A stretch of 64,000 nt of DNA from SAR92 bacterium BACL16 MAG-120619-bin48 (GTDB taxonomy: Bacteria; Pseudomonadota; Gammaproteobacteria; Pseudomonadales; Porticoccaceae): the NCBI GenBank assembly GCA_001438605.1, contig LIDE01000015.1, forward strand, positions 26,001-90,000. The letters are read 5' to 3'. Shown one piece after another: positions 1 to 64,000 of this stretch; positions within the stretch are counted from its first letter, which is position 1, and the number at the start of each line of letters is the position of its first letter. The notes beneath the pieces are model-generated. The model made no database searches, had not been told where the DNA came from, and saw nothing but the letters and a program-made list of their open reading frames with translations. A program made the position numbers and the translations under genes.

Positions 1-126
1 GCGTTGCTCGACGACGGAAAAATCACCTTCAAAGATGAAATCATTGACGGGTTTGAAAATACTCTCAGCGGTTTTAACAAGCTTTTTGACGGCAGTAACA
101 AAGGCAAGCTTTTGCTCAAGCTTTAA
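1..126 (+). CDS. C-terminal fragment of an NADP-dependent (MDR family) oxidoreductase, truncated by window start
   Basis: Open frame from base 1 to TAA at 124-126: ALLDDGKITFKDEIIDGFENTLSGFNKLFDGSNKGKLLLKL; typical MDR/CurA-like C-terminus. Confidence 0.6.
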   Translation, partial: ALLDDGKITFKDEIIDGFENTLSGFNKLFDGSNKGKLLLKL

Positions 127-194
127 TCGTTAGTTGATATAGCGCGATCTTTCGGGTCGCGTGGCAGCCAACATATCAGAGGTGAGAAACGACC

Positions 195-962
195 ATGTCG
201 GAACAAAAACTGCTGGGCAAACGCGCTATCGTTACTGGTGGTGCTACGGGTATCGGGTTTGGTATTGCCGAGCGCTTTATCGCTGAGGGTGCGCGGGTCA
301 TTATCACGGACATTGATGCGGCTGGCGGTGTCAGTGCAGCGGCTAAATTAGGCGCTAATTGCCAATTTATGCATCACGATGTGTCGCTGGCAGAGGAGTG
401 GCAGCCGGTTTTTGCGCTGGCGGAAGAGGCTTTTTCTGGGCTCGATATTTTAGTCAATGTTGCCGGCGTGACGCATATGGGCACTATTGAAGAGATGAGC
501 GTTGAGACCTGGGACAAAACCATGGCAATCAATTTGCGCAGCTGTTTTTTGGGGTGCCAAGGTGCGATAAAACTGATGAAAAACCGCGGCGGCGGCGCAA
601 TCATTAATATGGCGTCGGTCTCTGCATTTAGGCCTCAGGCGGAATTAGTTGCCTACAATGCTTCTAAAGCGGGCGTTGATATGATGACAAAATCTGTTGC
701 ATTGCACTGCGCGCGCAGCGGCTACGACATCAGAGTAAACTCTATCAACCCCGGTGTGATTCAGACCGATATGTTGAAAAAGGTTATCAGTCAGGTTGAA
801 GATGGCGAGGCGCTGATGGACAGCTACAAAGCGATGCATCCCATCGGCCGTATCGGTGAGCCTAAGGATATTGCTGCGATGGCCCTGTATTTGGTCGGTG
901 AGGAAGCGTCGTTTATTACCGGTGCATCCTTCACGGTCGACGGCGCTTTGATGAATAATTGA
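195..962 (+). CDS. SDR family NAD(P)-dependent oxidoreductase
   Basis: TGGATGIGFGIA cofactor motif, NVAG, YNASK active site, C-terminal FITGASFTVDGA. Confidence 0.93.
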   Translation: MSEQKLLGKRAIVTGGATGIGFGIAERFIAEGARVIITDIDAAGGVSAAAKLGANCQFMHHDVSLAEEWQPVFALAEEAFSGLDILVNVAGVTHMGTIEEMSVETWDKTMAINLRSCFLGCQGAIKLMKNRGGGAIINMASVSAFRPQAELVAYNASKAGVDMMTKSVALHCARSGYDIRVNSINPGVIQTDMLKKVISQVEDGEALMDSYKAMHPIGRIGEPKDIAAMALYLVGEEASFITGASFTVDGALMNN

Positions 963-987
963 TTATGTTTGTGAAGGGGGGTCGGCC

Positions 988-1410
988 ATGAATAACAGCA
1001 CGCGACAGGGCGGCTGCTTGTGCGGTCAAGTTCGCTATACGGTACCCGCAAAACCCATTGAAACGGTGGTGTGTCACTGCCGCAACTGCCAAAAGCAGGC
1101 TGGGTCGGCGTTCTCAGTCGTGGCTTTTTTCCAGCGCGATACGCTGCAGTTGACTGGCGAGCTGCAAACCTTTGAAGATAGAGGAACCAGTGGGCAGAAG
1201 GTGTTTCGCCGCTTTTGTGGTAACTGCGGTTCGCCTGTCATCACGGATACTGAAGATGCACCGGCCATGGGCTTAATCTTTGTCAAAGCTGGGACGTTAG
1301 ATGAGGTAGATGATTTGCAGCCGAGCTTGCATTGCTGGGTATCTAGCAAACAGTGTTGGTTAACCTTGGCCGATGATCAGGTGCAGCTGCAGCAACAAGA
1401 ATCTCTTTAA
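988..1410 (+). CDS. GFA (CENP-V/glutathione-dependent formaldehyde-activating) family protein
   Basis: GGCLCGQVRY, CHCRNCQKQAGSAFS, FCGNCGSPV zinc-binding motifs. Confidence 0.9.
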   Translation: MNNSTRQGGCLCGQVRYTVPAKPIETVVCHCRNCQKQAGSAFSVVAFFQRDTLQLTGELQTFEDRGTSGQKVFRRFCGNCGSPVITDTEDAPAMGLIFVKAGTLDEVDDLQPSLHCWVSSKQCWLTLADDQVQLQQQESL

Positions 1411-1442
1411 CAGGTTTACTCAAAGAACAGGTTCACGTAAAG
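1409..1442. repeat. 2 x 17 bp tandem micro-repeat abutting the GFA-gene stop codon
   Basis: aacaggtttactcaaag / aacaggttcacgtaaag. Confidence 0.7.
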
Positions 1443-1466
1443 CAGCACCCGCGGAGGCTGCTGGTT

Positions 1467-1508
1467 AGCTTGACTGAGTCAGTTCGATTAAGTCAGCTCG
1501 ATTAAGTC
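1467..1508. repeat. 3 x 14 bp tandem micro-repeat spanning the MDR oxidoreductase stop codon
   Basis: agcttgactgagtc / agttcgattaagtc / agctcgattaagtc. Confidence 0.85.
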
Positions 1509-2519
1509 TACTTCAACCAGCGCTTTGCCGGTTGTCTTGCCTGACATCAGTTCACAAAACGCCGCCGGTGTGTTGGCGATACCCTTGGTAATATGCTCTA
1601 TAACTTTAATTTTTCCCTGATTAATCCACTCGGTCAGTTGTGCCTGAGCTGCTGGAACCTGGTCGTGATAGGTAAACAGTAAAAAGCCTTGCATGGTCAG
1701 TTGACGTGCCACTACTTCCCAGAGGTTTGTGATTGGATTGGGGTTTTCTGTGCGGTTGTAGTCGGAGATCATGCCACAGCCGACAATGCGTCCGTAAACT
1801 TTCATCGCCACGAGCATGGCGTTGAGCACGGGCCCGCCGACATTGTCGAAGTAAATATCTGCGCCTTCTGGTGCTATCGCGAGCACGGCTGCGGCAATAT
1901 CATCGGTCTTGTAATTGATTGCCGCATCAAAGCCAAATTGCTCAACAATAAGTTTGGCTTTTTCGTCACTGCCAACAATGCCTATAACGGTGCAGCCGCG
2001 CTGTTTGGCGATTTGTCCGGCCATGCTACCAGTCGCACCTGCAGCGGCGCTGACAACGACCGTTTGCCCAGATTGAATTTTTCCTATCTCATGCAGGCCG
2101 ACATACGCGGTAGCGCCTGCACCGCCGAGTGCGCCAACATAGTAGGAGATGGGTGTGTCGCCGTGGGGTTGCAGCTTTTCCAGCAAGACTGCATCGCTAT
2201 GGCAAATTGAATAGTCTTCCCAGTGGTTGAGGGCAAAAACAATGTCGCCTGGCGCAAAGTCAGCATTTTTCGACGCTACCACACGCCCCACCGACGGGCC
2301 TCGTATCACGCCACCTATGGGGATCGGCGGAAAGTAGTTGGCTTTGCCATCTAGCCAGCCGCGAATAGCAGGTTCCAGAGAGAAATACATATTGCGAATC
2401 AGAAATTCTCCTTCCCCTGGTTGCGGGATAGGGCTCTCTGTCATGGCAAAATTCTCTACCCGTGCGGCATCCGATGCGTAAGAGGCGAGAACGACTTGAC
2501 GATTTTTTTGCATACTCAA
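1488..2519 (-). CDS. NADP-dependent MDR oxidoreductase (CurA/leukotriene B4 12-hydroxydehydrogenase-like)
   Basis: SAAAGATGSMAGQIAKQRG nucleotide-binding motif, YFDNVGG, full-length MDR. Confidence 0.9.
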   Translation of the reverse strand: MSMQKNRQVVLASYASDAARVENFAMTESPIPQPGEGEFLIRNMYFSLEPAIRGWLDGKANYFPPIPIGGVIRGPSVGRVVASKNADFAPGDIVFALNHWEDYSICHSDAVLLEKLQPHGDTPISYYVGALGGAGATAYVGLHEIGKIQSGQTVVVSAAAGATGSMAGQIAKQRGCTVIGIVGSDEKAKLIVEQFGFDAAINYKTDDIAAAVLAIAPEGADIYFDNVGGPVLNAMLVAMKVYGRIVGCGMISDYNRTENPNPITNLWEVVARQLTMQGFLLFTYHDQVPAAQAQLTEWINQGKIKVIEHITKGIANTPAAFCELMSGKTTGKALVEVDLIELT

Positions 2520-2833
2520 CTTAGCTCCAATTCCAAATGGCCAGTCTCTGAAACACTGATAGGATAGGTTTTAAGCGCTACCTTGGTCAGCTCACCTTTG
2601 GGTATTCCTGTGCGCAGGTCGAAACGCACGCCATGTAAAGGGCAGGAGAGGAAACAGTTCCGAATGCGACCTTCGGTTAGCTCAGCGCGCTGATGTGTGC
2701 AGTTATTTTCAACGGCGTAGTATTCGCCATTGGCACGACAGACAAGAATATTCTTGCCCTCCAGTGATACCGCCTTGCTCTCGTTATCTGCGAGTTCTTG
2801 CGCAGGAAAGAGGGTGTGAGTGGTCGCCGTCAT
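2516..2833 (-). CDS. Rieske [2Fe-2S] ferredoxin (start likely internal Met, MTATTHTLF; ORF track begins at 2950)
   Basis: CTHQRAELTEGRIRNCFLSCPLHGVRFD Rieske motif; overlaps the next gene start by 4 nt. Confidence 0.85.
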   Translation of the reverse strand: MTATTHTLFPAQELADNESKAVSLEGKNILVCRANGEYYAVENNCTHQRAELTEGRIRNCFLSCPLHGVRFDLRTGIPKGELTKVALKTYPISVSETGHLELELS

Positions 2834-2957
2834 AGTGGCCTCATTCTTTTTTAATGGCTTTGAATACAGTAGTAGCATTTTCGTTTCAACATCAATAACG
2901 CTGTTGTTTGAGTGTAAAAGAATATGCCAGGCTTCAATGAAACCTGGCATGCGGTGC

Positions 2958-4340
2958 TTAAGCGTTTAAGTATTTGTCGAGGGTTTGATGCAAGTGACGG
3001 ATGCGGCTCTCTTGGTAACTGGCGAGGCTAACCGCGCCTTTCTTGGAGGCCATCATGCCTTTTTGAACCGCGGGCATATTGCTGTCATCTTGATCAAACA
3101 CCGGTCCTAAACCACCAATTTCCGGTGCGTCGCTAAAGGCTTGATCAGGGCGCAGAATATTCTTGGCAGCGGGCTCGGGGCGCTTGGTACCTTTTTCATA
3201 GCGGAGCAGGATCATCGTTTCGAAAATACAGCTGTTGTGATCGTCGCCGTTTGGCAAAAAGCGGTAGACGATATTGCCGTGGTAGCCGGTCCAGACTTGG
3301 GTGTTAGGGAACAGCATGTACAGAATGGCATCTTCTAACTCAGAATCGGTCGCATCAACTAACGGCTCACCGATAATGTCTCCGAACATCTGGCGGTTAG
3401 TATCCGCAACGTATTTGCGAGCAGTGAGACCTTCGGGCATTTCGTGGCCCTCGGCGCTGTCAGTTGCCATGCGGCCAGAGAGTTCGAGAATGTCGCGCAT
3501 GGTGTCGGCTGCGGTGACATTGGGGCGATGCGGGCTGGCAACACCCATGGGTGTTACGGAGCGGCTGACATGGTCGCCAAAGGTGTCGTACTGTGAGTTG
3601 GCGTCGCCGGTAAAGGTTAAAATCTCACTGTGGGTTTCCAAGGTGTGGAAAGACTCCATAAAGGCTTCGGCGCCGACTTTCCAGTTGCACTGCACGACGC
3701 GCTGAACATGCGCACCTTTGTAGTAATCATGCAGGGGGAAGCGGGCAAAGTGCTCCGGCAATGGGCTCAGGTAGTCATGCAGAGAGCTGGCATTGTCGTC
3801 AAAGTTAACAAATATAAATCCACCCCATGTGTCGATTTTCACCTGTGGTAGACGCATATCTTTTTCGTCGAGGTGTTTAAAGTCCCACTTGCAAGGAATG
3901 CCCTTAAATTCGCCATTGAGGTCCCAGGTGGCGCCATGGAAGGGGCAGACAAACTCTTTGGCATGACCATCGCAGTCGCGCAGTAGACGGCCGCGGTGCA
4001 AACAGGAGTTGATGTAGCCTTTGAATTCATTTTCACCCGTGCGTGTGACAATGACTGACTGATTAACGATTTCATAGATGTGGTGATCGCCGATTTCTGG
4101 AATATCTTCTTCGCGACAGGCCATCTGCCAAACTTTCGGCCACAACTTTTCTTTCTCTTTTTCGTGGAAATCCCGTGAGATCCAGCGAGCTACATCGATA
4201 TCGTCGTCGCCCATGTAGGGGTTGGTGTTTTCTCGCAGGTACGCGGGTACGGCAACGGTTTCTTGATCGAGCAAGTCTTGGTAGCTGGTGCCTTCGCAGC
4301 GCGCTTCACCCTGTTGCTTCACTTTAATTAAATCAGACAT
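2958..4340 (-). CDS. Aromatic ring-hydroxylating (Rieske) oxygenase alpha subunit
   Basis: CLHRGRLLRDCDGHAKEFVCPFHGATWD Rieske cluster; catalytic-domain-like region ESFHTLETH; start at MSDLIK chosen over 4361. Confidence 0.92.
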   Translation of the reverse strand: MSDLIKVKQQGEARCEGTSYQDLLDQETVAVPAYLRENTNPYMGDDDIDVARWISRDFHEKEKEKLWPKVWQMACREEDIPEIGDHHIYEIVNQSVIVTRTGENEFKGYINSCLHRGRLLRDCDGHAKEFVCPFHGATWDLNGEFKGIPCKWDFKHLDEKDMRLPQVKIDTWGGFIFVNFDDNASSLHDYLSPLPEHFARFPLHDYYKGAHVQRVVQCNWKVGAEAFMESFHTLETHSEILTFTGDANSQYDTFGDHVSRSVTPMGVASPHRPNVTAADTMRDILELSGRMATDSAEGHEMPEGLTARKYVADTNRQMFGDIIGEPLVDATDSELEDAILYMLFPNTQVWTGYHGNIVYRFLPNGDDHNSCIFETMILLRYEKGTKRPEPAAKNILRPDQAFSDAPEIGGLGPVFDQDDSNMPAVQKGMMASKKGAVSLASYQESRIRHLHQTLDKYLNA

Positions 4341-4363
4341 AGGTTTACTCCTACTTATCATTT

Positions 4364-5506
4364 TTATTTTGAAATAATGGTTACGCCACTGAGACCGGGG
4401 GCACCATAAACATGGGTGTATCCGACTTTCGGGTTATTGCCAACTTGTCGAGCACCGCCTTCGCCGCGCAATTGCACACAGATCTCGTAGACCTGGCGCA
4501 GACCAGAGGCGCCCACCGGCTCGCCATTGGCGAGACAGCCGCCGTCGGTGTTGATCGGCAGATGGCCGTTAATGCCAGTTGCACCGTCGCGCAGCAGTTG
4601 TTCTTGCTCGCCGTGTTCACAGAAGCCATTTTCAGCCATGTGAATAATTTCGGTGCCGCAGTCGGTGTCTTGCAACTGGATAACATCTACGTCTTTGGGG
4701 CCGATTCCAGCGAGCTCGAAGGCTGCTTTCGACGCGGTCACCGTCGGCGCATCAGCCACATTCATCGCTTGTGATGGTGCAAAGACTTCAAAGCTGCCGT
4801 AGTGCCGAGTGCGGATAGCGGCGGCCTTTAAATAGAGTGGTTTGCTGCTGTACTGCCGCGCTTTCTCAGCATTGCAGATAATAAGTGCTGCGCCGCCCTC
4901 GGCTGGGCTGCAGAACATGTATTTGCGCAGCGGGTCACTAATCATGGCTGACTGCGCAATCTCATCGTAGCTGAGCTTTTGCTGGCGCCACGCGGTAGGC
5001 GTGAGTGAACCGTTGGTAAAGGCTTTCTCCGATACGCGAATCAATGCGTCTTCGGTGATACCGTGATCGTGCATGTAGCGCTGGGTTTTTAGGGCGAAAA
5101 ACTGGGTGGTTAGCATCAGTCCGGTTTCGCCGTACCAATCGTCCAGTCCCCAGTCTTTGGGTTGTGGATTAAATGCCCCGCGGGGGTGTTTATCGAAACC
5201 CACAACCACCCCAAGGTCGTACTCGCCGGATTTGATTGCCGTGTAGGCTGCGTGAAGAGAGCTTCCTCCGGTGGCGCAACCGTTCCAGATATTGGTAAAT
5301 TGCAGGCCTGTGAGCCCCAATTCATTGACCAGAGAGTCAGCGTTGCCAGCATCTTGGCTTCCGCCATAGGCAAACTGCATATCTTTCCAAGAGAGACCAG
5401 CATCCGCTAGCGCAGCGCGCACGGCTGAGGCGCCCTGTTGCATACCGGACATGTCTGGCGAGCGGCCAAAGCGATGGAGTCCTATGCCGATTATCGCTAC
5501 ATCCAT
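4364..5506 (-). CDS. SCP2/lipid-transfer-type thiolase family protein (possibly acyl-CoA retro-aldolase)
   Basis: NGCATGGSSLHAAYTAI nucleophile region; GEPVGASG C-terminal motif; directly followed by a DUF35 gene. Confidence 0.88.
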   Translation of the reverse strand: MDVAIIGIGLHRFGRSPDMSGMQQGASAVRAALADAGLSWKDMQFAYGGSQDAGNADSLVNELGLTGLQFTNIWNGCATGGSSLHAAYTAIKSGEYDLGVVVGFDKHPRGAFNPQPKDWGLDDWYGETGLMLTTQFFALKTQRYMHDHGITEDALIRVSEKAFTNGSLTPTAWRQQKLSYDEIAQSAMISDPLRKYMFCSPAEGGAALIICNAEKARQYSSKPLYLKAAAIRTRHYGSFEVFAPSQAMNVADAPTVTASKAAFELAGIGPKDVDVIQLQDTDCGTEIIHMAENGFCEHGEQEQLLRDGATGINGHLPINTDGGCLANGEPVGASGLRQVYEICVQLRGEGGARQVGNNPKVGYTHVYGAPGLSGVTIISK

Positions 5507-5509
5507 GGG

Positions 5510-5959
5510 TTATTCCTCCGTCACTGCTGTGAAGCAAAAAGTCATGATGTCGTTACCCTGTTCATCGCTGCGAAAGGGAATAATCGCCAGCTGCATGGGC
5601 ATGCCAATTTTCAGTTGTTGAGCGGTGTTGGGCTGCAGTCTTGCCTCGACTCGCACGCCGCCGGGCATCTCTACATAGCCCACGCCATAGGGCGCAAAAG
5701 TCGCCTCTGTTTCACTGCTGTGGTAGGGCTGCTTGGGCATAAATGTCTGAATTGTCCACGTCCACAGCGTGCCGCGATCGCCTAATTCCACGATGTGAGT
5801 CTCTCGCGAGCCACAGTTGCGGCAGTCGGGCTGGGCCGGGAAAGTCGCTTCGGCACAGCGAGAGCAGCGGCTGCCCAGCAGTTGCGGCTTGCTCGATGGC
5901 CATGTGAAGAGGCCTTCTTTGATGGGGATTTGCGTGTGCATAAACGAACTCAGTGGCAA
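5510..5959 (-). CDS. Zn-ribbon/OB-fold (DUF35) acyl-CoA-binding protein, partner of the thiolase
   Basis: LLGSRCSRCAEATFPAQPDCRNCGS zinc ribbon, then OB-fold-like GTLWTWTIQTF... YGVGYVEMPGGVRVEARL. Confidence 0.88.
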   Translation of the reverse strand: MPLSSFMHTQIPIKEGLFTWPSSKPQLLGSRCSRCAEATFPAQPDCRNCGSRETHIVELGDRGTLWTWTIQTFMPKQPYHSSETEATFAPYGVGYVEMPGGVRVEARLQPNTAQQLKIGMPMQLAIIPFRSDEQGNDIMTFCFTAVTEE

Positions 5960-5961
5960 CG

Positions 5962-7353
5962 TTATTGGTGAATAGCCAGACCCAGGCTGTCGAGAACGGA
6001 CTCGTGCATACTTTCGGAGACAGTAGGATGGGCAAAAATGGTGTGGGCTAGCTCATGCTCAGTAGCTTCAAGCTGCTGAGCAATGACAAACCCTTGAATT
6101 TGTTCTGTTACTTCTGCGCCAATCATGTGGGCACCGAGCAACTCGCCAGTGTTGGCATCAAACAGCGTTTTGACTAAACCGTCGCCTTCATTGATGGCGA
6201 GGGATTTGCCATTGGCGTTGAGATTAAAACGCCCAACGTTAACGCTGTGTCCCGCAGCAATAGCCTGCGCTTCGGTTAACCCGACGCTGGCAATTTGCGG
6301 TCGGCAATAGGTGCAGCCGGGCACTCGCTGTTTGTTTAGGGGTTTTACGTCCTCGACACCTGCAATTTTTTCCACACAAATCACAGCCTCATGGCTTGCT
6401 TTGTGGGCCAGCCACGGGGCACCGGCAACATCGCCGATGGCATAGAGTCCCGCGAGATTGGTTTTGCCGAAGGCATCGGTTTTTATAAAGTTTGCCTCTG
6501 TCGCAACACTGAGCTGCTCTAGGCCAAGGTTTTCAATATTGCCGGTGATGCCTACTGCGAGAATCACTTGATCAACGGCCACGGTCTGCGCGCCGCTGGC
6601 AGTTTCGAGGTGCGCAATTGTGTCAGCGCCAGAGGTGTCGAGTGCTTTGACCAGTGTGCTGGTATGTACTTTTATCCCGCGCTGTTTAAAGGCTTTTTCT
6701 GCCAGCGCTGAAATGTCGGCATCTTCCACTGGAACAATGCGCGGCAGCGCTTCAACCAGTGTTACGTCACATCCAAGATCGTTGTAGAGACTGGCGAATT
6801 CAACGCCAATCGCGCCAGCACCAATCACTAACAGACGGCGCGGAAGTGCGGTGGGCGTCATCGCTTCTCTGGCTCCCCAAACACGTTGGCCATCAATTTT
6901 GATCGTGGGCAGGTTGCGTGCCCGCGCGCCGGTGGCGAGAATAATATTGTCTGCTTTGTACTCGGTTACGACACCATTATGGCTGACGTCGAGGCGATAT
7001 TTGTCTGCCAGACTGGCCGTGCCGTCAATCACGACCACGCCATTTTTCTTCATCAGATAGGCGATGCCCTGACTCAGTTTGTCGGCCACCGAGCGGCTGT
7101 GCTTTACGAGTTTGTTGATATCAAAACTGAGATTGTCGACGGTGAAGCCAAGATGCTCGGCTGCCTTGATAGTGTGGGCAACGTTGGCGCCATGCAGCAG
7201 CGCCTTGGTGGGTATGCAGCCCCAATTCAAACAGACGCCCCCGAGGTGCTGTTTTTCTACAAGCGCCGTTTTGAAACCCAGCTGAGCGGCGCGAATAGCG
7301 GCGACATAACCGCCGGGACCGCCACCCACTACCATGAGGTCATAGTGCTGCAT
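5962..7353 (-). CDS. lpdA: Dihydrolipoyl dehydrogenase (E3)
   Basis: GGGPGGYVAAIRAAQLG, GGVCLNWGCIPTKALL redox-active disulfide, HAHPTVSE-like C-terminus (IFAHPTVSES). Confidence 0.95.
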   Translation of the reverse strand: MQHYDLMVVGGGPGGYVAAIRAAQLGFKTALVEKQHLGGVCLNWGCIPTKALLHGANVAHTIKAAEHLGFTVDNLSFDINKLVKHSRSVADKLSQGIAYLMKKNGVVVIDGTASLADKYRLDVSHNGVVTEYKADNIILATGARARNLPTIKIDGQRVWGAREAMTPTALPRRLLVIGAGAIGVEFASLYNDLGCDVTLVEALPRIVPVEDADISALAEKAFKQRGIKVHTSTLVKALDTSGADTIAHLETASGAQTVAVDQVILAVGITGNIENLGLEQLSVATEANFIKTDAFGKTNLAGLYAIGDVAGAPWLAHKASHEAVICVEKIAGVEDVKPLNKQRVPGCTYCRPQIASVGLTEAQAIAAGHSVNVGRFNLNANGKSLAINEGDGLVKTLFDANTGELLGAHMIGAEVTEQIQGFVIAQQLEATEHELAHTIFAHPTVSESMHESVLDSLGLAIHQ

Positions 7354-7362
7354 AGATAGTCC

Positions 7363-8853
7363 TTATCCTAACATCGTTGCTGGCTGCTCGAGGTAACCCT
7401 TGAGAACAGACATAAACTTGGCTGCCACAGCACCATCAATAATGCGATGATCGCTCGACAGTGTCAGGCTCATAACGGTCGCTACTGCGAGTTGACCCGC
7501 TTTGACGACCGCGCGCTGCTCACCCGCACCGACGGCGAGAATAGCGCCCTGGGGTGGATTGATAATCGCGTCGAACTGCTTGATGCCAAACATACCCAGG
7601 TTGGAGACACAAAAGCTGCCACCCTGGAATTCCTCGGGCTTGAGTCGGCTGAGCTTCGCTCGGGTGGCTAAATCGCGCACTTCCTGAGAAATGGCAACCA
7701 ACCCTTTGCGGTTAGCATCGGCAACGATGGGGGTAATCAGGCCGTCATCAATAGCAACAGCCACGGAGATATGCGCATTTTCAAAGTACTTCAGCTCTTC
7801 ACCGTCAAACTGAACATTGACTGCGGGTACTTTTACTAAGGCGCTGGCACAGGCTTTGACAATAAAGTCATTGACCGAGACTTTAGCCTCCGGATTGGCG
7901 TTGTTTATCTGTGCGCGAACCTCGAGTAACGCGTCGATTTCAGCGTCAATCTGCACGCGGAAGTGCGGTGCGGTCTGCTTTGACGACTGCAATCGAGCGG
8001 CAATGGTTTTGCGCATGCCGCTGATGGCTTTGACGTCATACTCACTCTTAGATGCTGAGGAGCCGCCTGACGTTGGCATAGAAAGTTTGTTTTTTAGTGC
8101 CGCCACGGCTTCAACGTCGGCTTTACAGACGCGTCCGCGGTCGCCACTTACACGACACTCAAAAAGATTGATACCCAGCTGGCTGGCCATACGGCGTGCC
8201 ACGGGTGTCGCTTTTACATTGCTGTCATCACCGAACTGGGGGGTGCTCGACGGGCCGGTTGTGCCGCCAATCAAACGTCCGCCAGCGGCGACAACGGCCT
8301 CTTCCAAATCGCGCTTTGAGACGCGATCGTGGCGGCCGGTGCCGATAATATTGTTCAGATTGACCCCGTATTCTGCGGCCAGACGGCGCGCCACCGGCGA
8401 TGCGAATACATGACTGTCATCGCCACCTGCAGCCAGTTGGCTCATGCCACTGGCTGAATGTTGTGGCGCTGCAGCTTCTTGTGGCGCAGCGGCTAATTGC
8501 ACGGATGCGGCGGCCTTCGTCTCGGCAACAGCTGGGGTTGGCAGTTCTGCTGCAGGCGCAGCGGAGCGACTGGCAATAAATGCTTGGATGTCAGCGTCGC
8601 TTGTATCTGCCGCTGCCAGCACACCGAGCAGGGCGCCAACAATGTGCGCTTCACCTGGATTGGCAAGAATAGCGCGTAAGATGCCGCTGTCCGAGGCAGT
8701 CACCGTGTTGACGATCTTACTTGTCTCAACATCGACTAAGTCATCGCCGGCGTTGACCTTATCTCCGATGTTCACATGCCACGCGTTGATATCGCCCTCT
8801 GACATTTCCATGCCCCATTTGGGCATGTTGATGGCCTTAATTTCTGATGACAT
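7363..8853 (-). CDS. Dihydrolipoamide acyltransferase (E2) with one lipoyl domain and two peripheral-subunit-binding domains
   Basis: N-terminal lipoyl motif DLVDVETSKIVN; two ATPVARR/ASPVARR PSBD modules; catalytic SSDHRIIDGAVAAKF; start at MSSEIKAINMPKWG. Confidence 0.93.
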   Translation of the reverse strand: MSSEIKAINMPKWGMEMSEGDINAWHVNIGDKVNAGDDLVDVETSKIVNTVTASDSGILRAILANPGEAHIVGALLGVLAAADTSDADIQAFIASRSAAPAAELPTPAVAETKAAASVQLAAAPQEAAAPQHSASGMSQLAAGGDDSHVFASPVARRLAAEYGVNLNNIIGTGRHDRVSKRDLEEAVVAAGGRLIGGTTGPSSTPQFGDDSNVKATPVARRMASQLGINLFECRVSGDRGRVCKADVEAVAALKNKLSMPTSGGSSASKSEYDVKAISGMRKTIAARLQSSKQTAPHFRVQIDAEIDALLEVRAQINNANPEAKVSVNDFIVKACASALVKVPAVNVQFDGEELKYFENAHISVAVAIDDGLITPIVADANRKGLVAISQEVRDLATRAKLSRLKPEEFQGGSFCVSNLGMFGIKQFDAIINPPQGAILAVGAGEQRAVVKAGQLAVATVMSLTLSSDHRIIDGAVAAKFMSVLKGYLEQPATMLG

Positions 8854-8857
8854 AACG

Positions 8858-9904
8858 CTATCCTCCCAGGACGTCCCGAACGGCGGCCAATACTTTTTCG
8901 ACGCTTGGAATGTAAGCATCTTCTAGTTCAGGGGCAAAAGGCACAGGTGTATGTGGTGCGGTCACCATGCGAATTGGCGCCTTCAAGCTGTAGAAGCCTC
9001 GTTCGGCGACAATGGCAGAGATGTCTGAGGCAAGACCGCAGCGTGGGTTGCCTTCGTCGACAATGACGAGGCGGCCGGTGACTTCAACGCTCTCTAGGAT
9101 GGCTTCATGATCCAGTGGAGACACGGTGCGCGGGTCGATAACATCGCAGCTAATGCCTTCTTTTGCGAGAATATCCGCCGCTTCGATGGCGCGTGTAACC
9201 ATGTTGGAAATAGCGACAATCGTCACGTCGGTGCCTTGGCGGGGGAATGCGGCTTCGCCAAACGGAATCGCGTACTGCTCGTCTGGCACTTCACAAGCGT
9301 TGTCATACATGATTTTGTGTTCGAGGAAAATAACTGGGTCGTCGTCGCGGATTGCCTGAACCATTAGTCCTTTTGCGTCATAGGCGTTGCTCGGCATCAC
9401 AACCTTAAGACCGGCGATGTGCGTCACAATAGAGTGCAGCATGCTTGAGTGCTGTGCTCCCGCGCGCCAGCCGCCGCCGACGGTACCGCGAATCACCATA
9501 GGTGTTTTCGATTTTCCGCCAAACATGTAGCGAAACTTGGCGGCTTGGTTAAAGATTTGATCGAAAGAGACGCCGATAAAGTCAAAAAACATCAATTCAG
9601 CGACAGGGCGCAGACCATTGTTGGCAGCACCTGCGGCGGCGCCGATAATGGCAGCCTCACTGATTGGCGTGTCGATGACTCGACCGCGGCCAAACTCAGG
9701 CTGCAGGCCTTTGGTAACGCCAAAAACGCCACCGTAAGCATCGTCTTGACCATTGCCACCAGCACCGCCGGAGACTTCTTCGCCAAGGATGATTACGGTT
9801 GGATCGCGGCGCATTTCTTCGCGCAGCGCGTCATTGATCGCTTCTCGATAAGTCTTAATGGAAGTCTTACCAGTGATAATTCTGTTATTGGAATGAGTAG
9901 TCAT
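8858..9904 (-). CDS. 2-oxoacid (acetoin/pyruvate-type) dehydrogenase E1 beta subunit
   Basis: ILGEEVSGGAGGNGQDDAYGGVFGVTKGL, IDTPISEAAIIGAAAGAA, RLVIVDEGNPRCG; start at MTTHSNNR. Confidence 0.93.
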   Translation of the reverse strand: MTTHSNNRIITGKTSIKTYREAINDALREEMRRDPTVIILGEEVSGGAGGNGQDDAYGGVFGVTKGLQPEFGRGRVIDTPISEAAIIGAAAGAANNGLRPVAELMFFDFIGVSFDQIFNQAAKFRYMFGGKSKTPMVIRGTVGGGWRAGAQHSSMLHSIVTHIAGLKVVMPSNAYDAKGLMVQAIRDDDPVIFLEHKIMYDNACEVPDEQYAIPFGEAAFPRQGTDVTIVAISNMVTRAIEAADILAKEGISCDVIDPRTVSPLDHEAILESVEVTGRLVIVDEGNPRCGLASDISAIVAERGFYSLKAPIRMVTAPHTPVPFAPELEDAYIPSVEKVLAAVRDVLGG

Positions 9905-9914
9905 TTCAGCGCCC

Positions 9915-10886
9915 TTAGTATGTGCAGTAGACGTCGGACATAAGGTCCGTAGCAGGATCGGGATGTGGTGCGGCGAGTGCGTCGGCAACGGCTTTTTCAA
10001 TATCAACCATTACTTCTTTGTCGATCGCATTCATATCCGCCGCTTTCAGCCAACCTTCGGCAATCACTCGGTCGCGGAATATCTTCAGACAGTCTTGGTT
10101 TTTACGCGCTAGCTTGACTTCATCTTTGCCGCGGTAGAGTTGCGGGTCACCAATAAAGTGTCCATCGAAACGCACACACATGGCTTCGATTGCCGTTGGG
10201 CCCTCGCCATTGCGAGCGCGTTCTGTCGCAATCTTTAGCGCTTCATAGGTGGCGAAGAAATCCGTGCCATCAACGCACTCAGCAGGCATACCGAAGCCAG
10301 CGTTGCGCACAGTGAGGCTTTCACAGCCAAGGCCGTAGTTAGCCGCCGTTCCTTCAGCGTAACCGTTGTTTTCATAGACAAAAACGTGCGGTAACTTGAG
10401 TACCACAGCCAAGTTCATCGCTTCGAAAACGGTGCCTTGGTTAGCGCTACCATCGCCATTGAATGAGAGGGCAATGTTCTTTGTGCCGAGCGTCTTCGCA
10501 GCTAGAGCTGCGCCATTCACAAGTGGTGGGCCACCACCAACGATCGCATTGGCGCCGAGCATGCCTTTGTCGATGTCAGCAATGTGCATGGAGCCACCTT
10601 TGCCCTTACACAGGCCAGTGGATCTACCCATAATTTCTTTCATCATCCCGCCAACATCGCAACCTTTTGCAATGCAGTGGCCGTGGCCGCGGTGAGTACT
10701 GCCGATAATATCTTTGTCGCTTAGGTCGATACAGGCAGCAACAGCGATGGCTTCTTGACCGTTGGATACGTGCGTAAATCCAGGAACATTACCACCTTCG
10801 AATTCTTTGACGCAGCGCTCTTCGAATTCGCGGATGGTTTTCATAGAGCGGTAGGCTCTGAGGAGGAAGTCAGTTTGGTACGGCAT
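9915..10886 (-). CDS. 2-oxoacid (acetoin/pyruvate-type) dehydrogenase E1 alpha subunit
   Basis: THRGHGHCIAKG, GKGGSMHIAD, ThDP motif GDGSANQGTVFEAMNLAVVLKLPHVFVYENN. Confidence 0.94.
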   Translation of the reverse strand: MPYQTDFLLRAYRSMKTIREFEERCVKEFEGGNVPGFTHVSNGQEAIAVAACIDLSDKDIIGSTHRGHGHCIAKGCDVGGMMKEIMGRSTGLCKGKGGSMHIADIDKGMLGANAIVGGGPPLVNGAALAAKTLGTKNIALSFNGDGSANQGTVFEAMNLAVVLKLPHVFVYENNGYAEGTAANYGLGCESLTVRNAGFGMPAECVDGTDFFATYEALKIATERARNGEGPTAIEAMCVRFDGHFIGDPQLYRGKDEVKLARKNQDCLKIFRDRVIAEGWLKAADMNAIDKEVMVDIEKAVADALAAPHPDPATDLMSDVYCTY

Positions 10887-11033
10887 GGAGGTGCCCCTTT
10901 TTTATGTTTAATATTAGGCTGTCCAAACTATACAACGTCCTAAAAAATAAAACAAACAAACAAGATGGTTTTAGCGAATTGGGCAAGGCTAATTGAGGAA
11001 ACTCGGGTGGGAGGGTTTGGTCAAGGCACATAA

Positions 11034-11069
11034 AAAAGCGATCAACCACTGTTGCGGTCGATCGCTTTT
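11034..11069 (-). terminator. Rho-independent terminator (minus strand) between ferredoxin gene and E1 alpha
   Basis: Perfect 10-bp inverted repeat AAAAGCGATC...GATCGCTTTT with T-run on the minus strand. Confidence 0.7.
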
Positions 11070-11139
11070 ATTCGGGTGACTGACGCAGTGGCCAGTGGCG
11101 GGGTTAAGATTGCTCGCGGGTAACACTCAATCGAGCTAC

Positions 11140-11187
11140 GTTAAAGCTGAGGGCTGTTAAAACTGGGAGCCGTTAAAACTGGGAGAC
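11140..11187. repeat. 3 x 16 bp tandem micro-repeat spanning the stop codon of the ferredoxin gene
   Basis: gttaaagctgagggct / gttaaaactgggagcc / gttaaaactgggagac, adjacent 16-bp units. Confidence 0.85.
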
Positions 11188-11493
11188 AGGCAAATGAACG
11201 ACCAGTCCGTCGAGCGCCTCTGTCATTCTGATCTGGCAGGATAAGCGGCTGTTGTCTTTTGGCTCACTGACACAGGTCAGCAAGTCTTTTTCCATCTCAC
11301 TGGCAGGCGTTATTTTGTCCACCCAACTTTCATCAATATAACAGTGGCATGTAGCGCAGCTGCACGAGCCACCGCATTCCGCCAGAATACCGTCGATCAT
11401 ATTGTCTACAGCGCCTTGCATAAGGCTGCTGCCGGCATCGAGATTGACTTCATGGCTGTTGCCGTTGGCTTGAACATAAGTGACTGTGGGCAT
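11173..11493 (-). CDS. [2Fe-2S] ferredoxin (adrenodoxin/putidaredoxin type)
   Basis: CGGSCSCATCHCYID ... LLTC cluster ligands, LSCQIRMTEALDGLVVHLP C-terminus. Confidence 0.93.
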   Translation of the reverse strand: MPTVTYVQANGNSHEVNLDAGSSLMQGAVDNMIDGILAECGGSCSCATCHCYIDESWVDKITPASEMEKDLLTCVSEPKDNSRLSCQIRMTEALDGLVVHLPVSQF

Positions 11494-11556
11494 AGGTGAA
11501 CTCCGCGAAAAATATATAGTATTAAAGTCGTTTTAAAAGTGTAAGAAGGGTTTTGT

Positions 11557-12786
11557 TTAGCTTACCAGTAATGTCTTCAAAGGCACATTATCGTCGGCGA
11601 GTTTGTTCATATCCAGCGGACTATTCTGCACGATTAACCGCTTGCCGAGCATGAAATCTTGCGGGCGATTTACCGCGTCCACTGCTAACAGTTTGCCTTC
11701 GTTGACATAGAAGGCGGCAAAACTTCGACTGCCGTTGATATCCCCGCGAATAACCACATCGGTGTAGCCTTGAGAGAGACCGGCAATTTGCAGTTTTAGA
11801 TCATACTGGTCAGACCAAAACCACGGTAGGGCGGAATAGGGATTGAGGTTTCCGCACAGGGTAGCTGCTGCAACGGAGGCTTGGTCGGAGGCATTTTGGA
11901 CAGACTCAAGACGCAGGTGTCGCTGGTAAATTGGGTTGAAGTGGGAGGTGCAATCGCCTGCCGCTAGAATATCGTGGTCACTGGTTCTGGCAAACTCATC
12001 GACCACAATGCCGTTATCGACTTGCAGTCCCGCGCTCTCTGCCAACGCGGTATTTGGAATAACACCAACGCCAATAATAACGATGTCGGCAGGATATTCT
12101 GCGCCATTTTGACAGATAACCGCTTCTGCGCGTTTTTCGCCGGAAATACTCACGGCCTGTACGTCGCTAATAATGTTAACGCCCTCTTCAGCGTGAACGC
12201 GCGCATAAAAAGCGGCAACCTCAGGAGCCGTAACACGCTGTAATATTCGCGGCATCGCTTCTAACACGGTAACCTGCATGCCGAGCTTGCGCAGTGCTGA
12301 GGCCGTTTCCAAGCCGATGTAACCGCCGCCAATAATCACCGCGCGTTTGTTGGCGCCAGTGGACTGCTTGATTTGTTGCGCATCGTGCATGTCGCGAAGA
12401 TAAAACACGCCCGCTAGATCAACACCGGGAATGGCAATACGGCGCACGCGCGCTCCCGTGGTTAAAACAAGTTTGTCGTAATTGAGCGTCTCGCCATCAT
12501 CAAGGGTTAATCTCTTGTTGGCGCGATCGATGGACGTCGCGCTCACGCCCATCGTGATGCGAATATTGGCTTTCTGATAGGCCGCTGCAGGGCGAATCAT
12601 AATGCTTTCTAAATTCTTTGCGCCGGTCAGGAAGTCTTTCGATAACGGCGGGCGGTGGTAGGGCAAAAAGTACTCATTGCTAATCATATTAATAGCGCCA
12701 GTCCAACCCTGCTGGCGCAGCGCTGGGGCTAATTGAGCGGCAGCGTGACTTGCGCCGACAATAATGCACCTGGATGTGGATTCCAT
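11557..12786 (-). CDS. FAD-dependent ferredoxin reductase (putidaredoxin reductase-like)
   Basis: IVGASHAAAQLAPALRQQGW FAD motif, VIIGGGYIGLETASALRKLG NAD motif, ILAAGDCTSH. Confidence 0.92.
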   Translation of the reverse strand: MESTSRCIIVGASHAAAQLAPALRQQGWTGAINMISNEYFLPYHRPPLSKDFLTGAKNLESIMIRPAAAYQKANIRITMGVSATSIDRANKRLTLDDGETLNYDKLVLTTGARVRRIAIPGVDLAGVFYLRDMHDAQQIKQSTGANKRAVIIGGGYIGLETASALRKLGMQVTVLEAMPRILQRVTAPEVAAFYARVHAEEGVNIISDVQAVSISGEKRAEAVICQNGAEYPADIVIIGVGVIPNTALAESAGLQVDNGIVVDEFARTSDHDILAAGDCTSHFNPIYQRHLRLESVQNASDQASVAAATLCGNLNPYSALPWFWSDQYDLKLQIAGLSQGYTDVVIRGDINGSRSFAAFYVNEGKLLAVDAVNRPQDFMLGKRLIVQNSPLDMNKLADDNVPLKTLLVS

Positions 12787-12935
12787 GAGAGAGATTTCCT
12801 CGACTGATTTAGGGTAACTATACAGCCTTTAAATAAAAACAAACAGTCCGGTTTTATCATAAAAAAGTGTCTTTTGGGTGGGTGCGAGCTTACCCAAATA
12901 GCGACGAAAGCAGTTTTTTTGGCGTGCTGTGGTGC

Positions 12936-13928
12936 TTACAAATACTCCTTTAAATCACGCTTACAGTATTCTCTGGGCGTTAGTCCAGTCCAGTGTTTGA
13001 AGGCGCGGGTAAACGATCGCGGCTCTTTAAACCCAACAATTTCAGAGACTTTTTCAACAGAGAGTCGCTCGTTGACCAATTTGCTAATCGCCACTTCGCG
13101 CCGCATATTGTCTTTAATTTTTTGATAACTCGTGGCGCTTTCTTTGAGGCGACGATGAAGGGTTTGCGGGCTGATGCCGAGCTCATCGGCGAGGTGTTGA
13201 ATGGGCGCAAAGATTAGCTGGTTGGGATCGCGCTGGGTAATAATTCGTTCAATTTGCGCTTCGAGTGTGCTGTCTGAGCCGGGTATGGTCATCACGTCGG
13301 CGGGCGCTTTGGCAACAAACTGACGCAGTTCCTGAGCTGACCGCAGCAGAGGCTTATCGAGATACTTCTCATCAAAAATCAGCCGGTTAGCGCTGCTGTT
13401 GAATTGCAGATGTGCAGGAAACATGACCTGCAATTCAGTCTTGTGCGTGGGCGAGCGAAACGTGAAGTGGGTCTCCTTGAGGCGGATCGGTTCGCCGATA
13501 TACCAACTGGGAAAGCGGTGCCAAATCACCAGCCAAAACTCTGCCATAAAATGCTGCGGGTCTAGTTCGGGTTTATGCATAGTGAAGCTAAACACAGCGT
13601 TACCCCTTGAGCGACTCAGGCGTATCGGAATATCGCTGCTAATTAAGTTGTAAAAATTGATCGCTCTTTCAAGTAACTCGCCGAGGGTTTTACAGCGGCT
13701 GACAAGCTCGGCCATGGTGGCAAAAATACCCACTTTGCAGTTGCTTTGGGTAAAGCCCATAAACTCATCGTCGAGAGTCTCTTGCACAGTTTTGAACAGT
13801 CGAGCGACTTGGTCGGTGTGTATACGCTGCCCCGCTTTATCGAGCAGGCTGGGGTTGATGCCCGCCCGCTCCAGTAGCGGTTGCTGTGGCAACGCTCGCT
13901 CGCGAATACCGTGCATACAGGCGATCAC
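12936..13928 (-). CDS. AraC family transcriptional regulator
   Basis: C-terminal HTH: LADELGISPQTLHRRLKESATSYQKIKDNMRREVAISKLVNERLSVEKVSEIVGFKEPRSFTRAFKHWTGLTPREY. Confidence 0.93.
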   Translation of the reverse strand: MIACMHGIRERALPQQPLLERAGINPSLLDKAGQRIHTDQVARLFKTVQETLDDEFMGFTQSNCKVGIFATMAELVSRCKTLGELLERAINFYNLISSDIPIRLSRSRGNAVFSFTMHKPELDPQHFMAEFWLVIWHRFPSWYIGEPIRLKETHFTFRSPTHKTELQVMFPAHLQFNSSANRLIFDEKYLDKPLLRSAQELRQFVAKAPADVMTIPGSDSTLEAQIERIITQRDPNQLIFAPIQHLADELGISPQTLHRRLKESATSYQKIKDNMRREVAISKLVNERLSVEKVSEIVGFKEPRSFTRAFKHWTGLTPREYCKRDLKEYL

Positions 13929-14174
13929 ATGATGTTGGCAGATTGTGGCGATGGCTATTCTCGCGTCAGTAGGTATATAAATTGTGAGTTTGAGCGCGAT
14001 TTATACCATATTAATGGGAATAGGGTGGAGATAATTGGCAAATAATGTGAGTTTTGCTGTTGTAAATAGACCTTCTATTCAACTGTTGAGTGCGGCATAG
14101 TGATCGCCAGTAAAATGCCCGCCGTGGTATTTTGACCACTTTATAAAAAGTACACAGAGCTAGGTGAATAGCGT

Positions 14175-16310
14175 ATGACGGATAAACACAATCCAACAAT
14201 CACAGACTGGGAAGCGCTGGCGGTAAAAGAGCGGAAAGGACGGCCCGTCGATGACATGGTTTGGCAAACCCCCGAAGGCATTAACGTTAAGCCGCTCTAC
14301 ACGGCTGCCGACGTTGAGGGTCTCGCTCATCTAGATAATCTGCCTGGGTTTGCGCCGTTCAAGCGCGGCCCGAAAGCGACCATGTACGCAGGCCGCCCAT
14401 GGACCGTTCGCCAGTACGCAGGCTTTTCAACCGCAACAGAATCCAATGCTTTTTATCGCCGCAATTTAGCCGCGGGACAGCAGGGGTTGTCCGTGGCGTT
14501 TGACTTGGCCACGCACCGCGGTTATGACTCAGACCATCCTCGTGTTGAGGGTGATGTTGGCAAAGCCGGCGTGGCAATTGACTCGGTTGAAGATATGAAA
14601 ATTCTCTTCGACAGCATCCCCCTCGATCAAGTGTCAGTGTCGATGACCATGAATGGCGCCGTGTTACCCATTATGGCGAGCTATATTGTCGCTGCCGAAG
14701 AGCAGGGCGTGGCGCCAGAGCAGTTAGCAGGAACGCTGCAGAACGACATTCTGAAAGAGTTTATGGTGCGCAATACGTACATTTACCCACCAGAACCCTC
14801 CATGCGCATTGTTGCCGATATTATTGGTTACACCGCCACAAATATGCCCAAATTCAACTCCATCTCCATCTCTGGGTACCACATGCAGGAAGCCGGTGCG
14901 ACTAATGTCCAAGAGTTGGCCTACACCATTGCTGATGGCATTGAATACGTGCGCACGGCCATCAACAGCGGTCTAGATGTTGATAAATTTGCGCCTCGGT
15001 TGTCGTTCTTCTTCGCCATTGGCATGAATTTCTTTATGGAGATCGCCAAGTTGCGCGCGGCGCGTATTCTGTGGTCGACCCTGATGGCTGAAAAGTTTTC
15101 GCCAAAAGATCCCAGCTCTCTTATGCTGCGCACCCACTGTCAGACCTCCGGTGTCAGCCTGACCAGTAAAGATCCCTACAACAATATTATGCGCACCACC
15201 ATCGAAGCGATGTCCGCAGTGTTAGGCGGAACTCAGTCGCTGCACACTAATGCTTTCGATGAAGCATTAGGCTTGCCCACTGAATTTGCCGCGCGTATTG
15301 CCCGCAATACCCAGTTGGTTATTCAGGAGGAAGCGGGGGTGACCAACGTGGTCGATCCTTTGGCGGGCTCCTACTATATCGAAAGTCTCACCGCTGAATT
15401 GGTCGAGGCGGCCATGCTGCTGATCAATGAAGTTGAAGAGATGGGCGGTATGACCAAGGCGGTCGAGACCGGCTTGCCGAAACTGCGTATCGAAGAGGCC
15501 GCCGCATTGCAGCAGGCCCGTGTCGATCGTGCCGAGCAAGTGATTGTTGGCGTCAACAAGTACCAGTTGGCGGAAGAGCCCGATATCGATGTACTCGATA
15601 TCGATAACAGCGCTGTGCGCGATTCACAAATTGCACGTTTGCACAGGCTGCGTGCCGAGCGCGATGCTGCAGTGTGTCAGCAGGCCCTAGACGCACTCAC
15701 TGCCTCGGCAAAAAGTGGCCAAGGAAATCTCCTTGAGCTGGCGATTGCCGCTGCCAGAGCCCGCGCTACCGTGGGCGAGATAAGCGATGCCCTTGAGCAA
15801 GTTTGGGGACGCCACCGCGCCCAGACACGTTCAATTAGCGGTGTCTACGGGTCTGCCTATGAGGGCGATGAGGACTTTATGAATATTATGAAAAAAGTGG
15901 AAGAATTTGCGCAAACCCATGGCCGCCGCCCGCGCATGCTGGTGGTGAAGATGGGTCAAGATGGCCACGATCGCGGCGCTAAAGTGATTGCCACGGCCTT
16001 TGCCGATCTCGGCTTTGATGTGGATGTGGGGCCGATGTTCCAAACGCCCGAGGAGGCCGCGCGCCAAGCGATTGAGAACGATGTTCACATTGTCGGCGTC
16101 TCGTCTCAAGCCGCAGGCCATAAAACCCTGGTGCCGAAAATGATCGAATCTCTGAAAGCGCAGGGTGCCGGTGAAATTATTGTTATCTGTGGCGGTGTAA
16201 TACCGCCAAAAGATTACCCAGCGTTAAGAGCAGCGGGTGTGGCGGCCATTTTTGGCCCTGGCACCAATATCCCACAGGCCGCTGAAGAAGTATTGGACCT
16301 GGTTAAATAG
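14175..16310 (+). CDS. scpA: Methylmalonyl-CoA mutase, fused substrate and B12-binding domains
   Basis: [31 protein letters not shown]12 motif [18 protein letters not shown]. Confidence 0.95.
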
Positions 16311-16337
16311 CCCCGGTCGTATAACAAGGAAAATAAA

Positions 16338-17870
16338 ATGCACGAAATTCTTAAAGAACTTGAAGAAAAAAGACAGTTAGCGCGTCTCGGCGGTGGGCAA
16401 AAACGCATTGATGCCCAGCATGCGAAAGGCAAGCTGACTGCCCGCGAACGACTTGAGCTGCTGCTTGATAACAACAGTTTTGAAGAGTGGGACATGTTTG
16501 TCGAGCACCGCTGCAGCGACTTTGATATGGACCAACAGCATGTGCCTGGCGACGGTGTGATTATTGGTTATGGCACGATTAACGGCCGATTGGTATTTGT
16601 CTTTAGTCAAGATTTTACGGTTTTTGGCGGTTCATTATCGGAAGCCCATGCGGAAAAAATCTGCAAATTAATGGATCAGGCGATGAAAGTAGGTGCGCCA
16701 GTGATCGGCCTCAACGACTCCGGTGGTGCTCGTATACAAGAGGGCGTCGCCTCACTGGGCGGCTATGCTGAAGTGTTCCAGCGCAATGTGATGGCTTCCG
16801 GTGTTATTCCGCAGATATCAATGGTGATGGGTCCCTGCGCCGGCGGTGCAGTCTATTCTCCGGCGATCACAGACTTTATTTTTATGGTTCAAGACAGCTC
16901 TTACATGTTTGTCACCGGCCCCGACGTGGTGAAAACAGTGACTCACGAGAACGTCACCGCCGAGCAGCTCGGTGGGGCGCTGACCCACTCAAGCAAATCT
17001 GGCGTGGCCGATCTGGCGTTTGAGAATGACGTTGATGCGCTGGCGAAGGTGCGTCACTTTTTCAATTATCTGCCGGCCAATAACCGTGAAAAACCTCCGG
17101 TATGGCCAACGGAAGATCCCGCTGATCGCATTGAAATGTCTCTGGATACGATTATCCCCAACGACCCCAACAAACCCTACGACATGAAAGAAGTCATTCT
17201 TAAAGTTGCTGATGAAGGGGCATTTTTTGAGACTCAGGTAAATTACGCGAAGAATATTATTACTGGGTTTATCCGCATCGAGGGTTCCACCGTCGGCGTG
17301 GTTGCCAACCAGCCCATGGTACTCGCCGGTTGTCTGGATATTGATGCGTCGAAGAAAGCTGCGCGTTTTATTCGTTTTTGCGATGCCTTCAATATCCCCG
17401 TTTTAACCTTTGTGGATGTCCCCGGCTTTATGCCCGGCACCAGTCAGGAATACGGAGGCATTATCAAACATGGTGCCAAACTTCTGTACGCCTACGCCGA
17501 ATGCACCGTGCCGAAAGTGACTGTGATTACCCGCAAAGCCTACGGTGGTGCCTACGATGTGATGTCATCCAAGCATCTGCGCGGCGATGTCAATCTTGCC
17601 TGGCCAACGGCAGAGATCGCCGTGATGGGGCCGAAAGGCGCAGTGGAGATTATCTTCCGCAGTGATATTGGTGATGCGGCAAAGATCGCCGCGCGCACCG
17701 AAGAGTATCGCAAGAAATTTGCCAACCCCTTTATTGCCGGAAAGCGTGGTTATATTGACGATGTCATTATGCCCCACAGCACCCGCAAGCGCGTGGCTCG
17801 ATCACTGGCGATGTTGCGCACAAAAAGTGTGGAAAATCCTTGGCGTAAACACGGCAACATTCCTCTTTAG
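16338..17870 (+). CDS. pccB: Acyl-CoA (propionyl-CoA) carboxylase beta subunit
   Basis: [56 protein letters not shown]. Confidence 0.93.
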
Positions 17871-17908
17871 AAAAAAAATAGACGAAAAATTTTACGGACA
17901 ATATCGCT

Positions 17909-19903
17909 ATGTTGAAAAAAATTCTTGTGGCCAACCGCGGTGAGATCGCCTGCCGTGTTTTTGCCACCGCAAAAAAAATGGGCATCGCCACCGTTGCTGT
18001 CTACTCCGACGCCGATCGCGATGCACTGCATGTGCAGATGGCCGATGAAGCTGTCTATATAGGTCCAGCGGCTTCCAGCGCCAGCTATCTGGTGATCGAT
18101 AAAATTATCCAAGCCTGCCTCGATAGCGGCGCCGATGCCGTCCATCCGGGCTACGGTTTTCTCTCCGAAAACAGCCAGTTCCGCGATGCGCTCGACCGTG
18201 CCGGGATCACTTTTATTGGCCCGGGCAAAAAAGCGATTGAATCGATGGGTGACAAGATCACCTCAAAATTAATTGCTGAAAAAGCTGGCGTCAACACCAT
18301 TCCAGGTTATACCGATGTTGTGCGCGATGCCGATCACGCCGTTGAAATCAGTGCCGGTATTGGCTATCCGGTGATGCTGAAAGCTTCTGCCGGTGGCGGT
18401 GGTAAAGGTATGCGCGTGGCGATGAATGAAGAGGAGTGTCGAGATGGTTTTGAGCGCGCCACCAACGAGGCGCGTTCGAGTTTTGGCGATACGCGTATCT
18501 TTATTGAAAAGTATATCCAGCAGCCTCGCCATATTGAAATTCAAGTGATGGCCGACAGTCACGGCAATGTCATCTACCTTGGCGAGCGCGAGTGCTCGAT
18601 TCAGCGCCGCCACCAAAAGGTGATTGAGGAGGCGCCGTCACCCTTCTTGGACGAGACTACCCGTCGGTTGATGGGCGAGCAGAGTTGTGCGCTGGCGCGC
18701 GCGGTTGACTATCAGTCTGCCGGTACCGTTGAGTTTATTGCCGATGCGGATATGAACTTTTATTTCTTAGAGATGAATACGCGCCTGCAAGTGGAGCACC
18801 CCGTCACCGAGTTGGTGACAGGTCAAGATTTGGTCGAACTGATGATTCGAGTTGCCGCGGGCGAAAAACTGCCGCTGTCGCAAGAGGACGTCACCTTGAC
18901 CGGTTGGGCGATGGAGTCTCGGGTATACGCTGAAGATCCATTCCGCAATTTTATGCCATCGACTGGACGTCTGGTGCGTTATGCCGAGCCTCAGGGTGAA
19001 GGTGTGCGCGTCGATAGTGGCGTCTATGAGGGCGGCGAAGTGTCGATGTTTTACGATCCTATGATCGCCAAATTAATTACCTACGGCGACAACCGACTGC
19101 AAGCGATTGACCGCATGGTTGACGCGCTGGATCACTATTACATTCGCGGCGTGAACCACAATATTAGCTTTCTTAATGCGCTGATGGTGCATCCACGTTT
19201 TGTTGATGGCCGCTTGACCACTAACTTTATTGCCGACGAGTTCCCCGAGGGCTTTAACGCCGATCTTGTTGTTCAAGATGACCCTGCGGTGGCCTTAGTT
19301 GTGGTGGGTGCTGTTCATCAATTGTACGAAGAGCGCGCCAGTTTGCTGTCCAATCAGCTGGAGGGGCATGAACATGTTGCGGCCACTGAGTGGGTTGTCG
19401 TGGTGGGCGAACATCAATCCGCGGTCAGTGTAGAGCTTACTGACAGTGGTTATTTGGTCAGCCTTGACCACCCGAGCGGTTCGTCTGACTACCAGGTTGA
19501 AACTGATTGGTGTCTCGGAGAGCCTCTGTTTGAGGCAACGATCAACGGCAAATCGGTCTGCGTGCAAGTCGAGACAACCCAAGCGGGTTATCGACTGTTC
19601 TACCGCGGCGCAGAGATTAATGCCCGTGTGCTCTCACCTCGCGCGGCCAAACTCGTGGCCCATATGCTGATTAAAGAGCCGGCGGATATGTCGAAATTTT
19701 TACTTTCGCCAATGCCTGGGCTATTGGTCAAACTGGCCGTTGCCGTGGGACAGGAAGTAAAAGAGGGCGAAGAGCTTGCGGTTGTCGAGGCGATGAAAAT
19801 GGAGAATAGCCTGCGCGCTACCCAAGATGGTATTGTTGCAAGCATCTCGGCGGTCGAGGGCAAAAGCCTCATGGTGGACGAGGTGATTCTCGAATTCGAA
19901 TAA
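17909..19903 (+). CDS. pccA: Acyl-CoA (propionyl-CoA) carboxylase alpha subunit with biotin carboxylase and BCCP domains
   Basis: KILVANRGEIACRV, ATP-grasp KASAGGGGKGMRVA, biotinyl VVEAMKMENSL. Confidence 0.94.
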   Translation: MLKKILVANRGEIACRVFATAKKMGIATVAVYSDADRDALHVQMADEAVYIGPAASSASYLVIDKIIQACLDSGADAVHPGYGFLSENSQFRDALDRAGITFIGPGKKAIESMGDKITSKLIAEKAGVNTIPGYTDVVRDADHAVEISAGIGYPVMLKASAGGGGKGMRVAMNEEECRDGFERATNEARSSFGDTRIFIEKYIQQPRHIEIQVMADSHGNVIYLGERECSIQRRHQKVIEEAPSPFLDETTRRLMGEQSCALARAVDYQSAGTVEFIADADMNFYFLEMNTRLQVEHPVTELVTGQDLVELMIRVAAGEKLPLSQEDVTLTGWAMESRVYAEDPFRNFMPSTGRLVRYAEPQGEGVRVDSGVYEGGEVSMFYDPMIAKLITYGDNRLQAIDRMVDALDHYYIRGVNHNISFLNALMVHPRFVDGRLTTNFIADEFPEGFNADLVVQDDPAVALVVVGAVHQLYEERASLLSNQLEGHEHVAATEWVVVVGEHQSAVSVELTDSGYLVSLDHPSGSSDYQVETDWCLGEPLFEATINGKSVCVQVETTQAGYRLFYRGAEINARVLSPRAAKLVAHMLIKEPADMSKFLLSPMPGLLVKLAVAVGQEVKEGEELAVVEAMKMENSLRATQDGIVASISAVEGKSLMVDEVILEFE

Positions 19904-19991
19904 GGAGCGGACTTGGCTAGCAACAGAGTTCGCCTCGATTGCGCATTCTCGTCGTGCCAAGATTCAAACAGCGTTTACTCAGGAGAGTTAG

Positions 19992-20975
19992 TTGACAGAC
20001 AGCAATGAAAGCCTCGCTGCGGCGATCAAAGCCGGCGACCGCCGCGCGTTAGCCAAAGGGATAACCTTGGTTGAATCGACGCGCAGCGATCATCGGCAGC
20101 AGGCCGCTGAGCTGCTGGAAACATTGATGCCGGCCACAGGCAATTCTATCCGTATTGGTATATCCGGTGTGCCCGGGGTGGGTAAGTCCACATTTATTGA
20201 AGCGTTCGGTAATCTGCTGCTTGAACGCGGCCACCGTGTTGCCGTCTTGGCCGTAGACCCCACCTCTGCAGTGACGGGCGGCTCTATCCTCGGCGACAAA
20301 ACTCGTATGGAAACCCTCGCCTTCGCCAAAAATGCCTTTGTGCGCCCATCGCCCGCCGGTAAAACCTTGGGTGGTGTGACGCGACGCACCCGCGAGTCGC
20401 TGCTACTCTGCGAAGCTGCTGGATTTGATGTAATTCTTGTCGAGACCGTTGGCGTTGGTCAGTCCGAAACCGCCGTCGCCGATATGACTGATATGTTTGT
20501 TTTGCTGTTATTGCCCGCCGGTGGCGACGAACTGCAAGGCATAAAGCGCGGCATTATGGAGTTGGCCGACTTAGTGCTGGTCAACAAGGCTGATGGTGAG
20601 CAGACCAATAGCGCCAATCAGACCATGGCCGACTATCGCTCAGCGCTGCATTTTATGAAATCGCGGTTTGCCAGCTGGCAGCCTCAGGTACTGGCCTGTT
20701 CGTCGTTGAAAAATAGTGGCATTGCTGAAGTGTGGCAGGAAGTTGAGTCTTTTCGCAGTACAACGACTGCGAGCGGCGAGTTGCAGCAACATCGAGCGCA
20801 GCAAGCGCGCTCTTGGATGTGGAGTGAGACGGCAGAAGCCCTAGTAGCCGATTTAAAAAATCACCCCGCGGTTAAGTCCTTGGTCCCAGAGCTAGAGCAG
20901 GCTGTGCTGCGTGGGGAATTGCCTCCTACGCTTGCTGCTCAGCGTTTAATAGAACACTATAAAGCGTCTGATTGA
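19992..20975 (+). CDS. meaB: Methylmalonyl-CoA mutase-associated GTPase MeaB/ArgK (TTG start with AGGAGA upstream)
   Basis: [19 protein letters not shown]-loop, [36 protein letters not shown]. Confidence 0.95.
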
Positions 20976-21059
20976 TGTCTGAGATCTGTTCTTTCTAGGC
21001 TTTTTCGGCCTAGGGCGGACGATTGAGATGAATTCAAGAACGCACCAAGGCAGTCGACC

Positions 21060-22259
21060 ATGATAAAAAAATTCGGCCCCGGCCTACTTGTAACGGCGGC
21101 TTTTATTGGCCCTGGCAGTATCGCAACGGCGAGTGCGGCCGGAGCCAATTTCGGTTTTGTTCTTCTCTGGGCACTGTTATTTTCCCTAATTGCCACGATA
21201 GTCCTGCAAGAAATGGCCGCTCGCCTTGGATTGGTGTCGGGGGAGGGATTGTCTCAGGCACTGCGCACCACCTTTAAAAACCCACTGTTGAGTCGACTTG
21301 CCGTCATTCTCGTAGTGGCAGCCATAGGGGTTGGCAACGCCGCTTACGAGGCGGGCAACATTTCCGGCGCGTCGCTGGGGCTGCAATCACTTACCTCTTT
21401 TCCTGTGTGGCTTTGCGCGCTGCTGATCGGTGGTCTTGGTGCTCTGTTGCTCGGCACCGGGGCCTATAAATGGCTTGAGCCTGTGTTGATTTTCCTTGTC
21501 TTGGCGATGAGCGCGGTGTTTGTTTTGACCATGCTGCTGATCGATATCAACCTTGCCGATCTTTTTCGCGGCATGCTGACGCCGTCTATACCCACTGGTT
21601 CAGCGATGACGGTGATCGCGCTGATTGGCACCACGGTTGTACCCTACAATTTATTTTTACACGCTAATTTAGTGCAGGAAAAATGGCGCGGTGTTGCCAC
21701 GGGGCAAGCCCTTCGTGAGTCGCGGGTGGACACTGTTTTATCGATCGGCTTGGGTGGACTCATAACCCTCGCCGTGATGAGTACCTCTGCCGTCGCTTTT
21801 TTTCAGACAGGCGCGGTCTTCTCTGCGGCCTCGTTGGCGACGCAACTTGAGCCTGTGCTGGGGCGCGCGGCCAATGGATTTTTTGCCTTTGGACTATTGG
21901 CCGCAGGGTTGACTAGTGCCATTACCGCACCACTCGCCGCTGCCTATGCCGTCACGGGTGCAATGGGTTGGCCATCGACTCTCTCAGATCGGCGTTTTCG
22001 CGCGATTGCCATGCTCGTGTTGGTGATTGGCACTGTGTTTGCGGCGCTTGGCAGCAAGCCGATTGCGGCCATTCTTTTTGCGCAAGCGGCCAATGGGCTG
22101 CTGTTGCCGGTGACCGCTATTTTCTTGCTGATTATTATGAATCGGGCAGATCTGCTGGGTGCCTATCGCAACCGCATGGCAACGAATGTGGTGGGCGCAG
22201 CGGTGGTCTTTGTGGTGACAGGATTGGGGCTGTTCAATATAGCTCGGTTGTTTTTGTGA
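21060..22259 (+). CDS. Nramp family divalent metal transporter
   Basis: FGPGLLVTAAFIGPGSIATASAAGANFGF, about 11 hydrophobic segments, TTVVPYNLFLHANL. Confidence 0.9.
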   Translation: MIKKFGPGLLVTAAFIGPGSIATASAAGANFGFVLLWALLFSLIATIVLQEMAARLGLVSGEGLSQALRTTFKNPLLSRLAVILVVAAIGVGNAAYEAGNISGASLGLQSLTSFPVWLCALLIGGLGALLLGTGAYKWLEPVLIFLVLAMSAVFVLTMLLIDINLADLFRGMLTPSIPTGSAMTVIALIGTTVVPYNLFLHANLVQEKWRGVATGQALRESRVDTVLSIGLGGLITLAVMSTSAVAFFQTGAVFSAASLATQLEPVLGRAANGFFAFGLLAAGLTSAITAPLAAAYAVTGAMGWPSTLSDRRFRAIAMLVLVIGTVFAALGSKPIAAILFAQAANGLLLPVTAIFLLIIMNRADLLGAYRNRMATNVVGAAVVFVVTGLGLFNIARLFL

Positions 22260-22292
22260 TCTTAACCCGTGTTTCTCTAGTGGGGTAAAAAC

Positions 22293-22320
22293 AAAAAAGC
22301 GGCCTGTGGGCCGCTTTTTT
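22293..22320. terminator. Bidirectional Rho-independent terminator
   Basis: aaaaaagcggcc tgtg ggccgctttttt: perfect stem with A/T runs on both sides, between converging genes. Confidence 0.9.
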
Positions 22321-22362
22321 ATACTCAATTACTGCTCTGCGCTGTTTATGACCTTGCGCTTT

Positions 22363-23055
22363 TTAACCACACTTGGAATCGCCGCAGTTAAGACAGGTCA
22401 TGCAGCCATCCATTAAAATGGTGGCTTTAACACTGCATTTTTTACACAGCTCAGCGGTGGGAGGGAAGTCGCTGGCTTCAGCTGGCGCGGCGGCAGCGCT
22501 TTCAAATTCAGCGCGCTTTTCGTCCATAATTTTTTGCTGGTGCGCCGGTATTTCCGATTTTTTCAGCAGGCCGATTTTTTGCAAATGATCTTCGATGGCC
22601 CAGCCAATTTCGGCAACCAGTGACGGCATGAATTTACCGCCGGGCTTGAAGTAACCACCCTGTGGATCAAAAACCGCCTTAAGCTCTTCGACCAAGAATG
22701 TGCAGTCGCCACCTTTGCGGAATACTGCCGAGAGAACACGGGTAAGGGCGACGATCCATTGAAAGTGATCCATATTCTTGGAATTGATAAACACTTCAAA
22801 AGGACGGCGCAGTTCGTGGTCAGTGCCTTCGTTCAACACAATGTCGTTGATCGTTAGATACAGCGCATGATCAGACATGGGAGTCTTGATTTTATAGGTG
22901 CTGCCAGCCAGTGCTTCAGGGCGCGATACTTTCTCGTGCATCTGAATAATATTGCTCTCGGCTTCCTTTGCAGCGACACCGGCCGCTGCTTCTTTGGCTT
23001 GTTCTTGGGTGGTTACTTTGTAACCGACAATTTTCTTTTCAATTCTTTTGTTCAT
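22363..23055 (-). CDS. nrdJb: NrdJb: TSCPD/zinc-finger C-terminal component of split class II ribonucleotide reductase
   Basis: TINDIVL...RPFEVFINSKNMDHFQWIVALTRVLSAVFRKGGD TSCPD-type region; CxxC...CxxC C-terminus CKKCSVKATILMDGCMTCLNCGDSKCG; downstream of nrdJa. Confidence 0.85.
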   Translation of the reverse strand: MNKRIEKKIVGYKVTTQEQAKEAAAGVAAKEAESNIIQMHEKVSRPEALAGSTYKIKTPMSDHALYLTINDIVLNEGTDHELRRPFEVFINSKNMDHFQWIVALTRVLSAVFRKGGDCTFLVEELKAVFDPQGGYFKPGGKFMPSLVAEIGWAIEDHLQKIGLLKKSEIPAHQQKIMDEKRAEFESAAAAPAEASDFPPTAELCKKCSVKATILMDGCMTCLNCGDSKCG

Positions 23056-23094
23056 TATTTTTCCTCACAGGTTCTACGGGCTATATTGGGTTGA

Positions 23095-25248
23095 TCAGAA
23101 TTTACCGTAGTAACCTTCTTTCAGTGCATCAAACAAGTTGGCAGCGGTGTGGGTTTCGCCATCGTACTCAACTTCTTCATTGCCTTTAAACTCAACAGTG
23201 GAACCATCTTCCAGCGTGAAGCTGTAAGTGGTGTTTTCTAAATCGCTCTCTTTCACCAAGACGCCTTGGAAGGCCTCTGGGTTAAAGCGGAATGTGGTAC
23301 AGCCTTTGAGGCCTTTTTCCGCGGCGTAAAGATAGATGTCTTTAAAGTCTTCATAATCGCAGTCAGTGGGGACGTTGATTGTTTTAGAGATAGATGAATC
23401 AACCCACTTTTGCGCAGCCGCTTGAATATCAACGTGGGCTTTCGGTGGAATATTTTCCGAGCTGACGAAATACGCTGGCAGCGCTTCATCGGCCGCTTGG
23501 CTGAAAGGCATCGCCTTGGGATTCACCAAGGTGCGGTAGGCGAGCAATTCGTAGGAGAAGACATCAACTTTCTCTTTGGATTTCTTACCTTCGCGAATTA
23601 CGTTGCGCGAGTAGTGGTGAGCAAAACTTGGCTCGATACCGTTACTGACGTTGTTGGCCAGTGACAGCGAAATGGTTCCCGTTGGCGCGATTGACGAGTG
23701 GTGGCTGAAACGGCAGCCCTCGGCGATAACACTGTCGATCACATCTGGCGCGACTTTGGCGATATTTTGCATGTACTTGCTGTACTTGCCGAGCAACACT
23801 TTACCCTTGATGCTGTCGCCTACTTTGATACCATCTTTGGCTAATTCTGGGCGCTTGAAAAGCATCGCTGCAGTGACTTCAAAGTCGTCTTCCATGATGG
23901 GTGCTGGACCTTTTTCACGCGCTAACTCGACACCCGCTTTCAGACCGGCAACCGCCATGTCCCGTGCCACACGCTCGGTGAACTCAAGCGACTCTTTGTC
24001 GCCGTAGGTCATGCGCAACATAGTGATGGTTGAACCGAGTCCAAGGAAGCCCATACCGTGGCGGCGCTTGTACTCAATCTCTTTGCGTTGGCCTTCCAGC
24101 GGCAGACCATTGATTTCTACCACGTTGTCGAGCATGCGAGTGAACACGGCGACCACTTCGGCGTACTCGTCCCAGTCAAAGAACGCATCGGCGGTGAACG
24201 GGTTGCGGACAAACTTGGTCAGGTTGACGGAACCGAGCAGACAGCTGCCATAGGGGGGCAGTGGCTGTTCGCCGCAGGGGTTGGTGGCGCGAATGTCTTC
24301 ACAGAACCAGTTGTTGTTATTTTTGTTCACCTGATCGATAAGAATAAAGCCCGGCTCTGCATAGTCGTAGGTAGACGACATGATTGCATTCCACAACTTT
24401 TGCGCGCGAATGGTTTCATAGATGCGGCAGGCGACGAGGCCGTCGCTGTTGGTGATATAGCCATCAGTGGTTGGGAAGTGTTTCCACACCACCTTGTCGC
24501 TTTTCAGGTCAATGCCGCCCTCTTTCTCTTTGGCGCTGATAGGGAAGGTCAGATCCCAATTGCCATCGGCACGCACGGCTTCAATAAATTCTTCGGTGAT
24601 CAGCAGCGACAGATTGAATTGACGCAGACGACCGTCTTCGCGCTTGGCGCGGACAAAGTCAAATACGTCTGGGTGGCTGACATCAAAGGTCGCCATCTGA
24701 GCGCCGCGTCGACCGCCCGCTGAGGACACGGTGAAACACATCTTGTCATAGATATCCATAAAGGACAGCGGACCTGAGGTGTAGGCGCCAGCGCCAGAAA
24801 CGTAGGCACCTTTGGGGCGCAATGTAGAGAATTCGTAACCGATACCGCAACCAGCCTTCAAGGTGAGACCGGCTTCGAGGTTGCGCTCGAGAATACCCTG
24901 CATTGAGTCCGGGACGATACCTGACACGGTGCAGTTAATTGTTGATGTCGCTGGCTTGTAGGCCTGCGCACCCGCATTGGAGATAATGCGTCCGGCGGGA
25001 ATTGCGCCGTGCTTTAATGCCCATAAGAAACGGGCCTGCCATTCTTCGCGCTTGCCTTCGTCTTCAACGTCGGACAGTGCTTTAGCGACACGAGCATAGG
25101 TTGCGTTGATGTCGGCATCAACGGGTTGCTCTTGCTTGTCTTTTAGACGGTACTTTTTATCCCAGATATCCAAAGAGGCATCTTGCATAACAATTTCGGG
25201 CGTTTTGGCAACGGCTTTAACCGTTTTTAATTTGGGTGCACTGCTCAT
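23095..25248 (-). CDS. nrdJa: NrdJa: adenosylcobalamin-dependent (class II) ribonucleoside-diphosphate reductase catalytic component
   Basis: STINCTVSG, TNPCGEQPLPPYGSCLLGSVNL, APTGTISL; 717 aa. Confidence 0.94.
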   Translation of the reverse strand: MSSAPKLKTVKAVAKTPEIVMQDASLDIWDKKYRLKDKQEQPVDADINATYARVAKALSDVEDEGKREEWQARFLWALKHGAIPAGRIISNAGAQAYKPATSTINCTVSGIVPDSMQGILERNLEAGLTLKAGCGIGYEFSTLRPKGAYVSGAGAYTSGPLSFMDIYDKMCFTVSSAGGRRGAQMATFDVSHPDVFDFVRAKREDGRLRQFNLSLLITEEFIEAVRADGNWDLTFPISAKEKEGGIDLKSDKVVWKHFPTTDGYITNSDGLVACRIYETIRAQKLWNAIMSSTYDYAEPGFILIDQVNKNNNNWFCEDIRATNPCGEQPLPPYGSCLLGSVNLTKFVRNPFTADAFFDWDEYAEVVAVFTRMLDNVVEINGLPLEGQRKEIEYKRRHGMGFLGLGSTITMLRMTYGDKESLEFTERVARDMAVAGLKAGVELAREKGPAPIMEDDFEVTAAMLFKRPELAKDGIKVGDSIKGKVLLGKYSKYMQNIAKVAPDVIDSVIAEGCRFSHHSSIAPTGTISLSLANNVSNGIEPSFAHHYSRNVIREGKKSKEKVDVFSYELLAYRTLVNPKAMPFSQAADEALPAYFVSSENIPPKAHVDIQAAAQKWVDSSISKTINVPTDCDYEDFKDIYLYAAEKGLKGCTTFRFNPEAFQGVLVKESDLENTTYSFTLEDGSTVEFKGNEEVEYDGETHTAANLFDALKEGYYGKF

Positions 25249-25393
25249 TTACTGACCTTTTCCGTAGTGTGATAATGATTCATTTGCCTAGATTAATGGG
25301 TTTTCTCATTTGAGATGGCTGTCTGTCTACCGCAATCAGGCTCGGTTTTATAATTTTTATGGTGCTTTCATGTTTCGATGTGTTCGAGATTTT

Positions 25394-25409
25394 ATACTAC
25401 ATGCTGTGT
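25394..25409. promoter_or_regulatory. Candidate NrdR box 1
   Basis: atactacatgctgtgt; matches most constrained positions of the NrdR consensus acaCWAtATaTWGtgt. Confidence 0.65.
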
Positions 25410-25425
25410 CTTGCAAGCACTAAAA

Positions 25426-25441
25426 TAACTAGATGTAGTGT
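25426..25441. promoter_or_regulatory. Candidate NrdR box 2
   Basis: taactagatgtagtgt; 32 bp start-to-start from box 1 (about three helical turns), upstream of nrdJa. Confidence 0.7.
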
Positions 25442-25784
25442 TTTTGTGCGTAAGACGGATTTTGCCGATGTATAAGCTATTGAAAACATGTGGATAAAAC
25501 CGCGTGTTCCGCGGGGTTTGGGCGCTCTGCGCAAAAGCTGACTGCAGACAGAAAACCGGTCACAAGACTAGTGCGTATAACGCCATTACAAGCGGCGACT
25601 GAGAGAGTAGGGGCGACATCGGCGTTGTGCCATTTCGGTGAGTTGGCTAAACTACGTCCCCTTGATATACGGCCCTCGTGAACATTAGCCCGCTGCAGGT
25701 TCATGGTCTAAAGTGAAGGGTCTCCTTAACACTGTTTTAGCACTATTTCATTTCAGCAGTACCCACATTCAACTGAGGTTTTAC

Positions 25785-27044
25785 ATGGATATTTTTGACT
25801 TTTCCGAGGGCCGCGAAGGCTACTACGGAGAGTACGGTGGTGTTTTTCTGCCAGAGATTCTTCACGCAACTATTGAAGAGCTCTTGGTCTGCTTTCGCGA
25901 ATGTAAAGCAGATCCAAAATTTTGGCAGGATTATGTCGCACTGCTGCAAAACTATTCAGGTCGTCCCACGCCGGTTACCCATCTCGAAAATTTGTCGCGC
26001 AAACTGGGTGGCGCGCAGATCTATGTGAAACGCGATGATCTAAATCACACCGGTTCCCACAAAATCAACAATGTTATGGGGCAGGGTCTGCTCTGTCAGC
26101 GTCTGGGGAAAAGCAAGGTAATTGCCGAAACCGGTGCGGGTCAGCACGGTTTTGCGACTGCGACCATGGCCGCGCGCTTTGGCTTTGACTGTAAAATTTA
26201 CATGGGTGCCGTGGACGTTGCGCGCCAACGGCCGAATGTGTTTTGGATGGAAAATCTCGGCGCGACCGTGATTGCCGTGCAGGATGGGCAGAAAACCTTA
26301 AAAGATGCGATTAACGAGTGTATGCGCGATTGGGTCACCAATATGGCGGACACCCACTATATTTTGGGCACGGCCTGTGGCCCGCACCCGTTCCCTGAAA
26401 TGGTCAGTTGGTTCCAGTCAATTATTGGTCTTGAAGCCCGCGAACAGATTATCAAACAGACCGGCAGACTGCCCGACCGGGTTTACGCTTGTGTGGGTGG
26501 CGGTTCTAATGCGATGGGTATTTTCCAAGGCTTTTTCAACGACGACAATGTTGAGTTGATTGGCTGTGAAGCGGGTGGTCAGGGTGTGGGTTCCTATATG
26601 CATGCGGCGCGCTTGGCTTATGATGATGCCACAGTGGGTGTCGCTCAGGGCTTTAAAACGTACTTTCTGCAGAACGCCGAAGGCAATATGAATGAGACCC
26701 ATTCGGTTGCTGCTGGCCTAGATTACATTGGTATCAATCCGATCTTTTCCTACCTTTGGGAGCAGGGCAAGGTGCGTTTTGAAGCGGCGACCGATGTCGA
26801 AGTCAAAGAAATCTTAAAGCTGGTTATGCGCACCGAAGGGTTAATTCCCGCACTGGAGAGCACCCACGCGTTTGTCACGGCGATCAAAGAAGCGCCGACC
26901 ATGGGTAAAGACGAAATTATTTTGATCAATCAATCGGGTCGTGGCGATAAGGATATTTTTACCATCGCCGACGCATTGGACGATGCCAAATGGAAAGCAT
27001 TTATTGAAGGCAAGGCCGACCAGTATCGCAAGGAGAGACAATAA
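25785..27044 (+). CDS. trpB: Divergent tryptophan synthase beta chain
   Basis: GYYGEYGG, KRDDLNHTGSHKINN, AETGAGQHG, CVGGGSNAMG, INQSGRGDKDIFTI; start at MDIFDFSEG rather than 25713. Confidence 0.9.
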   Translation: MDIFDFSEGREGYYGEYGGVFLPEILHATIEELLVCFRECKADPKFWQDYVALLQNYSGRPTPVTHLENLSRKLGGAQIYVKRDDLNHTGSHKINNVMGQGLLCQRLGKSKVIAETGAGQHGFATATMAARFGFDCKIYMGAVDVARQRPNVFWMENLGATVIAVQDGQKTLKDAINECMRDWVTNMADTHYILGTACGPHPFPEMVSWFQSIIGLEAREQIIKQTGRLPDRVYACVGGGSNAMGIFQGFFNDDNVELIGCEAGGQGVGSYMHAARLAYDDATVGVAQGFKTYFLQNAEGNMNETHSVAAGLDYIGINPIFSYLWEQGKVRFEAATDVEVKEILKLVMRTEGLIPALESTHAFVTAIKEAPTMGKDEIILINQSGRGDKDIFTIADALDDAKWKAFIEGKADQYRKERQ

Positions 27045-27811
27045 TGGGGCTGCAACACTACATAGCGGAGCGTAAAAAGAGCAAAGATCTCTTGGTTATG
27101 GCGCATGTTGTCTGCGGTTATCCGTCCTTCGCGGAGAATCTGCAAGAGCTTGAAATTATGGCGGAAGCCGGTGTTGATCTGGTTGAACTGCAGTTTCCAT
27201 TCTCTGAGCCGAGCGCCGATGGCCCGTTGTTTGTGCATGCCAATGAACAGTCTTTAAAAGCTGGGACGACGGTTGATCAATGCTTCGAGTTTATGAAGCT
27301 GATCAGCGAGCGCTTTGATTTTAAAGTGTTGATGATGGGCTATTACAACACCGCTTTTAAAATGGGCGAGGCGCGTTTTGTTCAGCGTATTAAAGAGTCC
27401 GGCGGCGTTGGCTATATTCTGCCGGATCTGCCGGTGGAAGAGTCTGGCAATTTACACAGACTGTCGGCGGAGGCGGGGATTGAGCCGATTATTCTGATGA
27501 CGCCGACCAGCACGGATAGACGTTTGGCGCAGCTGGGCGCGGCTAGTCGCGGGATGGTTTATGTGGTTGCGCGCAAAGGTGTTACCGGTTCGAAAACCAG
27601 TATGGGTGATGATGTTGTGGCACTGATTGCCCGCTGTCGTCAGCACACCGATCTGCCGATGGGCGTTGGTTTTGGGATTAGCTGTAAAGCGGATATGGAT
27701 TTTCTCCGCGGCCACGCCGATCTTGCCATTGTTGGCACCGCGGCATTGAAAATTTGGCAGGAGTCCGGTGCTGAGGGGCTGCGCCGTTTTTTTGCTGAGT
27801 TAATGGCGTAG
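27044..27811 (+). CDS. trpA: Divergent tryptophan synthase alpha chain
   Basis: VDLVELQFPFSEPSADGP, LPDLPVEES, RKGVTGSKT, MGVGFGI; translationally abuts trpB. Confidence 0.9.
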   Translation: MGLQHYIAERKKSKDLLVMAHVVCGYPSFAENLQELEIMAEAGVDLVELQFPFSEPSADGPLFVHANEQSLKAGTTVDQCFEFMKLISERFDFKVLMMGYYNTAFKMGEARFVQRIKESGGVGYILPDLPVEESGNLHRLSAEAGIEPIILMTPTSTDRRLAQLGAASRGMVYVVARKGVTGSKTSMGDDVVALIARCRQHTDLPMGVGFGISCKADMDFLRGHADLAIVGTAALKIWQESGAEGLRRFFAELMA

Positions 27812-27821
27812 GGCTTTTTTG

Positions 27822-27877
27822 TCTGGCTAAAGGCTTTCGATCTGGCTAAAGGCTTTTTTCAGGCTAAAGGCTTTCCG
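27822..27877. repeat. 3 x about 19 bp tandem micro-repeat spanning a stop codon
   Basis: tctggctaaaggctttcga / tctggctaaaggctttttt / caggctaaaggctttccg. Confidence 0.85.
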
Positions 27878-28577
27878 TCACTGCAAAGCGCCAGTCATTG
27901 ATCACCTGGCGTTTGATATCTTCGAGGGGGCTGTACTCGCCCCAAATAATATCCTCAACACAGACGAGATGAGTCCCTTGGTTTGAACTTATGGGGCCCG
28001 CCCAGCAGGGTAGATCGGTCTCAGTAGCAATAAGTGTTAGCAACCCATCGGTAAATCCCCGTCCATACTGCGCTTCCAGCGCGGTGGATAGAATGCCGGT
28101 GTATTGCGTGCGCATATCTCCTTCAGGCGTGCCGCTGCCCACTAGTGCCCGCTGCGCCGCAGCAAACACGTCGCCGCCGTGCTTGGCAGTGGTGAAATCA
28201 ATGAGTGTGACCCAGAGCTTGGAAGGCAGGCGGTACTGGGCTTTGTTGCGCGCATAGAAATCGCGTAATTCTGCGTCGCTCGGTTCTGCTTGGGTGGTGA
28301 CATTTTTGGTGAGTCCGGCCAGCTTACTAACCATAGCCTCGGTGTCGAGTGGTGTATCGATATCAGCGCCAATACCGTCTGGTTCGACGATCCGCGCGCC
28401 GAAAAGTTTATCGTCAATGCGCACTGCAAGTGCGTCATTGGGCAGCTCCAGTGCGCTCTCAATATCCCACTGCGGCGCACTGCTGTGCGGCAATAGCCAG
28501 TAGCCTAGTGCGACAAGAACGCCGACAACAAGAGCGAGTAAGGCTGCGTTTTTAGGGGTTCGATTAGGTTGCTTCAC
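27864..28577 (-). CDS. Membrane-anchored parvulin (PpiC/SurA)-like protein
   Basis: N-terminal TM segment; SDAELRDFYARNKAQYRLPSKLWVTLIDF resembles the region preceding parvulin domains; CWAGPISSNQGTHLVCVEDI... EYSPLEDIKRQVINDW. Confidence 0.55.
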   Translation of the reverse strand: MKQPNRTPKNAALLALVVGVLVALGYWLLPHSSAPQWDIESALELPNDALAVRIDDKLFGARIVEPDGIGADIDTPLDTEAMVSKLAGLTKNVTTQAEPSDAELRDFYARNKAQYRLPSKLWVTLIDFTTAKHGGDVFAAAQRALVGSGTPEGDMRTQYTGILSTALEAQYGRGFTDGLLTLIATETDLPCWAGPISSNQGTHLVCVEDIIWGEYSPLEDIKRQVINDWRFAVTESL

Positions 28578-28584
28578 AAATCCG

Positions 28585-30021
28585 TCACTGTTTAAAAATT
28601 TTCACCCAGTCACCGGCTTTGGGCTCGCCTCGGGGGTAATGGCCGTTGATTATACGCAGATCTTCGGTATCCGTTGGGCTGAGTTTAAGAGCCTTGGCAA
28701 GGGCATCGTAGGTGGTGGCATTGGTCGCTTTGACATAGTGGATGAGTTTGGGCCGCTGTCCGTCAATCTCGCGCTGGGAGATAGGTCGAAAGCTATCAAT
28801 AGAGGCGCTGAAGAGCTTGTCGCTGTCGTTGAACTGGGCCTGATCCACCACTTCACCAGTGAAGATAAAGGCGTTGAGTTTGTAATAGACCACAGCAATG
28901 CGCTGATCGGGCTTACTGTCGGCGCCGGGCAGAATGCCACTGTAGCCTTTGAGTCCTGCGGGCGAGATTTCGCGCCCCTGTTTCAGTTGCTTCACGCGCA
29001 AGAAATTGTACAGATACTCTTCTGGGCTCTGGGTGGTGCGCGCAATCGGTGTCATGGCCAATTTGGCGTGGTTATCGTCAGGCGCCCCGACTGTGGTGCG
29101 CGCGGTGGCGTTGTTGTTCTGCTTCCAGCCCTCGGGATAGTCGAAGCGCACACGCAGCGTCATATCCGAGTAGCGCTCGGGCTTTTTATCTTTGGCTAGA
29201 AAATTTTCTCCCCAGATTAATCCTTCGGTCAACTGGCGGTAGGTGCTCACGCCATTGTCGCGGCTGCTACTCCCTTTCAAGCGTTCGGCTGCGGTAACCA
29301 CATTGCGCAGACGGGAGTCGTTGCGCGGGTGGCTGGAAAAGATGCCATGGTAGGTTTGTTTGCTGGCGCCCTTGGCTTTGGCGCGGTCTTTTTGCAGTGT
29401 TTCATAGTCCTTCATAATTGAGAGCATGCTGAGCATTTCTTCTGGCGCATAACCCAATTTCGCCATGTACACCGCGCCCGCTTGGTCTGCTTCTAGCTCG
29501 TTGTTGCGACCATGGCTGCGCATCAGTGATGTGGAGTATTTCATCCCTGCCTCATAGACTTCGGCACTGCCCGATAGCACGCCCGCCACGGCTGATAATA
29601 CTTGTGCGCCAATGGCTTGGCCCTCTTGGCCGGTAACGTGCTTTTTCGTGATATGACCAACTTCGTGGGCCAGCACCGAGACCAGCTGTGCTTCATTGTT
29701 GATATAGTTGAGCAGACCACGATTGACGTAAACGTAGTTGCCGCGTGTGGCAAAGGCGTTTAAGTCGGGGGAGTCGAGCAGGGTAAAGGTAAACTTTTCG
29801 CCGGCCATTTCTGACTGGGCGACAATCTCTTCGCCGAGTTTTCTAATGTAGTTATCCAGCGCCGGATTGTCATAAATCGGGGTGCTGGCAATCACTTCCT
29901 TATAAATATCTTCACCCGTGGTTTTGGCCTCTGCGCTAATCACTGGCAGCAGGGCCAGGCAGAGCAGTGCGCTGAGTACTTTTTTCACTCCCGGAGTGCC
30001 TTGTGTTGTTGTCTTAACCAT
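28585..30021 (-). CDS. M48 family metalloprotease (BepA-like) with C-terminal LysM-like segment
   Basis: VLAHEVGHITKKH (HEXXH), NELEADQAGAVYMAKLGY, C-terminal LKLSPTDTEDLRIINGHYPRGEPKAGDWVKIF. Confidence 0.9.
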   Translation of the reverse strand: MVKTTTQGTPGVKKVLSALLCLALLPVISAEAKTTGEDIYKEVIASTPIYDNPALDNYIRKLGEEIVAQSEMAGEKFTFTLLDSPDLNAFATRGNYVYVNRGLLNYINNEAQLVSVLAHEVGHITKKHVTGQEGQAIGAQVLSAVAGVLSGSAEVYEAGMKYSTSLMRSHGRNNELEADQAGAVYMAKLGYAPEEMLSMLSIMKDYETLQKDRAKAKGASKQTYHGIFSSHPRNDSRLRNVVTAAERLKGSSSRDNGVSTYRQLTEGLIWGENFLAKDKKPERYSDMTLRVRFDYPEGWKQNNNATARTTVGAPDDNHAKLAMTPIARTTQSPEEYLYNFLRVKQLKQGREISPAGLKGYSGILPGADSKPDQRIAVVYYKLNAFIFTGEVVDQAQFNDSDKLFSASIDSFRPISQREIDGQRPKLIHYVKATNATTYDALAKALKLSPTDTEDLRIINGHYPRGEPKAGDWVKIFKQ

Positions 30022-30030
30022 GGGTTGCCT

Positions 30031-30699
30031 TTAGCCAGTGCTGTCTGGATTGCTGAAGAACTGTAATAACTGGTCGCCAAGGCTTTTGCAGGCGTCATCT
30101 TTGACTGGCGACAGCAGTGGAATGGGGGCGACGATACCGATCAGATAGGAGGTTCCCTGAGAGTCGACTTGCAGGCGCCCCTTTTCGCTGAGGTTGCGTA
30201 AGTCCCAGATAATGGCTTCGTAGGTTGAGCTTTTATCCCACTGCGCAAAACCGAAACAGCCGGCAATGCCCGGTGCCGCACCGCAACTCATGGAGCCGCT
30301 CTGGCCGTGACTCTCAGTTGAACCGTCGAGCCAGACAAGGTAGCGAATATGTTGGCGATCGATTTCAGCCTTGATAGTGGTGTCTTGCATCAGTCGCTTC
30401 AAGCGCGCCAGTCCTTTGGGAGCCGTGCGCGGTTCAAACCACGGGTAGATGGCGTCAACAAACTGCTGTTCAGGCATGATGCTGATATCGGCGCCCTGCA
30501 TTTTATCGGCAACACAGCCAATAAATTCGCGGTCAGTATCGTAGTGACCGGCGTCGCGGCGGCCGAGAATAACCACCGATTCGTTGCTGTTGAGCTCCAT
30601 AGCGCTGTTGTTGACGCGGTATTCATCAATCGTGGTGACGGCGCTGCAGGCGCTCAAAAAGCAGACAGCAACTAGTAGGAAGAATCTATTCATCGCCAC
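30031..30699 (-). CDS. Putative lipoprotein, unknown function
   Basis: Signal peptide with lipobox LSAC; packed between neighbours in operon. Confidence 0.75.
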   Translation of the reverse strand: MAMNRFFLLVAVCFLSACSAVTTIDEYRVNNSAMELNSNESVVILGRRDAGHYDTDREFIGCVADKMQGADISIMPEQQFVDAIYPWFEPRTAPKGLARLKRLMQDTTIKAEIDRQHIRYLVWLDGSTESHGQSGSMSCGAAPGIAGCFGFAQWDKSSTYEAIIWDLRNLSEKGRLQVDSQGTSYLIGIVAPIPLLSPVKDDACKSLGDQLLQFFSNPDSTG

Positions 30700-31303
30700 T
30701 CTCCTTGACGGGTTGTGTTCGCAGCCAGTTGTTCACACTGGGAATACGGTAAAAGTCGAGCACGAGTTTCGCGCCAGCATCGCGAAGTGCTATGACCGTA
30801 GCCTCGTCAATGGCGCTGGTTCTTGAGAGCATAAAGGAATCAGGGGTTTTGCCGTAGGCAGGCATAAACCAAGTGTCGATTTGCTCGCCCTCGGCTGTTT
30901 TGATGTCGAGACTGTACTTAATCCACACTTCGTAAACATTAAGGTAGGTGTCGGACGGGGTTGAGAGCTGCACCTCTTGGACTGAGGGGGTAATGACTAA
31001 TCCCTGCTTAAAGCTCGCCTGATCGGCTGCACTGACAATTTTCACGGTGCTGAACAACCCTTTAAAGGCGTTGGTTAGCAGCGCCACTTGCGCGCTGCCC
31101 ATGTCGATGGTGGTGTCTTTATTGGGTTTGGCGACAAATTGTCTGAATTCGTCGCTAAAAACAAGCGTTGCGCTGCTATTTTTCGGCTGCGAGATAACCG
31201 CTGGGAACCCTGCCGTAATCTGCACCTGTGCAGATGAGCTGCAGCCGACTAGGGCGATCAGCACGAAAACGCTGGCAATTAATTTTATGGTCTTTGTCTG
31301 CAT
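30686..31303 (-). CDS. Putative lipoprotein, unknown function
   Basis: Signal peptide with lipobox LVGC (start MQTKTIKL); overlaps next gene by 14 nt. Confidence 0.75.
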   Translation of the reverse strand: MQTKTIKLIASVFVLIALVGCSSSAQVQITAGFPAVISQPKNSSATLVFSDEFRQFVAKPNKDTTIDMGSAQVALLTNAFKGLFSTVKIVSAADQASFKQGLVITPSVQEVQLSTPSDTYLNVYEVWIKYSLDIKTAEGEQIDTWFMPAYGKTPDSFMLSRTSAIDEATVIALRDAGAKLVLDFYRIPSVNNWLRTQPVKESGDE

Positions 31304-31307
31304 CTTG

Positions 31308-32312
31308 TTATTTCCCTTCGTTAAGGCTGTTGAGGCCGATAAAGGTTCCCCCATTGTTGTAGCTTAGTTCACGCATTAAGGCGGCAAAACGAATGGCCGA
31401 CTCGCTGGGTGCTGACCCCTGCGCAAACTGCACCGGAAATCCAAGCGCATGGATGCGCACTAATCTGCCGGCACCGCGCTGAGCTTGATTGAGCCGATCA
31501 ACGGCTTTAACTACAGCGCGTATGGAGCGGCCCTGAAAATCATCGCCAAGGGTATAGATACTAATTTTACGGTCTGACTTGTAAAAGGTTTGAATCGCCG
31601 CGTTGATTCCTTCCACAGGGCTGGAGTTACTGAACGGCGCCCAACTGGCCAGCTTTTTAATAATATCTTTGCGCATCTCTGGGCTGTCGGGAATCCAGCG
31701 TCCGCTGTAGGCGCTAAACATATACTGCCCCATATCGTTGAGCACTTGTATGCCTTTGACGTCGGGGTAGATGTCGAGAATATTGAGCATCTCTTTTTGC
31801 ACCCGCTGCCACGCGCCCACTTGCATACTACCAGAGGTGTCGATAACAAAAATAATGTAGTCGCTGTCGACGGGGATGCCGCCGATCAAATTGTTCTGCT
31901 GTTTAAACTCTGGGCCGACGAGGCGCGCCATCTCTTCGGTGAGGACTTGCAGAACCAGTTGCAGCTGCTCTTTTTCTCGAGATTGCGACTGGGATAGTTG
32001 CATCGATTGTTTGTCGACACTGGCCAATTTAGCCTTGAGCCGCGCCACCCGCTCGGTCAACTCGGAGAGTTGCTCTTTGCGCGATTGCAGCTGTTCGTTG
32101 AGCACCACTGACTCGCCGCGCAGATCAAACAGCTCAGTTTGGTAGGTTTTGACCGCTGCACGGAGTCGTTTTTCGGCTTCCTCAAGGGCTGCTGGATCAC
32201 CAACTTTGGCGATTAATAACAGTAGAACAATGGCGCCAAAGCCACAGCTAATCACGTCCAGAAAAGACAGGCTGGCCTCTTGAAGTTCGCGGCGCTGGCG
32301 TCTCATGGCCAA
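31308..32312 (-). CDS. TM-anchored coiled-coil VWA-domain protein (ExbD/TolR-like anchor)
   Basis: SFLDVISCGFGAIVLLLLIAK anchor; coiled-coil; VWA MIDAS FVIDTSGSM; STYLGDDFQG-like downstream segment (IYTLGDDFQG). Confidence 0.85.
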   Translation of the reverse strand: MAMRRQRRELQEASLSFLDVISCGFGAIVLLLLIAKVGDPAALEEAEKRLRAAVKTYQTELFDLRGESVVLNEQLQSRKEQLSELTERVARLKAKLASVDKQSMQLSQSQSREKEQLQLVLQVLTEEMARLVGPEFKQQNNLIGGIPVDSDYIIFVIDTSGSMQVGAWQRVQKEMLNILDIYPDVKGIQVLNDMGQYMFSAYSGRWIPDSPEMRKDIIKKLASWAPFSNSSPVEGINAAIQTFYKSDRKISIYTLGDDFQGRSIRAVVKAVDRLNQAQRGAGRLVRIHALGFPVQFAQGSAPSESAIRFAALMRELSYNNGGTFIGLNSLNEGK

Positions 32313-33361
32313 TCTCGCGACGGGGCGATAAAGGCGCCCTGGGTATCAATGGCGAGCTGCCAGAACAGGGCGGCTGCTTCTGGATCGCCCTCCATCGGAA
32401 ATAAAATGGTGTTGATGGGCACGCCGCGGGGTAGTTTTTCGACGGCATCGCCAAAAAAGTTGCGTCGCTGTTTGCCGCTGACCATATAGCTGCTCGGTGC
32501 CTTGGCACCTTGGGTCGGCAGCCCGTCGGTGAGCAGAAAAATATTGTCGGGCTGGTCACTGAAGCTGTTGATGACGGCCAGGGCATTGCTCAGGCTGGTG
32601 CCGTTGCCGGGCAGATAGTCGCGCATAGCCTCTGCGGTGCGCTCTAGGTCAAGGGAGTCTGCAGCATCTAACCATTCACCCTCTGTGCCGGCCAGAGCGG
32701 GTTGTGCGCTGGTATTGAACAGGTAGACTTGAAAGCGGCTGCTGGCGGGCAGTTGAGCCAAAAGCCAATCGGTGGTGCGCAGGGTCCACTGCCATTTGTC
32801 CGACTGACGTTTTTGCGCGTCATCCATATTTCTGCGCCGCAGGGCGTTGACCACCGAGTCGGCGAGCATGCTGGCGGAGCCGTCCACTAAAATTAAAATC
32901 CGTTCACCGCCGAGTTTGAGTCCAGTCAGGTACTGGCGATTGCCGTCACCAAGAAAACCGCGCACCTTGTCGCCGAACTCCACATCTTCCATTTGCGCGG
33001 TTTCTTTTTCCAGTTGCTCCACTTGGCGGCGCAGTTTGGCGAGTTCTTCTTTGGGGTCTGACTGAATACTGTTTTCGCTCTCTTGCAGGTCGGTGATAAC
33101 TCGATCGGAGGCCCCTTGAGCGATCGCCAGCTCGCGCTGCAGAGCGTCGAGGCTGTTGAGCAACGCCACCTTCTGTTGTTCGGCCTGACTGATGTCCTGT
33201 TGCAGCAGTTCGACTTCGTCGGCGAGGCGGGGATCGGTGGTTTCGATCTCGGTCGCATTGTGACGAAGAATTAAAAACAACAGGGTTACGGCGCCAAAAC
33301 CACAGGCCATGATGTCCAAGAACGACAGGCTGAAGGCGATATTGCGGCGCTTTTTAATCAC
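32303..33361 (-). CDS. TM-anchored coiled-coil VWA-domain protein (ExbD/TolR-like anchor)
   Basis: SLSFLDIMACGFGAVTLLFLIL anchor; VWA MIDAS ILVDGSASM and FLLTDGLPTQG; overlaps next gene by 10 nt. Confidence 0.87.
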   Translation of the reverse strand: MIKKRRNIAFSLSFLDIMACGFGAVTLLFLILRHNATEIETTDPRLADEVELLQQDISQAEQQKVALLNSLDALQRELAIAQGASDRVITDLQESENSIQSDPKEELAKLRRQVEQLEKETAQMEDVEFGDKVRGFLGDGNRQYLTGLKLGGERILILVDGSASMLADSVVNALRRRNMDDAQKRQSDKWQWTLRTTDWLLAQLPASSRFQVYLFNTSAQPALAGTEGEWLDAADSLDLERTAEAMRDYLPGNGTSLSNALAVINSFSDQPDNIFLLTDGLPTQGAKAPSSYMVSGKQRRNFFGDAVEKLPRGVPINTILFPMEGDPEAAALFWQLAIDTQGAFIAPSRDWP

Positions 33362-33386
33362 AGAAATCCCCCGTTAACACTGCGTG

Positions 33387-34184
33387 CTATTTGGCCTTGA
33401 GAAAGCGTATTAGGCGATTTTCGCAGTAGTCGTGGGTGTCGAGGACGAGGCGCTCTTGGACAAGCTGCAACTGGTGCATAAAAAACATCACCACCATGCT
33501 GATTAACAGTGCGATAAACGTCGAGTTAAAGGCTACGCCGAGACTGCTGGTGACACCGGCAATGTTACCCTGCATGGCTTCGTGGGCTTGGCCAAGCGCG
33601 GCACCAATACCGCGCACGGTGCCAATAAAGCCAATCGACGGGATAGCCCAAGTAATGTAGCGAATCATCGACAGCTCTGAGTCGAGACGGTCGTTTTCGT
33701 TGCTGCACACAGTGTTTACTGCATCGGTTGCCGACTGCACGCTTTGCGTTACCTGAAAGCGGGTCAGGGCGGTTTGCAGTGCGCGCGGCAAGAGCAGCGA
33801 CCGCTCTTGGTCGGTGAGGCTTTGCATGGGGTGTCCGAGCTGAGGGGCCTCCTCTGGCAGCACTTTTTGGGAATCGGGGGGACTGTTGAGCAGCGCGGTG
33901 GCAAACATTTTCTGCTCGCGGAGGGCGCTGCGGGTTTTGTAGCCCATGATGGCGAGCGCCCAAAACATTAAAATAAAGCAGGACTCTTGCTCTAGGTCTT
34001 TGATAACAATAAAGAACGAGCGCGGCACCACGTAGTCTTCGCCAGCTGCCGCCATTTCTGCATGATGGCGAATGGTGGTTTCAGCATTTGGCCGCACCAC
34101 TGTGACAAACACTGCATGCACCACAATCAAGGCCAATAGCAGCGCGATCAATTGGAAGAACAGCTCGTTGGTTTGACTTTTCAT
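33387..34184 (-). CDS. MotA/TolQ/ExbB family proton channel protein
   Basis: AIPSIGFIGTVRGIGAALGQA ... VTSSLGVAFNSTFIALLISMVVMFFMHQL. Confidence 0.9.
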   Translation of the reverse strand: MKSQTNELFFQLIALLLALIVVHAVFVTVVRPNAETTIRHHAEMAAAGEDYVVPRSFFIVIKDLEQESCFILMFWALAIMGYKTRSALREQKMFATALLNSPPDSQKVLPEEAPQLGHPMQSLTDQERSLLLPRALQTALTRFQVTQSVQSATDAVNTVCSNENDRLDSELSMIRYITWAIPSIGFIGTVRGIGAALGQAHEAMQGNIAGVTSSLGVAFNSTFIALLISMVVMFFMHQLQLVQERLVLDTHDYCENRLIRFLKAK

Positions 34185-34198
34185 ATCAGTACCTGTTG

Positions 34199-34435
34199 CT
34201 AAATGTCGGATGGCAGCGAAATGGGGAAATCTTCAGAGATCTCTTCGCTGGGTTTAAAGTCCATGGGGGGATTATTCGCCGTCGTGGGGCTGTTTTCGAC
34301 GGTGGGGGCTTCGGGTGTCGCCACAGGCTCATTTGACGGCTCATTTGACGGCTCTGCTGACCACAGCGGCAGACTAACGGCGAGGAGCGCGACGGCAATT
34401 AGGCGTGAAACTCTTTTGCACATAGGGTTACTCAT
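34199..34435 (-). CDS. Small secreted P/E/N-rich protein, unknown
   Basis: Signal peptide (LIAVALLAVSLPLWSAEPS); start overlaps upstream stop by 4 nt; in-operon position. Confidence 0.6.
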   Translation of the reverse strand: MSNPMCKRVSRLIAVALLAVSLPLWSAEPSNEPSNEPVATPEAPTVENSPTTANNPPMDFKPSEEISEDFPISLPSDI

Positions 34436-36462
34436 GGTTTATCCACATAGCGGGCCACTCTAAATCCAACATCCATTCGCCCGTCACTGCCTGATTCGCG
34501 ATAACTTAAACGCAGCTCCGTGCGCGATGCTAGCGCCCAACTGGCGCCGCGAACCACATGTTGCACGCCTTGCTCGGGGCCGCGGGGGTCTGTGTCGACA
34601 GTACTCGTGTTTGGGCGAACATCAAAGTAATCATTGGTCCACTCGGCAACATTGCCGCCCATATCATAGAGCCCTTTGGGGTTGGCTGGAAAGCGTCCAA
34701 TCACGGCAGACACTGGGAAGCCATCGCTGTAGTTGGAGAGGGTAAAGCTGATCAATGATGCCGCGCTTTGATCGGCGTAGTTTTCCACGACCTGCTCGGG
34801 CGGGTAGATATCACCCTGCCACGGAAAGCGACGGGGATTGGCATTGTTGTCGAGTTTGGCTGCCCACGCCCACTCAGCCTCTGTGGGCAAGCGGTAGCCC
34901 TCTGCGTCCCAGTTAACCCCAACCACCTCGCCCTCTTCAACGCGATAGAACAGGGGCAATTTTTCCTGTCGGCTGAGCCAGTTGCAGAATAATGCAGCAT
35001 CTTGCCAGCTGACTGCCGCCACCGGCTGATCATTCATGTCGAGTGTGTTGCCGCGCAGTGCAGAGGAGCTGTGGTCTGCCTTCCAGCGTCGGTACTGGGC
35101 ATTGGTGGTCTCATGGGTGGCGAGGTAAAAGGGCCGTTGCAATGCAACGAGGCGTTCGGCTTCGTTGGCGCGTCGGCCGGGCTCACGGCGTGGGGCACCG
35201 AGCATAAATTGGTCGTTGGGGCGGAATAGTTTTAAGGTGCCGCCGACCGGGCTGGTGAGTGTGGCGGGACGTGTTGCCCAGTAGTCCTGTTGCAGGGTTA
35301 GCAGCTCGATGGTAAGAGCCTGCTGGTGCCCCGGTCTCGGTGTGACACTGATCTGCTGGCTTTTGTAACCCGCTTTCGCAACGCTGATCTGATGGGGTTT
35401 GGCGGGTAGCGTCAATGTCTGCTGTCCACTGCTATCGGGTTTTCCGCTGGCAACGCCGTTGACACTGATGTTCGCATCGGCAGGTTTGACGGTGATTCGC
35501 AGTGAGCCGCTATTTTCTGTGAGCGCTATGTTGACAGCTGTTTGCTGCTCAGGCTCAAGGCTTACTGCGCGACTGGTTTTTAAATAGCCCTCAAGAAAGA
35601 GTTCGATCTTGTGTGACTGAAAGGCTTTTAGTTCGACAGTGGCGGGGGTGGTACCGCGGAACTGGTTGTCGATGGTGATACTGGCGCCGGACGGGCTGCT
35701 GGTCAGTAGCAGTGTGCCGTCGGCGACTGCAAGAACAATGGGCGGATGCACGCCGCGAGTGCCGGCGTTAACGGTTATCGATTGTTCTACGGGCTTATAG
35801 CCGGGCGCGGTAATTTTTAACTGACTGCCGGTTTCCAATACCTCGGTGGTAAGGGGTGTTTTGCCAATTAAGCGATTATCGATGTACAGGTCAGCACCGG
35901 TCGGAACTGTATCGAGGGTCAGTTCGCCCCATGCGGGCTGCAATGCGATATCGATTGACTGAGTGTTGCCGAGGCCCTCAATGTCAATATCCTGCTGCTG
36001 GCTAAAGTAGCGATACTTGCTAAATTCGAAGAGGTGTCGCCCGCGGCTGATCTCACGCAGTGTTCCCGGTACGGTGCCGGCTGTCTCGCCGTCGATAGTG
36101 ACACTAATGTCCGTGAGGTCGCTTTTTACGGCTAGGTTGCCCGGCAGCGGTTCCAGCTTGAGGGCGATTTCTTGAGTGCCTTGGTCGCTGACCTGAATGG
36201 TTGCTGTGAGGGGCTGATAGCCGTTAGCCTCGGCGCGGACTTGGTGCTCACCTTGAAGAAAGAGGAAGTTTCCGCCGATATTAAAGGTTAGGCCGCCGGC
36301 GCTGATGTGAGCATCGGCTGGGTCCGTGCGGAAAATGACCGACTGGGCTGAGGTGAGAAACAGCATGATAGCAGCCGCTACTAGCGCGACTGCGGCGGTT
36401 GCCAACAGACCGGTTGATGTGCGCTGACTCGCGTTGGCGGGAGGGTTATGATCTGTGCTCAT
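34432..36462 (-). CDS. PEGA-repeat protein with C-terminal SUMF1/formylglycine-generating-enzyme-like domain
   Basis: About five PEGA-like repeats (GADLYIDNRLIGKTPLTTEVL..., GASITIDNQFRGTTPATVEL...), then ATHETTNAQYRRW, EGYRLPTEAEWAWAA, YDMGGNVAEWTNDY, VRGASW, DVGFRVAR. Confidence 0.9.
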   Translation of the reverse strand: MSTDHNPPANASQRTSTGLLATAAVALVAAAIMLFLTSAQSVIFRTDPADAHISAGGLTFNIGGNFLFLQGEHQVRAEANGYQPLTATIQVSDQGTQEIALKLEPLPGNLAVKSDLTDISVTIDGETAGTVPGTLREISRGRHLFEFSKYRYFSQQQDIDIEGLGNTQSIDIALQPAWGELTLDTVPTGADLYIDNRLIGKTPLTTEVLETGSQLKITAPGYKPVEQSITVNAGTRGVHPPIVLAVADGTLLLTSSPSGASITIDNQFRGTTPATVELKAFQSHKIELFLEGYLKTSRAVSLEPEQQTAVNIALTENSGSLRITVKPADANISVNGVASGKPDSSGQQTLTLPAKPHQISVAKAGYKSQQISVTPRPGHQQALTIELLTLQQDYWATRPATLTSPVGGTLKLFRPNDQFMLGAPRREPGRRANEAERLVALQRPFYLATHETTNAQYRRWKADHSSSALRGNTLDMNDQPVAAVSWQDAALFCNWLSRQEKLPLFYRVEEGEVVGVNWDAEGYRLPTEAEWAWAAKLDNNANPRRFPWQGDIYPPEQVVENYADQSAASLISFTLSNYSDGFPVSAVIGRFPANPKGLYDMGGNVAEWTNDYFDVRPNTSTVDTDPRGPEQGVQHVVRGASWALASRTELRLSYRESGSDGRMDVGFRVARYVDKP

Positions 36463-36523
36463 CTATCGGGTGCCCTGGCATTGTTGCCGGTTGCTGTTGT
36501 GGGTGCTCATGTGGTTTGCATCA

Positions 36524-37945
36524 TTAAATTAAATCGCTGCAGATGACCTCAATGGGCGTTTTTAGGCCACTGTCGGTCAATGTAAATTCAATGCGCACAT
36601 CGCGGTAGCCGGCCCTTGTGCCTGCGATGATGTAACGGCCCGGTTTTAACGCGACCGATGTGCGGTCGAATTGTCCCAGCTTGGCCACACGAAAAAGTGT
36701 TACTTCGGTGAATTGGTCTGAGACAAGCTGCACTTCAATGGGGGTTTGCGATGCTGCCAAGTGGTGTTTTAGCCGAGCGATCTGATCCCTCAGAACGGGC
36801 CCCGGGTTGGGAATGCCTTCAGCATCTTGCAGCAAGCTCTGCCCCCGTTGATAGTTTTTGGGGGCGGACAGCGCGAGGGGATCGTCGAGGGTGCGGCGAA
36901 TTTTCTGATCGAGATCAGCGCGCACGGCGACAGGAAGTTGCCGCACCTTAATATCGCTGAGGGTTGGGTCGGTGGCCAGCAGCTCGCGGTAGACAGCCTC
37001 AGCCTCGGACCACTTTTCAGCGTCTTCCAGTGCTTTGGCTTTGGTGATGCCATCGTTTACCCAGCGCTGTGCCCGACGATTTTCCACTTGCGACAGTGCT
37101 TGAGTCACGGTCGTGTTGCCCGGGTAGACCTTTTCGGCCTCGGCAAACGCACGATTGGCGGTGTCCAACTGGTCTTCGCTCAACGCACTAAAGCCTCGAC
37201 TCATCCAATTATTAAAGCGCTCTTGGGTAATTTTTTTCTCAATAGCCACCAGCGCTGCGGCGGCTTCTTGATGATCAGGATCGAGCGCGACAGCCTCGGC
37301 CAAGGGTGTTCTGGCACCGGTGAAGTCGCCGGCGGCGCTAAGTGCTTGGCTGCGCTGCATGAGGTCAATAAGCGCGGGCAGCAGGGTGGCTCGTTGCGCC
37401 AGTTTTTGCACCTCGTTATTCTCGGGCGCCATGGCCTGTGCGAGGGCGGAAGTGCGGCGGGCGGTGTCGAGATCGCGCTGGGCAATGGCTGTGCGGGCCT
37501 CGGTGATGGACTGTTGCAGCAGATTTACACCCCTTTCTTCAAGTGCCTTTAAGGTGTCGAGCGAGCGCTGGTAGCGCGCTACCGACTCTGCGTAGTTGCC
37601 AATGGCGTATTGCTCGTCGCCGCCGGTAATATCGGCGACGGCTTGGCTGAAGTCGATATCGGCCCAGAGATTGACTTGCTGTTGCTGCAGGCGCTCGCGG
37701 CGCAGAATAATCTCGGCGAGGATAGTTTGTGCATCTTGCCGATATTTACTTTTTTCCGCGGCTAGGGAGGGGCTAACAACGGCAGGCGAGTTAATTTGTG
37801 CTGTGTTTTCGGCCTGTTTTGAATCTGCAATCCAAGGCTCTGTTACCCAATTGGGCAGCACAAAAATCACCACCACAGCGAGAAATAGCAGTGCGCTAAC
37901 GATGACCTTTTGCTTGCCGGCCTGTTTATGTGGTGTTTCGTTCAT
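36524..37945 (-). CDS. Single-TM TPR-like protein with PEGA-like C-terminus
   Basis: TM VIVSALLFLAVVVIFVLPNWV; helical repeats (YAIGNYAESVARYQRSLDTL, GDFTGARTPLAEAVALDPDHQEA); C-terminal SVALKPGRYIIAGTRAGYRDVRIEFTL. Confidence 0.7.
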   Translation of the reverse strand: MNETPHKQAGKQKVIVSALLFLAVVVIFVLPNWVTEPWIADSKQAENTAQINSPAVVSPSLAAEKSKYRQDAQTILAEIILRRERLQQQQVNLWADIDFSQAVADITGGDEQYAIGNYAESVARYQRSLDTLKALEERGVNLLQQSITEARTAIAQRDLDTARRTSALAQAMAPENNEVQKLAQRATLLPALIDLMQRSQALSAAGDFTGARTPLAEAVALDPDHQEAAAALVAIEKKITQERFNNWMSRGFSALSEDQLDTANRAFAEAEKVYPGNTTVTQALSQVENRRAQRWVNDGITKAKALEDAEKWSEAEAVYRELLATDPTLSDIKVRQLPVAVRADLDQKIRRTLDDPLALSAPKNYQRGQSLLQDAEGIPNPGPVLRDQIARLKHHLAASQTPIEVQLVSDQFTEVTLFRVAKLGQFDRTSVALKPGRYIIAGTRAGYRDVRIEFTLTDSGLKTPIEVICSDLI

Positions 37946-37948
37946 AGG

Positions 37949-39169
37949 CTAGGGCGTGGCGCGTTCCTGCTGGTAAATTTTGGCTAACAGTTCTTGCCAC
38001 TGGGCGTATTGGGCTTGCACTGTCCCGGTGAGTGTCACCGTGCGATCTTCCAACTCAATGACTTGAGGCGCAATTTCAGCCTCGAGAGAGGAACCCATTT
38101 CTGCCACGGCTTCATTGTACTCCGCGGATTTTTGTTTGCTGTCGAGTCCGGCTTTGACAACGAATCCGCCGACCGCTGCTGTGGCAATGCTGGCGTCGTT
38201 GGCCATGGCCGTGTCGGCCTGTGTGCGGCCATAAATGCCCGCTAAAATGGCGCCGATTCCGCTGATAATCTGACGGTTGCCTTTAGCATTGAGCTGTCGT
38301 GATTTAACCACTGAGTCGTAGGAGGCTCGACGGAAGTCTTGATAGGCAAGATGCATTTGTTGCGAAAACCGATCGTAATAGTCTTGCATGGTGTCGATGT
38401 ACAGGTAATCCCGCTCGCGGATTTTGCGCACCCGCAAGAGAATGCTGTCGTTCTCTGCTGGCAGGCGTGCGATATGCAAAATGCCTTTGCGATCTTCTTC
38501 GACATAGTTGTCGAAAGCCTCTGGCGAGAAGCGTTTGGCAAAGCGCAGTTCCGAGAGGGTGCGTAGTTCGATAGCGCGCTCATCACTTATTTTTTCACGG
38601 TGCTTGAGTAAATCATTGGCGATGCGGATAAACAGATTTTGAAATGGGTCGCCAAGATTTTTTAAACGGCGGTCGTAGGCATATTTACCGGTGGTCTGCT
38701 TGTAGCGTTTGTTGAACCATTTTTTACCGCTGCTATCGACCGCCGTAATGTCGAGATCGAGGGTTTCGCCATCTGACTGGTGAATGGTACCGGTGATATA
38801 CAGATCCATAATAACGTCGCTGCTGGGCGTGACTCGAATGGCGCCCCAAGCTCCGCTTTTCTCTAACACTTTACCCAGTTGGTTGGAAAAATAGATAGCC
38901 TCAGCGTAGCGAACTTCCGGAAACACGGTGTCGTCGGAGTCGGTGAGTGAAAGACCGTCATTGAGCGTGGGGATGCCAATATCGAGCAGTGTTTCCGCTG
39001 GATAGGGGCGCGACGGGGTGTTGAGTGTGAGGCTAGTCGACGACGTCGATTTATCGATGGCGGCGGTGGCCTGACCACTGACGGCGAGGCAAAGCATAAG
39101 AGCCAAAAAGAGCTGCAGTGCGCGGGGCATCACAGTGAAACCTTGGGGTGTAGACTTGTCGAATGGCAT
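37949..39169 (-). CDS. Secreted/periplasmic protein of unknown function
   Basis: Long ORF with signal peptide (LQLFLALMLCLAVSGQATAA), in-operon; no family recognised. Confidence 0.7.
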   Translation of the reverse strand: MPFDKSTPQGFTVMPRALQLFLALMLCLAVSGQATAAIDKSTSSTSLTLNTPSRPYPAETLLDIGIPTLNDGLSLTDSDDTVFPEVRYAEAIYFSNQLGKVLEKSGAWGAIRVTPSSDVIMDLYITGTIHQSDGETLDLDITAVDSSGKKWFNKRYKQTTGKYAYDRRLKNLGDPFQNLFIRIANDLLKHREKISDERAIELRTLSELRFAKRFSPEAFDNYVEEDRKGILHIARLPAENDSILLRVRKIRERDYLYIDTMQDYYDRFSQQMHLAYQDFRRASYDSVVKSRQLNAKGNRQIISGIGAILAGIYGRTQADTAMANDASIATAAVGGFVVKAGLDSKQKSAEYNEAVAEMGSSLEAEIAPQVIELEDRTVTLTGTVQAQYAQWQELLAKIYQQERATP

Positions 39170-39185
39170 CGCAGTGGGCTCCTGG

Positions 39186-39980
39186 CTATCGCTGGTTCTT
39201 TATACGGCGGTATTCGTCCCAGAGCTTTTCTCGCAGCACCGGGTCCTGTTCTTTTTCGGCGGCATCGCGTATCTGCCGCTCAACAATATTGTCGCCTTTA
39301 CCATCACCTATATCGTCGGGAATTGGAATAATCGCCGCATCTGCGGGTTGCCCCGCGCTCGCGGTGCTGCTGCCTTGCGGGCCTTCAGCGGACATTCCAG
39401 CATCCCCGGCGCCGGACGAGGCACCCTCCGCGGCGCGCTGTTCAATGGCGGCGCTGCTGTCGGCATCGCCTAGATCGCCCTCTTCAAAGAGCGGCTCATT
39501 GCTGTCTCTCTGGTCGGCGGCATTGCCACTTGGGCTGAGTATATCGATAGTGGCGGGGTCTTGTTTGTTGCGCTCTGCCGTGACGGTGTCGTCAAAGTCT
39601 TCGAGGGATCTATCTAGGGTCTCATCGAGACCGTCAACCGACTCGTCGCTGCCAGGGGCTGCAGGTTGCCCCGCAGAGGGTTCTGGAAAATTACTGCCGC
39701 CCGCATCACCGCTGGTGCTCGGGGACTGTTTGTCGCCACTATTACCTGTACTGGTACTGGGTGCGCCGCCCTGGGGAGACGACGAATCGCTGCCGCTGTC
39801 ACCGCTCGGTGCAGGCGTGCCGCCAGAGGGCCCCGAGGGCATTGATGAGCCTGTGGGTGTGCCGAATGGCGAGGGCATATTACAGCCGCTTAGCGTCAGT
39901 GCTATTGCCAGCGCAAGGGTGGCAGCCATTGGGCTGGTGTGCAGTGCGCGGGTATCTTTTGAGGCAGTGAATTTTGTCAT
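39186..39980 (-). CDS. Low-complexity (S/G/P/D-rich) lipoprotein with charged C-terminal motif
   Basis: Lipobox LSGC; disordered linker; C-terminal GDNIVERQIRDAAEKEQDPVLREKLWDEYRRIKNQ. Confidence 0.7.
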   Translation of the reverse strand: MTKFTASKDTRALHTSPMAATLALAIALTLSGCNMPSPFGTPTGSSMPSGPSGGTPAPSGDSGSDSSSPQGGAPSTSTGNSGDKQSPSTSGDAGGSNFPEPSAGQPAAPGSDESVDGLDETLDRSLEDFDDTVTAERNKQDPATIDILSPSGNAADQRDSNEPLFEEGDLGDADSSAAIEQRAAEGASSGAGDAGMSAEGPQGSSTASAGQPADAAIIPIPDDIGDGKGDNIVERQIRDAAEKEQDPVLREKLWDEYRRIKNQR

Positions 39981-39987
39981 GGGAAAA

Positions 39988-41202
39988 TTACTTTCTTGTC
40001 AAATTGAGGTCAGCTTGCTGCGACGCATAGGGCAACACTATCTCGGCCTTTGTCGGTTTGCCCTCAACCCATTGCGGGCGAAAGCGCATATTGCGAATAT
40101 CTTTGTATATTGAGTTAAGTGCTCTTTCGCTAAGACTCTCTGGGGGGTCGATAATGGCTGGATTTCTTGTGCTCCCCGACGATAACACAGTCACGGTAAC
40201 CTGCAGATCTTGCGGCAGCGTGGTTTGGCCGCGATTGGCGGCGGTATAGGCAATCAGCGTTGGTTGGCCAAACAGTGCTTGGCGCTGGGTGTTGCCGTTC
40301 TCGTCATCAGGAAGTAACTCGTAGGCGAGGTTATAGGTTTTTTTAGCGGATGCTCGCTGGGCAAAGGCCGTGTACCAGTCGCCAACGTCGATCAGTGCGA
40401 GCGCTTTTTCGGTCATACTGGCGTCTGGTTGTTGCTCTAGGGATTTCACTCTCTCTTCGAGTGCCGCTTTGCCGCGACGAAAGTGCATGTGCGAGGAACT
40501 CTCTTGGCTGCGCACCTGCTGGCCGTTGTTGATACTAAAGCCGGACTCGACCGGTTCGCCATATTCCTCAAGATGGCGCGCGATCATGTAGTGCATGTGG
40601 CTTATTTTGCGGTACTGTTCAGCGGATTCTGAGGGATTTATCGCTTTATTGTTGCTGAGAATACGGTACATGCGCTCACCGATATCTTCGGCGACAATCA
40701 AACTTTTGTAGGCATCGCTGCGGGACAGTTGGTCATAGCTGTCGGTGTACCAGTCGAGCAGTTGCTCGAGTACCGGCAACATGGCGGGGCTCGATTCGCC
40801 GTGAGTTTCAACATTGATATTGTAGAGCGTTTCCAGCGCTGCCTGTGATTCCGTATAGTTGCCAAGCTGGGTTTCTGTCTCGGCGATCGAGAACAGGTAG
40901 GGCGTCTGCGCGAGACTGTTCAGCCCTAAATTAACCCGTTCAATTTGCATGCCACGCTGAAACGCTCGTTTCGCGGCCGCGAAGTCACCGCTGGTCACGT
41001 AGGCATTGCCGAGACTCAGGTATAAGTCGGCGAGTTCTCTTGAATAGGCGCTGCTGTCGCTTTCAATGGTATCGATAGCGCGTATGTAGTTGGTGATGGC
41101 ATCTGACGCGGTAGGTTCTTGTGCGGAAATGAACGGATTTAGTAGCAGACCAACGATTAGGGTTGTGCTGCTGAGGTACCATTTTTTATAGCCGCTGTTC
41201 AT
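39988..41202 (-). CDS. Secreted TPR protein with C-terminal TonB_C-like domain
   Basis: Signal/TM segment; TPR-like LADLYLSLGNAYVTSGDFAAAKRAFQRGMQIE; C-terminal LQVTVTVLSSGSTRNPAII...ALNSIYKDIRNMRFRPQWVEGKPTKAEIVLPY. Confidence 0.75.
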   Translation of the reverse strand: MNSGYKKWYLSSTTLIVGLLLNPFISAQEPTASDAITNYIRAIDTIESDSSAYSRELADLYLSLGNAYVTSGDFAAAKRAFQRGMQIERVNLGLNSLAQTPYLFSIAETETQLGNYTESQAALETLYNINVETHGESSPAMLPVLEQLLDWYTDSYDQLSRSDAYKSLIVAEDIGERMYRILSNNKAINPSESAEQYRKISHMHYMIARHLEEYGEPVESGFSINNGQQVRSQESSSHMHFRRGKAALEERVKSLEQQPDASMTEKALALIDVGDWYTAFAQRASAKKTYNLAYELLPDDENGNTQRQALFGQPTLIAYTAANRGQTTLPQDLQVTVTVLSSGSTRNPAIIDPPESLSERALNSIYKDIRNMRFRPQWVEGKPTKAEIVLPYASQQADLNLTRK

Positions 41203-41216
41203 TTTACTCTCACCTT

Positions 41217-41232
41217 TAAACGATAACGTTTA
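41217..41232. promoter_or_regulatory. Palindromic candidate operator upstream of the envelope operon
   Basis: TAAACGATAACGTTTA, near-perfect palindrome 14 nt upstream of the first start codon. Confidence 0.35.
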
Positions 41233-41507
41233 TCTCTGTGATGGTTGTTACGCGTGTTCGTGTCGTTAGAGTTGACACAGGCCCGCCAGTTCCATTGGTT
41301 CTAACGACGCCCGTAGAGCGATTTCGTTTACTGGAGGCATAACTCTTTTAGGGTGGTCGGTTGATTTTTTATTCTTATTGCTGAGGTTAATCTCTTATCA
41401 TTGCCTCGCTTAAAACGCTTTCTTCCTACAGTTTAACCCTTGGTGTGACAGAATCCATTGTCTGCACTAAAAAAATTATTGAGTCACCACTAAAGATAGG
41501 TAAAAAG

Positions 41508-42701
41508 ATGCATAAACCTCTTGCTGGATTGCGAGTCATTGAACTGGGTCAACTGTTAGCGGGGCCCTTTGCAGGCTGCATGCTGGGCTATTTTGGCGCT
41601 GAAGTGATCAAAATTGAGCCGCCGGGCGGCGACCCGATTCGCTATTGGCGAGAAGTGAAAGACGGTACGTCGCTGTGGTGGCGAAGTCTCGGGCGCAACA
41701 AAAAATGTATTTCATTGGATCTAAAAACCCCAGAAGGTCGCGATCTCGTCAAGCAGCTATTGAAGACGGCAGATATTGTTGTTGAGAACTTTCGTCCGGG
41801 CATTTTGGAGGGCTGGGGTTTAGATCCTGAGTCTCTGCGCGCGGAAAACCCCGATCTAATCTATGCTCGTATTTCCGGGTACGGTCAGACCGGCCCCTAT
41901 TCAGAAAAGCCGGGTTTTGCGTCTGTCTGTGAGGCGATAAGTGGGTTTCGCTATGTAAACGGCTATGTCGATGAAGTACCGGTTCGGCCCAATCTCAGTT
42001 TAGGCGATACGATTTCCGGCTTGCACGCGGTGTTGGGGGTGTTGCTCGCACTGCGCTCAAAAGATCGTGGCGAGGGTGGGCAGGTTGTCGATGTGGCGCT
42101 CTACGAGTCGATGTTTAATTTACTTGAGTCGATTGTTCCTGAGTTCGACGGTGCCGACGTGATTCGCCAGCCATCGGGAACCACCATTACCGGCATAGTG
42201 CCAACCAACACCTACCGCTGCAGTGACAATAAATATTTAGTGATTGGCGGCAATGGCGACTCAATATTTACCCGTCTGATGACTGCCGTAGGGCGCGCCG
42301 ATATTGGGCAAAGTCCGGACTACGACAGCAATGCAAAACGGGTTGTGCATGAAGTGGAAATTGATCAAATTTTGAATGCTTGGTGTGCCTCTCAAACGCT
42401 TGCTGACGCGATGGCGATTCTCGAGGAGTATCGTGTGCCCTGTGGGCCGGTCTACAACGCAGAAGATATGCTGGCCGATCCACATTTCAATCAGCGCGGC
42501 TTATTTGAGCAGGTGGAGATTAATGGTCAACCGCTGAAAATTCCCGCCATCATGCCAAAGTTGGCCGGTACGCCGGGAGCGACAGACTGGCCAGGCCCAG
42601 AGCTGGGAAGTCACAGTGCAGAAATTTTGCAGGGCTTAGGGTTGAGCGAAGAACAGATTGCGCATTTGAAAGCAACCGGTGTTGTCGCCGATATGGCCTA
42701 G
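41508..42701 (+). CDS. CaiB/BaiF family CoA transferase
   Basis: LAGLRVIELGQLLAGPFAGCMLGYFGAEVIKIEPPGGDP, IVVENFRPG, SGYGQTGPY; start MHKPLAG preferred over 41445. Confidence 0.94.
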   Translation: MHKPLAGLRVIELGQLLAGPFAGCMLGYFGAEVIKIEPPGGDPIRYWREVKDGTSLWWRSLGRNKKCISLDLKTPEGRDLVKQLLKTADIVVENFRPGILEGWGLDPESLRAENPDLIYARISGYGQTGPYSEKPGFASVCEAISGFRYVNGYVDEVPVRPNLSLGDTISGLHAVLGVLLALRSKDRGEGGQVVDVALYESMFNLLESIVPEFDGADVIRQPSGTTITGIVPTNTYRCSDNKYLVIGGNGDSIFTRLMTAVGRADIGQSPDYDSNAKRVVHEVEIDQILNAWCASQTLADAMAILEEYRVPCGPVYNAEDMLADPHFNQRGLFEQVEINGQPLKIPAIMPKLAGTPGATDWPGPELGSHSAEILQGLGLSEEQIAHLKATGVVADMA

Positions 42702-42782
42702 GTGACAAACGGTCTGGGCGACAAGTGGTTTAGGCGGCAAGTGCTCTAGGCGACTCCTTTGGCGACACCTCTGGCGACTGCG
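42698..42782. repeat. Degenerate tandem micro-repeat (three 16-bp units plus shorter units) beginning at the stop codon of the CoA transferase
   Basis: ctaggtgacaaacggt / ctgggcgacaagtggt / ttaggcggcaagtgct / ctaggcgactccttt / ggcgacacct / ctggcgactg. Confidence 0.8.
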
Positions 42783-42809
42783 CTCAAGGCTCTGTCTGAG
42801 CCTTGAGCG
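42781..42809. terminator. Stem-loop between convergent genes, possible bidirectional terminator
   Basis: Perfect 12-bp stem cgctcaaggctc tgtct gagccttgagcg; no obvious U-run. Confidence 0.5.
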
Positions 42810-42830
42810 TCACTTGAGCGTCAGTGGCTG

Positions 42831-44174
42831 TTACTTTTGCGCGACAGGCATAAGGTCTAACAGTGCTAATACCGTTGCTTCAACACCGCGGGTGACTGAC
42901 GGTTTGGGGTCAATCTTGAACAGCGGGCTGTGGTGAGATGGAATCGCTGGGCCGCCATTGGCTGCAGCGTCCATGTCTTCGAGAGAGGTGCCGCCAATAT
43001 TAAAATAGACACTCGGAATTTTCGGATCAGTGGTGTAGAACGGAAAATCTTCAGCGCCCATGCCTTGGGACTCTTGAGTGGTCACCTGATCTTCTCCCAA
43101 ACCTGCTTGCCAAACCGCTTTTAAACGCCGCGCCAAGGTTGTGTCGTTGATCGTTGGCGGTGCGTAGGCAGTGTCATAAATAACTTCGGGTAGCATATCT
43201 TCCGGCAGGCCCGCCACGCGACCCATGTTCTCTGCAATACGCTTGATTCCCTCGAGCAGTGTGGCGCGGGTCTCCAAGTTAGTATTGCGAACCGTCAGCT
43301 GAAGGTGAGCGATGTCGGGGATGATATTGTGCTTGGTGCCGCCATGGAACGAGCCGACAGTAATAACACCGGGCTGTCGCGGTGGCAGCTCTCTGGAAAC
43401 CAGGGTTTGCAGTGCGACAACAATTTGACTGCCCAGAAGAATTGGATCTTTGCCTGCATGGGGCGATGCGCCATGGGCGCCGATACCGCGGATAATAATA
43501 TCGACACTGTCGGCACCGGCGTAGGGTGATCCCTCTTGGATATTCACGGTACCGGCCAACAGTCCTGCGGAGACGTGAAACGCTAATGCGTAGTCAGGTT
43601 GACCAAAACGTTGCCAGAGATTGTCATCCATCATCGCTTTCGCGCCGCTAACTATCTCTTCGGCCGGCTGACCGATCAGCATCAAGGTGCCAGACCACTG
43701 GTCTTTGCGCGCCGACATTTGGCGTGCAGTACCAATCAGACTGGTAATGTGTACATCGTGGCCACAGGCATGCATAACCGGCATTGGGTTGCCGCCGGTT
43801 GCCGGGACTTGTTTGGCGACGGATTTATAAGCGAGGCCCGATTTTTCTTCAACGGGGAGGCCGTCAATATCGCCGCGCATCATAACCAGCGGGCCGGGGC
43901 CATTTTTTAAGATAGCGACGACGCCAGTGCCGCCGACATTTTCTGTTACTTTAAAACCACTTGCGCGCAATTCGGCAGCAATCTTTTTTGCTGTTTTAAA
44001 CTCAACCAGACTAAGTTCAGGGTTTTGATGAAAATCGATGAAGAGTTTTCCCAGCCGACTTTCATAGTCGCTGTTAATAGCGGTGGCGAGTTCACTGCCC
44101 GATTCGGCGGCTGACACCCCGAGACTGGCGAGTGATAAGAGGAAAACTATGCTGAGTTGTTTAAGTTTTCTCAT
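42831..44174 (-). CDS. M20 family amidohydrolase/peptidase with signal peptide
   Basis: MRGDIDGLPVEE, HACGHDVHIT, GQPAEEIVSGAKAM, GIGAHGASPHAGKDP. Confidence 0.93.
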   Translation of the reverse strand: MRKLKQLSIVFLLSLASLGVSAAESGSELATAINSDYESRLGKLFIDFHQNPELSLVEFKTAKKIAAELRASGFKVTENVGGTGVVAILKNGPGPLVMMRGDIDGLPVEEKSGLAYKSVAKQVPATGGNPMPVMHACGHDVHITSLIGTARQMSARKDQWSGTLMLIGQPAEEIVSGAKAMMDDNLWQRFGQPDYALAFHVSAGLLAGTVNIQEGSPYAGADSVDIIIRGIGAHGASPHAGKDPILLGSQIVVALQTLVSRELPPRQPGVITVGSFHGGTKHNIIPDIAHLQLTVRNTNLETRATLLEGIKRIAENMGRVAGLPEDMLPEVIYDTAYAPPTINDTTLARRLKAVWQAGLGEDQVTTQESQGMGAEDFPFYTTDPKIPSVYFNIGGTSLEDMDAAANGGPAIPSHHSPLFKIDPKPSVTRGVEATVLALLDLMPVAQK

Positions 44175-44229
44175 CGTTAAAAAATTCCTAAAGTTACGTT
44201 TTTGTTGTTGTTATAAGTCGCGTTTGTTT

Positions 44230-45192
44230 TTAGTCGTCACCAGTGTAAATCAGATTGACCAAAACCCTACCTACTTGCTGTAAACTTTTTTCGCTGCACT
44301 GCTCAATTTTGTCATCAGTTGTGTGCCAAGACGCAGGGAATGGCCAGTGAATAAGATCAACGACAGGGATTCCGGCCTCGAGAAAGGGCAGGTGATCGTC
44401 TTCAATAGCAGTTCCGTTGCGATTGACAAAAGCCGACGCCTGTTCCTCGGCGGCAATGCGCCAAATTTTGGCTTGCAGCTCAGCAGCGAACTGTTTTGAC
44501 AGGCGCTCGTGCGGAATAACCAAGTTGCGATCGCAGACCATATCGATGATCACGCCAGCATCGGGGCGATAATAGGGATTTTTGATCACAAAGGTGCGTG
44601 CGCCTATGGAGAAGGGCAGGCCGTTAATATTGCCCATATCTTCTAGATCAAAAAACACCAAATCAACGGTGACTGGGGGTGCTTTGAGACTGAATAATCG
44701 AGCCAGTTCCAGCAGTACGGCAACCCCCGACCCACCATCATTAGCGCCATCAATCGGTGTTTGACGATTGGCTGGAACGGGATCTCGGTCGGCCACCGGT
44801 CGTGTGTCCCAGTGGGCGCCGAGCATAATCCGTCGCGGTTTGCTTTTGTGTTGATGGTTGGGTTTATTGCTGAGGGCTACCTGGTCAGGTGCAGAAGAAG
44901 GCAAGGGTGGATAAAAACTTGCCCAAAGATTGCGGCCTACGAGACCGTGGCTGGCAAATTCTTGCACAACCCACTGGTCTGCCACCGGCTGTATTAATCC
45001 AGCGATGTAGTCGATGGTCTGCTGTTTGGCGGGGTGATCGATAACACGCGGGCCAAAGCTGACTTGTTTGGCGATATGCTGCAACGCATTCTCACCACTA
45101 AAAACCGGGCCCTCTGCACTGCCTACGGCACTTTGCCAGCCCGCAGAGCCGATTAAGCCAAGGGCTACGGCGAGAATGGCAGAAGAGCGCAT
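44230..45192 (-). CDS. M28 family peptidase / glutaminyl-peptide cyclotransferase-like
   Basis: LGAHWDTRPVADRDP, DGANDGGSGVAVLLELAR, VDLVFFDLEDMG; start MRSSAILAVALGLIG. Confidence 0.82.
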   Translation of the reverse strand: MRSSAILAVALGLIGSAGWQSAVGSAEGPVFSGENALQHIAKQVSFGPRVIDHPAKQQTIDYIAGLIQPVADQWVVQEFASHGLVGRNLWASFYPPLPSSAPDQVALSNKPNHQHKSKPRRIMLGAHWDTRPVADRDPVPANRQTPIDGANDGGSGVAVLLELARLFSLKAPPVTVDLVFFDLEDMGNINGLPFSIGARTFVIKNPYYRPDAGVIIDMVCDRNLVIPHERLSKQFAAELQAKIWRIAAEEQASAFVNRNGTAIEDDHLPFLEAGIPVVDLIHWPFPASWHTTDDKIEQCSEKSLQQVGRVLVNLIYTGDD

Positions 45193-45193
45193 A

Positions 45194-46657
45194 TTAGTCT
45201 GCGGCGACCTGTTCTTGAGCGGGGTCCGTGCGTGGCAGCTTGATCTGATAGTAGCCATAGATAATGGCCAAGATCGGGCAGCAGAGGTTAAAGAAGGCAT
45301 AGGGTGCATAGTAAAAAGTACTGACGCCCAAGGTTGCAGACATATAGGCGCCACAGGTATTCCACGGCACCAGTACCGACGTCAGGGTGCCGGAGTCTTC
45401 TAATGTGCGGGACAAATTGATGGGCTTAAGATTGCGCTTTTCATAGGACTCCGCAAACATCTGGCCGGGGATAACAATTGACAGATATTGATCGGCAGCG
45501 AGAATATTGGTGCCAATACAGGTGCCCACGGTTGTCATAACAAGGCCCCCCGCCGATTTCACTCGACTCAGAGCGGCTTCAACCAGGCGTTCCAAAAGGC
45601 CCGTTCGCGCCATCGCGCCGCCAAACGCCATCGCATTTATAATTAACCCGATGGTCATTAGCATACTGCTCATGCCGCCTTTGGAGAGAAGAGTGTCGAG
45701 GGCTTCGTTGCCACTGCTCGAGCTGTAACCTAAAAACATGGCGCTGAGCAGTCCTTTAAAGGCCGCAGCAACACCGTTCAAGCTGGAATCGGCGGCGAGC
45801 CCCACCACGGCTGGCCACTGAAAGATAAGTGCAAATACGCAGCCCGCGAGGGCACCGCAGACCAGTGTTGAGAGGGCAGGTTGTTTTTTGACGGCCATTA
45901 CCAGCAGTAAAGCAAGGGGCACCAGCATCAGTGGGCTAACCAGAAATGTATCCTTCATGGCCGCTTGTAAGAGTTCGATATCGGTAACTTTGATATGGAT
46001 ATCGCTACCCATTCCCAACACAAAAAACAGTGTCAGTGCGACGATAAAAGCAGGAATGGTGGTCCACAGCATATGTTGAATGTGGTCAAATAAGTCGCTG
46101 TTGGTGACAGCTGCGGCCAGGTTAGTCGTGTCCGAGAGAGGTGACAGTTTGTCCCCAAAATAGGCGCCAGAAATAATCGCGCCAGCACTGATTGGCAGGG
46201 ATAGATCGAGGGCCGCCGCAATCCCCATAAAGCCGATACCCAGTGTGCCCGCCACCGTCCACGAGCTGCCGATGCTAAAACCCACCAAGGCGCAGACGAG
46301 ACATGAGGTGAGGTAAAAGTAATTGGGCGACATTAGCTCAACGCCGTAGTAGATCATGCTGGGCACAGTTCCTGAGAGTATCCAGCTGCCAATGAGCGCA
46401 CCCACCATCATAAGGATCAGTATCGCGGGCAGCGACACGGTTATGGTATCGATCATGCCCTGTTCAACTTCCTTCCAGCTCAGACCATTTTTGATGCCGA
46501 TAACAGCTGCAAGGGCAGCGGAGAGCAATAGGGCCACTTGATTGGGGCCAAAGGAGTCGAGTCCAAAGACATGTACTGTGCCAGCCAGCAGGGTGATCAG
46601 TACAATGACTGGAATAAGGGCATCGGTTAGGCTGGGTTTTACATAGGCTCTAGTCAT
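45194..46657 (-). CDS. NhaC family Na+/H+ antiporter
   Basis: GSSWTVAGTLGIGFMGIAAAL, GAYFGDKLSPLSDTTNLA, multiple TM segments. Confidence 0.9.
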   Translation of the reverse strand: MTRAYVKPSLTDALIPVIVLITLLAGTVHVFGLDSFGPNQVALLLSAALAAVIGIKNGLSWKEVEQGMIDTITVSLPAILILMMVGALIGSWILSGTVPSMIYYGVELMSPNYFYLTSCLVCALVGFSIGSSWTVAGTLGIGFMGIAAALDLSLPISAGAIISGAYFGDKLSPLSDTTNLAAAVTNSDLFDHIQHMLWTTIPAFIVALTLFFVLGMGSDIHIKVTDIELLQAAMKDTFLVSPLMLVPLALLLVMAVKKQPALSTLVCGALAGCVFALIFQWPAVVGLAADSSLNGVAAAFKGLLSAMFLGYSSSSGNEALDTLLSKGGMSSMLMTIGLIINAMAFGGAMARTGLLERLVEAALSRVKSAGGLVMTTVGTCIGTNILAADQYLSIVIPGQMFAESYEKRNLKPINLSRTLEDSGTLTSVLVPWNTCGAYMSATLGVSTFYYAPYAFFNLCCPILAIIYGYYQIKLPRTDPAQEQVAAD

Positions 46658-46720
46658 AAGGGGCTCTTTTTATTGTGGACAACCGTCTTTCTCAGCGGTG
46701 GTAACTTACCAGTACTCGCA

Positions 46721-47143
46721 CTATCTATCTAGTTTTCTTGACAGCACGATATGGCTGAGAGTTTTTTCTACCCCATCTAGGGTGGCAATGTTGTCGATAG
46801 CGCGGTCGAGCGCTTCCGTGTTCTCTTCTGTCACCTTGGCAATCAGGTCGTATTGACCACTAATAGTCGAGAGCATATCGAGCTGGGTGTATTTTTGTAA
46901 CTGCCGAACAACGTCCGTGGTTTTTGAGCCGACCACCGAAATCATCACGTAGGCACTCACTTGCTGGCGCTCGAAGTTCGGGTTGAGTTTTATCGTGTAG
47001 CTTTGAATCACCCCTTTGCGTTCTAGGCGCTCCATGGTTTGCTGCACAGTAGCGCGACTGACACCGAGCTGGGCTGCCATATCAGAGACCGAGCGGCGGC
47101 TGTTTTCGCGCAAGAGTTTAAGCAGTTGCTGATCGTTTTTCAT
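46721..47143 (-). CDS. Lrp/AsnC family transcriptional regulator
   Basis: HTH ENSRRSVSDMAAQLGVSRATVQQTMERLERKGVIQSYT; AsnC ligand domain; start MKNDQQ. Confidence 0.92.
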   Translation of the reverse strand: MKNDQQLLKLLRENSRRSVSDMAAQLGVSRATVQQTMERLERKGVIQSYTIKLNPNFERQQVSAYVMISVVGSKTTDVVRQLQKYTQLDMLSTISGQYDLIAKVTEENTEALDRAIDNIATLDGVEKTLSHIVLSRKLDR

Positions 47144-47280
47144 ATCAAAATGCCACCTAAATTTACATTGTGATAAATAATAACATGCAAATTGTGAGTT
47201 TTGATAATACAAATTGAAATAGGAGATTCATACAATGTGCGCCTGATAGATTTATCACCCAGCCTAAAAAGAGGTGCACA

Positions 47281-48456
47281 ATGACTGAATTAGCAAGTTC
47301 CCCCAAGGTAACCTTTATCGACCAAGATCGCCGTCGCTTCGTCGAGCAAGACCTGCGTGAGCAGGTTGCTGTGGCTGCTGGACAGGCACAATCTTACACT
47401 GTGCCTGTGCTGGTTATGTCTGAGCAGCGCCTGCGCGATAATGTTCGCCGTTTCATGGCTGCGATGCCTCGTGTGCAGCCGCACTTTGCGGTGAAAGCAA
47501 ACCCTGATAGTGCCATTTTGACTATTTTTGCCGAAGAGGGTGCATGTTTTGAAATTGCCTCTTCAGCCGAACTGGACGCGCTGACCGAGATGAATGTCCC
47601 CGTTGAGCATATCCTCTACTCAAACCCGATCAAATCGCCAAAAGCGGTGCGCGATGCTGCCGCTGCCGGTATTGAATGGTATTCCGTAGACTGCTCAGAA
47701 GAAGTGGCAAAGATTGCCGCAGTGGACCCCACAGCAAAGCTCTACATCCGCATCGAAGTGAGCAATGAGGGCTCTACTTGGCCCTTAGCCGGAAAGTTTG
47801 GCGCCAGCGCTGCCGGTGTTGATCGAATTATTGAGACGGCGCAGCGCTTGCAGATGAATGTTTGCGGCGTCACCTTTCATGTGGGTTCGCAGTGCACGAA
47901 CGTGAACAACTGGGTTGAAGGTATCAATTCAGCCAAAGGCATTTTTGACAAACTGCGTGCACATGGTTACACGCTAGAGTTGTTAAATCTGGGTGGCGGC
48001 TATCCGCTGCAATTGACCGGCAGCGAGCCTACTATTGAAGAGATTGGTGCTGTGATCAGTGAGCAGCTTGAGTCGATTCCTAGCACGATTAAAGTGGTTG
48101 CCGAGCCTGGCCGCTATTTCGTCGGTTCAGCGGGTTGTCTTATCACTCAGGTGGTTGGGCTCGCAACTCGCGACAATGCGCGATGGTTGTATTTGGACAC
48201 GGGTTTTTATGGCGGCTTAATGGAATTGGCGCAAAACTTCCCGCTGACATTGGTTAGCCGCCGCACCGGTGCAGCAGAGTCTTGGGCAATGGCTGGCCCC
48301 ACCTGCGATTCTATTGATGTGCTAGGCACGCACCAGTTGCCAGCAAACATGGAAGTAGAGGACTTGATTTTTATGCCTAACTTGGGCGCGTACTGCACTA
48401 GCTGTGCTTGCGACTTCAACGGCTTCCCTGCGCCAGCGCTGGTAATGGCAAGTTAG
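47281..48456 (+). CDS. Fold-III PLP-dependent ornithine/lysine decarboxylase
   Basis: FAVKANPD PLP lysine, HVGSQC, LNLGGGYP, VAEPGRYFVGSAG, GPTCDSIDVL. Confidence 0.92.
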   Translation: MTELASSPKVTFIDQDRRRFVEQDLREQVAVAAGQAQSYTVPVLVMSEQRLRDNVRRFMAAMPRVQPHFAVKANPDSAILTIFAEEGACFEIASSAELDALTEMNVPVEHILYSNPIKSPKAVRDAAAAGIEWYSVDCSEEVAKIAAVDPTAKLYIRIEVSNEGSTWPLAGKFGASAAGVDRIIETAQRLQMNVCGVTFHVGSQCTNVNNWVEGINSAKGIFDKLRAHGYTLELLNLGGGYPLQLTGSEPTIEEIGAVISEQLESIPSTIKVVAEPGRYFVGSAGCLITQVVGLATRDNARWLYLDTGFYGGLMELAQNFPLTLVSRRTGAAESWAMAGPTCDSIDVLGTHQLPANMEVEDLIFMPNLGAYCTSCACDFNGFPAPALVMAS

Positions 48457-48597
48457 TAGTGCTGGGATAGGTCTGTCCGGCTGTAGACAGCATTAGTGGT
48501 TTAAGATTACATTGTTAGGATATCTGCGCAGGGCGGTGAGTTATTCTCGCCCTGCGCAGACAGTTTTTCTACTCCACTGACTTCTGAGAATATCTCC

Positions 48598-50412
48598 ATG
48601 ACGCTATTTCTTAAAGCGCTAAAGTACCTGTTGGGCCTTGTCGTCGCCGCGGCATTGGGCGCCTATATTTGGTTTTGGGCGGCCCCTGTAGGCCTCAATA
48701 ACTATATCAATAAAGTATCCATTCAGATGGTGCTTGAGTCTCCCGAGATGATGACGTCTCTGGGGCTGATCGATAATACAATCCTTGATTTTCACAGCGA
48801 TAAACTCGGCTCTTACACGGATGAGTCTAACGACCGTGCTCTGGCGTTCCTGCGCGAGGCGCGCGAGGGTTTAAATAACTATGGGCCAGAGGGGCTAGAA
48901 GGCCAAGAGCTGTTGAGTTGGAAAATCACTGCGTGGTTTTTTGATGACATATTGCGCACCTCCGCGCGCAAGCACAGTGGCTATCCGATTAATCAAATTT
49001 CCGGCGTGATGGTTGATATGCCACAGTTTCTCACCGATCAACACCTGGTCAAGGACGCCAAAAGTGCGTCGCGCTATGTATCGCGTCTGAATGAATTTGC
49101 CCGAGTCATCGGCGAGATGCAGGTGCAAGTCGCTCAAAATCGCGAACACGGCAATATTCCCCCTGATTTTATTATCGAAAAAGCACTGTCCGGTATGCGC
49201 GCCTTCTCTGACGGCGATGCCGATAGCAACCCATTGGTTAGCACGTTTCAAACAAAACTTGCGGGCATTGATGGTATCAGCCAAGCGCGCAGAGACAGTC
49301 TTGTTGCTGAGGCTCACAGCGCCGTTGCTGACAAAGTTATTCCCGCCTACAAGGGAATGATTGGTCTGTTTGAAGATATGGCACCGCAGGCGAATCACGA
49401 TGCGGGCATTTGGCGCTTACCCGATGGCGACAAGATCTATATCGATGCACTGCAGTCCAACACCACCACCTCGCTCACAGCTGACGAAATTCATGAGTTG
49501 GGTCTGTCTGAAGTGGCGCGCATTGAAGCTGAGATGGATGCCATTCTTGTGGCTGAAGGCTACAGCGATGGCAGTTTTGTTGAAAGAGTGCAGCATGTGA
49601 TGGCATTGCCTGAGCATAATTTCCCAAACACAGACGAAGGTCGTGTTGCGCAGATTGCCTACTTAAATGAAATCAACGATCAGCTTATGGCCCGCGTCAG
49701 CGAATTCTTCATTACTATTCCACCGCAACCTTTAGAAATTTTGCGCGTCGCTGAATATGCTCAAGACTCGTCGCCCGGTGGTTATTATATGGCACCAGCA
49801 CTGGACGGTTCGGTGCCAGGCCGTTTCTACATCAACCAAAAGAACACCGAAGATAATCCGCGCTGGACACTGCCAACCCTGATGTACCACGAGGGCGCAC
49901 CTGGTCATCACTTCCAAATATCGGCATCGCAGTTGATCGAGAACGTGCCCTTTCTGCGCAAAATGAGCCCGTTTAACGCCTACACTGAAGGTTGGGCACT
50001 CTACTCGGAGCGCATGGTAGTGACCGATATGGATATCTATGCTGACTATCCGCTTGGCAATTTGGGCCGTCTCCAGGCAGAAATTTTCCGCGCAGTTCGG
50101 CTGGTTGTAGATACTGGAATGCACGCCAAGAAATGGAGTCGCGAGCAGGCCATTAGCTACATGCTGGAAAAAACCGGTATGACTGAAGCCGAAGTAACCC
50201 GTGAAATTGAGCGCTATGTGGTTTGGCCGGGTCAGGCGACGGCCTATAAAGTAGGCCAGCTCGCGCTGTTAAAACTTCGCGCTACAGCAGAGGCAGAACT
50301 GGGTGAAAAATTCGACGTCCGTGAGTTTCACGAAATGATTTTGTCGAATGGCGCTATGCCACTGGAAATTTTGGAAGAATCGGTCAATGACTGGATCGCG
50401 CAGCAGCAGTAG
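48598..50412 (+). CDS. DUF885 family (putative metallo-peptidase-like) protein
   Basis: N-terminal TM; YHEGAPGHHFQIS (HExxxH-type) and EGWALYSERM motifs of DUF885. Confidence 0.9.
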   Translation: MTLFLKALKYLLGLVVAAALGAYIWFWAAPVGLNNYINKVSIQMVLESPEMMTSLGLIDNTILDFHSDKLGSYTDESNDRALAFLREAREGLNNYGPEGLEGQELLSWKITAWFFDDILRTSARKHSGYPINQISGVMVDMPQFLTDQHLVKDAKSASRYVSRLNEFARVIGEMQVQVAQNREHGNIPPDFIIEKALSGMRAFSDGDADSNPLVSTFQTKLAGIDGISQARRDSLVAEAHSAVADKVIPAYKGMIGLFEDMAPQANHDAGIWRLPDGDKIYIDALQSNTTTSLTADEIHELGLSEVARIEAEMDAILVAEGYSDGSFVERVQHVMALPEHNFPNTDEGRVAQIAYLNEINDQLMARVSEFFITIPPQPLEILRVAEYAQDSSPGGYYMAPALDGSVPGRFYINQKNTEDNPRWTLPTLMYHEGAPGHHFQISASQLIENVPFLRKMSPFNAYTEGWALYSERMVVTDMDIYADYPLGNLGRLQAEIFRAVRLVVDTGMHAKKWSREQAISYMLEKTGMTEAEVTREIERYVVWPGQATAYKVGQLALLKLRATAEAELGEKFDVREFHEMILSNGAMPLEILEESVNDWIAQQQ

Positions 50413-50432
50413 TTTGCATCGCTCCACGTAAT

Positions 50433-50470
50433 AAAAAAGGCTGTCATCTTTGCGATGACAGCCTTTTTTT
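50433..50470. terminator. Bidirectional Rho-independent terminator
   Basis: aaaaaaggctgtcat ctttgcg atgacagcctttttt. Confidence 0.92.
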
Positions 50471-50504
50471 ACATCAGTGTTACGGCACTCTTGTGTCGCC
50501 CTAA

Positions 50505-50540
50505 ACCTTAATACAGACCTTAAATTAAACTTTAAAGTGT
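50505..50540. repeat. 3 x about 12 bp degenerate tandem repeat spanning the aminotransferase stop codon
   Basis: accttaatacag / accttaaattaa / actttaaagtgt. Confidence 0.55.
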
Positions 50541-51889
50541 TCCGCTGTTTTATCTAACGCGTTTGTCGCACGCTCAATCAAAAGATCAATTTCTGCGTGG
50601 CTGCAAATAAGCGGTGGCGCGATAATCATGGAGTCGCCGACTGCACGCATCACAAGCCCGCTAGCGATACTGTTACTGCGGCAGACGCCGCCCGACATTT
50701 GGCCAGGTGCGAGACGTTCGCGGGTCTCTTTGTTGCGCACGAGCTCCAATGAGCCGACCATGCCCACACCTCGGGTATGACCAACGATGGGGTGTTCCGC
50801 CAGTTCTGCCCAACGCTTTTGCAGATAGGGCCCGATATCGCTGCGCACTCGATCGGTGATATTTTCGCTCTCCATAATATCCAGCGTCGCCAGTGCCGCA
50901 GCGCACGCAATCGGGTGTCCTGAATAGGTAAAGCCGTGGCCAAATTCACCACCGGAGGCCATCACTACACTGGCCACTTTCTCGCTAACAAGAACACCAC
51001 CCAGCGGCTGAAAGCCATTGGTAACGGCTTTGGCAAAGGTGATGAGGTCTGGCTCAGTTGCGTAAGTTTGGCAGCCAAATAGTTGGCCAGTGCGGCCGAA
51101 ACCACAGATCACTTCATCACTGATAAAGAGAATATTGCGCGCTTTAAGAATACGGCTCACTTCTGGCCAGTAACTGTCGGGCGGCACAATAACGCCACCA
51201 GCCCCCTGCAGCGGCTCCGCGATAAACGCAGCAATATTGTCCTCGCCCAGTTCGTCAATTTTCTTTTCCAACGCGCGCGCGGCCTGAATACCAAATTCTT
51301 CAGGGCTGAGATCACCGCCGTTTTTGTACCAGTTCGGATCAACAATGTGCTCAATGTAGTGCAGCTTTTCAAACTGGTTGTGCACAAACTCGAAGCCGCC
51401 GAGACTCGCCGATGCAATGGTGCTGCCATGATAGGCATTGTTGCGCGACAGAATAATGCGTTTATTGGGTTTGTTCTGCAGATCCCAATAGCGACGCACT
51501 AGGCGAATATTGGTGTCGTTTGCTTCGGAGCCAGAATTAGTGAAAAAGACATGGCTAAACTGCTCCGGCGCCATGGACACCAAGCGGTCGGCCAACTCAA
51601 CGGCAGGAGCATTACTGCATTGGAAAAAATTATTATAGTAGGGCAGTTGCTGAAACTGGCGCTGCACAGCGTCGGCAATTTTTGGCTGACTATAGCCGAG
51701 GCTGCAACACCAAAGCCCAGACATACCGTCGAGAAATTTATTGCCATCTGTATCATAGATATAGATGTGCTCGGCACGCTCTATAATTCGGCCGCGGGTT
51801 TTGGCGTGCTCGTTAAAGTCGGTAAAAGGGTGAAGATGCGATTTGGCGTCTAACGCCTTCCATTCTTCCGTTGTGCGTACTTTGCTCAT
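50525..51889 (-). CDS. Class III aminotransferase (putrescine/diamine-pyruvate type)
   Basis: GLWCCSLGYSQPKIADAV, FTNSGSEANDTNIRL, PDLITFAKAVTNGFQPLGGV; start MSKVRTTEEW. Confidence 0.93.
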   Translation of the reverse strand: MSKVRTTEEWKALDAKSHLHPFTDFNEHAKTRGRIIERAEHIYIYDTDGNKFLDGMSGLWCCSLGYSQPKIADAVQRQFQQLPYYNNFFQCSNAPAVELADRLVSMAPEQFSHVFFTNSGSEANDTNIRLVRRYWDLQNKPNKRIILSRNNAYHGSTIASASLGGFEFVHNQFEKLHYIEHIVDPNWYKNGGDLSPEEFGIQAARALEKKIDELGEDNIAAFIAEPLQGAGGVIVPPDSYWPEVSRILKARNILFISDEVICGFGRTGQLFGCQTYATEPDLITFAKAVTNGFQPLGGVLVSEKVASVVMASGGEFGHGFTYSGHPIACAAALATLDIMESENITDRVRSDIGPYLQKRWAELAEHPIVGHTRGVGMVGSLELVRNKETRERLAPGQMSGGVCRSNSIASGLVMRAVGDSMIIAPPLICSHAEIDLLIERATNALDKTAEHFKV

Positions 51890-52049
51890 GGCGATATCTG
51901 CTGCGGTTTGTTTGCGGAGGAGTCCGAATCTAGGCACCCTAAGGGGGTATAGTGGCGGCTCTAATATTGGCTGAGTATATGACCATAGTTCGCGGGGGTG
52001 GTCATGTACCCAAATGGGTTGGGAAATGAATTGGGAGTCTGAAGGAACG

Positions 52050-52823
52050 ATGAATACAGCATTACCGTTGGTGGGCATTCCCTGTGACGTGATTCGAAAT
52101 GGATTGCATGGATTTCAGGGTGCCGGCGAAAAATATATCAATGCGGCTGCCCATGGGGCAGGCGCAATGCCTGTTCTGCTGCCGGTATTTGGCAACGGGG
52201 AAGATCTCAAAGATTTGGCAACGCTGTACAGTGTCGACGATATTGTTGATCGTATCGACGGCTTGTTTCTAACGGGCAGCCCATCCAATGTTCACCCCGA
52301 CAATTATCAAGGTGCGGCACCCAAGCCGGGCACTCAGGAAGATCGTCAGCGCGACAGCTTAACACTGCAACTGATTCGCGCGTGCATTGCGCGTTCAGTT
52401 CCAGTGCTAGCTATTTGTCGTGGGTTTCAGGAACTCAATGTCGCTTTGGGTGGATCACTGCACGCCGCTGTGCATGAGGTTCCGGGCTATGCAGATCATC
52501 GCGAGGACAAGACACTCGATCGCAATGGTCAGTACGGGCCACGTCACAGGGTTAATTTTGTAGAGCAGGGGCTGCTGCATCGATTGAGCGGCGAATTGAA
52601 TTATCAGGTCAATTCCTTACACGGTCAGGGTGTCGATCGCCTTGCCGCAGCACTTACGGTCGAGGCGCGAGCGGATGATGGTGTGATCGAAGCAGTAAGT
52701 TTAATCAACGAGTCGAACTGGGTGCTAGGGCTGCAATGGCATCCCGAGTGGCAGTATCTGAACAATCCACTTTCGGTAGCGATTTTCGCAGAATTTGGTC
52801 AACAAATAAGGAAATTTCGTTAA
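52050..52823 (+). CDS. puuD: Gamma-glutamyl-gamma-aminobutyrate hydrolase family (class I glutamine amidotransferase)
   Basis: GLFLTGSPSNVHPDNY, VPVLAICRGFQELNVALGGSLH, GLQWHPEWQ; start MNTALPLVGIPCDV. Confidence 0.9.
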   Translation: MNTALPLVGIPCDVIRNGLHGFQGAGEKYINAAAHGAGAMPVLLPVFGNGEDLKDLATLYSVDDIVDRIDGLFLTGSPSNVHPDNYQGAAPKPGTQEDRQRDSLTLQLIRACIARSVPVLAICRGFQELNVALGGSLHAAVHEVPGYADHREDKTLDRNGQYGPRHRVNFVEQGLLHRLSGELNYQVNSLHGQGVDRLAAALTVEARADDGVIEAVSLINESNWVLGLQWHPEWQYLNNPLSVAIFAEFGQQIRKFR

Positions 52824-52978
52824 AAGTCTGGCCGCTGGCGTGAGTGCGTTATAAACTTCGCAGGTTGATGAACACCGGTGTTCGGTAAAAGGGCAGTAAG
52901 AACCACAACAAGCACTAGCATGTGTATTTTTAACTTAGGCGAATGCATCGCCTGCAAAGATCCTACGGGGGAGCTTTA

Positions 52979-55321
52979 ATGACACCTACTACAATAAGAA
53001 AGACACTGATCTCAGCTGCGGTCGCTGCAGCCACTCTTCATGCCGGGCAAATTGCCGCGGCGCAAATTGAAGAAGTCATTGTTACTACGCAAAAGCGCGA
53101 GCAGTCACTGCAAGATATTCCCTTAGCCGTCTCTGCATTCAGCGGCAGCTTTATGGAAAAAGCACAGATTTCCGATGTTAAGGAACTGGCGCTGCTGACA
53201 CCTGGCGTCTCAGGCGACACTGACGACTCATTTCTTGACTCGATAAACGTTCGCGGTATTGCAACCAACGACTTTGGCGTGGGTGCAGAGCCTTCAATTG
53301 GCGTCTACCAGAATGGTATCTACCTCGGTCGTACCGGCGGTGCGCTAACTAGTTTCTTTGATGTCGACATGGTAGAAGTCGTCAAAGGCCCGCAGGGTAC
53401 TCTGTTCGGCCGCAACGCATCTGCTGGCGCATTCTCCATCACCACCAAAAAGCCAACCGACGAGCGCGGTGGCTCTTTAGACCTTGGTTTGGGTCAGTAT
53501 GGCTACATGGAATTTGGCGCGGCAGTGAATATGCCGATCAATGAAAATTGGAGCAGCCGCACGGCCATTTATCATCAGCAGCAAGACGGCTGGGTGACCA
53601 ATACCAACGACGGTAAGAAGATGGGTAAAAACGACGCCACTGCGCTGCGTTTCTCTCTGTCCTACAACAATGATGCAGTAGAAGCAGACTTTGTCGCTGA
53701 ATACGAAGACCGCATCAGTTCTCCGACAATCTACAAAGCGTTTGACCCAGACGACACAGGTTTTGCCTACGCCTCTGGCGGCACCAACGAAAGAAATACC
53801 TCGTCTGACGTAGCTTCTGACAAACTTGTCGATCAGGGCGAAGTTTGGGGTGTCAGCTTGAACGTTGAAGTGGATTTGGGCGATGACTACACCCTGACCT
53901 CGATCACCGGTATTCGCGGCCACAATTACTACTACTTTGAAGATTTCGATGGCAGCGACCTGCCGATCTTTAACTACAATCAGATTCAAGACCAAACCTA
54001 CTACAGCCAAGAGTTCCGTCTCAACAAAGAGACTGAAGCTGTCAGCTGGTTTGTGGGCGCCTCTTGGTACAAAGAAGAGCTAAATACGCGCTTCAACCAG
54101 ACCTTTGACGAAGACACAATGTGTGCCACCTTGGGTGTTTACTACGCGGCAGCGTATGCAGCCGAGCAGGGCGACAGCTTCGACGTTGCAGACTTCGAAT
54201 CTCAAGTGACCGATTGCCCGTCTTACTATAGCTACCTCGGTTATGCCGACTACGGCCCAGGCATTGGAGAGCGCAATGACTCTGTCGATATCGATGCTGA
54301 ATACGACGGTTGGGGTATTTACGGCGACGCGATTTGGCACGCCACTGAAGCTCTGGATATCACCTTGGGTGCCCGTTACACAGAAGATAGCCGTGAGTTC
54401 GGTCAGCTGTTTGGCGGCCAAGATCGCAACTACCCTTTTTACTCGTTCCCGTTCTACACATCAGACTTCGCTCGCGACAGCCACACTTGGTCGAACACGT
54501 CAGTTCGTGCCGCAGTGAACTATCAACTGTCTGACGACGTCTCCGTGTACGGCAGCTACTCAACCGGCTACAAAGCAGGCGGCTACAGCATTTTATCGCT
54601 GACCTTCCCAGACGGTGTGACCGACGAAGATCTTGACGGCGCAGATGCACTCGATTTTGGTGGCAAGCCTAAATCGTTTGATAAAGAAGAAGTGACCAGC
54701 ATTGAACTGGGCTTGAAGGGTCAATTCTGGGACGACCAAATGCAGCTCAATGCCAGCGTTTACAGCTATTCGTTCGACGGCATGCAGTCAGGTTATTACG
54801 AGGGCGCCATTTATGGTGTTGCCAACGTGGGTGACGCAGAAGGTACTGGTGTCGAATTGGACGCGCGGCTATTGCCCACAGACAACTTAGATATTTATTT
54901 AGGCGTTGCTTGGGCAGATACAGAGTTAACCAACCCAGCCGATGTATTCTGTGATCCTGCAGATTGTAAAGGCGCGCAGATTCCAGGCACCATCGGTTTC
55001 AGCGGTGCAATGGTTGCGACCTACAGATTGCCTGTAGCAAGTGGCGAAATGGCTGTGTCAGTGGAAGTCTTCCATCAGGGTTCAAGCCCAGGGTTTGGTC
55101 AGTTCTCGAACGATCCACTGAAGCTTGACGGCTTTACCACCAGCAACCTGCGCATCGGTTACGAAAGCTCAGAAGACTGGACAGCGACGCTTTGGGTGAA
55201 CAACATTACCGATGAGTTCTATTACAAAGGTGTTGCCGGTGCCGGTTCGAATATTGCTGCGCACCACTTTGGTTTCTCAGAGCCACGCCGTATCGGTTTT
55301 GATATTGGTTGGAAGTTTTAA
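52979..55321 (+). CDS. TonB-dependent receptor
   Basis: EEVIVTTQKREQSLQDIPLAVSAFSG, plug KGPQGTLFGRNASAGAFSITTKKP, C-terminal WTATLWVNNITDEFYY...RRIGFDIGWKF. Confidence 0.94.
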   Translation: MTPTTIRKTLISAAVAAATLHAGQIAAAQIEEVIVTTQKREQSLQDIPLAVSAFSGSFMEKAQISDVKELALLTPGVSGDTDDSFLDSINVRGIATNDFGVGAEPSIGVYQNGIYLGRTGGALTSFFDVDMVEVVKGPQGTLFGRNASAGAFSITTKKPTDERGGSLDLGLGQYGYMEFGAAVNMPINENWSSRTAIYHQQQDGWVTNTNDGKKMGKNDATALRFSLSYNNDAVEADFVAEYEDRISSPTIYKAFDPDDTGFAYASGGTNERNTSSDVASDKLVDQGEVWGVSLNVEVDLGDDYTLTSITGIRGHNYYYFEDFDGSDLPIFNYNQIQDQTYYSQEFRLNKETEAVSWFVGASWYKEELNTRFNQTFDEDTMCATLGVYYAAAYAAEQGDSFDVADFESQVTDCPSYYSYLGYADYGPGIGERNDSVDIDAEYDGWGIYGDAIWHATEALDITLGARYTEDSREFGQLFGGQDRNYPFYSFPFYTSDFARDSHTWSNTSVRAAVNYQLSDDVSVYGSYSTGYKAGGYSILSLTFPDGVTDEDLDGADALDFGGKPKSFDKEEVTSIELGLKGQFWDDQMQLNASVYSYSFDGMQSGYYEGAIYGVANVGDAEGTGVELDARLLPTDNLDIYLGVAWADTELTNPADVFCDPADCKGAQIPGTIGFSGAMVATYRLPVASGEMAVSVEVFHQGSSPGFGQFSNDPLKLDGFTTSNLRIGYESSEDWTATLWVNNITDEFYYKGVAGAGSNIAAHHFGFSEPRRIGFDIGWKF

Positions 55322-55362
55322 CCAGACCTGATTGCTGAGTCATACCGGCGCCGTAAAGCGCT

Positions 55363-55404
55363 AAAAAAGCCGACAACGACTAAAATCATTGTCGGCTTTT
55401 TTTT
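55363..55404 (+). terminator. Rho-independent terminator
   Basis: aaaaaagccgacaa cgactaaaatca ttgtcggctttttttt. Confidence 0.92.
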
Positions 55405-55515
55405 TCGGCTGGCGCTTTTTTGATCGAAGGCGATGGCAGGCCTACTAATGACGGCTAACAGCGATATAACCCTGCCTGAGCAGACTTTTTAAATTAGTTA
55501 AACTGTAGAGCAGCT

Positions 55516-57492
55516 ATGGACCCACAGCAGCAATTTTTCCAAGCCTTATCCGCCCTTCGTGCTGGCGACTTAGCGCAATGTGAAAAAATTTGCGACAGTC
55601 TGCTGGCGTTGAATTCGAGAGAGGTCAATACGCTGCGCCTGCGCGCCCAAGTGTGGCAGCGTCGCGGCGAGCTCGCTCGTGCCGCCACTGGGTTTCAGGC
55701 CGCGATCGCGATAGCCGCTGATTTCGCTCACGCTTGGGCAGACCTTGGCCGGGTGCAATACGATCTTGGCCAGCTGGCAGAGGCAGAGCACTCACTGCGC
55801 CGAGCAATTGCCTTGGACAGTAAGCTAAAAGGCCCCAGCAAGCTGCTTGAGACCCTGTTGCACGATCTTGGCAAGACCGATCAGTCCGATAAGTTAGCGG
55901 CCGTTAATCGCCAACGCACTGCGCTTAAAGACAAGGTTGTGCAGGCATTCAAACTCTATACAGAGGGCGATCCAGCCGCAGCCGAAGCCCTGTGCCGAGA
56001 GGTTCTTGCTGTCGATGCGGATCATGTCGGCGCGAAAGAGTTATTGATCGAACGCGCCATGGACACTGATCGCGCCGCCTGGGCTGAGGAGCTCGCCCGC
56101 GGATTGATTCGCAAAATGCCCGAGCGACCGAAGTGGTGGCTAAAACTGGCGGCAGCGCTTTCCCGACAGGACTCGATGGTTGACGCGGAGGAGGTTACTC
56201 AGCAGTTGCTGAAAATCGACAGCGACCCCACCGAAGGTTGGATGATGCTCGGGGCAATTTATAGCAAAGACAATCGTTTTCAGGATGCACTGCAACAATA
56301 CGACCAGGTTCTCGCACGAAACCCTGAGCATCTCTCTGCGCTGTCGCAAAAAGCCACTGCGCTAAAAACCCTTGGCCGCCAGCCGGAAGCGATTGCTGCC
56401 TACCAGCGCTGCCTTGAGTTGCAGCCAAAATTTTCTGAGGCAGCATGGTCCCTGTCTAATCTAAAAACCTATCGCTTTAGTGATGCTGAAGTCGCGAGCA
56501 TGGTGACCATTTTAGCCAGCGATCAACTCAGTGATAAAAGTGTGGTGCAGTTCAATTACGCACTCGGCAAAGCCTATGAACATCGCAAGCAGTGGGACGA
56601 TGCGTTTGCCTGTTACGCTGCAGGAAATTTGCGTCAGAAAAAATTGGTGGCCTGGGATGCCGATAAGTTTTCATCGCTGATCGATACGATTATCGACACA
56701 TTTACCGCAGAGTTTGTCGCACAGCACCGCGGCGCAGGCAGTGTCGATACCGCGCCGATTTTTGTCTTGGGCCTGCCGCGGTCGGGTTCAACGCTGCAGG
56801 AACAAATTCTCGCGTCGCACTCGCTGGTTGAGGGCACCCGCGAGTTGCCCTATATCCCAGCATTGGCCAATCATCTCAACCGCCAGCCCGAGCCGATGGC
56901 AAGTAAGCCGTATCCGCTCGGCGCCGCGGAGTTAAGCGACGCTCAATGGCGAACGCTGGGGGAGCAATTTATTCAACAGAGTCAGCGTCATCGCCAAACC
57001 GATGCGCCGTACTTTATTGATAAACTGCCGAATAATTTTCTCTATGTAGGCTTTATTTTGCTGGCGCTGCCCAACGCCAAAATTATTAACACTCAGCGCA
57101 ACCCGATTGATAATTGCTTTGGCTGCTTCAAGCAACTTTGGGCGGAGGGGCAGAACTTCACCTACGACTTGGTCGATCTCGGGCGCTATTATCGCGACTA
57201 TGTCCGCCTTATGGCGCACTGGGAAGCGCTCTTTCCCGACAAGGTTTACTCGGTCAAATACGAAGCGGTGGTGGACGATCTCGACGCCAATGTTCGCGCG
57301 CTACTGAACTACTGTGGCCTGCCCATGGAGGAGCAGTGTCTGCGCTTCCATGAAACGGAGCGCGCGGTTAATACTGCCAGCTCTGAGCAGGTCCGCCAGC
57401 CGATATATCGCTCGGCGGTGGCCTACTGGAAGCATTTTGAGGCGCACCTGCAGCCCCTAAAAGACAGTCTCGGTGATCTGGCTGAGGGGTAA
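55516..57492 (+). CDS. TPR-containing sulfotransferase family protein
   Basis: Multiple N-terminal TPRs; PAPS-type loop IFVLGLPRSGSTLQEQIL; PNAKIINTQRNPIDNCFGCFKQ. Confidence 0.92.
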   Translation: MDPQQQFFQALSALRAGDLAQCEKICDSLLALNSREVNTLRLRAQVWQRRGELARAATGFQAAIAIAADFAHAWADLGRVQYDLGQLAEAEHSLRRAIALDSKLKGPSKLLETLLHDLGKTDQSDKLAAVNRQRTALKDKVVQAFKLYTEGDPAAAEALCREVLAVDADHVGAKELLIERAMDTDRAAWAEELARGLIRKMPERPKWWLKLAAALSRQDSMVDAEEVTQQLLKIDSDPTEGWMMLGAIYSKDNRFQDALQQYDQVLARNPEHLSALSQKATALKTLGRQPEAIAAYQRCLELQPKFSEAAWSLSNLKTYRFSDAEVASMVTILASDQLSDKSVVQFNYALGKAYEHRKQWDDAFACYAAGNLRQKKLVAWDADKFSSLIDTIIDTFTAEFVAQHRGAGSVDTAPIFVLGLPRSGSTLQEQILASHSLVEGTRELPYIPALANHLNRQPEPMASKPYPLGAAELSDAQWRTLGEQFIQQSQRHRQTDAPYFIDKLPNNFLYVGFILLALPNAKIINTQRNPIDNCFGCFKQLWAEGQNFTYDLVDLGRYYRDYVRLMAHWEALFPDKVYSVKYEAVVDDLDANVRALLNYCGLPMEEQCLRFHETERAVNTASSEQVRQPIYRSAVAYWKHFEAHLQPLKDSLGDLAEG

Positions 57493-57493
57493 C

Positions 57494-59500
57494 TCAGTCC
57501 GCGGAGTAGATTTTTTTCCCATCGAACCAGGTCGATAAAATCCGCGCGTCGGAAATGCTGTCACTGCGGCCCGTGGCGACCAAGTCAAACAGGTTCTCCT
57601 GCAAAATCACAAAATCTGCCTTTTTGCCCACTTCCAAGGAACCGGTTAACGCTTCCTGCCGGAGTGCTTGTGCGCCGCGAATAGTGTAGCTATCGAGGGC
57701 ATCTGTCAGAGAGAGCTTCTCCGCGGAATTGTAGACTGCACCCGTGAGGTCATTGCCCCGCGTCACCGCTTTTTCGATATTGAAGAAAGGCCGAGGATCG
57801 CGGGTATCGACTGGGGCGTCACTGCCGCCAGCAACTCGCCCACCGGCGGCGAGAATAGAGGCTGCTGGATAACTGTTTTGGTAGGCATAGCCCTGGTCAT
57901 CAAGTAGGTCGTCAGCACTCAAAACTTTATCGATAAAGGGGGTCACCATCATCAAATAGTCGGTCAGCGGTTCAATCCAAGCATAGGTAAAGACGGGATA
58001 GACCTGCAGCTCGGCAAAGCGGCGAATATCATCTGGGTGAACCAGCTGCACATGCGCCATCATCAATGTGCCCTGGGCCTCTGGCGCAGCCTTGCGTGCA
58101 GCGGCGAAACTGTCTAGCGCAAGACGCACAGCACGGTCGCCAATGGCATGGCTGTGAACACTAAAACCGGCTTTGAACAGCGCGACGGTGTAGTCGTGAA
58201 TAAAGTTTTCCGGCTCCTCAAACACGCCATAACTTAGCTGACACTGACTGCTGAAAAATCCCTCTTTTACGTAAAATTCCGCCTGCTGCTGTTCTGAGGT
58301 GACAGTCTCTGGCGCGCGTTGAACCCTCTGGCAGCCGTCGGACGAGGTGTCGACGTAACCGCGGACAGAGAGTGAATGGCTCGCCGCATGATAGTCAAAA
58401 AGCGGCTGCAGATAGGGATTTAACTGGGCGGCATTGGGCAGTGTTGGTGGATTTGCCAGAGGGTCGCCCTCAATCACGCCATCAACAAATATTTTGGCTG
58501 TGTCGACTTTTAAATTGGCCACATCGCTGTTGCGATCGCGGGCAGCACTGAGGGTCGCAATCAGGGCTGCAATGGCGGCAGGTTTGTCGGCACTGGATCT
58601 GTAGTCGCTGAAGTCAGTAAAAAACGCTGCGCTCATGCGATAACTTAGGGGTTGTTGCCGCGCGAGTTGAGCAAAGCGATCGATTTCGTCTGCCGAGAGA
58701 GCGGCATCTAATACGCTGGTGATCCCAGATTCAGCAAGCCGTGAGGCAATAGCGTTATAGCGATCCATCGTCAGTTCAGGGTAGCCCCATAAATTGGGCA
58801 CATGAACCAGCTTGCGCGCGTTTTCATTAATAATGCCGTTCGGCTCACCGAACTCGTCTGTGCCAATTAACGCCTTGTACTGGGCAAATTCAGTAGCCAA
58901 GGTGGTGCGATTAAGGCCGATTTGCTTGCCCTGTTCATCACTGGCCAAGGCCAGCGCTGCGCTGTTCGTTGCACCGTGATGACCGTCGTTGCCGAGCAGC
59001 ACAATCGGGTGCTGCCGCGAGACCTCGTCGAGGGCTGCACGAAGTGTGGGGAGCTTTTCTGAGGGTTGGTTACCGCTGCTAAAAGCCCATTGGTCAACGC
59101 TCAGCCATTCACCTGCGGGCAGCTGTTGGTCTTTAATGCACTGTTGCAAGCGCGGTACGAGTTGTTCTAGGCTGTAGGGCTCGCTGGCGAGATCACAACT
59201 GTCACCTTCAATAATGCCTGGCAGGTGAATATGGCTGTCATGCAGGCCGGGTATCAGCATTTTCCCATCGAGACGGTCGACAGTGGTCGTTGCGCCTATC
59301 AAGGCCATCGCGCCTTTGTTGCTGCCGATGAAAACGATTTTATCGCCTGCGACAGCCATGGCCTCAGCGGTGCGTTGATCTGCGTCGGCGGTGTAGATCA
59401 CCGCGTCGAGAAAGACGTGTTCTGCCAGCAATTTTTTTTCAGCACAACCGGTGTTGCAAAGGACGGTGGCGGTAAGTACTAGAGCAATTCTGCCAAACAT
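57494..59500 (-). CDS. Amidohydrolase family protein (YtcJ-like) with lipoprotein-like signal
   Basis: LIPGLHDSHIHLPG, VHSHAIGDRAVRLALDSF, GGSDAPVDTRDPRPFFNIEKAV; N-terminal CNTGCAEK. Confidence 0.9.
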   Translation of the reverse strand: MFGRIALVLTATVLCNTGCAEKKLLAEHVFLDAVIYTADADQRTAEAMAVAGDKIVFIGSNKGAMALIGATTTVDRLDGKMLIPGLHDSHIHLPGIIEGDSCDLASEPYSLEQLVPRLQQCIKDQQLPAGEWLSVDQWAFSSGNQPSEKLPTLRAALDEVSRQHPIVLLGNDGHHGATNSAALALASDEQGKQIGLNRTTLATEFAQYKALIGTDEFGEPNGIINENARKLVHVPNLWGYPELTMDRYNAIASRLAESGITSVLDAALSADEIDRFAQLARQQPLSYRMSAAFFTDFSDYRSSADKPAAIAALIATLSAARDRNSDVANLKVDTAKIFVDGVIEGDPLANPPTLPNAAQLNPYLQPLFDYHAASHSLSVRGYVDTSSDGCQRVQRAPETVTSEQQQAEFYVKEGFFSSQCQLSYGVFEEPENFIHDYTVALFKAGFSVHSHAIGDRAVRLALDSFAAARKAAPEAQGTLMMAHVQLVHPDDIRRFAELQVYPVFTYAWIEPLTDYLMMVTPFIDKVLSADDLLDDQGYAYQNSYPAASILAAGGRVAGGSDAPVDTRDPRPFFNIEKAVTRGNDLTGAVYNSAEKLSLTDALDSYTIRGAQALRQEALTGSLEVGKKADFVILQENLFDLVATGRSDSISDARILSTWFDGKKIYSAD

Positions 59501-59652
59501 AGGGCACCTTCAAGGGATCAGTTTGAAAGCTAATATACCCTTGATTACTAGTCTAAACAAAGTGATAGGGTTGCTCTATGCCCACCCTTTGGGGTATTGC
59601 TAGTCAATGCGAGTGATGCCAATGTGCGCACAATAAAATATGTGGATCAACC

Positions 59653-60999
59653 ATGAACACCCTCCCGGCTCTTGAGCAATTTTTAAACGATAATCCCGAC
59701 ATTGAAGTCTTTGAAATCATTCTCCACGATCTGAATGGCTTGCATCGAGGCAAGTGGGTGCCGCGTAAACAAATTGAAAAAGTGTTTGATGGTGGCTATA
59801 AGTTGCCGCAAAACGTCTGTTCACTGGATACCTGGGGGCGCGATATTGAAGAATTGCGCGCCGAGACTGGCGACATGGACGGCATCTGTCTTCCTCATCC
59901 TGAGACGCTTGCGCGGGTCCCTTGGGCTGACAAACCTACGGCCCAGCTAATTGTCTCCATGATGGACTCGTTGGGCGAAGAACCTTACGCCGGTGACCCC
60001 CGTGTGGTTCTGCAAAATGTTCTCAAGCGTTACAGCGATATTGGCTTAACCCCTGTTGTTGCCAGTGAAATGGAGTTCCATCTGTTTGAACTCAAGCGCG
60101 ATGAATTTGGCCGCCCCATACACACTCAGCGCGCCATGGATGGGTCGCCCGCTCTGGGCGGTGAGACCTATGCTATCGACGCGATGCGCAGTATGGCACC
60201 CATCCTTGACGCCATGTCTGATGCGGCAAAAGTTCAAAATCTGCCGCTGGACACCCTCATTAGTGAGTTTGGCGCCTCCCAGTGCGAGATCAATTTAGTT
60301 CACCAAGACTGCGCGGTTCGCGCCTGTGATCAGGGCAGTATGTTGCGCCGCGTGATTCGCAGTGTCGCAACGCAGCATGGCAAAGTGGCTACATTTATGG
60401 CCAAGCCCTTTGCTGACGATGTCGGCAACGGTATGCATGTGCACTTTAGTTTGATCGACAAAGAGGGCAAAAATGTCTTCGATAACGACACCGAAGAGGG
60501 CACCGATATTTTGCGGCATGCCGTGGCTGGCTGTTTGAAACATATGGCCGACAGTATGGCTATTTTTGCGCCAAACATTAATTCCTATCGCCGCATGGCT
60601 CCGTGCTGCTTTGCACCTCTGGCGCCGACATGGGGCTATGAAAATCGCACAACAGCTTTGCGTATCCCCGGTGGTGACAATGCTGCGATTCGCATTGAGC
60701 ACCGAGTTGCCGGCGCAGACGCGAATGTCTACTTGATTGTGGCTGTTATGCTGGCAGCGGCTCTCGACGGCATTCTCAATAAACTGCAGCCGCCAGAGCC
60801 GATTGAAGGTGATGCTGGTGATCTAGAGGCTGTCTTGCCGCACTATTGGAGTGACGCCTTAAGAGTGTTTGAAAAGTCAGACTTTATCAAAGAATATCTC
60901 GGCCCTGAGTTGCAGTACACCTACTCCATGAGCAAGCACAATGAGAAAAACGAGTTTGACACTCGCGTGACGCTGATGGAATACGACGCCTATTTATAA
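59653..60999 (+). CDS. puuA: Glutamine synthetase family protein (gamma-glutamylputrescine synthetase-like)
   Basis: ASEMEFHLF, FMAKPFADDVGNGMHVHFSL, NSYRRMAPCCFAPLAPTWGYENRTTALRIPGG. Confidence 0.9.
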   Translation: MNTLPALEQFLNDNPDIEVFEIILHDLNGLHRGKWVPRKQIEKVFDGGYKLPQNVCSLDTWGRDIEELRAETGDMDGICLPHPETLARVPWADKPTAQLIVSMMDSLGEEPYAGDPRVVLQNVLKRYSDIGLTPVVASEMEFHLFELKRDEFGRPIHTQRAMDGSPALGGETYAIDAMRSMAPILDAMSDAAKVQNLPLDTLISEFGASQCEINLVHQDCAVRACDQGSMLRRVIRSVATQHGKVATFMAKPFADDVGNGMHVHFSLIDKEGKNVFDNDTEEGTDILRHAVAGCLKHMADSMAIFAPNINSYRRMAPCCFAPLAPTWGYENRTTALRIPGGDNAAIRIEHRVAGADANVYLIVAVMLAAALDGILNKLQPPEPIEGDAGDLEAVLPHYWSDALRVFEKSDFIKEYLGPELQYTYSMSKHNEKNEFDTRVTLMEYDAYL

Positions 61000-61078
61000 G
61001 AGTTTATAGATTGTGGTGCTTTTCAACGCTATGAAAGGCACCGTTGCGTCCTTTGAAGCTGCGGGGCCTGAATCCGTA

Positions 61079-61621
61079 TTATTCGGCTTTGCGTTTTAGC
61101 AACAAGCTATCGATGGCGTTTTCTGAGAGCTTTGTGCGGGCATAGGCCATTTTCGATGCATCGGTAAAAGGCCCAACCAGCACCCGATACCACTTTTCCC
61201 CATTGCTCGAACCCACCGCTTCAACAGTCGCGTTTAAATTAAGTAACAATAACTTCACACGCAAACTTTCAGCCTGGCTCGAGAGCCGAAAAGAGCCTGC
61301 TTGCAGCAGATAGGTGGCGTTATCGCTGGGCTGCGCCGAGGCGCCCGGCTCAGTTCCACCGCTTGGAACGACGATTTCGCTGTTCTTTAAAATAGTATAA
61401 AAGTCGAACTTGAGGTCAGAGGCCTCGGCTTTGATGGTCTCGCCCACCTCTTTCACCACTGCGGCCGGAGAGGGACTTTTTTGCAGTAGAACTGGGGTGA
61501 AGTGCATTAACACTGCGCCAAAAACAGCACCCATAACAAAGACCGAAAAAGATGATCGCTGCTTGACTGGGGCTGGCTTTACAGGTCTCGCAGAGGGTTT
61601 TCTTGCATAGTCTTTTGGCAT
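61079..61621 (-). CDS. SPOR domain-containing (FtsN-like) protein
   Basis: N-terminal basic/TM; C-terminal YLLQAGSFRLSSQAESLRVKLLLLNLNATVEAV...WYRVLVGPF. Confidence 0.9.
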   Translation of the reverse strand: MPKDYARKPSARPVKPAPVKQRSSFSVFVMGAVFGAVLMHFTPVLLQKSPSPAAVVKEVGETIKAEASDLKFDFYTILKNSEIVVPSGGTEPGASAQPSDNATYLLQAGSFRLSSQAESLRVKLLLLNLNATVEAVGSSNGEKWYRVLVGPFTDASKMAYARTKLSENAIDSLLLKRKAE

Positions 61622-61710
61622 TGCTGGGGCTCCATGTGGGTGGGGCGATTGTAGGGGATTTCAGACGCTCTGCGCAAACGGCACAGCGCTAAAAAGCGGG
61701 TTATCGCCGA

Positions 61711-63921
61711 TTAAAGTTCCTGTGGATCGACGTCAATGCTCCAGCGCACGGAATTCGCTTTCTTGAGTTTTTCCAATTGCGCGCACAGCGTCGCCAGTAG
61801 CTGTTGCAACTCTCCGCGCTGGCCGGCACTGATCTGTAAAAGATAGCGGTAGCGGCCCGCGCGTTTCTCCATCAGGGCCGGCAGCGGCCCCAAATAGCTC
61901 AGCTGGGGGGAAGGGCAGGCAATGGCCTCTGCCGCACGTCGCGCGTCCTGCAAAAATGCTTCAGCGTCTCTGGCCTGAGGGCTCTCGGCGCGGATTACGG
62001 CGAGTTGGCTGAAAGGTGGCAGTTGTGCGAGGCCGCGCTGACTTAACAACAGGTTGGCATAGCTGCTATAGCCCTCTGTGATCAATAACTCCAGCAGTGG
62101 ATGCTGTGGTTGATGTGTCTGTACAATCACTTTGCCGGCAATCTTGCCCCTGCCACTGCGTCCAGCGACCTGAATCAGCAACTGCCCTAAACGCTCATGG
62201 CTGCGAAAATCAGCGCTGAACAAACCGCTGTCGGCATCCAGAATAGCGACCAAGGTGATATTGGCAAAATGATGACCTTTGGCCAGCATCTGAGTGCCTA
62301 TCAGAATGCAGGGTTGGCCGCTGTCCACCGTGTCGATAACAGTTTGCATAGCCCCCTTGTTGCGCGTGCTGTCGCGATCTACGCGCAGCACAGGGATCTC
62401 TGGAAACAGGCCCTGTAGAAACGCTTCGCTGCGCTCGGTACCCTCGCCAGCGGAGACTAAATGGTGACTCTGACAGTTTGGGCACGCAGGAACAATTCGC
62501 TGCTGATATTGGCAGTGATGACACATCAACAGTCCGCGAGAGCGGTGCACGGTCAGGCGCGCATCGCAACTTTTACACTCGGCAACCCAGCCGCATTGAT
62601 GGCACAGCATCGTGGGCGCAAAGCCGCGGCGATTGAGAAAAACGAGTACTTGCTGCTTATTTGTCAGCGTTTCTCGGATAGCCTTCAAGGTCGACTGGGC
62701 AACACCACACTCAGCGACATCGGTTTTTAGATCAACAATCCGCCAGTTCGGCTGCGAGGCGTTGCCCGCGCGGGTCGTCAGTCGAAGATGCTGGTAGCGT
62801 CCACTGTGGCAGTTGTTGAGTGATTCCAGTGACGGAGTTGCCGACCCCAGAATCACGGGAATATTTTCCTGTTTTGCACGAATAACGGCGAGATCTCGCG
62901 CGGAATAGCGAAATCCCTCCTGCTGTTTGTAGGACGGGTCGTGCTCTTCGTCGACAATAATCAGCCCCGGCGTTTGCAGCGGTGTAAACACTGCAGAGCG
63001 CGTGCCGAGAACAATTTTTGCAGCGCCCGACTGCGCAGCGGCCCACGCATCGAGCCGGGCCTTGTCGGTCATAGCAGAATGCAGAGTAACCAGCGGCACA
63101 TTGAAGCGGTCGCGAAAGCGTTTTTCGGTTTGTGGTGTGAGGCTGATTTCAGGAATCAGGACTAACGCCTGACGGCCATAGCGAAGTATCTGCTCAATGC
63201 ACTGCAGGTAGATTTCTGTTTTGCCGCTGCCGGTCACACCATCGAGCAGCCAAGTATTAAATCCATGGCATTCGATTTGGTCCATGGCGATTTGTTGCGA
63301 GGCGTGTAAATTCAGCGCAGGTTCTTTAAGCAGTTGCGCCTCCTCGGCCGGCTGCGGCTGCAGCGACACAGCTTCAATCAAGCCTTTGGCCTGCAACTGT
63401 TTTAACAGGGCGGCACTGTAGCGAGTCACTAAGTCGTCATGGCGGAGCGGTGCCTCTGTCAACAGATCAGCCATCAACGCTTTTTGCTTGGGAGAGCGCT
63501 TGAGAGAATCGGGGCCAAGCCCCAAACCTAATAAACTCGGTTGCCAGTGAGGTACATGGTTGACCGCGGGCAGTGGGGTGGCCCGTCGCAATAGCACTGG
63601 CAGGGTGCTGTGCAGTGCGTCACCGATCGGGTGCTGATAATAGTTGGCTGCCCAGATAAAAAGCTTGAAGAGTGATTCCGGCAGAAGTGGCTGTTGATCA
63701 ATGACCGCCGCGATGGGTTTGAGTTTATCGATGCTGAACGCACTAGTGTCCACACAGTCGATAACTAGGCCGACAACATGGCGTTTGCCAAAGGGAATCG
63801 ACACTCTGCAGCCCCGCAGTGGCGGTGTGCTCTGCAGGTTGTCGGGCACGAGATAATCGAATGTGCGGCGCAGCGGTGAGGGTACCGCGACGCGAACAAT
63901 TAAAGGCTTTGAATCCGCCAT
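61711..63921 (-). CDS. priA: Primosomal protein N' (replication restart helicase PriA)
   Basis: LLDGVTGSGKTEIYLQ, DEEHDPSYKQQEGFRYSARDLAVIRAK, paired Zn-binding CxxC motifs, GRSGRG. Confidence 0.97.
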   Translation of the reverse strand: MADSKPLIVRVAVPSPLRRTFDYLVPDNLQSTPPLRGCRVSIPFGKRHVVGLVIDCVDTSAFSIDKLKPIAAVIDQQPLLPESLFKLFIWAANYYQHPIGDALHSTLPVLLRRATPLPAVNHVPHWQPSLLGLGLGPDSLKRSPKQKALMADLLTEAPLRHDDLVTRYSAALLKQLQAKGLIEAVSLQPQPAEEAQLLKEPALNLHASQQIAMDQIECHGFNTWLLDGVTGSGKTEIYLQCIEQILRYGRQALVLIPEISLTPQTEKRFRDRFNVPLVTLHSAMTDKARLDAWAAAQSGAAKIVLGTRSAVFTPLQTPGLIIVDEEHDPSYKQQEGFRYSARDLAVIRAKQENIPVILGSATPSLESLNNCHSGRYQHLRLTTRAGNASQPNWRIVDLKTDVAECGVAQSTLKAIRETLTNKQQVLVFLNRRGFAPTMLCHQCGWVAECKSCDARLTVHRSRGLLMCHHCQYQQRIVPACPNCQSHHLVSAGEGTERSEAFLQGLFPEIPVLRVDRDSTRNKGAMQTVIDTVDSGQPCILIGTQMLAKGHHFANITLVAILDADSGLFSADFRSHERLGQLLIQVAGRSGRGKIAGKVIVQTHQPQHPLLELLITEGYSSYANLLLSQRGLAQLPPFSQLAVIRAESPQARDAEAFLQDARRAAEAIACPSPQLSYLGPLPALMEKRAGRYRYLLQISAGQRGELQQLLATLCAQLEKLKKANSVRWSIDVDPQEL

Positions 63922-63941
63922 AATAAAGTTGAGAATTCCTT

Positions 63942-63969
63942 TTGTAACCGAGTTTATTTCTGCTAGAAT
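63942..63969 (+). promoter_or_regulatory. Candidate sigma70 promoter reading off the window end, divergent from priA
   Basis: TTGTAA, 16 nt spacer, TAGAAT; downstream gene lies outside the window. Confidence 0.4.
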
Positions 63970-64000
63970 CCGCGCTCTTTAGAAATGGCCTGCCGTGCCA

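Follow-up and report, generated by a model that had tools for sequence, protein, structure and literature searches.

A conserved gammaproteobacterial operon predicted to encode a TolQ-type motor with paired VWA axle proteins and an envelope assembly

Introduction

5:2 motors drive flagella, gliding, nutrient uptake, division, and phage defense. The window analyzed here, a 64,000-nucleotide stretch of DNA from a SAR92 bacterium, carries a block of minus-strand genes in which a TolQ/MotA/ExbB homolog and two VWA proteins are encoded amid genes for lipoproteins, PEGA, SUMF1, and TPR proteins, a metalloprotease, and a parvulin-like protein. What machine do these genes encode, and has it been described before? 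An earlier note on this DNA had proposed a trans-envelope machine powered by an ion gradient and named no known system of such composition. For the motor class, this last claim does not hold. As set out in the text and legend of PMC12204202 (Mol Biol Evol, June 2025, msaf138), TM-anchored vWA genes tightly co-occur with tolQ, without tolR or exbD; they form mostly heterologous pairs and encode an axle-type helix with a proton-binding Asp, with Idiomarina as the reference species. AF3 models in that paper place paired TPH-vWA proteins in a TolQ-like pentamer with an Asp-Thr arrangement, their function being given as unknown. Because it was modeled there, the VWA axle is already a published prediction. 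For the full composition, the claim stands: neither the complete accessory set nor the function of the machine is described in the papers found by our literature search, and two surveys searched for these terms, PMC12505986 and PMC12905483, do not mention vWA motors.

Results

An ORF check of the window confirmed 13 consecutive, tightly spaced ORFs on the minus strand between positions 27864 and 41202, each present at the coordinates given below. The intergenic gaps range from overlaps of 14, 10, and 4 nt up to 61 nt; one more overlap, of 47 nt, depends on the start chosen for g10 and arises with its long start. The block is bounded by intergenic and opposite-strand DNA, as the earlier note had stated, with the plus-strand trpBA genes convergent on one flank and a divergent plus-strand CoA-transferase III gene (41445-42701) on the other.

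Domain assignments were made with Pfam and NCBIfam profile searches, and all coordinates given for g01 to g13 are on the minus strand. g01 (39988..41202) encodes a periplasmic protein with a signal peptide, TPR repeats (TPR_12, 1.2e-11), and a weak TonB_C-like C-terminus; the latter match is marginal, with an E value of 0.09 in the window protein and 5e-4 in one homolog, and BLAST detects g01 in some but not all of the relatives. g02 (39186..39980), a member of the conserved core, encodes a low-complexity lipoprotein with an LSGC lipobox, and 56 of its 75 homologs carry a lipobox-like motif. g03 (37949..39169) encodes a conserved secreted protein, assigned by AlphaFold2 and Foldseek a TolB-N-like alpha/beta domain and a long helical hairpin. 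The g03 model has a pLDDT of 85, and its Foldseek matches to the TolB N-domain, which span some 150 residues, are weak by E value (3e-3 to 4e-2) and have a probability close to 1; the resemblance is suggestive only. A lipobox-like motif occurs in 49/81 g03 homologs and is lacking in the window protein, which would make g03 a lipoprotein in most relatives. g04 (36524..37945), supported by core synteny, has an N-terminal TM anchor, TPR repeats (TPR_14, 5.8e-11), and a beta C-terminus; the PEGA domain that had been proposed for it found no Pfam match.

g05 (34432..36462) encodes an N-terminal TM anchor, five PEGA repeats (confirmed; PEGA, 4e-46), and a SUMF1/FGE-fold domain (FGE-sulfatase, 1.7e-38). 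The SUMF1 domain matched the NCBIfam GldK model at 1.1e-26 and, among PDB structures, PorK at 4e-16 and human FGE at 1e-14. At 94 bits, the GldK match is far under the 350-bit cut-off of the model, and the relation is one at the domain level. PorK/GldK is a ring part of the T9SS motor. A role of g05 as a formylglycine-generating enzyme was considered and rejected: the active-site cysteines are absent after the RGGSW motif, and no cysteine lies within 45 residues from RG[GA]S[WF] in 60/60 scorable homologs, with 29 homologs lacking the motif left out of this count. Since the FGE cysteines are absent in every scorable homolog, the SUMF1 domain of g05 is probably structural.

The next gene, g06 (34199..34435), is an ORF for a small secreted protein of 78 amino acids, and relatives have a small ORF in the syntenic position. 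Beyond the motor genes g07 to g09, which are treated below, g10 (30686..31354) and g11 (30031..30699) are syntenic lipoprotein genes, with lipobox-like motifs in 83/98 and 78/90 homologs, respectively. g12 (28585..30021) encodes a periplasmic, BepA-like M48 metalloprotease (Peptidase_M48, 1.1e-31) that matches the BepA model at 5.7e-31 across the protease part and retains HExxH in 81/81 homologs. The last gene, g13 (27864..28577), encodes a parvulin-like protein (Rotamase_2, 5.3e-6). Apart from PEGA in g04, the domain modules originally read from the letters were recovered, TonB_C only weakly.

The core of the proposed motor consists of g07 and the two VWA genes. g07 (33387..34184) encodes the TolQ/MotA/ExbB homolog (MotA_ExbB, 1e-14), the candidate wheel, in which T189 (codon 33618-33620) and T222 (codon 33519-33521) are conserved in 90/90 sequences and align with the lumen threonines of TolQ/ExbB. 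g08 (VWA1, 32303..33361) and g09 (VWA2, 31308..32312) each encode an axle-type helix with an Asp (Asp16, codon 33314-33316, and Asp19, codon 32256-32258, respectively), a coiled coil, and a VWA domain with a MIDAS. The topology predicted for both proteins is a short, basic N-terminus, a single hydrophobic TM helix bearing the invariant Asp, and a periplasmic domain. Pfam scores for the VWA domains of the window proteins (7e-5 and 3e-3) fall below the Pfam cut-off; one VWA homolog exceeds it, and the MIDAS D-x-S-x-S pattern is retained in 98/99 and 98/102 homologs.

The VWA1 helix follows the pattern FLD-x-M-x-C-G-(F/L)-G in 96/99 homologs and the VWA2 helix FLD-x-x-x-C-G-F-G in 93/102; the sequences that deviate are either ORFs that were trimmed or read in the wrong frame, or variants in which the Asp is kept. 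The VWA1 signature (I/V)M(A/S)CG(F/L)GA...H differs from that of VWA2, (V/I)(I/V)(S/C)CGFGA...K/R. The two helices are clearly related, homologous yet always distinguishable, as a heterodimer would require. Almost every complete locus has both VWA1 and VWA2, and the median distance between the two genes is -3 nt.

Neither the window block nor the conserved operons inspected contain exbD or tolR, and the other five MotA_ExbB genes of the genome adjoin partners of their own: tolQR, exbBD, a TonB-type pair, and MotA-MotB-MotB. Because the helix Asp is invariant, the TolQ threonines are conserved in 90/90 sequences, and the block has no exbD/tolR, there is good support for the prediction that the motor axle is a VWA pair in place of TolR/ExbD, in agreement with the earlier note; synteny, the partnered state of the other wheels, the published AF3 models, and the sister operons described below, which carry this kind of axle helix, also favor it. 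Alternatively, g07 could pair with an orphan ExbD, and the VWA proteins, instead of forming an axle, could bind the side of the motor and transmit force as TolA/TonB do. An orphan TonB-type ExbD is indeed present in the genome, on contig C28 (L155:1495-1902), with no adjacent ExbB, and the text of PMC12204202 mentions another vWA family proposed to bind the side of a motor. However, the orphan lies near mutM and resembles the TonB-type ExbD of contig C3, and the invariant Asp of the VWA helices sits in an FLDxxxCGFG frame, like that of axle helices; together with the absence of exbD/tolR from the conserved operons, this makes the alternative improbable, and pairing of g07 with a separate ExbD unlikely.

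Nearly every sequence test agrees with the VWA pair as the axle, apart from a comparison of helix profiles that gave no clear signal. In hhalign, the axle helix scored no better against ExbD/MotB helices than control helices did; the comparison is weak, because the alignment had a misplaced ExbD row and the positive control, the known homologs ExbD and MotB, reached only 7%. PDB profile searches with the TolQ and VWA alignments returned only coiled-coil chance matches or none. On contig C31 of the same genome (L033:7006-10241), a MotA gene is followed by two tandem MotB-like genes, another possible stator with two axle proteins.

The gene-neighborhood survey showed the block to be syntenic in relatives and excluded non-synteny. 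Gene order is kept in about 95 loci, comprising about 80 from named genomes, mostly gammaproteobacterial, and 15 from relatives, and this conservation is beyond chance. Most relatives have 14 genes in the block, versus 13 in the window. Of 36 sampled relatives, 19 gave a match to VWA1, in one case a weak match, and by the same search the system is absent from the majority of the smallest genomes in the genus. Within the genus, the motor proteins are 70-86% identical and gene order is the same throughout the loci read; for two further families within the order, identity is about 44-56%. The named-genome scan yielded at least 575 VWA2 relatives, of which the best 80 include members of Porticoccaceae/SAR92, Halieaceae, Microbulbifer, Pseudoalteromonas, Colwellia, Thalassotalea, and Bowmanella; among these 80, g02 to g12 occur in order in nearly all complete loci. 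Among the named genomes, Alteromonadales other than Idiomarina carry the operon. g13 was seen in 28 sequences, mostly from SAR92/Porticoccaceae loci, and was detected only near the lineage of the window.

In a broader sample, the VWA2 profile matched 35 of 369 genomes of the class, some weakly, and 16 of 399 genomes of the phylum, mostly from one family outside the class that has a shorter core of g02, g03, g04, g05, tolQ, VWA1, and VWA2. Genes flanking the block are conserved within lineages only and differ between lineages; examined as a functional clue, these external neighbors were lineage-specific housekeeping genes only. Because its flanks change between lineages, the block is a self-contained unit, and the operon is real, old, and conserved. 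The operon also occurs in a few MAG records labeled Lysobacterales or Xanthomonadales, among them contigs L059 and L065; with 72-75% identity to their SAR92 counterparts, these records are probably misbinned.

The stability of synteny over many species, rather than in patchy islands, also speaks against the notion that the operon is a Zorya-type phage defense system. The wheel does weakly match ZorA (E value of 1e-3), and on a cyanobacterial plasmid CRISPR genes surround a TolQ-like operon of another kind. ZorB, ZorC, ZorD, and ZorE are nonetheless absent, and a PADLOC scan gave no other credible match, so that we regard a Zorya-type system as highly improbable.

The 14th gene of most relatives, which the earlier note did not include and which we call gX, encodes a protein of 420-455 amino acids (about 435) and lies between tolQ and VWA1 in nearly all of them, usually overlapping its neighbors or sitting a few bases away. 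It is missing from the window, where only the tolQ-VWA1 junction (33362..33386) marks its site, and has no match elsewhere in the genome. Within the genus, 35 of 50 genomes have gX, and its loss in the species of the window is species specific. The same position also lacks gX in loci L117, L120, L123, and L125 and in the distant core operons; given these repeated absences, gX is dispensable. An AlphaFold2 model from 53 sequences (pLDDT 92) matched Hsp70/DnaK at an E value of 1e-16. By eye, the phosphate loops look eroded, with LND for LGT and DLQLHQ for DLGGGT, which makes ATP hydrolysis doubtful; gX is best described as a putative Hsp70-fold protein with eroded nucleotide motifs. A suspected FHA pattern at the gX C-terminus was discarded, as it has no Pfam support.

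The presence of an Hsp70-like subunit together with a BepA-like protease and a parvulin in one operon could be read differently, namely, as a nonrotating signaling or quality control device in which VWA/MIDAS sensors on an ion-gated channel report envelope damage to the cytoplasm via the Hsp70-fold subunit, with the protease and the parvulin as effectors. Sister operons with PP2C, FHA, and kinase genes, described below, point the same way. On the other hand, the Hsp70-fold gene is repeatedly missing while the remainder stays, the motor residues are all retained, and the many structural lipoproteins would better fit a force-bearing assembly. On balance, a signaling device is unlikely.

Discussion

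Altogether, we consider it probable that the operon encodes an ion-gradient-driven trans-envelope machine with a TolQ wheel, a VWA1-VWA2 axle, and an envelope assembly. The resemblance of its SUMF1 domain to PorK/GldK also favors this reading. In such a machine, the inner-membrane wheel would consist of five TolQ-like subunits around an axle of two central helices, supplied by one copy each of VWA1 and VWA2. Each axle Asp, facing the two conserved wheel threonines, would bind a proton or Na+. Ion flow would then turn the axle against the wheel, a movement that the coiled coils would carry to the two periplasmic VWA heads. These may contact a periplasmic/outer-membrane assembly in which the lipoproteins g02, g03, g10, and g11 join the PEGA-SUMF1 and TPR proteins anchored in the inner membrane. 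This assembly would transmit force to the outer membrane or the surface, while the M48 protease and the parvulin protein may service the assembly. In most species, the Hsp70-fold cytoplasmic protein might regulate or assemble the wheel. Gene content, synteny, and the invariant motor residues are observed, and the folds of g03 and gX come from structure prediction; we infer the 5:2 stoichiometry, the mixed VWA1/VWA2 axle, its rotation, what the machine acts on, and its biological output.

How does this operon compare to known systems? In the TPH-vWA class (PMC12204202), the neighbors of tolQ are likewise two heterologous genes for TM-anchored vWA proteins, the axle-like helix has a conserved Asp, and tolR/exbD are absent. 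The text and legend of that paper cover the tolQ and vWA genes only, and relative to that text the operon adds genes for PEGA-SUMF1, TPR, g03, Hsp70-fold, lipoprotein, and M48 components. What seems undescribed is the complete gene inventory, with its PorK/GldK-like and Hsp70-fold products, and the loss of gX in the species of the window. With GldKLMN/PorKLMN of the T9SS, the operon shares a PMF-type wheel and an axle helix, a SUMF1 fold closest to PorK/GldK, and outer-membrane lipoproteins; it differs in having VWA axle heads, a SUMF1 domain on an anchored PEGA stalk, and a wheel that is not recognized as GldL, and none of its 13 genes encodes GldM, GldN, or SprA. The AglRQS/Glt gliding motor of Myxococcus similarly has a single MotA-like wheel served by two distinct axle proteins, along with a trans-envelope assembly that includes TonB_C-like parts; however, the Agl axle proteins carry TolR-like peptidoglycan-binding domains, whereas those of the operon carry VWA domains. 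Tol-Pal shares the TolQ-type wheel, lipoproteins, and, weakly, the TolB-N-like fold of g03, but the operon lacks TolR, TolA, and Pal, and the genome has a separate tolQR. We tentatively suggest, as a reading that is still rather doubtful, that the operon specifies a distinct trans-envelope machine, in which an obligate VWA1-VWA2 heterodimer axle drives a PorK/GldK-like SUMF1 assembly and outer-membrane lipoproteins, with an Hsp70-fold pseudo-ATPase as its partner in the cytoplasm, as a gammaproteobacterial counterpart of T9SS/gliding motors.

A widespread marine subclass with VWA heads and a defined, conserved set of accessory genes would supply the machine that the predicted vWA motors have so far lacked, together with a parts list for genetics. 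Whether the axle of AglQ/AglS is a heterodimer or a homodimer is unresolved (PMC9389320), and axle proteins that are paired and always distinct make the question of a heterodimeric axle directly testable.

Several related loci were observed in passing. A gammaproteobacterial locus (L149:6122-10750) and a Rhizobium plasmid (L029:6533-16199) each encode a TolQ homolog and an axle-type protein beside FHA and PP2C genes. The axle helices of both are homologous to those of VWA1/VWA2 (hhalign, 98%); the head is a VWA domain in L149 and another domain in L029. At L150:5563-10174, an axle-type protein is encoded beside PP2C, trypsin-FHA, and kinase genes. These operons possibly represent a phosphorylation-linked sister class of motors. 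TolQ relatives on plasmids were rejected as instances of the same system, as their operons differ. On the cyanobacterial plasmids L027 (9776-12355) and L028 (7539-10139), a TolQ-like gene and two small uncharacterized genes lie next to type III CRISPR and other defense-type genes.

Follow-up and report, generated by a model that had tools for sequence, protein, structure and literature searches.

Two membrane-anchored VWA proteins encoded in tandem in the window (the whole stretch of 64,000 nucleotides analyzed here) are probably the moving core of a cell-envelope motor powered by protons, and the locus is a well-conserved example of a kind of motor predicted in 2025, set in a larger gene cluster. 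The best reading, which we hold to be rather probable, is a TolQ5:VWA1:VWA2 motor driven by protons, in which an Asp-bearing heterodimer serves as the plug. It is based on the gene pair itself, the conservation of Asp in the helices and of Thr in the motor subunit, the co-occurrence with a TolQ-like gene, the lack of an adjacent ExbD/TolR gene, the fold of VWA1 and the conservation of the surrounding cluster.

VWA1 (32303..33361, minus strand) runs from a GTG at 33361 to a stop at 32303 and consists of a basic N-terminus, a transmembrane helix with D16, a coiled coil, a VWA domain with MIDAS and a C-terminal WP. VWA2 (31308..32306, minus strand) has the same architecture, with the Asp at the same place and a MIDAS reading DTSGS. 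Its start is most likely the ATG at 32306, which overlaps the VWA1 stop as ATGA; counted from this ATG the Asp is D17, and D19 in the TTG-started ORF. ATGA is found at the VWA1 stop in 50/79 loci, an overlap that suits equal amounts of both proteins. The Trp-Pro at the C-terminal end of VWA1, which overlaps the VWA2 start (32303-32311 in the window), is nearly invariant (96/99 relatives). Each protein has just one hydrophobic helix, FLD[IV]-x-x-CGFGA, and this contains one Asp, located at the beginning. The first-pass annotation had described two tandem proteins with basic N-termini and quoted their helices, and its coordinates, sequences and gene order proved correct. In hhalign the profile of VWA1 matches that of VWA2 from one end to the other (probability 99%, E 4e-18, 311 columns), and the first 45 residues alone reach E 3e-18; judged by these profiles, the two are paralogues over their whole length and the likeness of the helices is more than chance.

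The Pfam VWA matches of both proteins fall under the curated cut-offs. In the predicted structure of VWA1, pLDDT is about 82-96 over the VWA part, and solved VWA domains from the PDB match it at E about 1e-7. Because this model is confident and matches solved domains, the VWA domain is accepted as real despite the sub-cut-off Pfam scores, the VWA1 fold being confidently predicted. The MIDAS D-x-S-x-S is invariant in VWA1 and VWA2 relatives, and so is an Asp farther along the chain (D279 in VWA1, D257 in VWA2). Residues 1-42 of the VWA1 monomer model are of low confidence, and the model is therefore uninformative on the structure of the helix.

Directly upstream of the pair, as first noted, lies a gene for a TolQ/ExbB/MotA-like pentamer subunit (33387..34184, minus strand), which belongs to the MotA/TolQ/ExbB family (PF01618, E 1e-14). 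A profile search of the PDB with the TolQ alignment returned nothing at E 0.01. In a gap-free phmmer alignment, which is sub-threshold (E 0.74) but collinear, T189 and T222 fall on the pore threonines T145 and T178 of Escherichia coli TolQ. At the sequence level both are kept in the TolQ-like relatives, and this invariance suggests a working pore. In all but one of the cases where the contig extends far enough, the TolQ-like gene adjoins the pair. A loss in locus L160 (genome G232), where the gene is missing beside the pair, was considered and dismissed, as the orthologue was found elsewhere in that genome.

No ExbD/TolR gene was found next to the motor in any locus checked with the ExbD HMM, whose two hits, in L156 and L157, are separated from the pair by over 7 kb, and no ExbD stands beside the motor in the 10 further genomes. 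The plug could nevertheless be an ordinary ExbD/TolR encoded elsewhere in the genome, with the VWA proteins acting as cargo or adaptors at the motor edge, as TolA and TonB do. The genome of the window has four ExbD genes, one of which (C28) has no ExbB beside it, and ExbD genes are also present in other genomes with the pair; a borrowed ExbD is therefore conceivable, though unlikely. Against such an arrangement, this TolQ has no linked ExbD at any of the loci, and the edge-binding SHLS motif (S-3x-H-6x-L-3x-S) is in neither the VWA1 nor the VWA2 helix as read from the sequences, while their invariant Asp sits at the cytoplasmic end as in plug helices. The ExbD gene without an ExbB neighbor (L194:2292-2699) lies among mutM-, coaD- and ftsY-like genes.

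Conservation of the helix Asp among homologues had been set beforehand as a test of the proposal. In VWA1 it is found in 81/81 near loci and in 99/99 relatives once those at class level are added; in VWA2 the counts are 77/77 and, among N-terminally complete relatives, 93/93, two entries that are truncated ORFs having been left out. Since close relatives make up many of the counted sequences, 99/99 does not amount to 99 independent observations, and the distant families carry most weight. The Asp is also kept in both proteins of the 10 further genomes, most of them from another branch of the phylum, where CGFGA can drift to SGLGA or SAFAA. Among the inner-membrane anchors of the operon, only the VWA helices have an acidic residue; the anchors of the PEGA/FGE protein and TPR2 have none.

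Two apparent departures turned out to be artifacts of ORF calling. An Asp loss in VWA1 of family f205 was rejected: the called start was clipped, and the reading frame, which extends to a conserved CTG, still contains the Asp. In this family (L180-L187) no ATG, GTG or TTG precedes the helix and the CTG stands at the expected start, so that an automatic gene caller would cut off the Asp. A VWA2 fusion in L160 (a 673-residue frame) was likewise discarded as an over-long mechanical ORF overlapping VWA1.

Alternatively, the VWA proteins could be membrane-anchored assembly or scaffolding factors in which the Asp caps the helix or makes a packing contact and no ions flow along the helices. VWA proteins often serve as assembly factors, and conservation extends beyond the Asp to a large part of the helix segment (FLD..CGFGA), as expected of a packing interface. 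Such a role is nonetheless improbable, since in the distant family f205 the Cys and Gly positions change while the Asp does not, and the invariant TolQ threonines suggest that the pore is at work.

The first-pass annotation had likened the helix to that of ExbD/TolR, and this did not hold up in profile comparisons: residues 1-45 gave HMM-HMM probabilities of 1-45%, and the hhalign alignments inspected rested on the basic N-terminus or on a small number of aliphatic residues, with Asp never placed on Asp. Against Pfam, neither VWA protein hit ExbD (PF02472) or MotB_plug (PF13677). When compared directly with the MotB plug by hhalign, Asp falls on Asp for both proteins at a probability of only 2-9%. 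In global mode 0/80 column shuffles reach the score for either protein, and in local mode 7/80 (VWA1) and 2/80 (VWA2) do. The raw global score for VWA1 is higher with MotB than with ExbD/TolR; for VWA2 it is higher with ExbD/TolR (19 versus 14), but that alignment leaves the Asp unmatched. For scale, the accepted relatives MotB and ExbD reach a probability of only 69% against each other in hhalign, so the method has little power on short helices. By the register of its Asp, the helix fits better to the MotB plug than to ExbD/TolR, although without significance. Its role appears to be shared with both kinds of plug by analogy, and homology is unproven. The earlier proposal of a heteromeric plug with a VWA head thus stands in part: the invariant Asp, the retained TolQ threonines, the lack of ExbD/TolR beside the motor and published AlphaFold3 models of like loci favor it, and the likeness of the helix to ExbD/TolR is not borne out by profile comparison.

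The motor genes are part of a conserved cluster, all on the minus strand. Upstream of the TolQ-like gene lies an ORF for a small secreted protein (34199..34435) with the C-terminal motif SEEISED-x-PI-x-LPSDI, and similar ORFs occur in L003, L020 and L082. Its conserved acidic tail ends in LPSDI, and the gene sits between TolQ and the PEGA/FGE gene; a loose pattern scan for this tail matched 75/109 loci and was not relied on. The PEGA/FGE gene (34432..36462) encodes an inner-membrane-anchored protein with PEGA repeats (PF08308, 4e-46) and an FGE-sulfatase domain (PF03781, 1.7e-38). Farther upstream are genes for the membrane-anchored TPR protein TPR2 (36524..37945, TPR hits), a secreted protein without a Pfam hit that is well conserved in the cluster (37949..39169) and a Ser/Gly-rich lipoprotein with the lipobox LSGC (39186..39980), all syntenic like the PEGA/FGE gene, and for the secreted TPR protein TPR1 (39988..41202), which is syntenic in near relatives and whose C-terminus is weakly TonB_C-like (E 0.088). 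On the other side of the pair are lipoproteins A (30686..31354, lipobox VGC) and B (30031..30699, lipobox SAC), both recognized from sequence and syntenic in gammaproteobacterial relatives, and a putative M48-type metalloprotease (28585..30021), named from its HEVGH motif and syntenic in most of these relatives. No Rfam match was found at 26-44 kb of the window.

When one genome per species was scanned, VWA1 relatives turned up at 80 loci, for the most part in Porticoccaceae/SAR92 and relatives, and some of the loci are from cultured-looking marine strains (SAR92-clade H921 and H231, HTCC2207). In unbiased draws the family was found in 22/274 gammaproteobacterial genomes, three of the 22 being weak and partial, and in 16/399 genomes of the phylum, one of the 16 being weak. 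In loci with enough flanking DNA, the shared order is TPR1, Ser/Gly lipoprotein, secreted protein, TPR2, PEGA/FGE, TolQ, VWA1, VWA2, two lipoproteins and M48-like protease, the last missing in a few. Distant families retain a core of lipoprotein, secreted protein, TPR2, PEGA/FGE, TolQ, VWA1 and VWA2, and there the flanking lipoproteins and protease are often absent. This gene content bears on whether the locus could be a divergent Zorya-like or T9SS-like machine, since TolQ matches the ZorA model at E 0.0012 and the FGE domain is nearest to GldK among NCBIfam models (1.1e-26). However, the seven proteins scanned gave no further Zorya match, FGE domains are common and there was no GldL/M/N hit, and the cluster order is kept across many families, unlike that of a mobile defense island. 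On gene content this origin is largely refuted and appears very improbable.

In most gammaproteobacterial loci a further gene of about 420-500 residues lies between TolQ and VWA1 (71/75 loci with both genes; among the remaining four, two leave enough space for it). No Pfam model scored above its cut-off on the protein, exemplified by L003:8677-10008, and structure prediction (pLDDT 87) gives a model that resembles Hsp70 nucleotide-binding domains (E about 1e-17), followed by a beta-rich C-terminal part that may be FHA-like. The alignment does not show the usual phosphate-loop signatures, so the protein may not hydrolyze ATP. The gene is absent from the window and from L082 and had no match in the near-complete genome of the window; the machine, if active there, therefore does not need it.

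Under the motor reading, VWA1 and VWA2 would pair as a heterodimer whose N-terminal helices both enter the pore of the TolQ-like pentamer, at a stoichiometry of 5:1:1 for TolQ:VWA1:VWA2. Protons would flow by protonation of the two conserved aspartates beside the TolQ threonine ring and, as in MotAB, ExbBD and TolQR, drive relative rotation, which the coiled coils would pass into the periplasm. There the VWA heads would pull on or remodel a partner from the envelope cluster, probably by way of their metal sites, with the PEGA/FGE protein, the TPR proteins and the lipoproteins as candidates. Pore insertion, the 5:1:1 ratio, proton coupling and force on a periplasmic or outer-membrane partner are all steps that we infer. 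More tentatively, the pair could be the rotor of a dedicated envelope machine that drives the PEGA/FGE, TPR, small secreted and lipoprotein parts, with the presumably cytoplasmic Hsp70-NBD-like protein and its beta-rich tail, encoded between motor and rotor in most gammaproteobacterial loci, perhaps as a non-hydrolyzing regulator. Such a machine would add another kind to Tol, Ton and Mot.

Compared with known systems, the VWA proteins share with the MotB plug (PF13677) a basic N-terminus and S-[FY]-x-D-[FIV]-[IM] at the start of the transmembrane helix, whereas MotB carries a peptidoglycan-binding domain in place of the VWA head and the sequence similarity is not significant. With ExbD/TolR (PF02472) they have in common the role of partner to TolQ/ExbB, a single transmembrane helix and an Asp near the cytoplasmic side; ExbD has its own periplasmic domain where these proteins have VWA, and no sequence homology is detectable. 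Should the motor reading hold, the part of a known rotary motor that handles peptidoglycan, TonB or Pal has been replaced here by a metal-binding VWA head, and the rotor would be an obligate heterodimer. As each aspartate can be mutated alone, it can be asked what asymmetry a 5:2 motor tolerates, and the conserved cluster supplies named candidate partners. The SHLS vWA transducers, as depicted by Williams-Jones et al. 2025 (PMC12204202, Fig. 4a,b), are also membrane-anchored vWA proteins with a TolQ-like motor, but they occur together with a tolR-like pair and their predicted binding site is the edge of the motor, while VWA1 and VWA2 have neither SHLS nor a tolR neighbor. Closest are the paired TPH-vWA proteins in the same paper, where heterologous vWA pairs are tightly linked to tolQ-like genes without tolR/exbD and AlphaFold3 models show an Asp-bearing trans-pore helix (Fig. 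4c,d; Idiomarina loihiensis query). The adjacent tolQ-like gene, the missing tolR/exbD, the vWA pair, the Asp helix and the threonine ring are common to both, and no difference in the motor emerges from the arrangement described there. Full-text searches of an open-access library turned up no other paper describing this arrangement. The locus is thus a new example of the kind predicted in that passage, which makes no mention of a PEGA/FGE-TPR2-lipoprotein cluster or an Hsp70-NBD-like gene; the motor idea itself is already published, and what is added here is the conserved envelope cluster around the pair together with the Hsp70-NBD-like gene.
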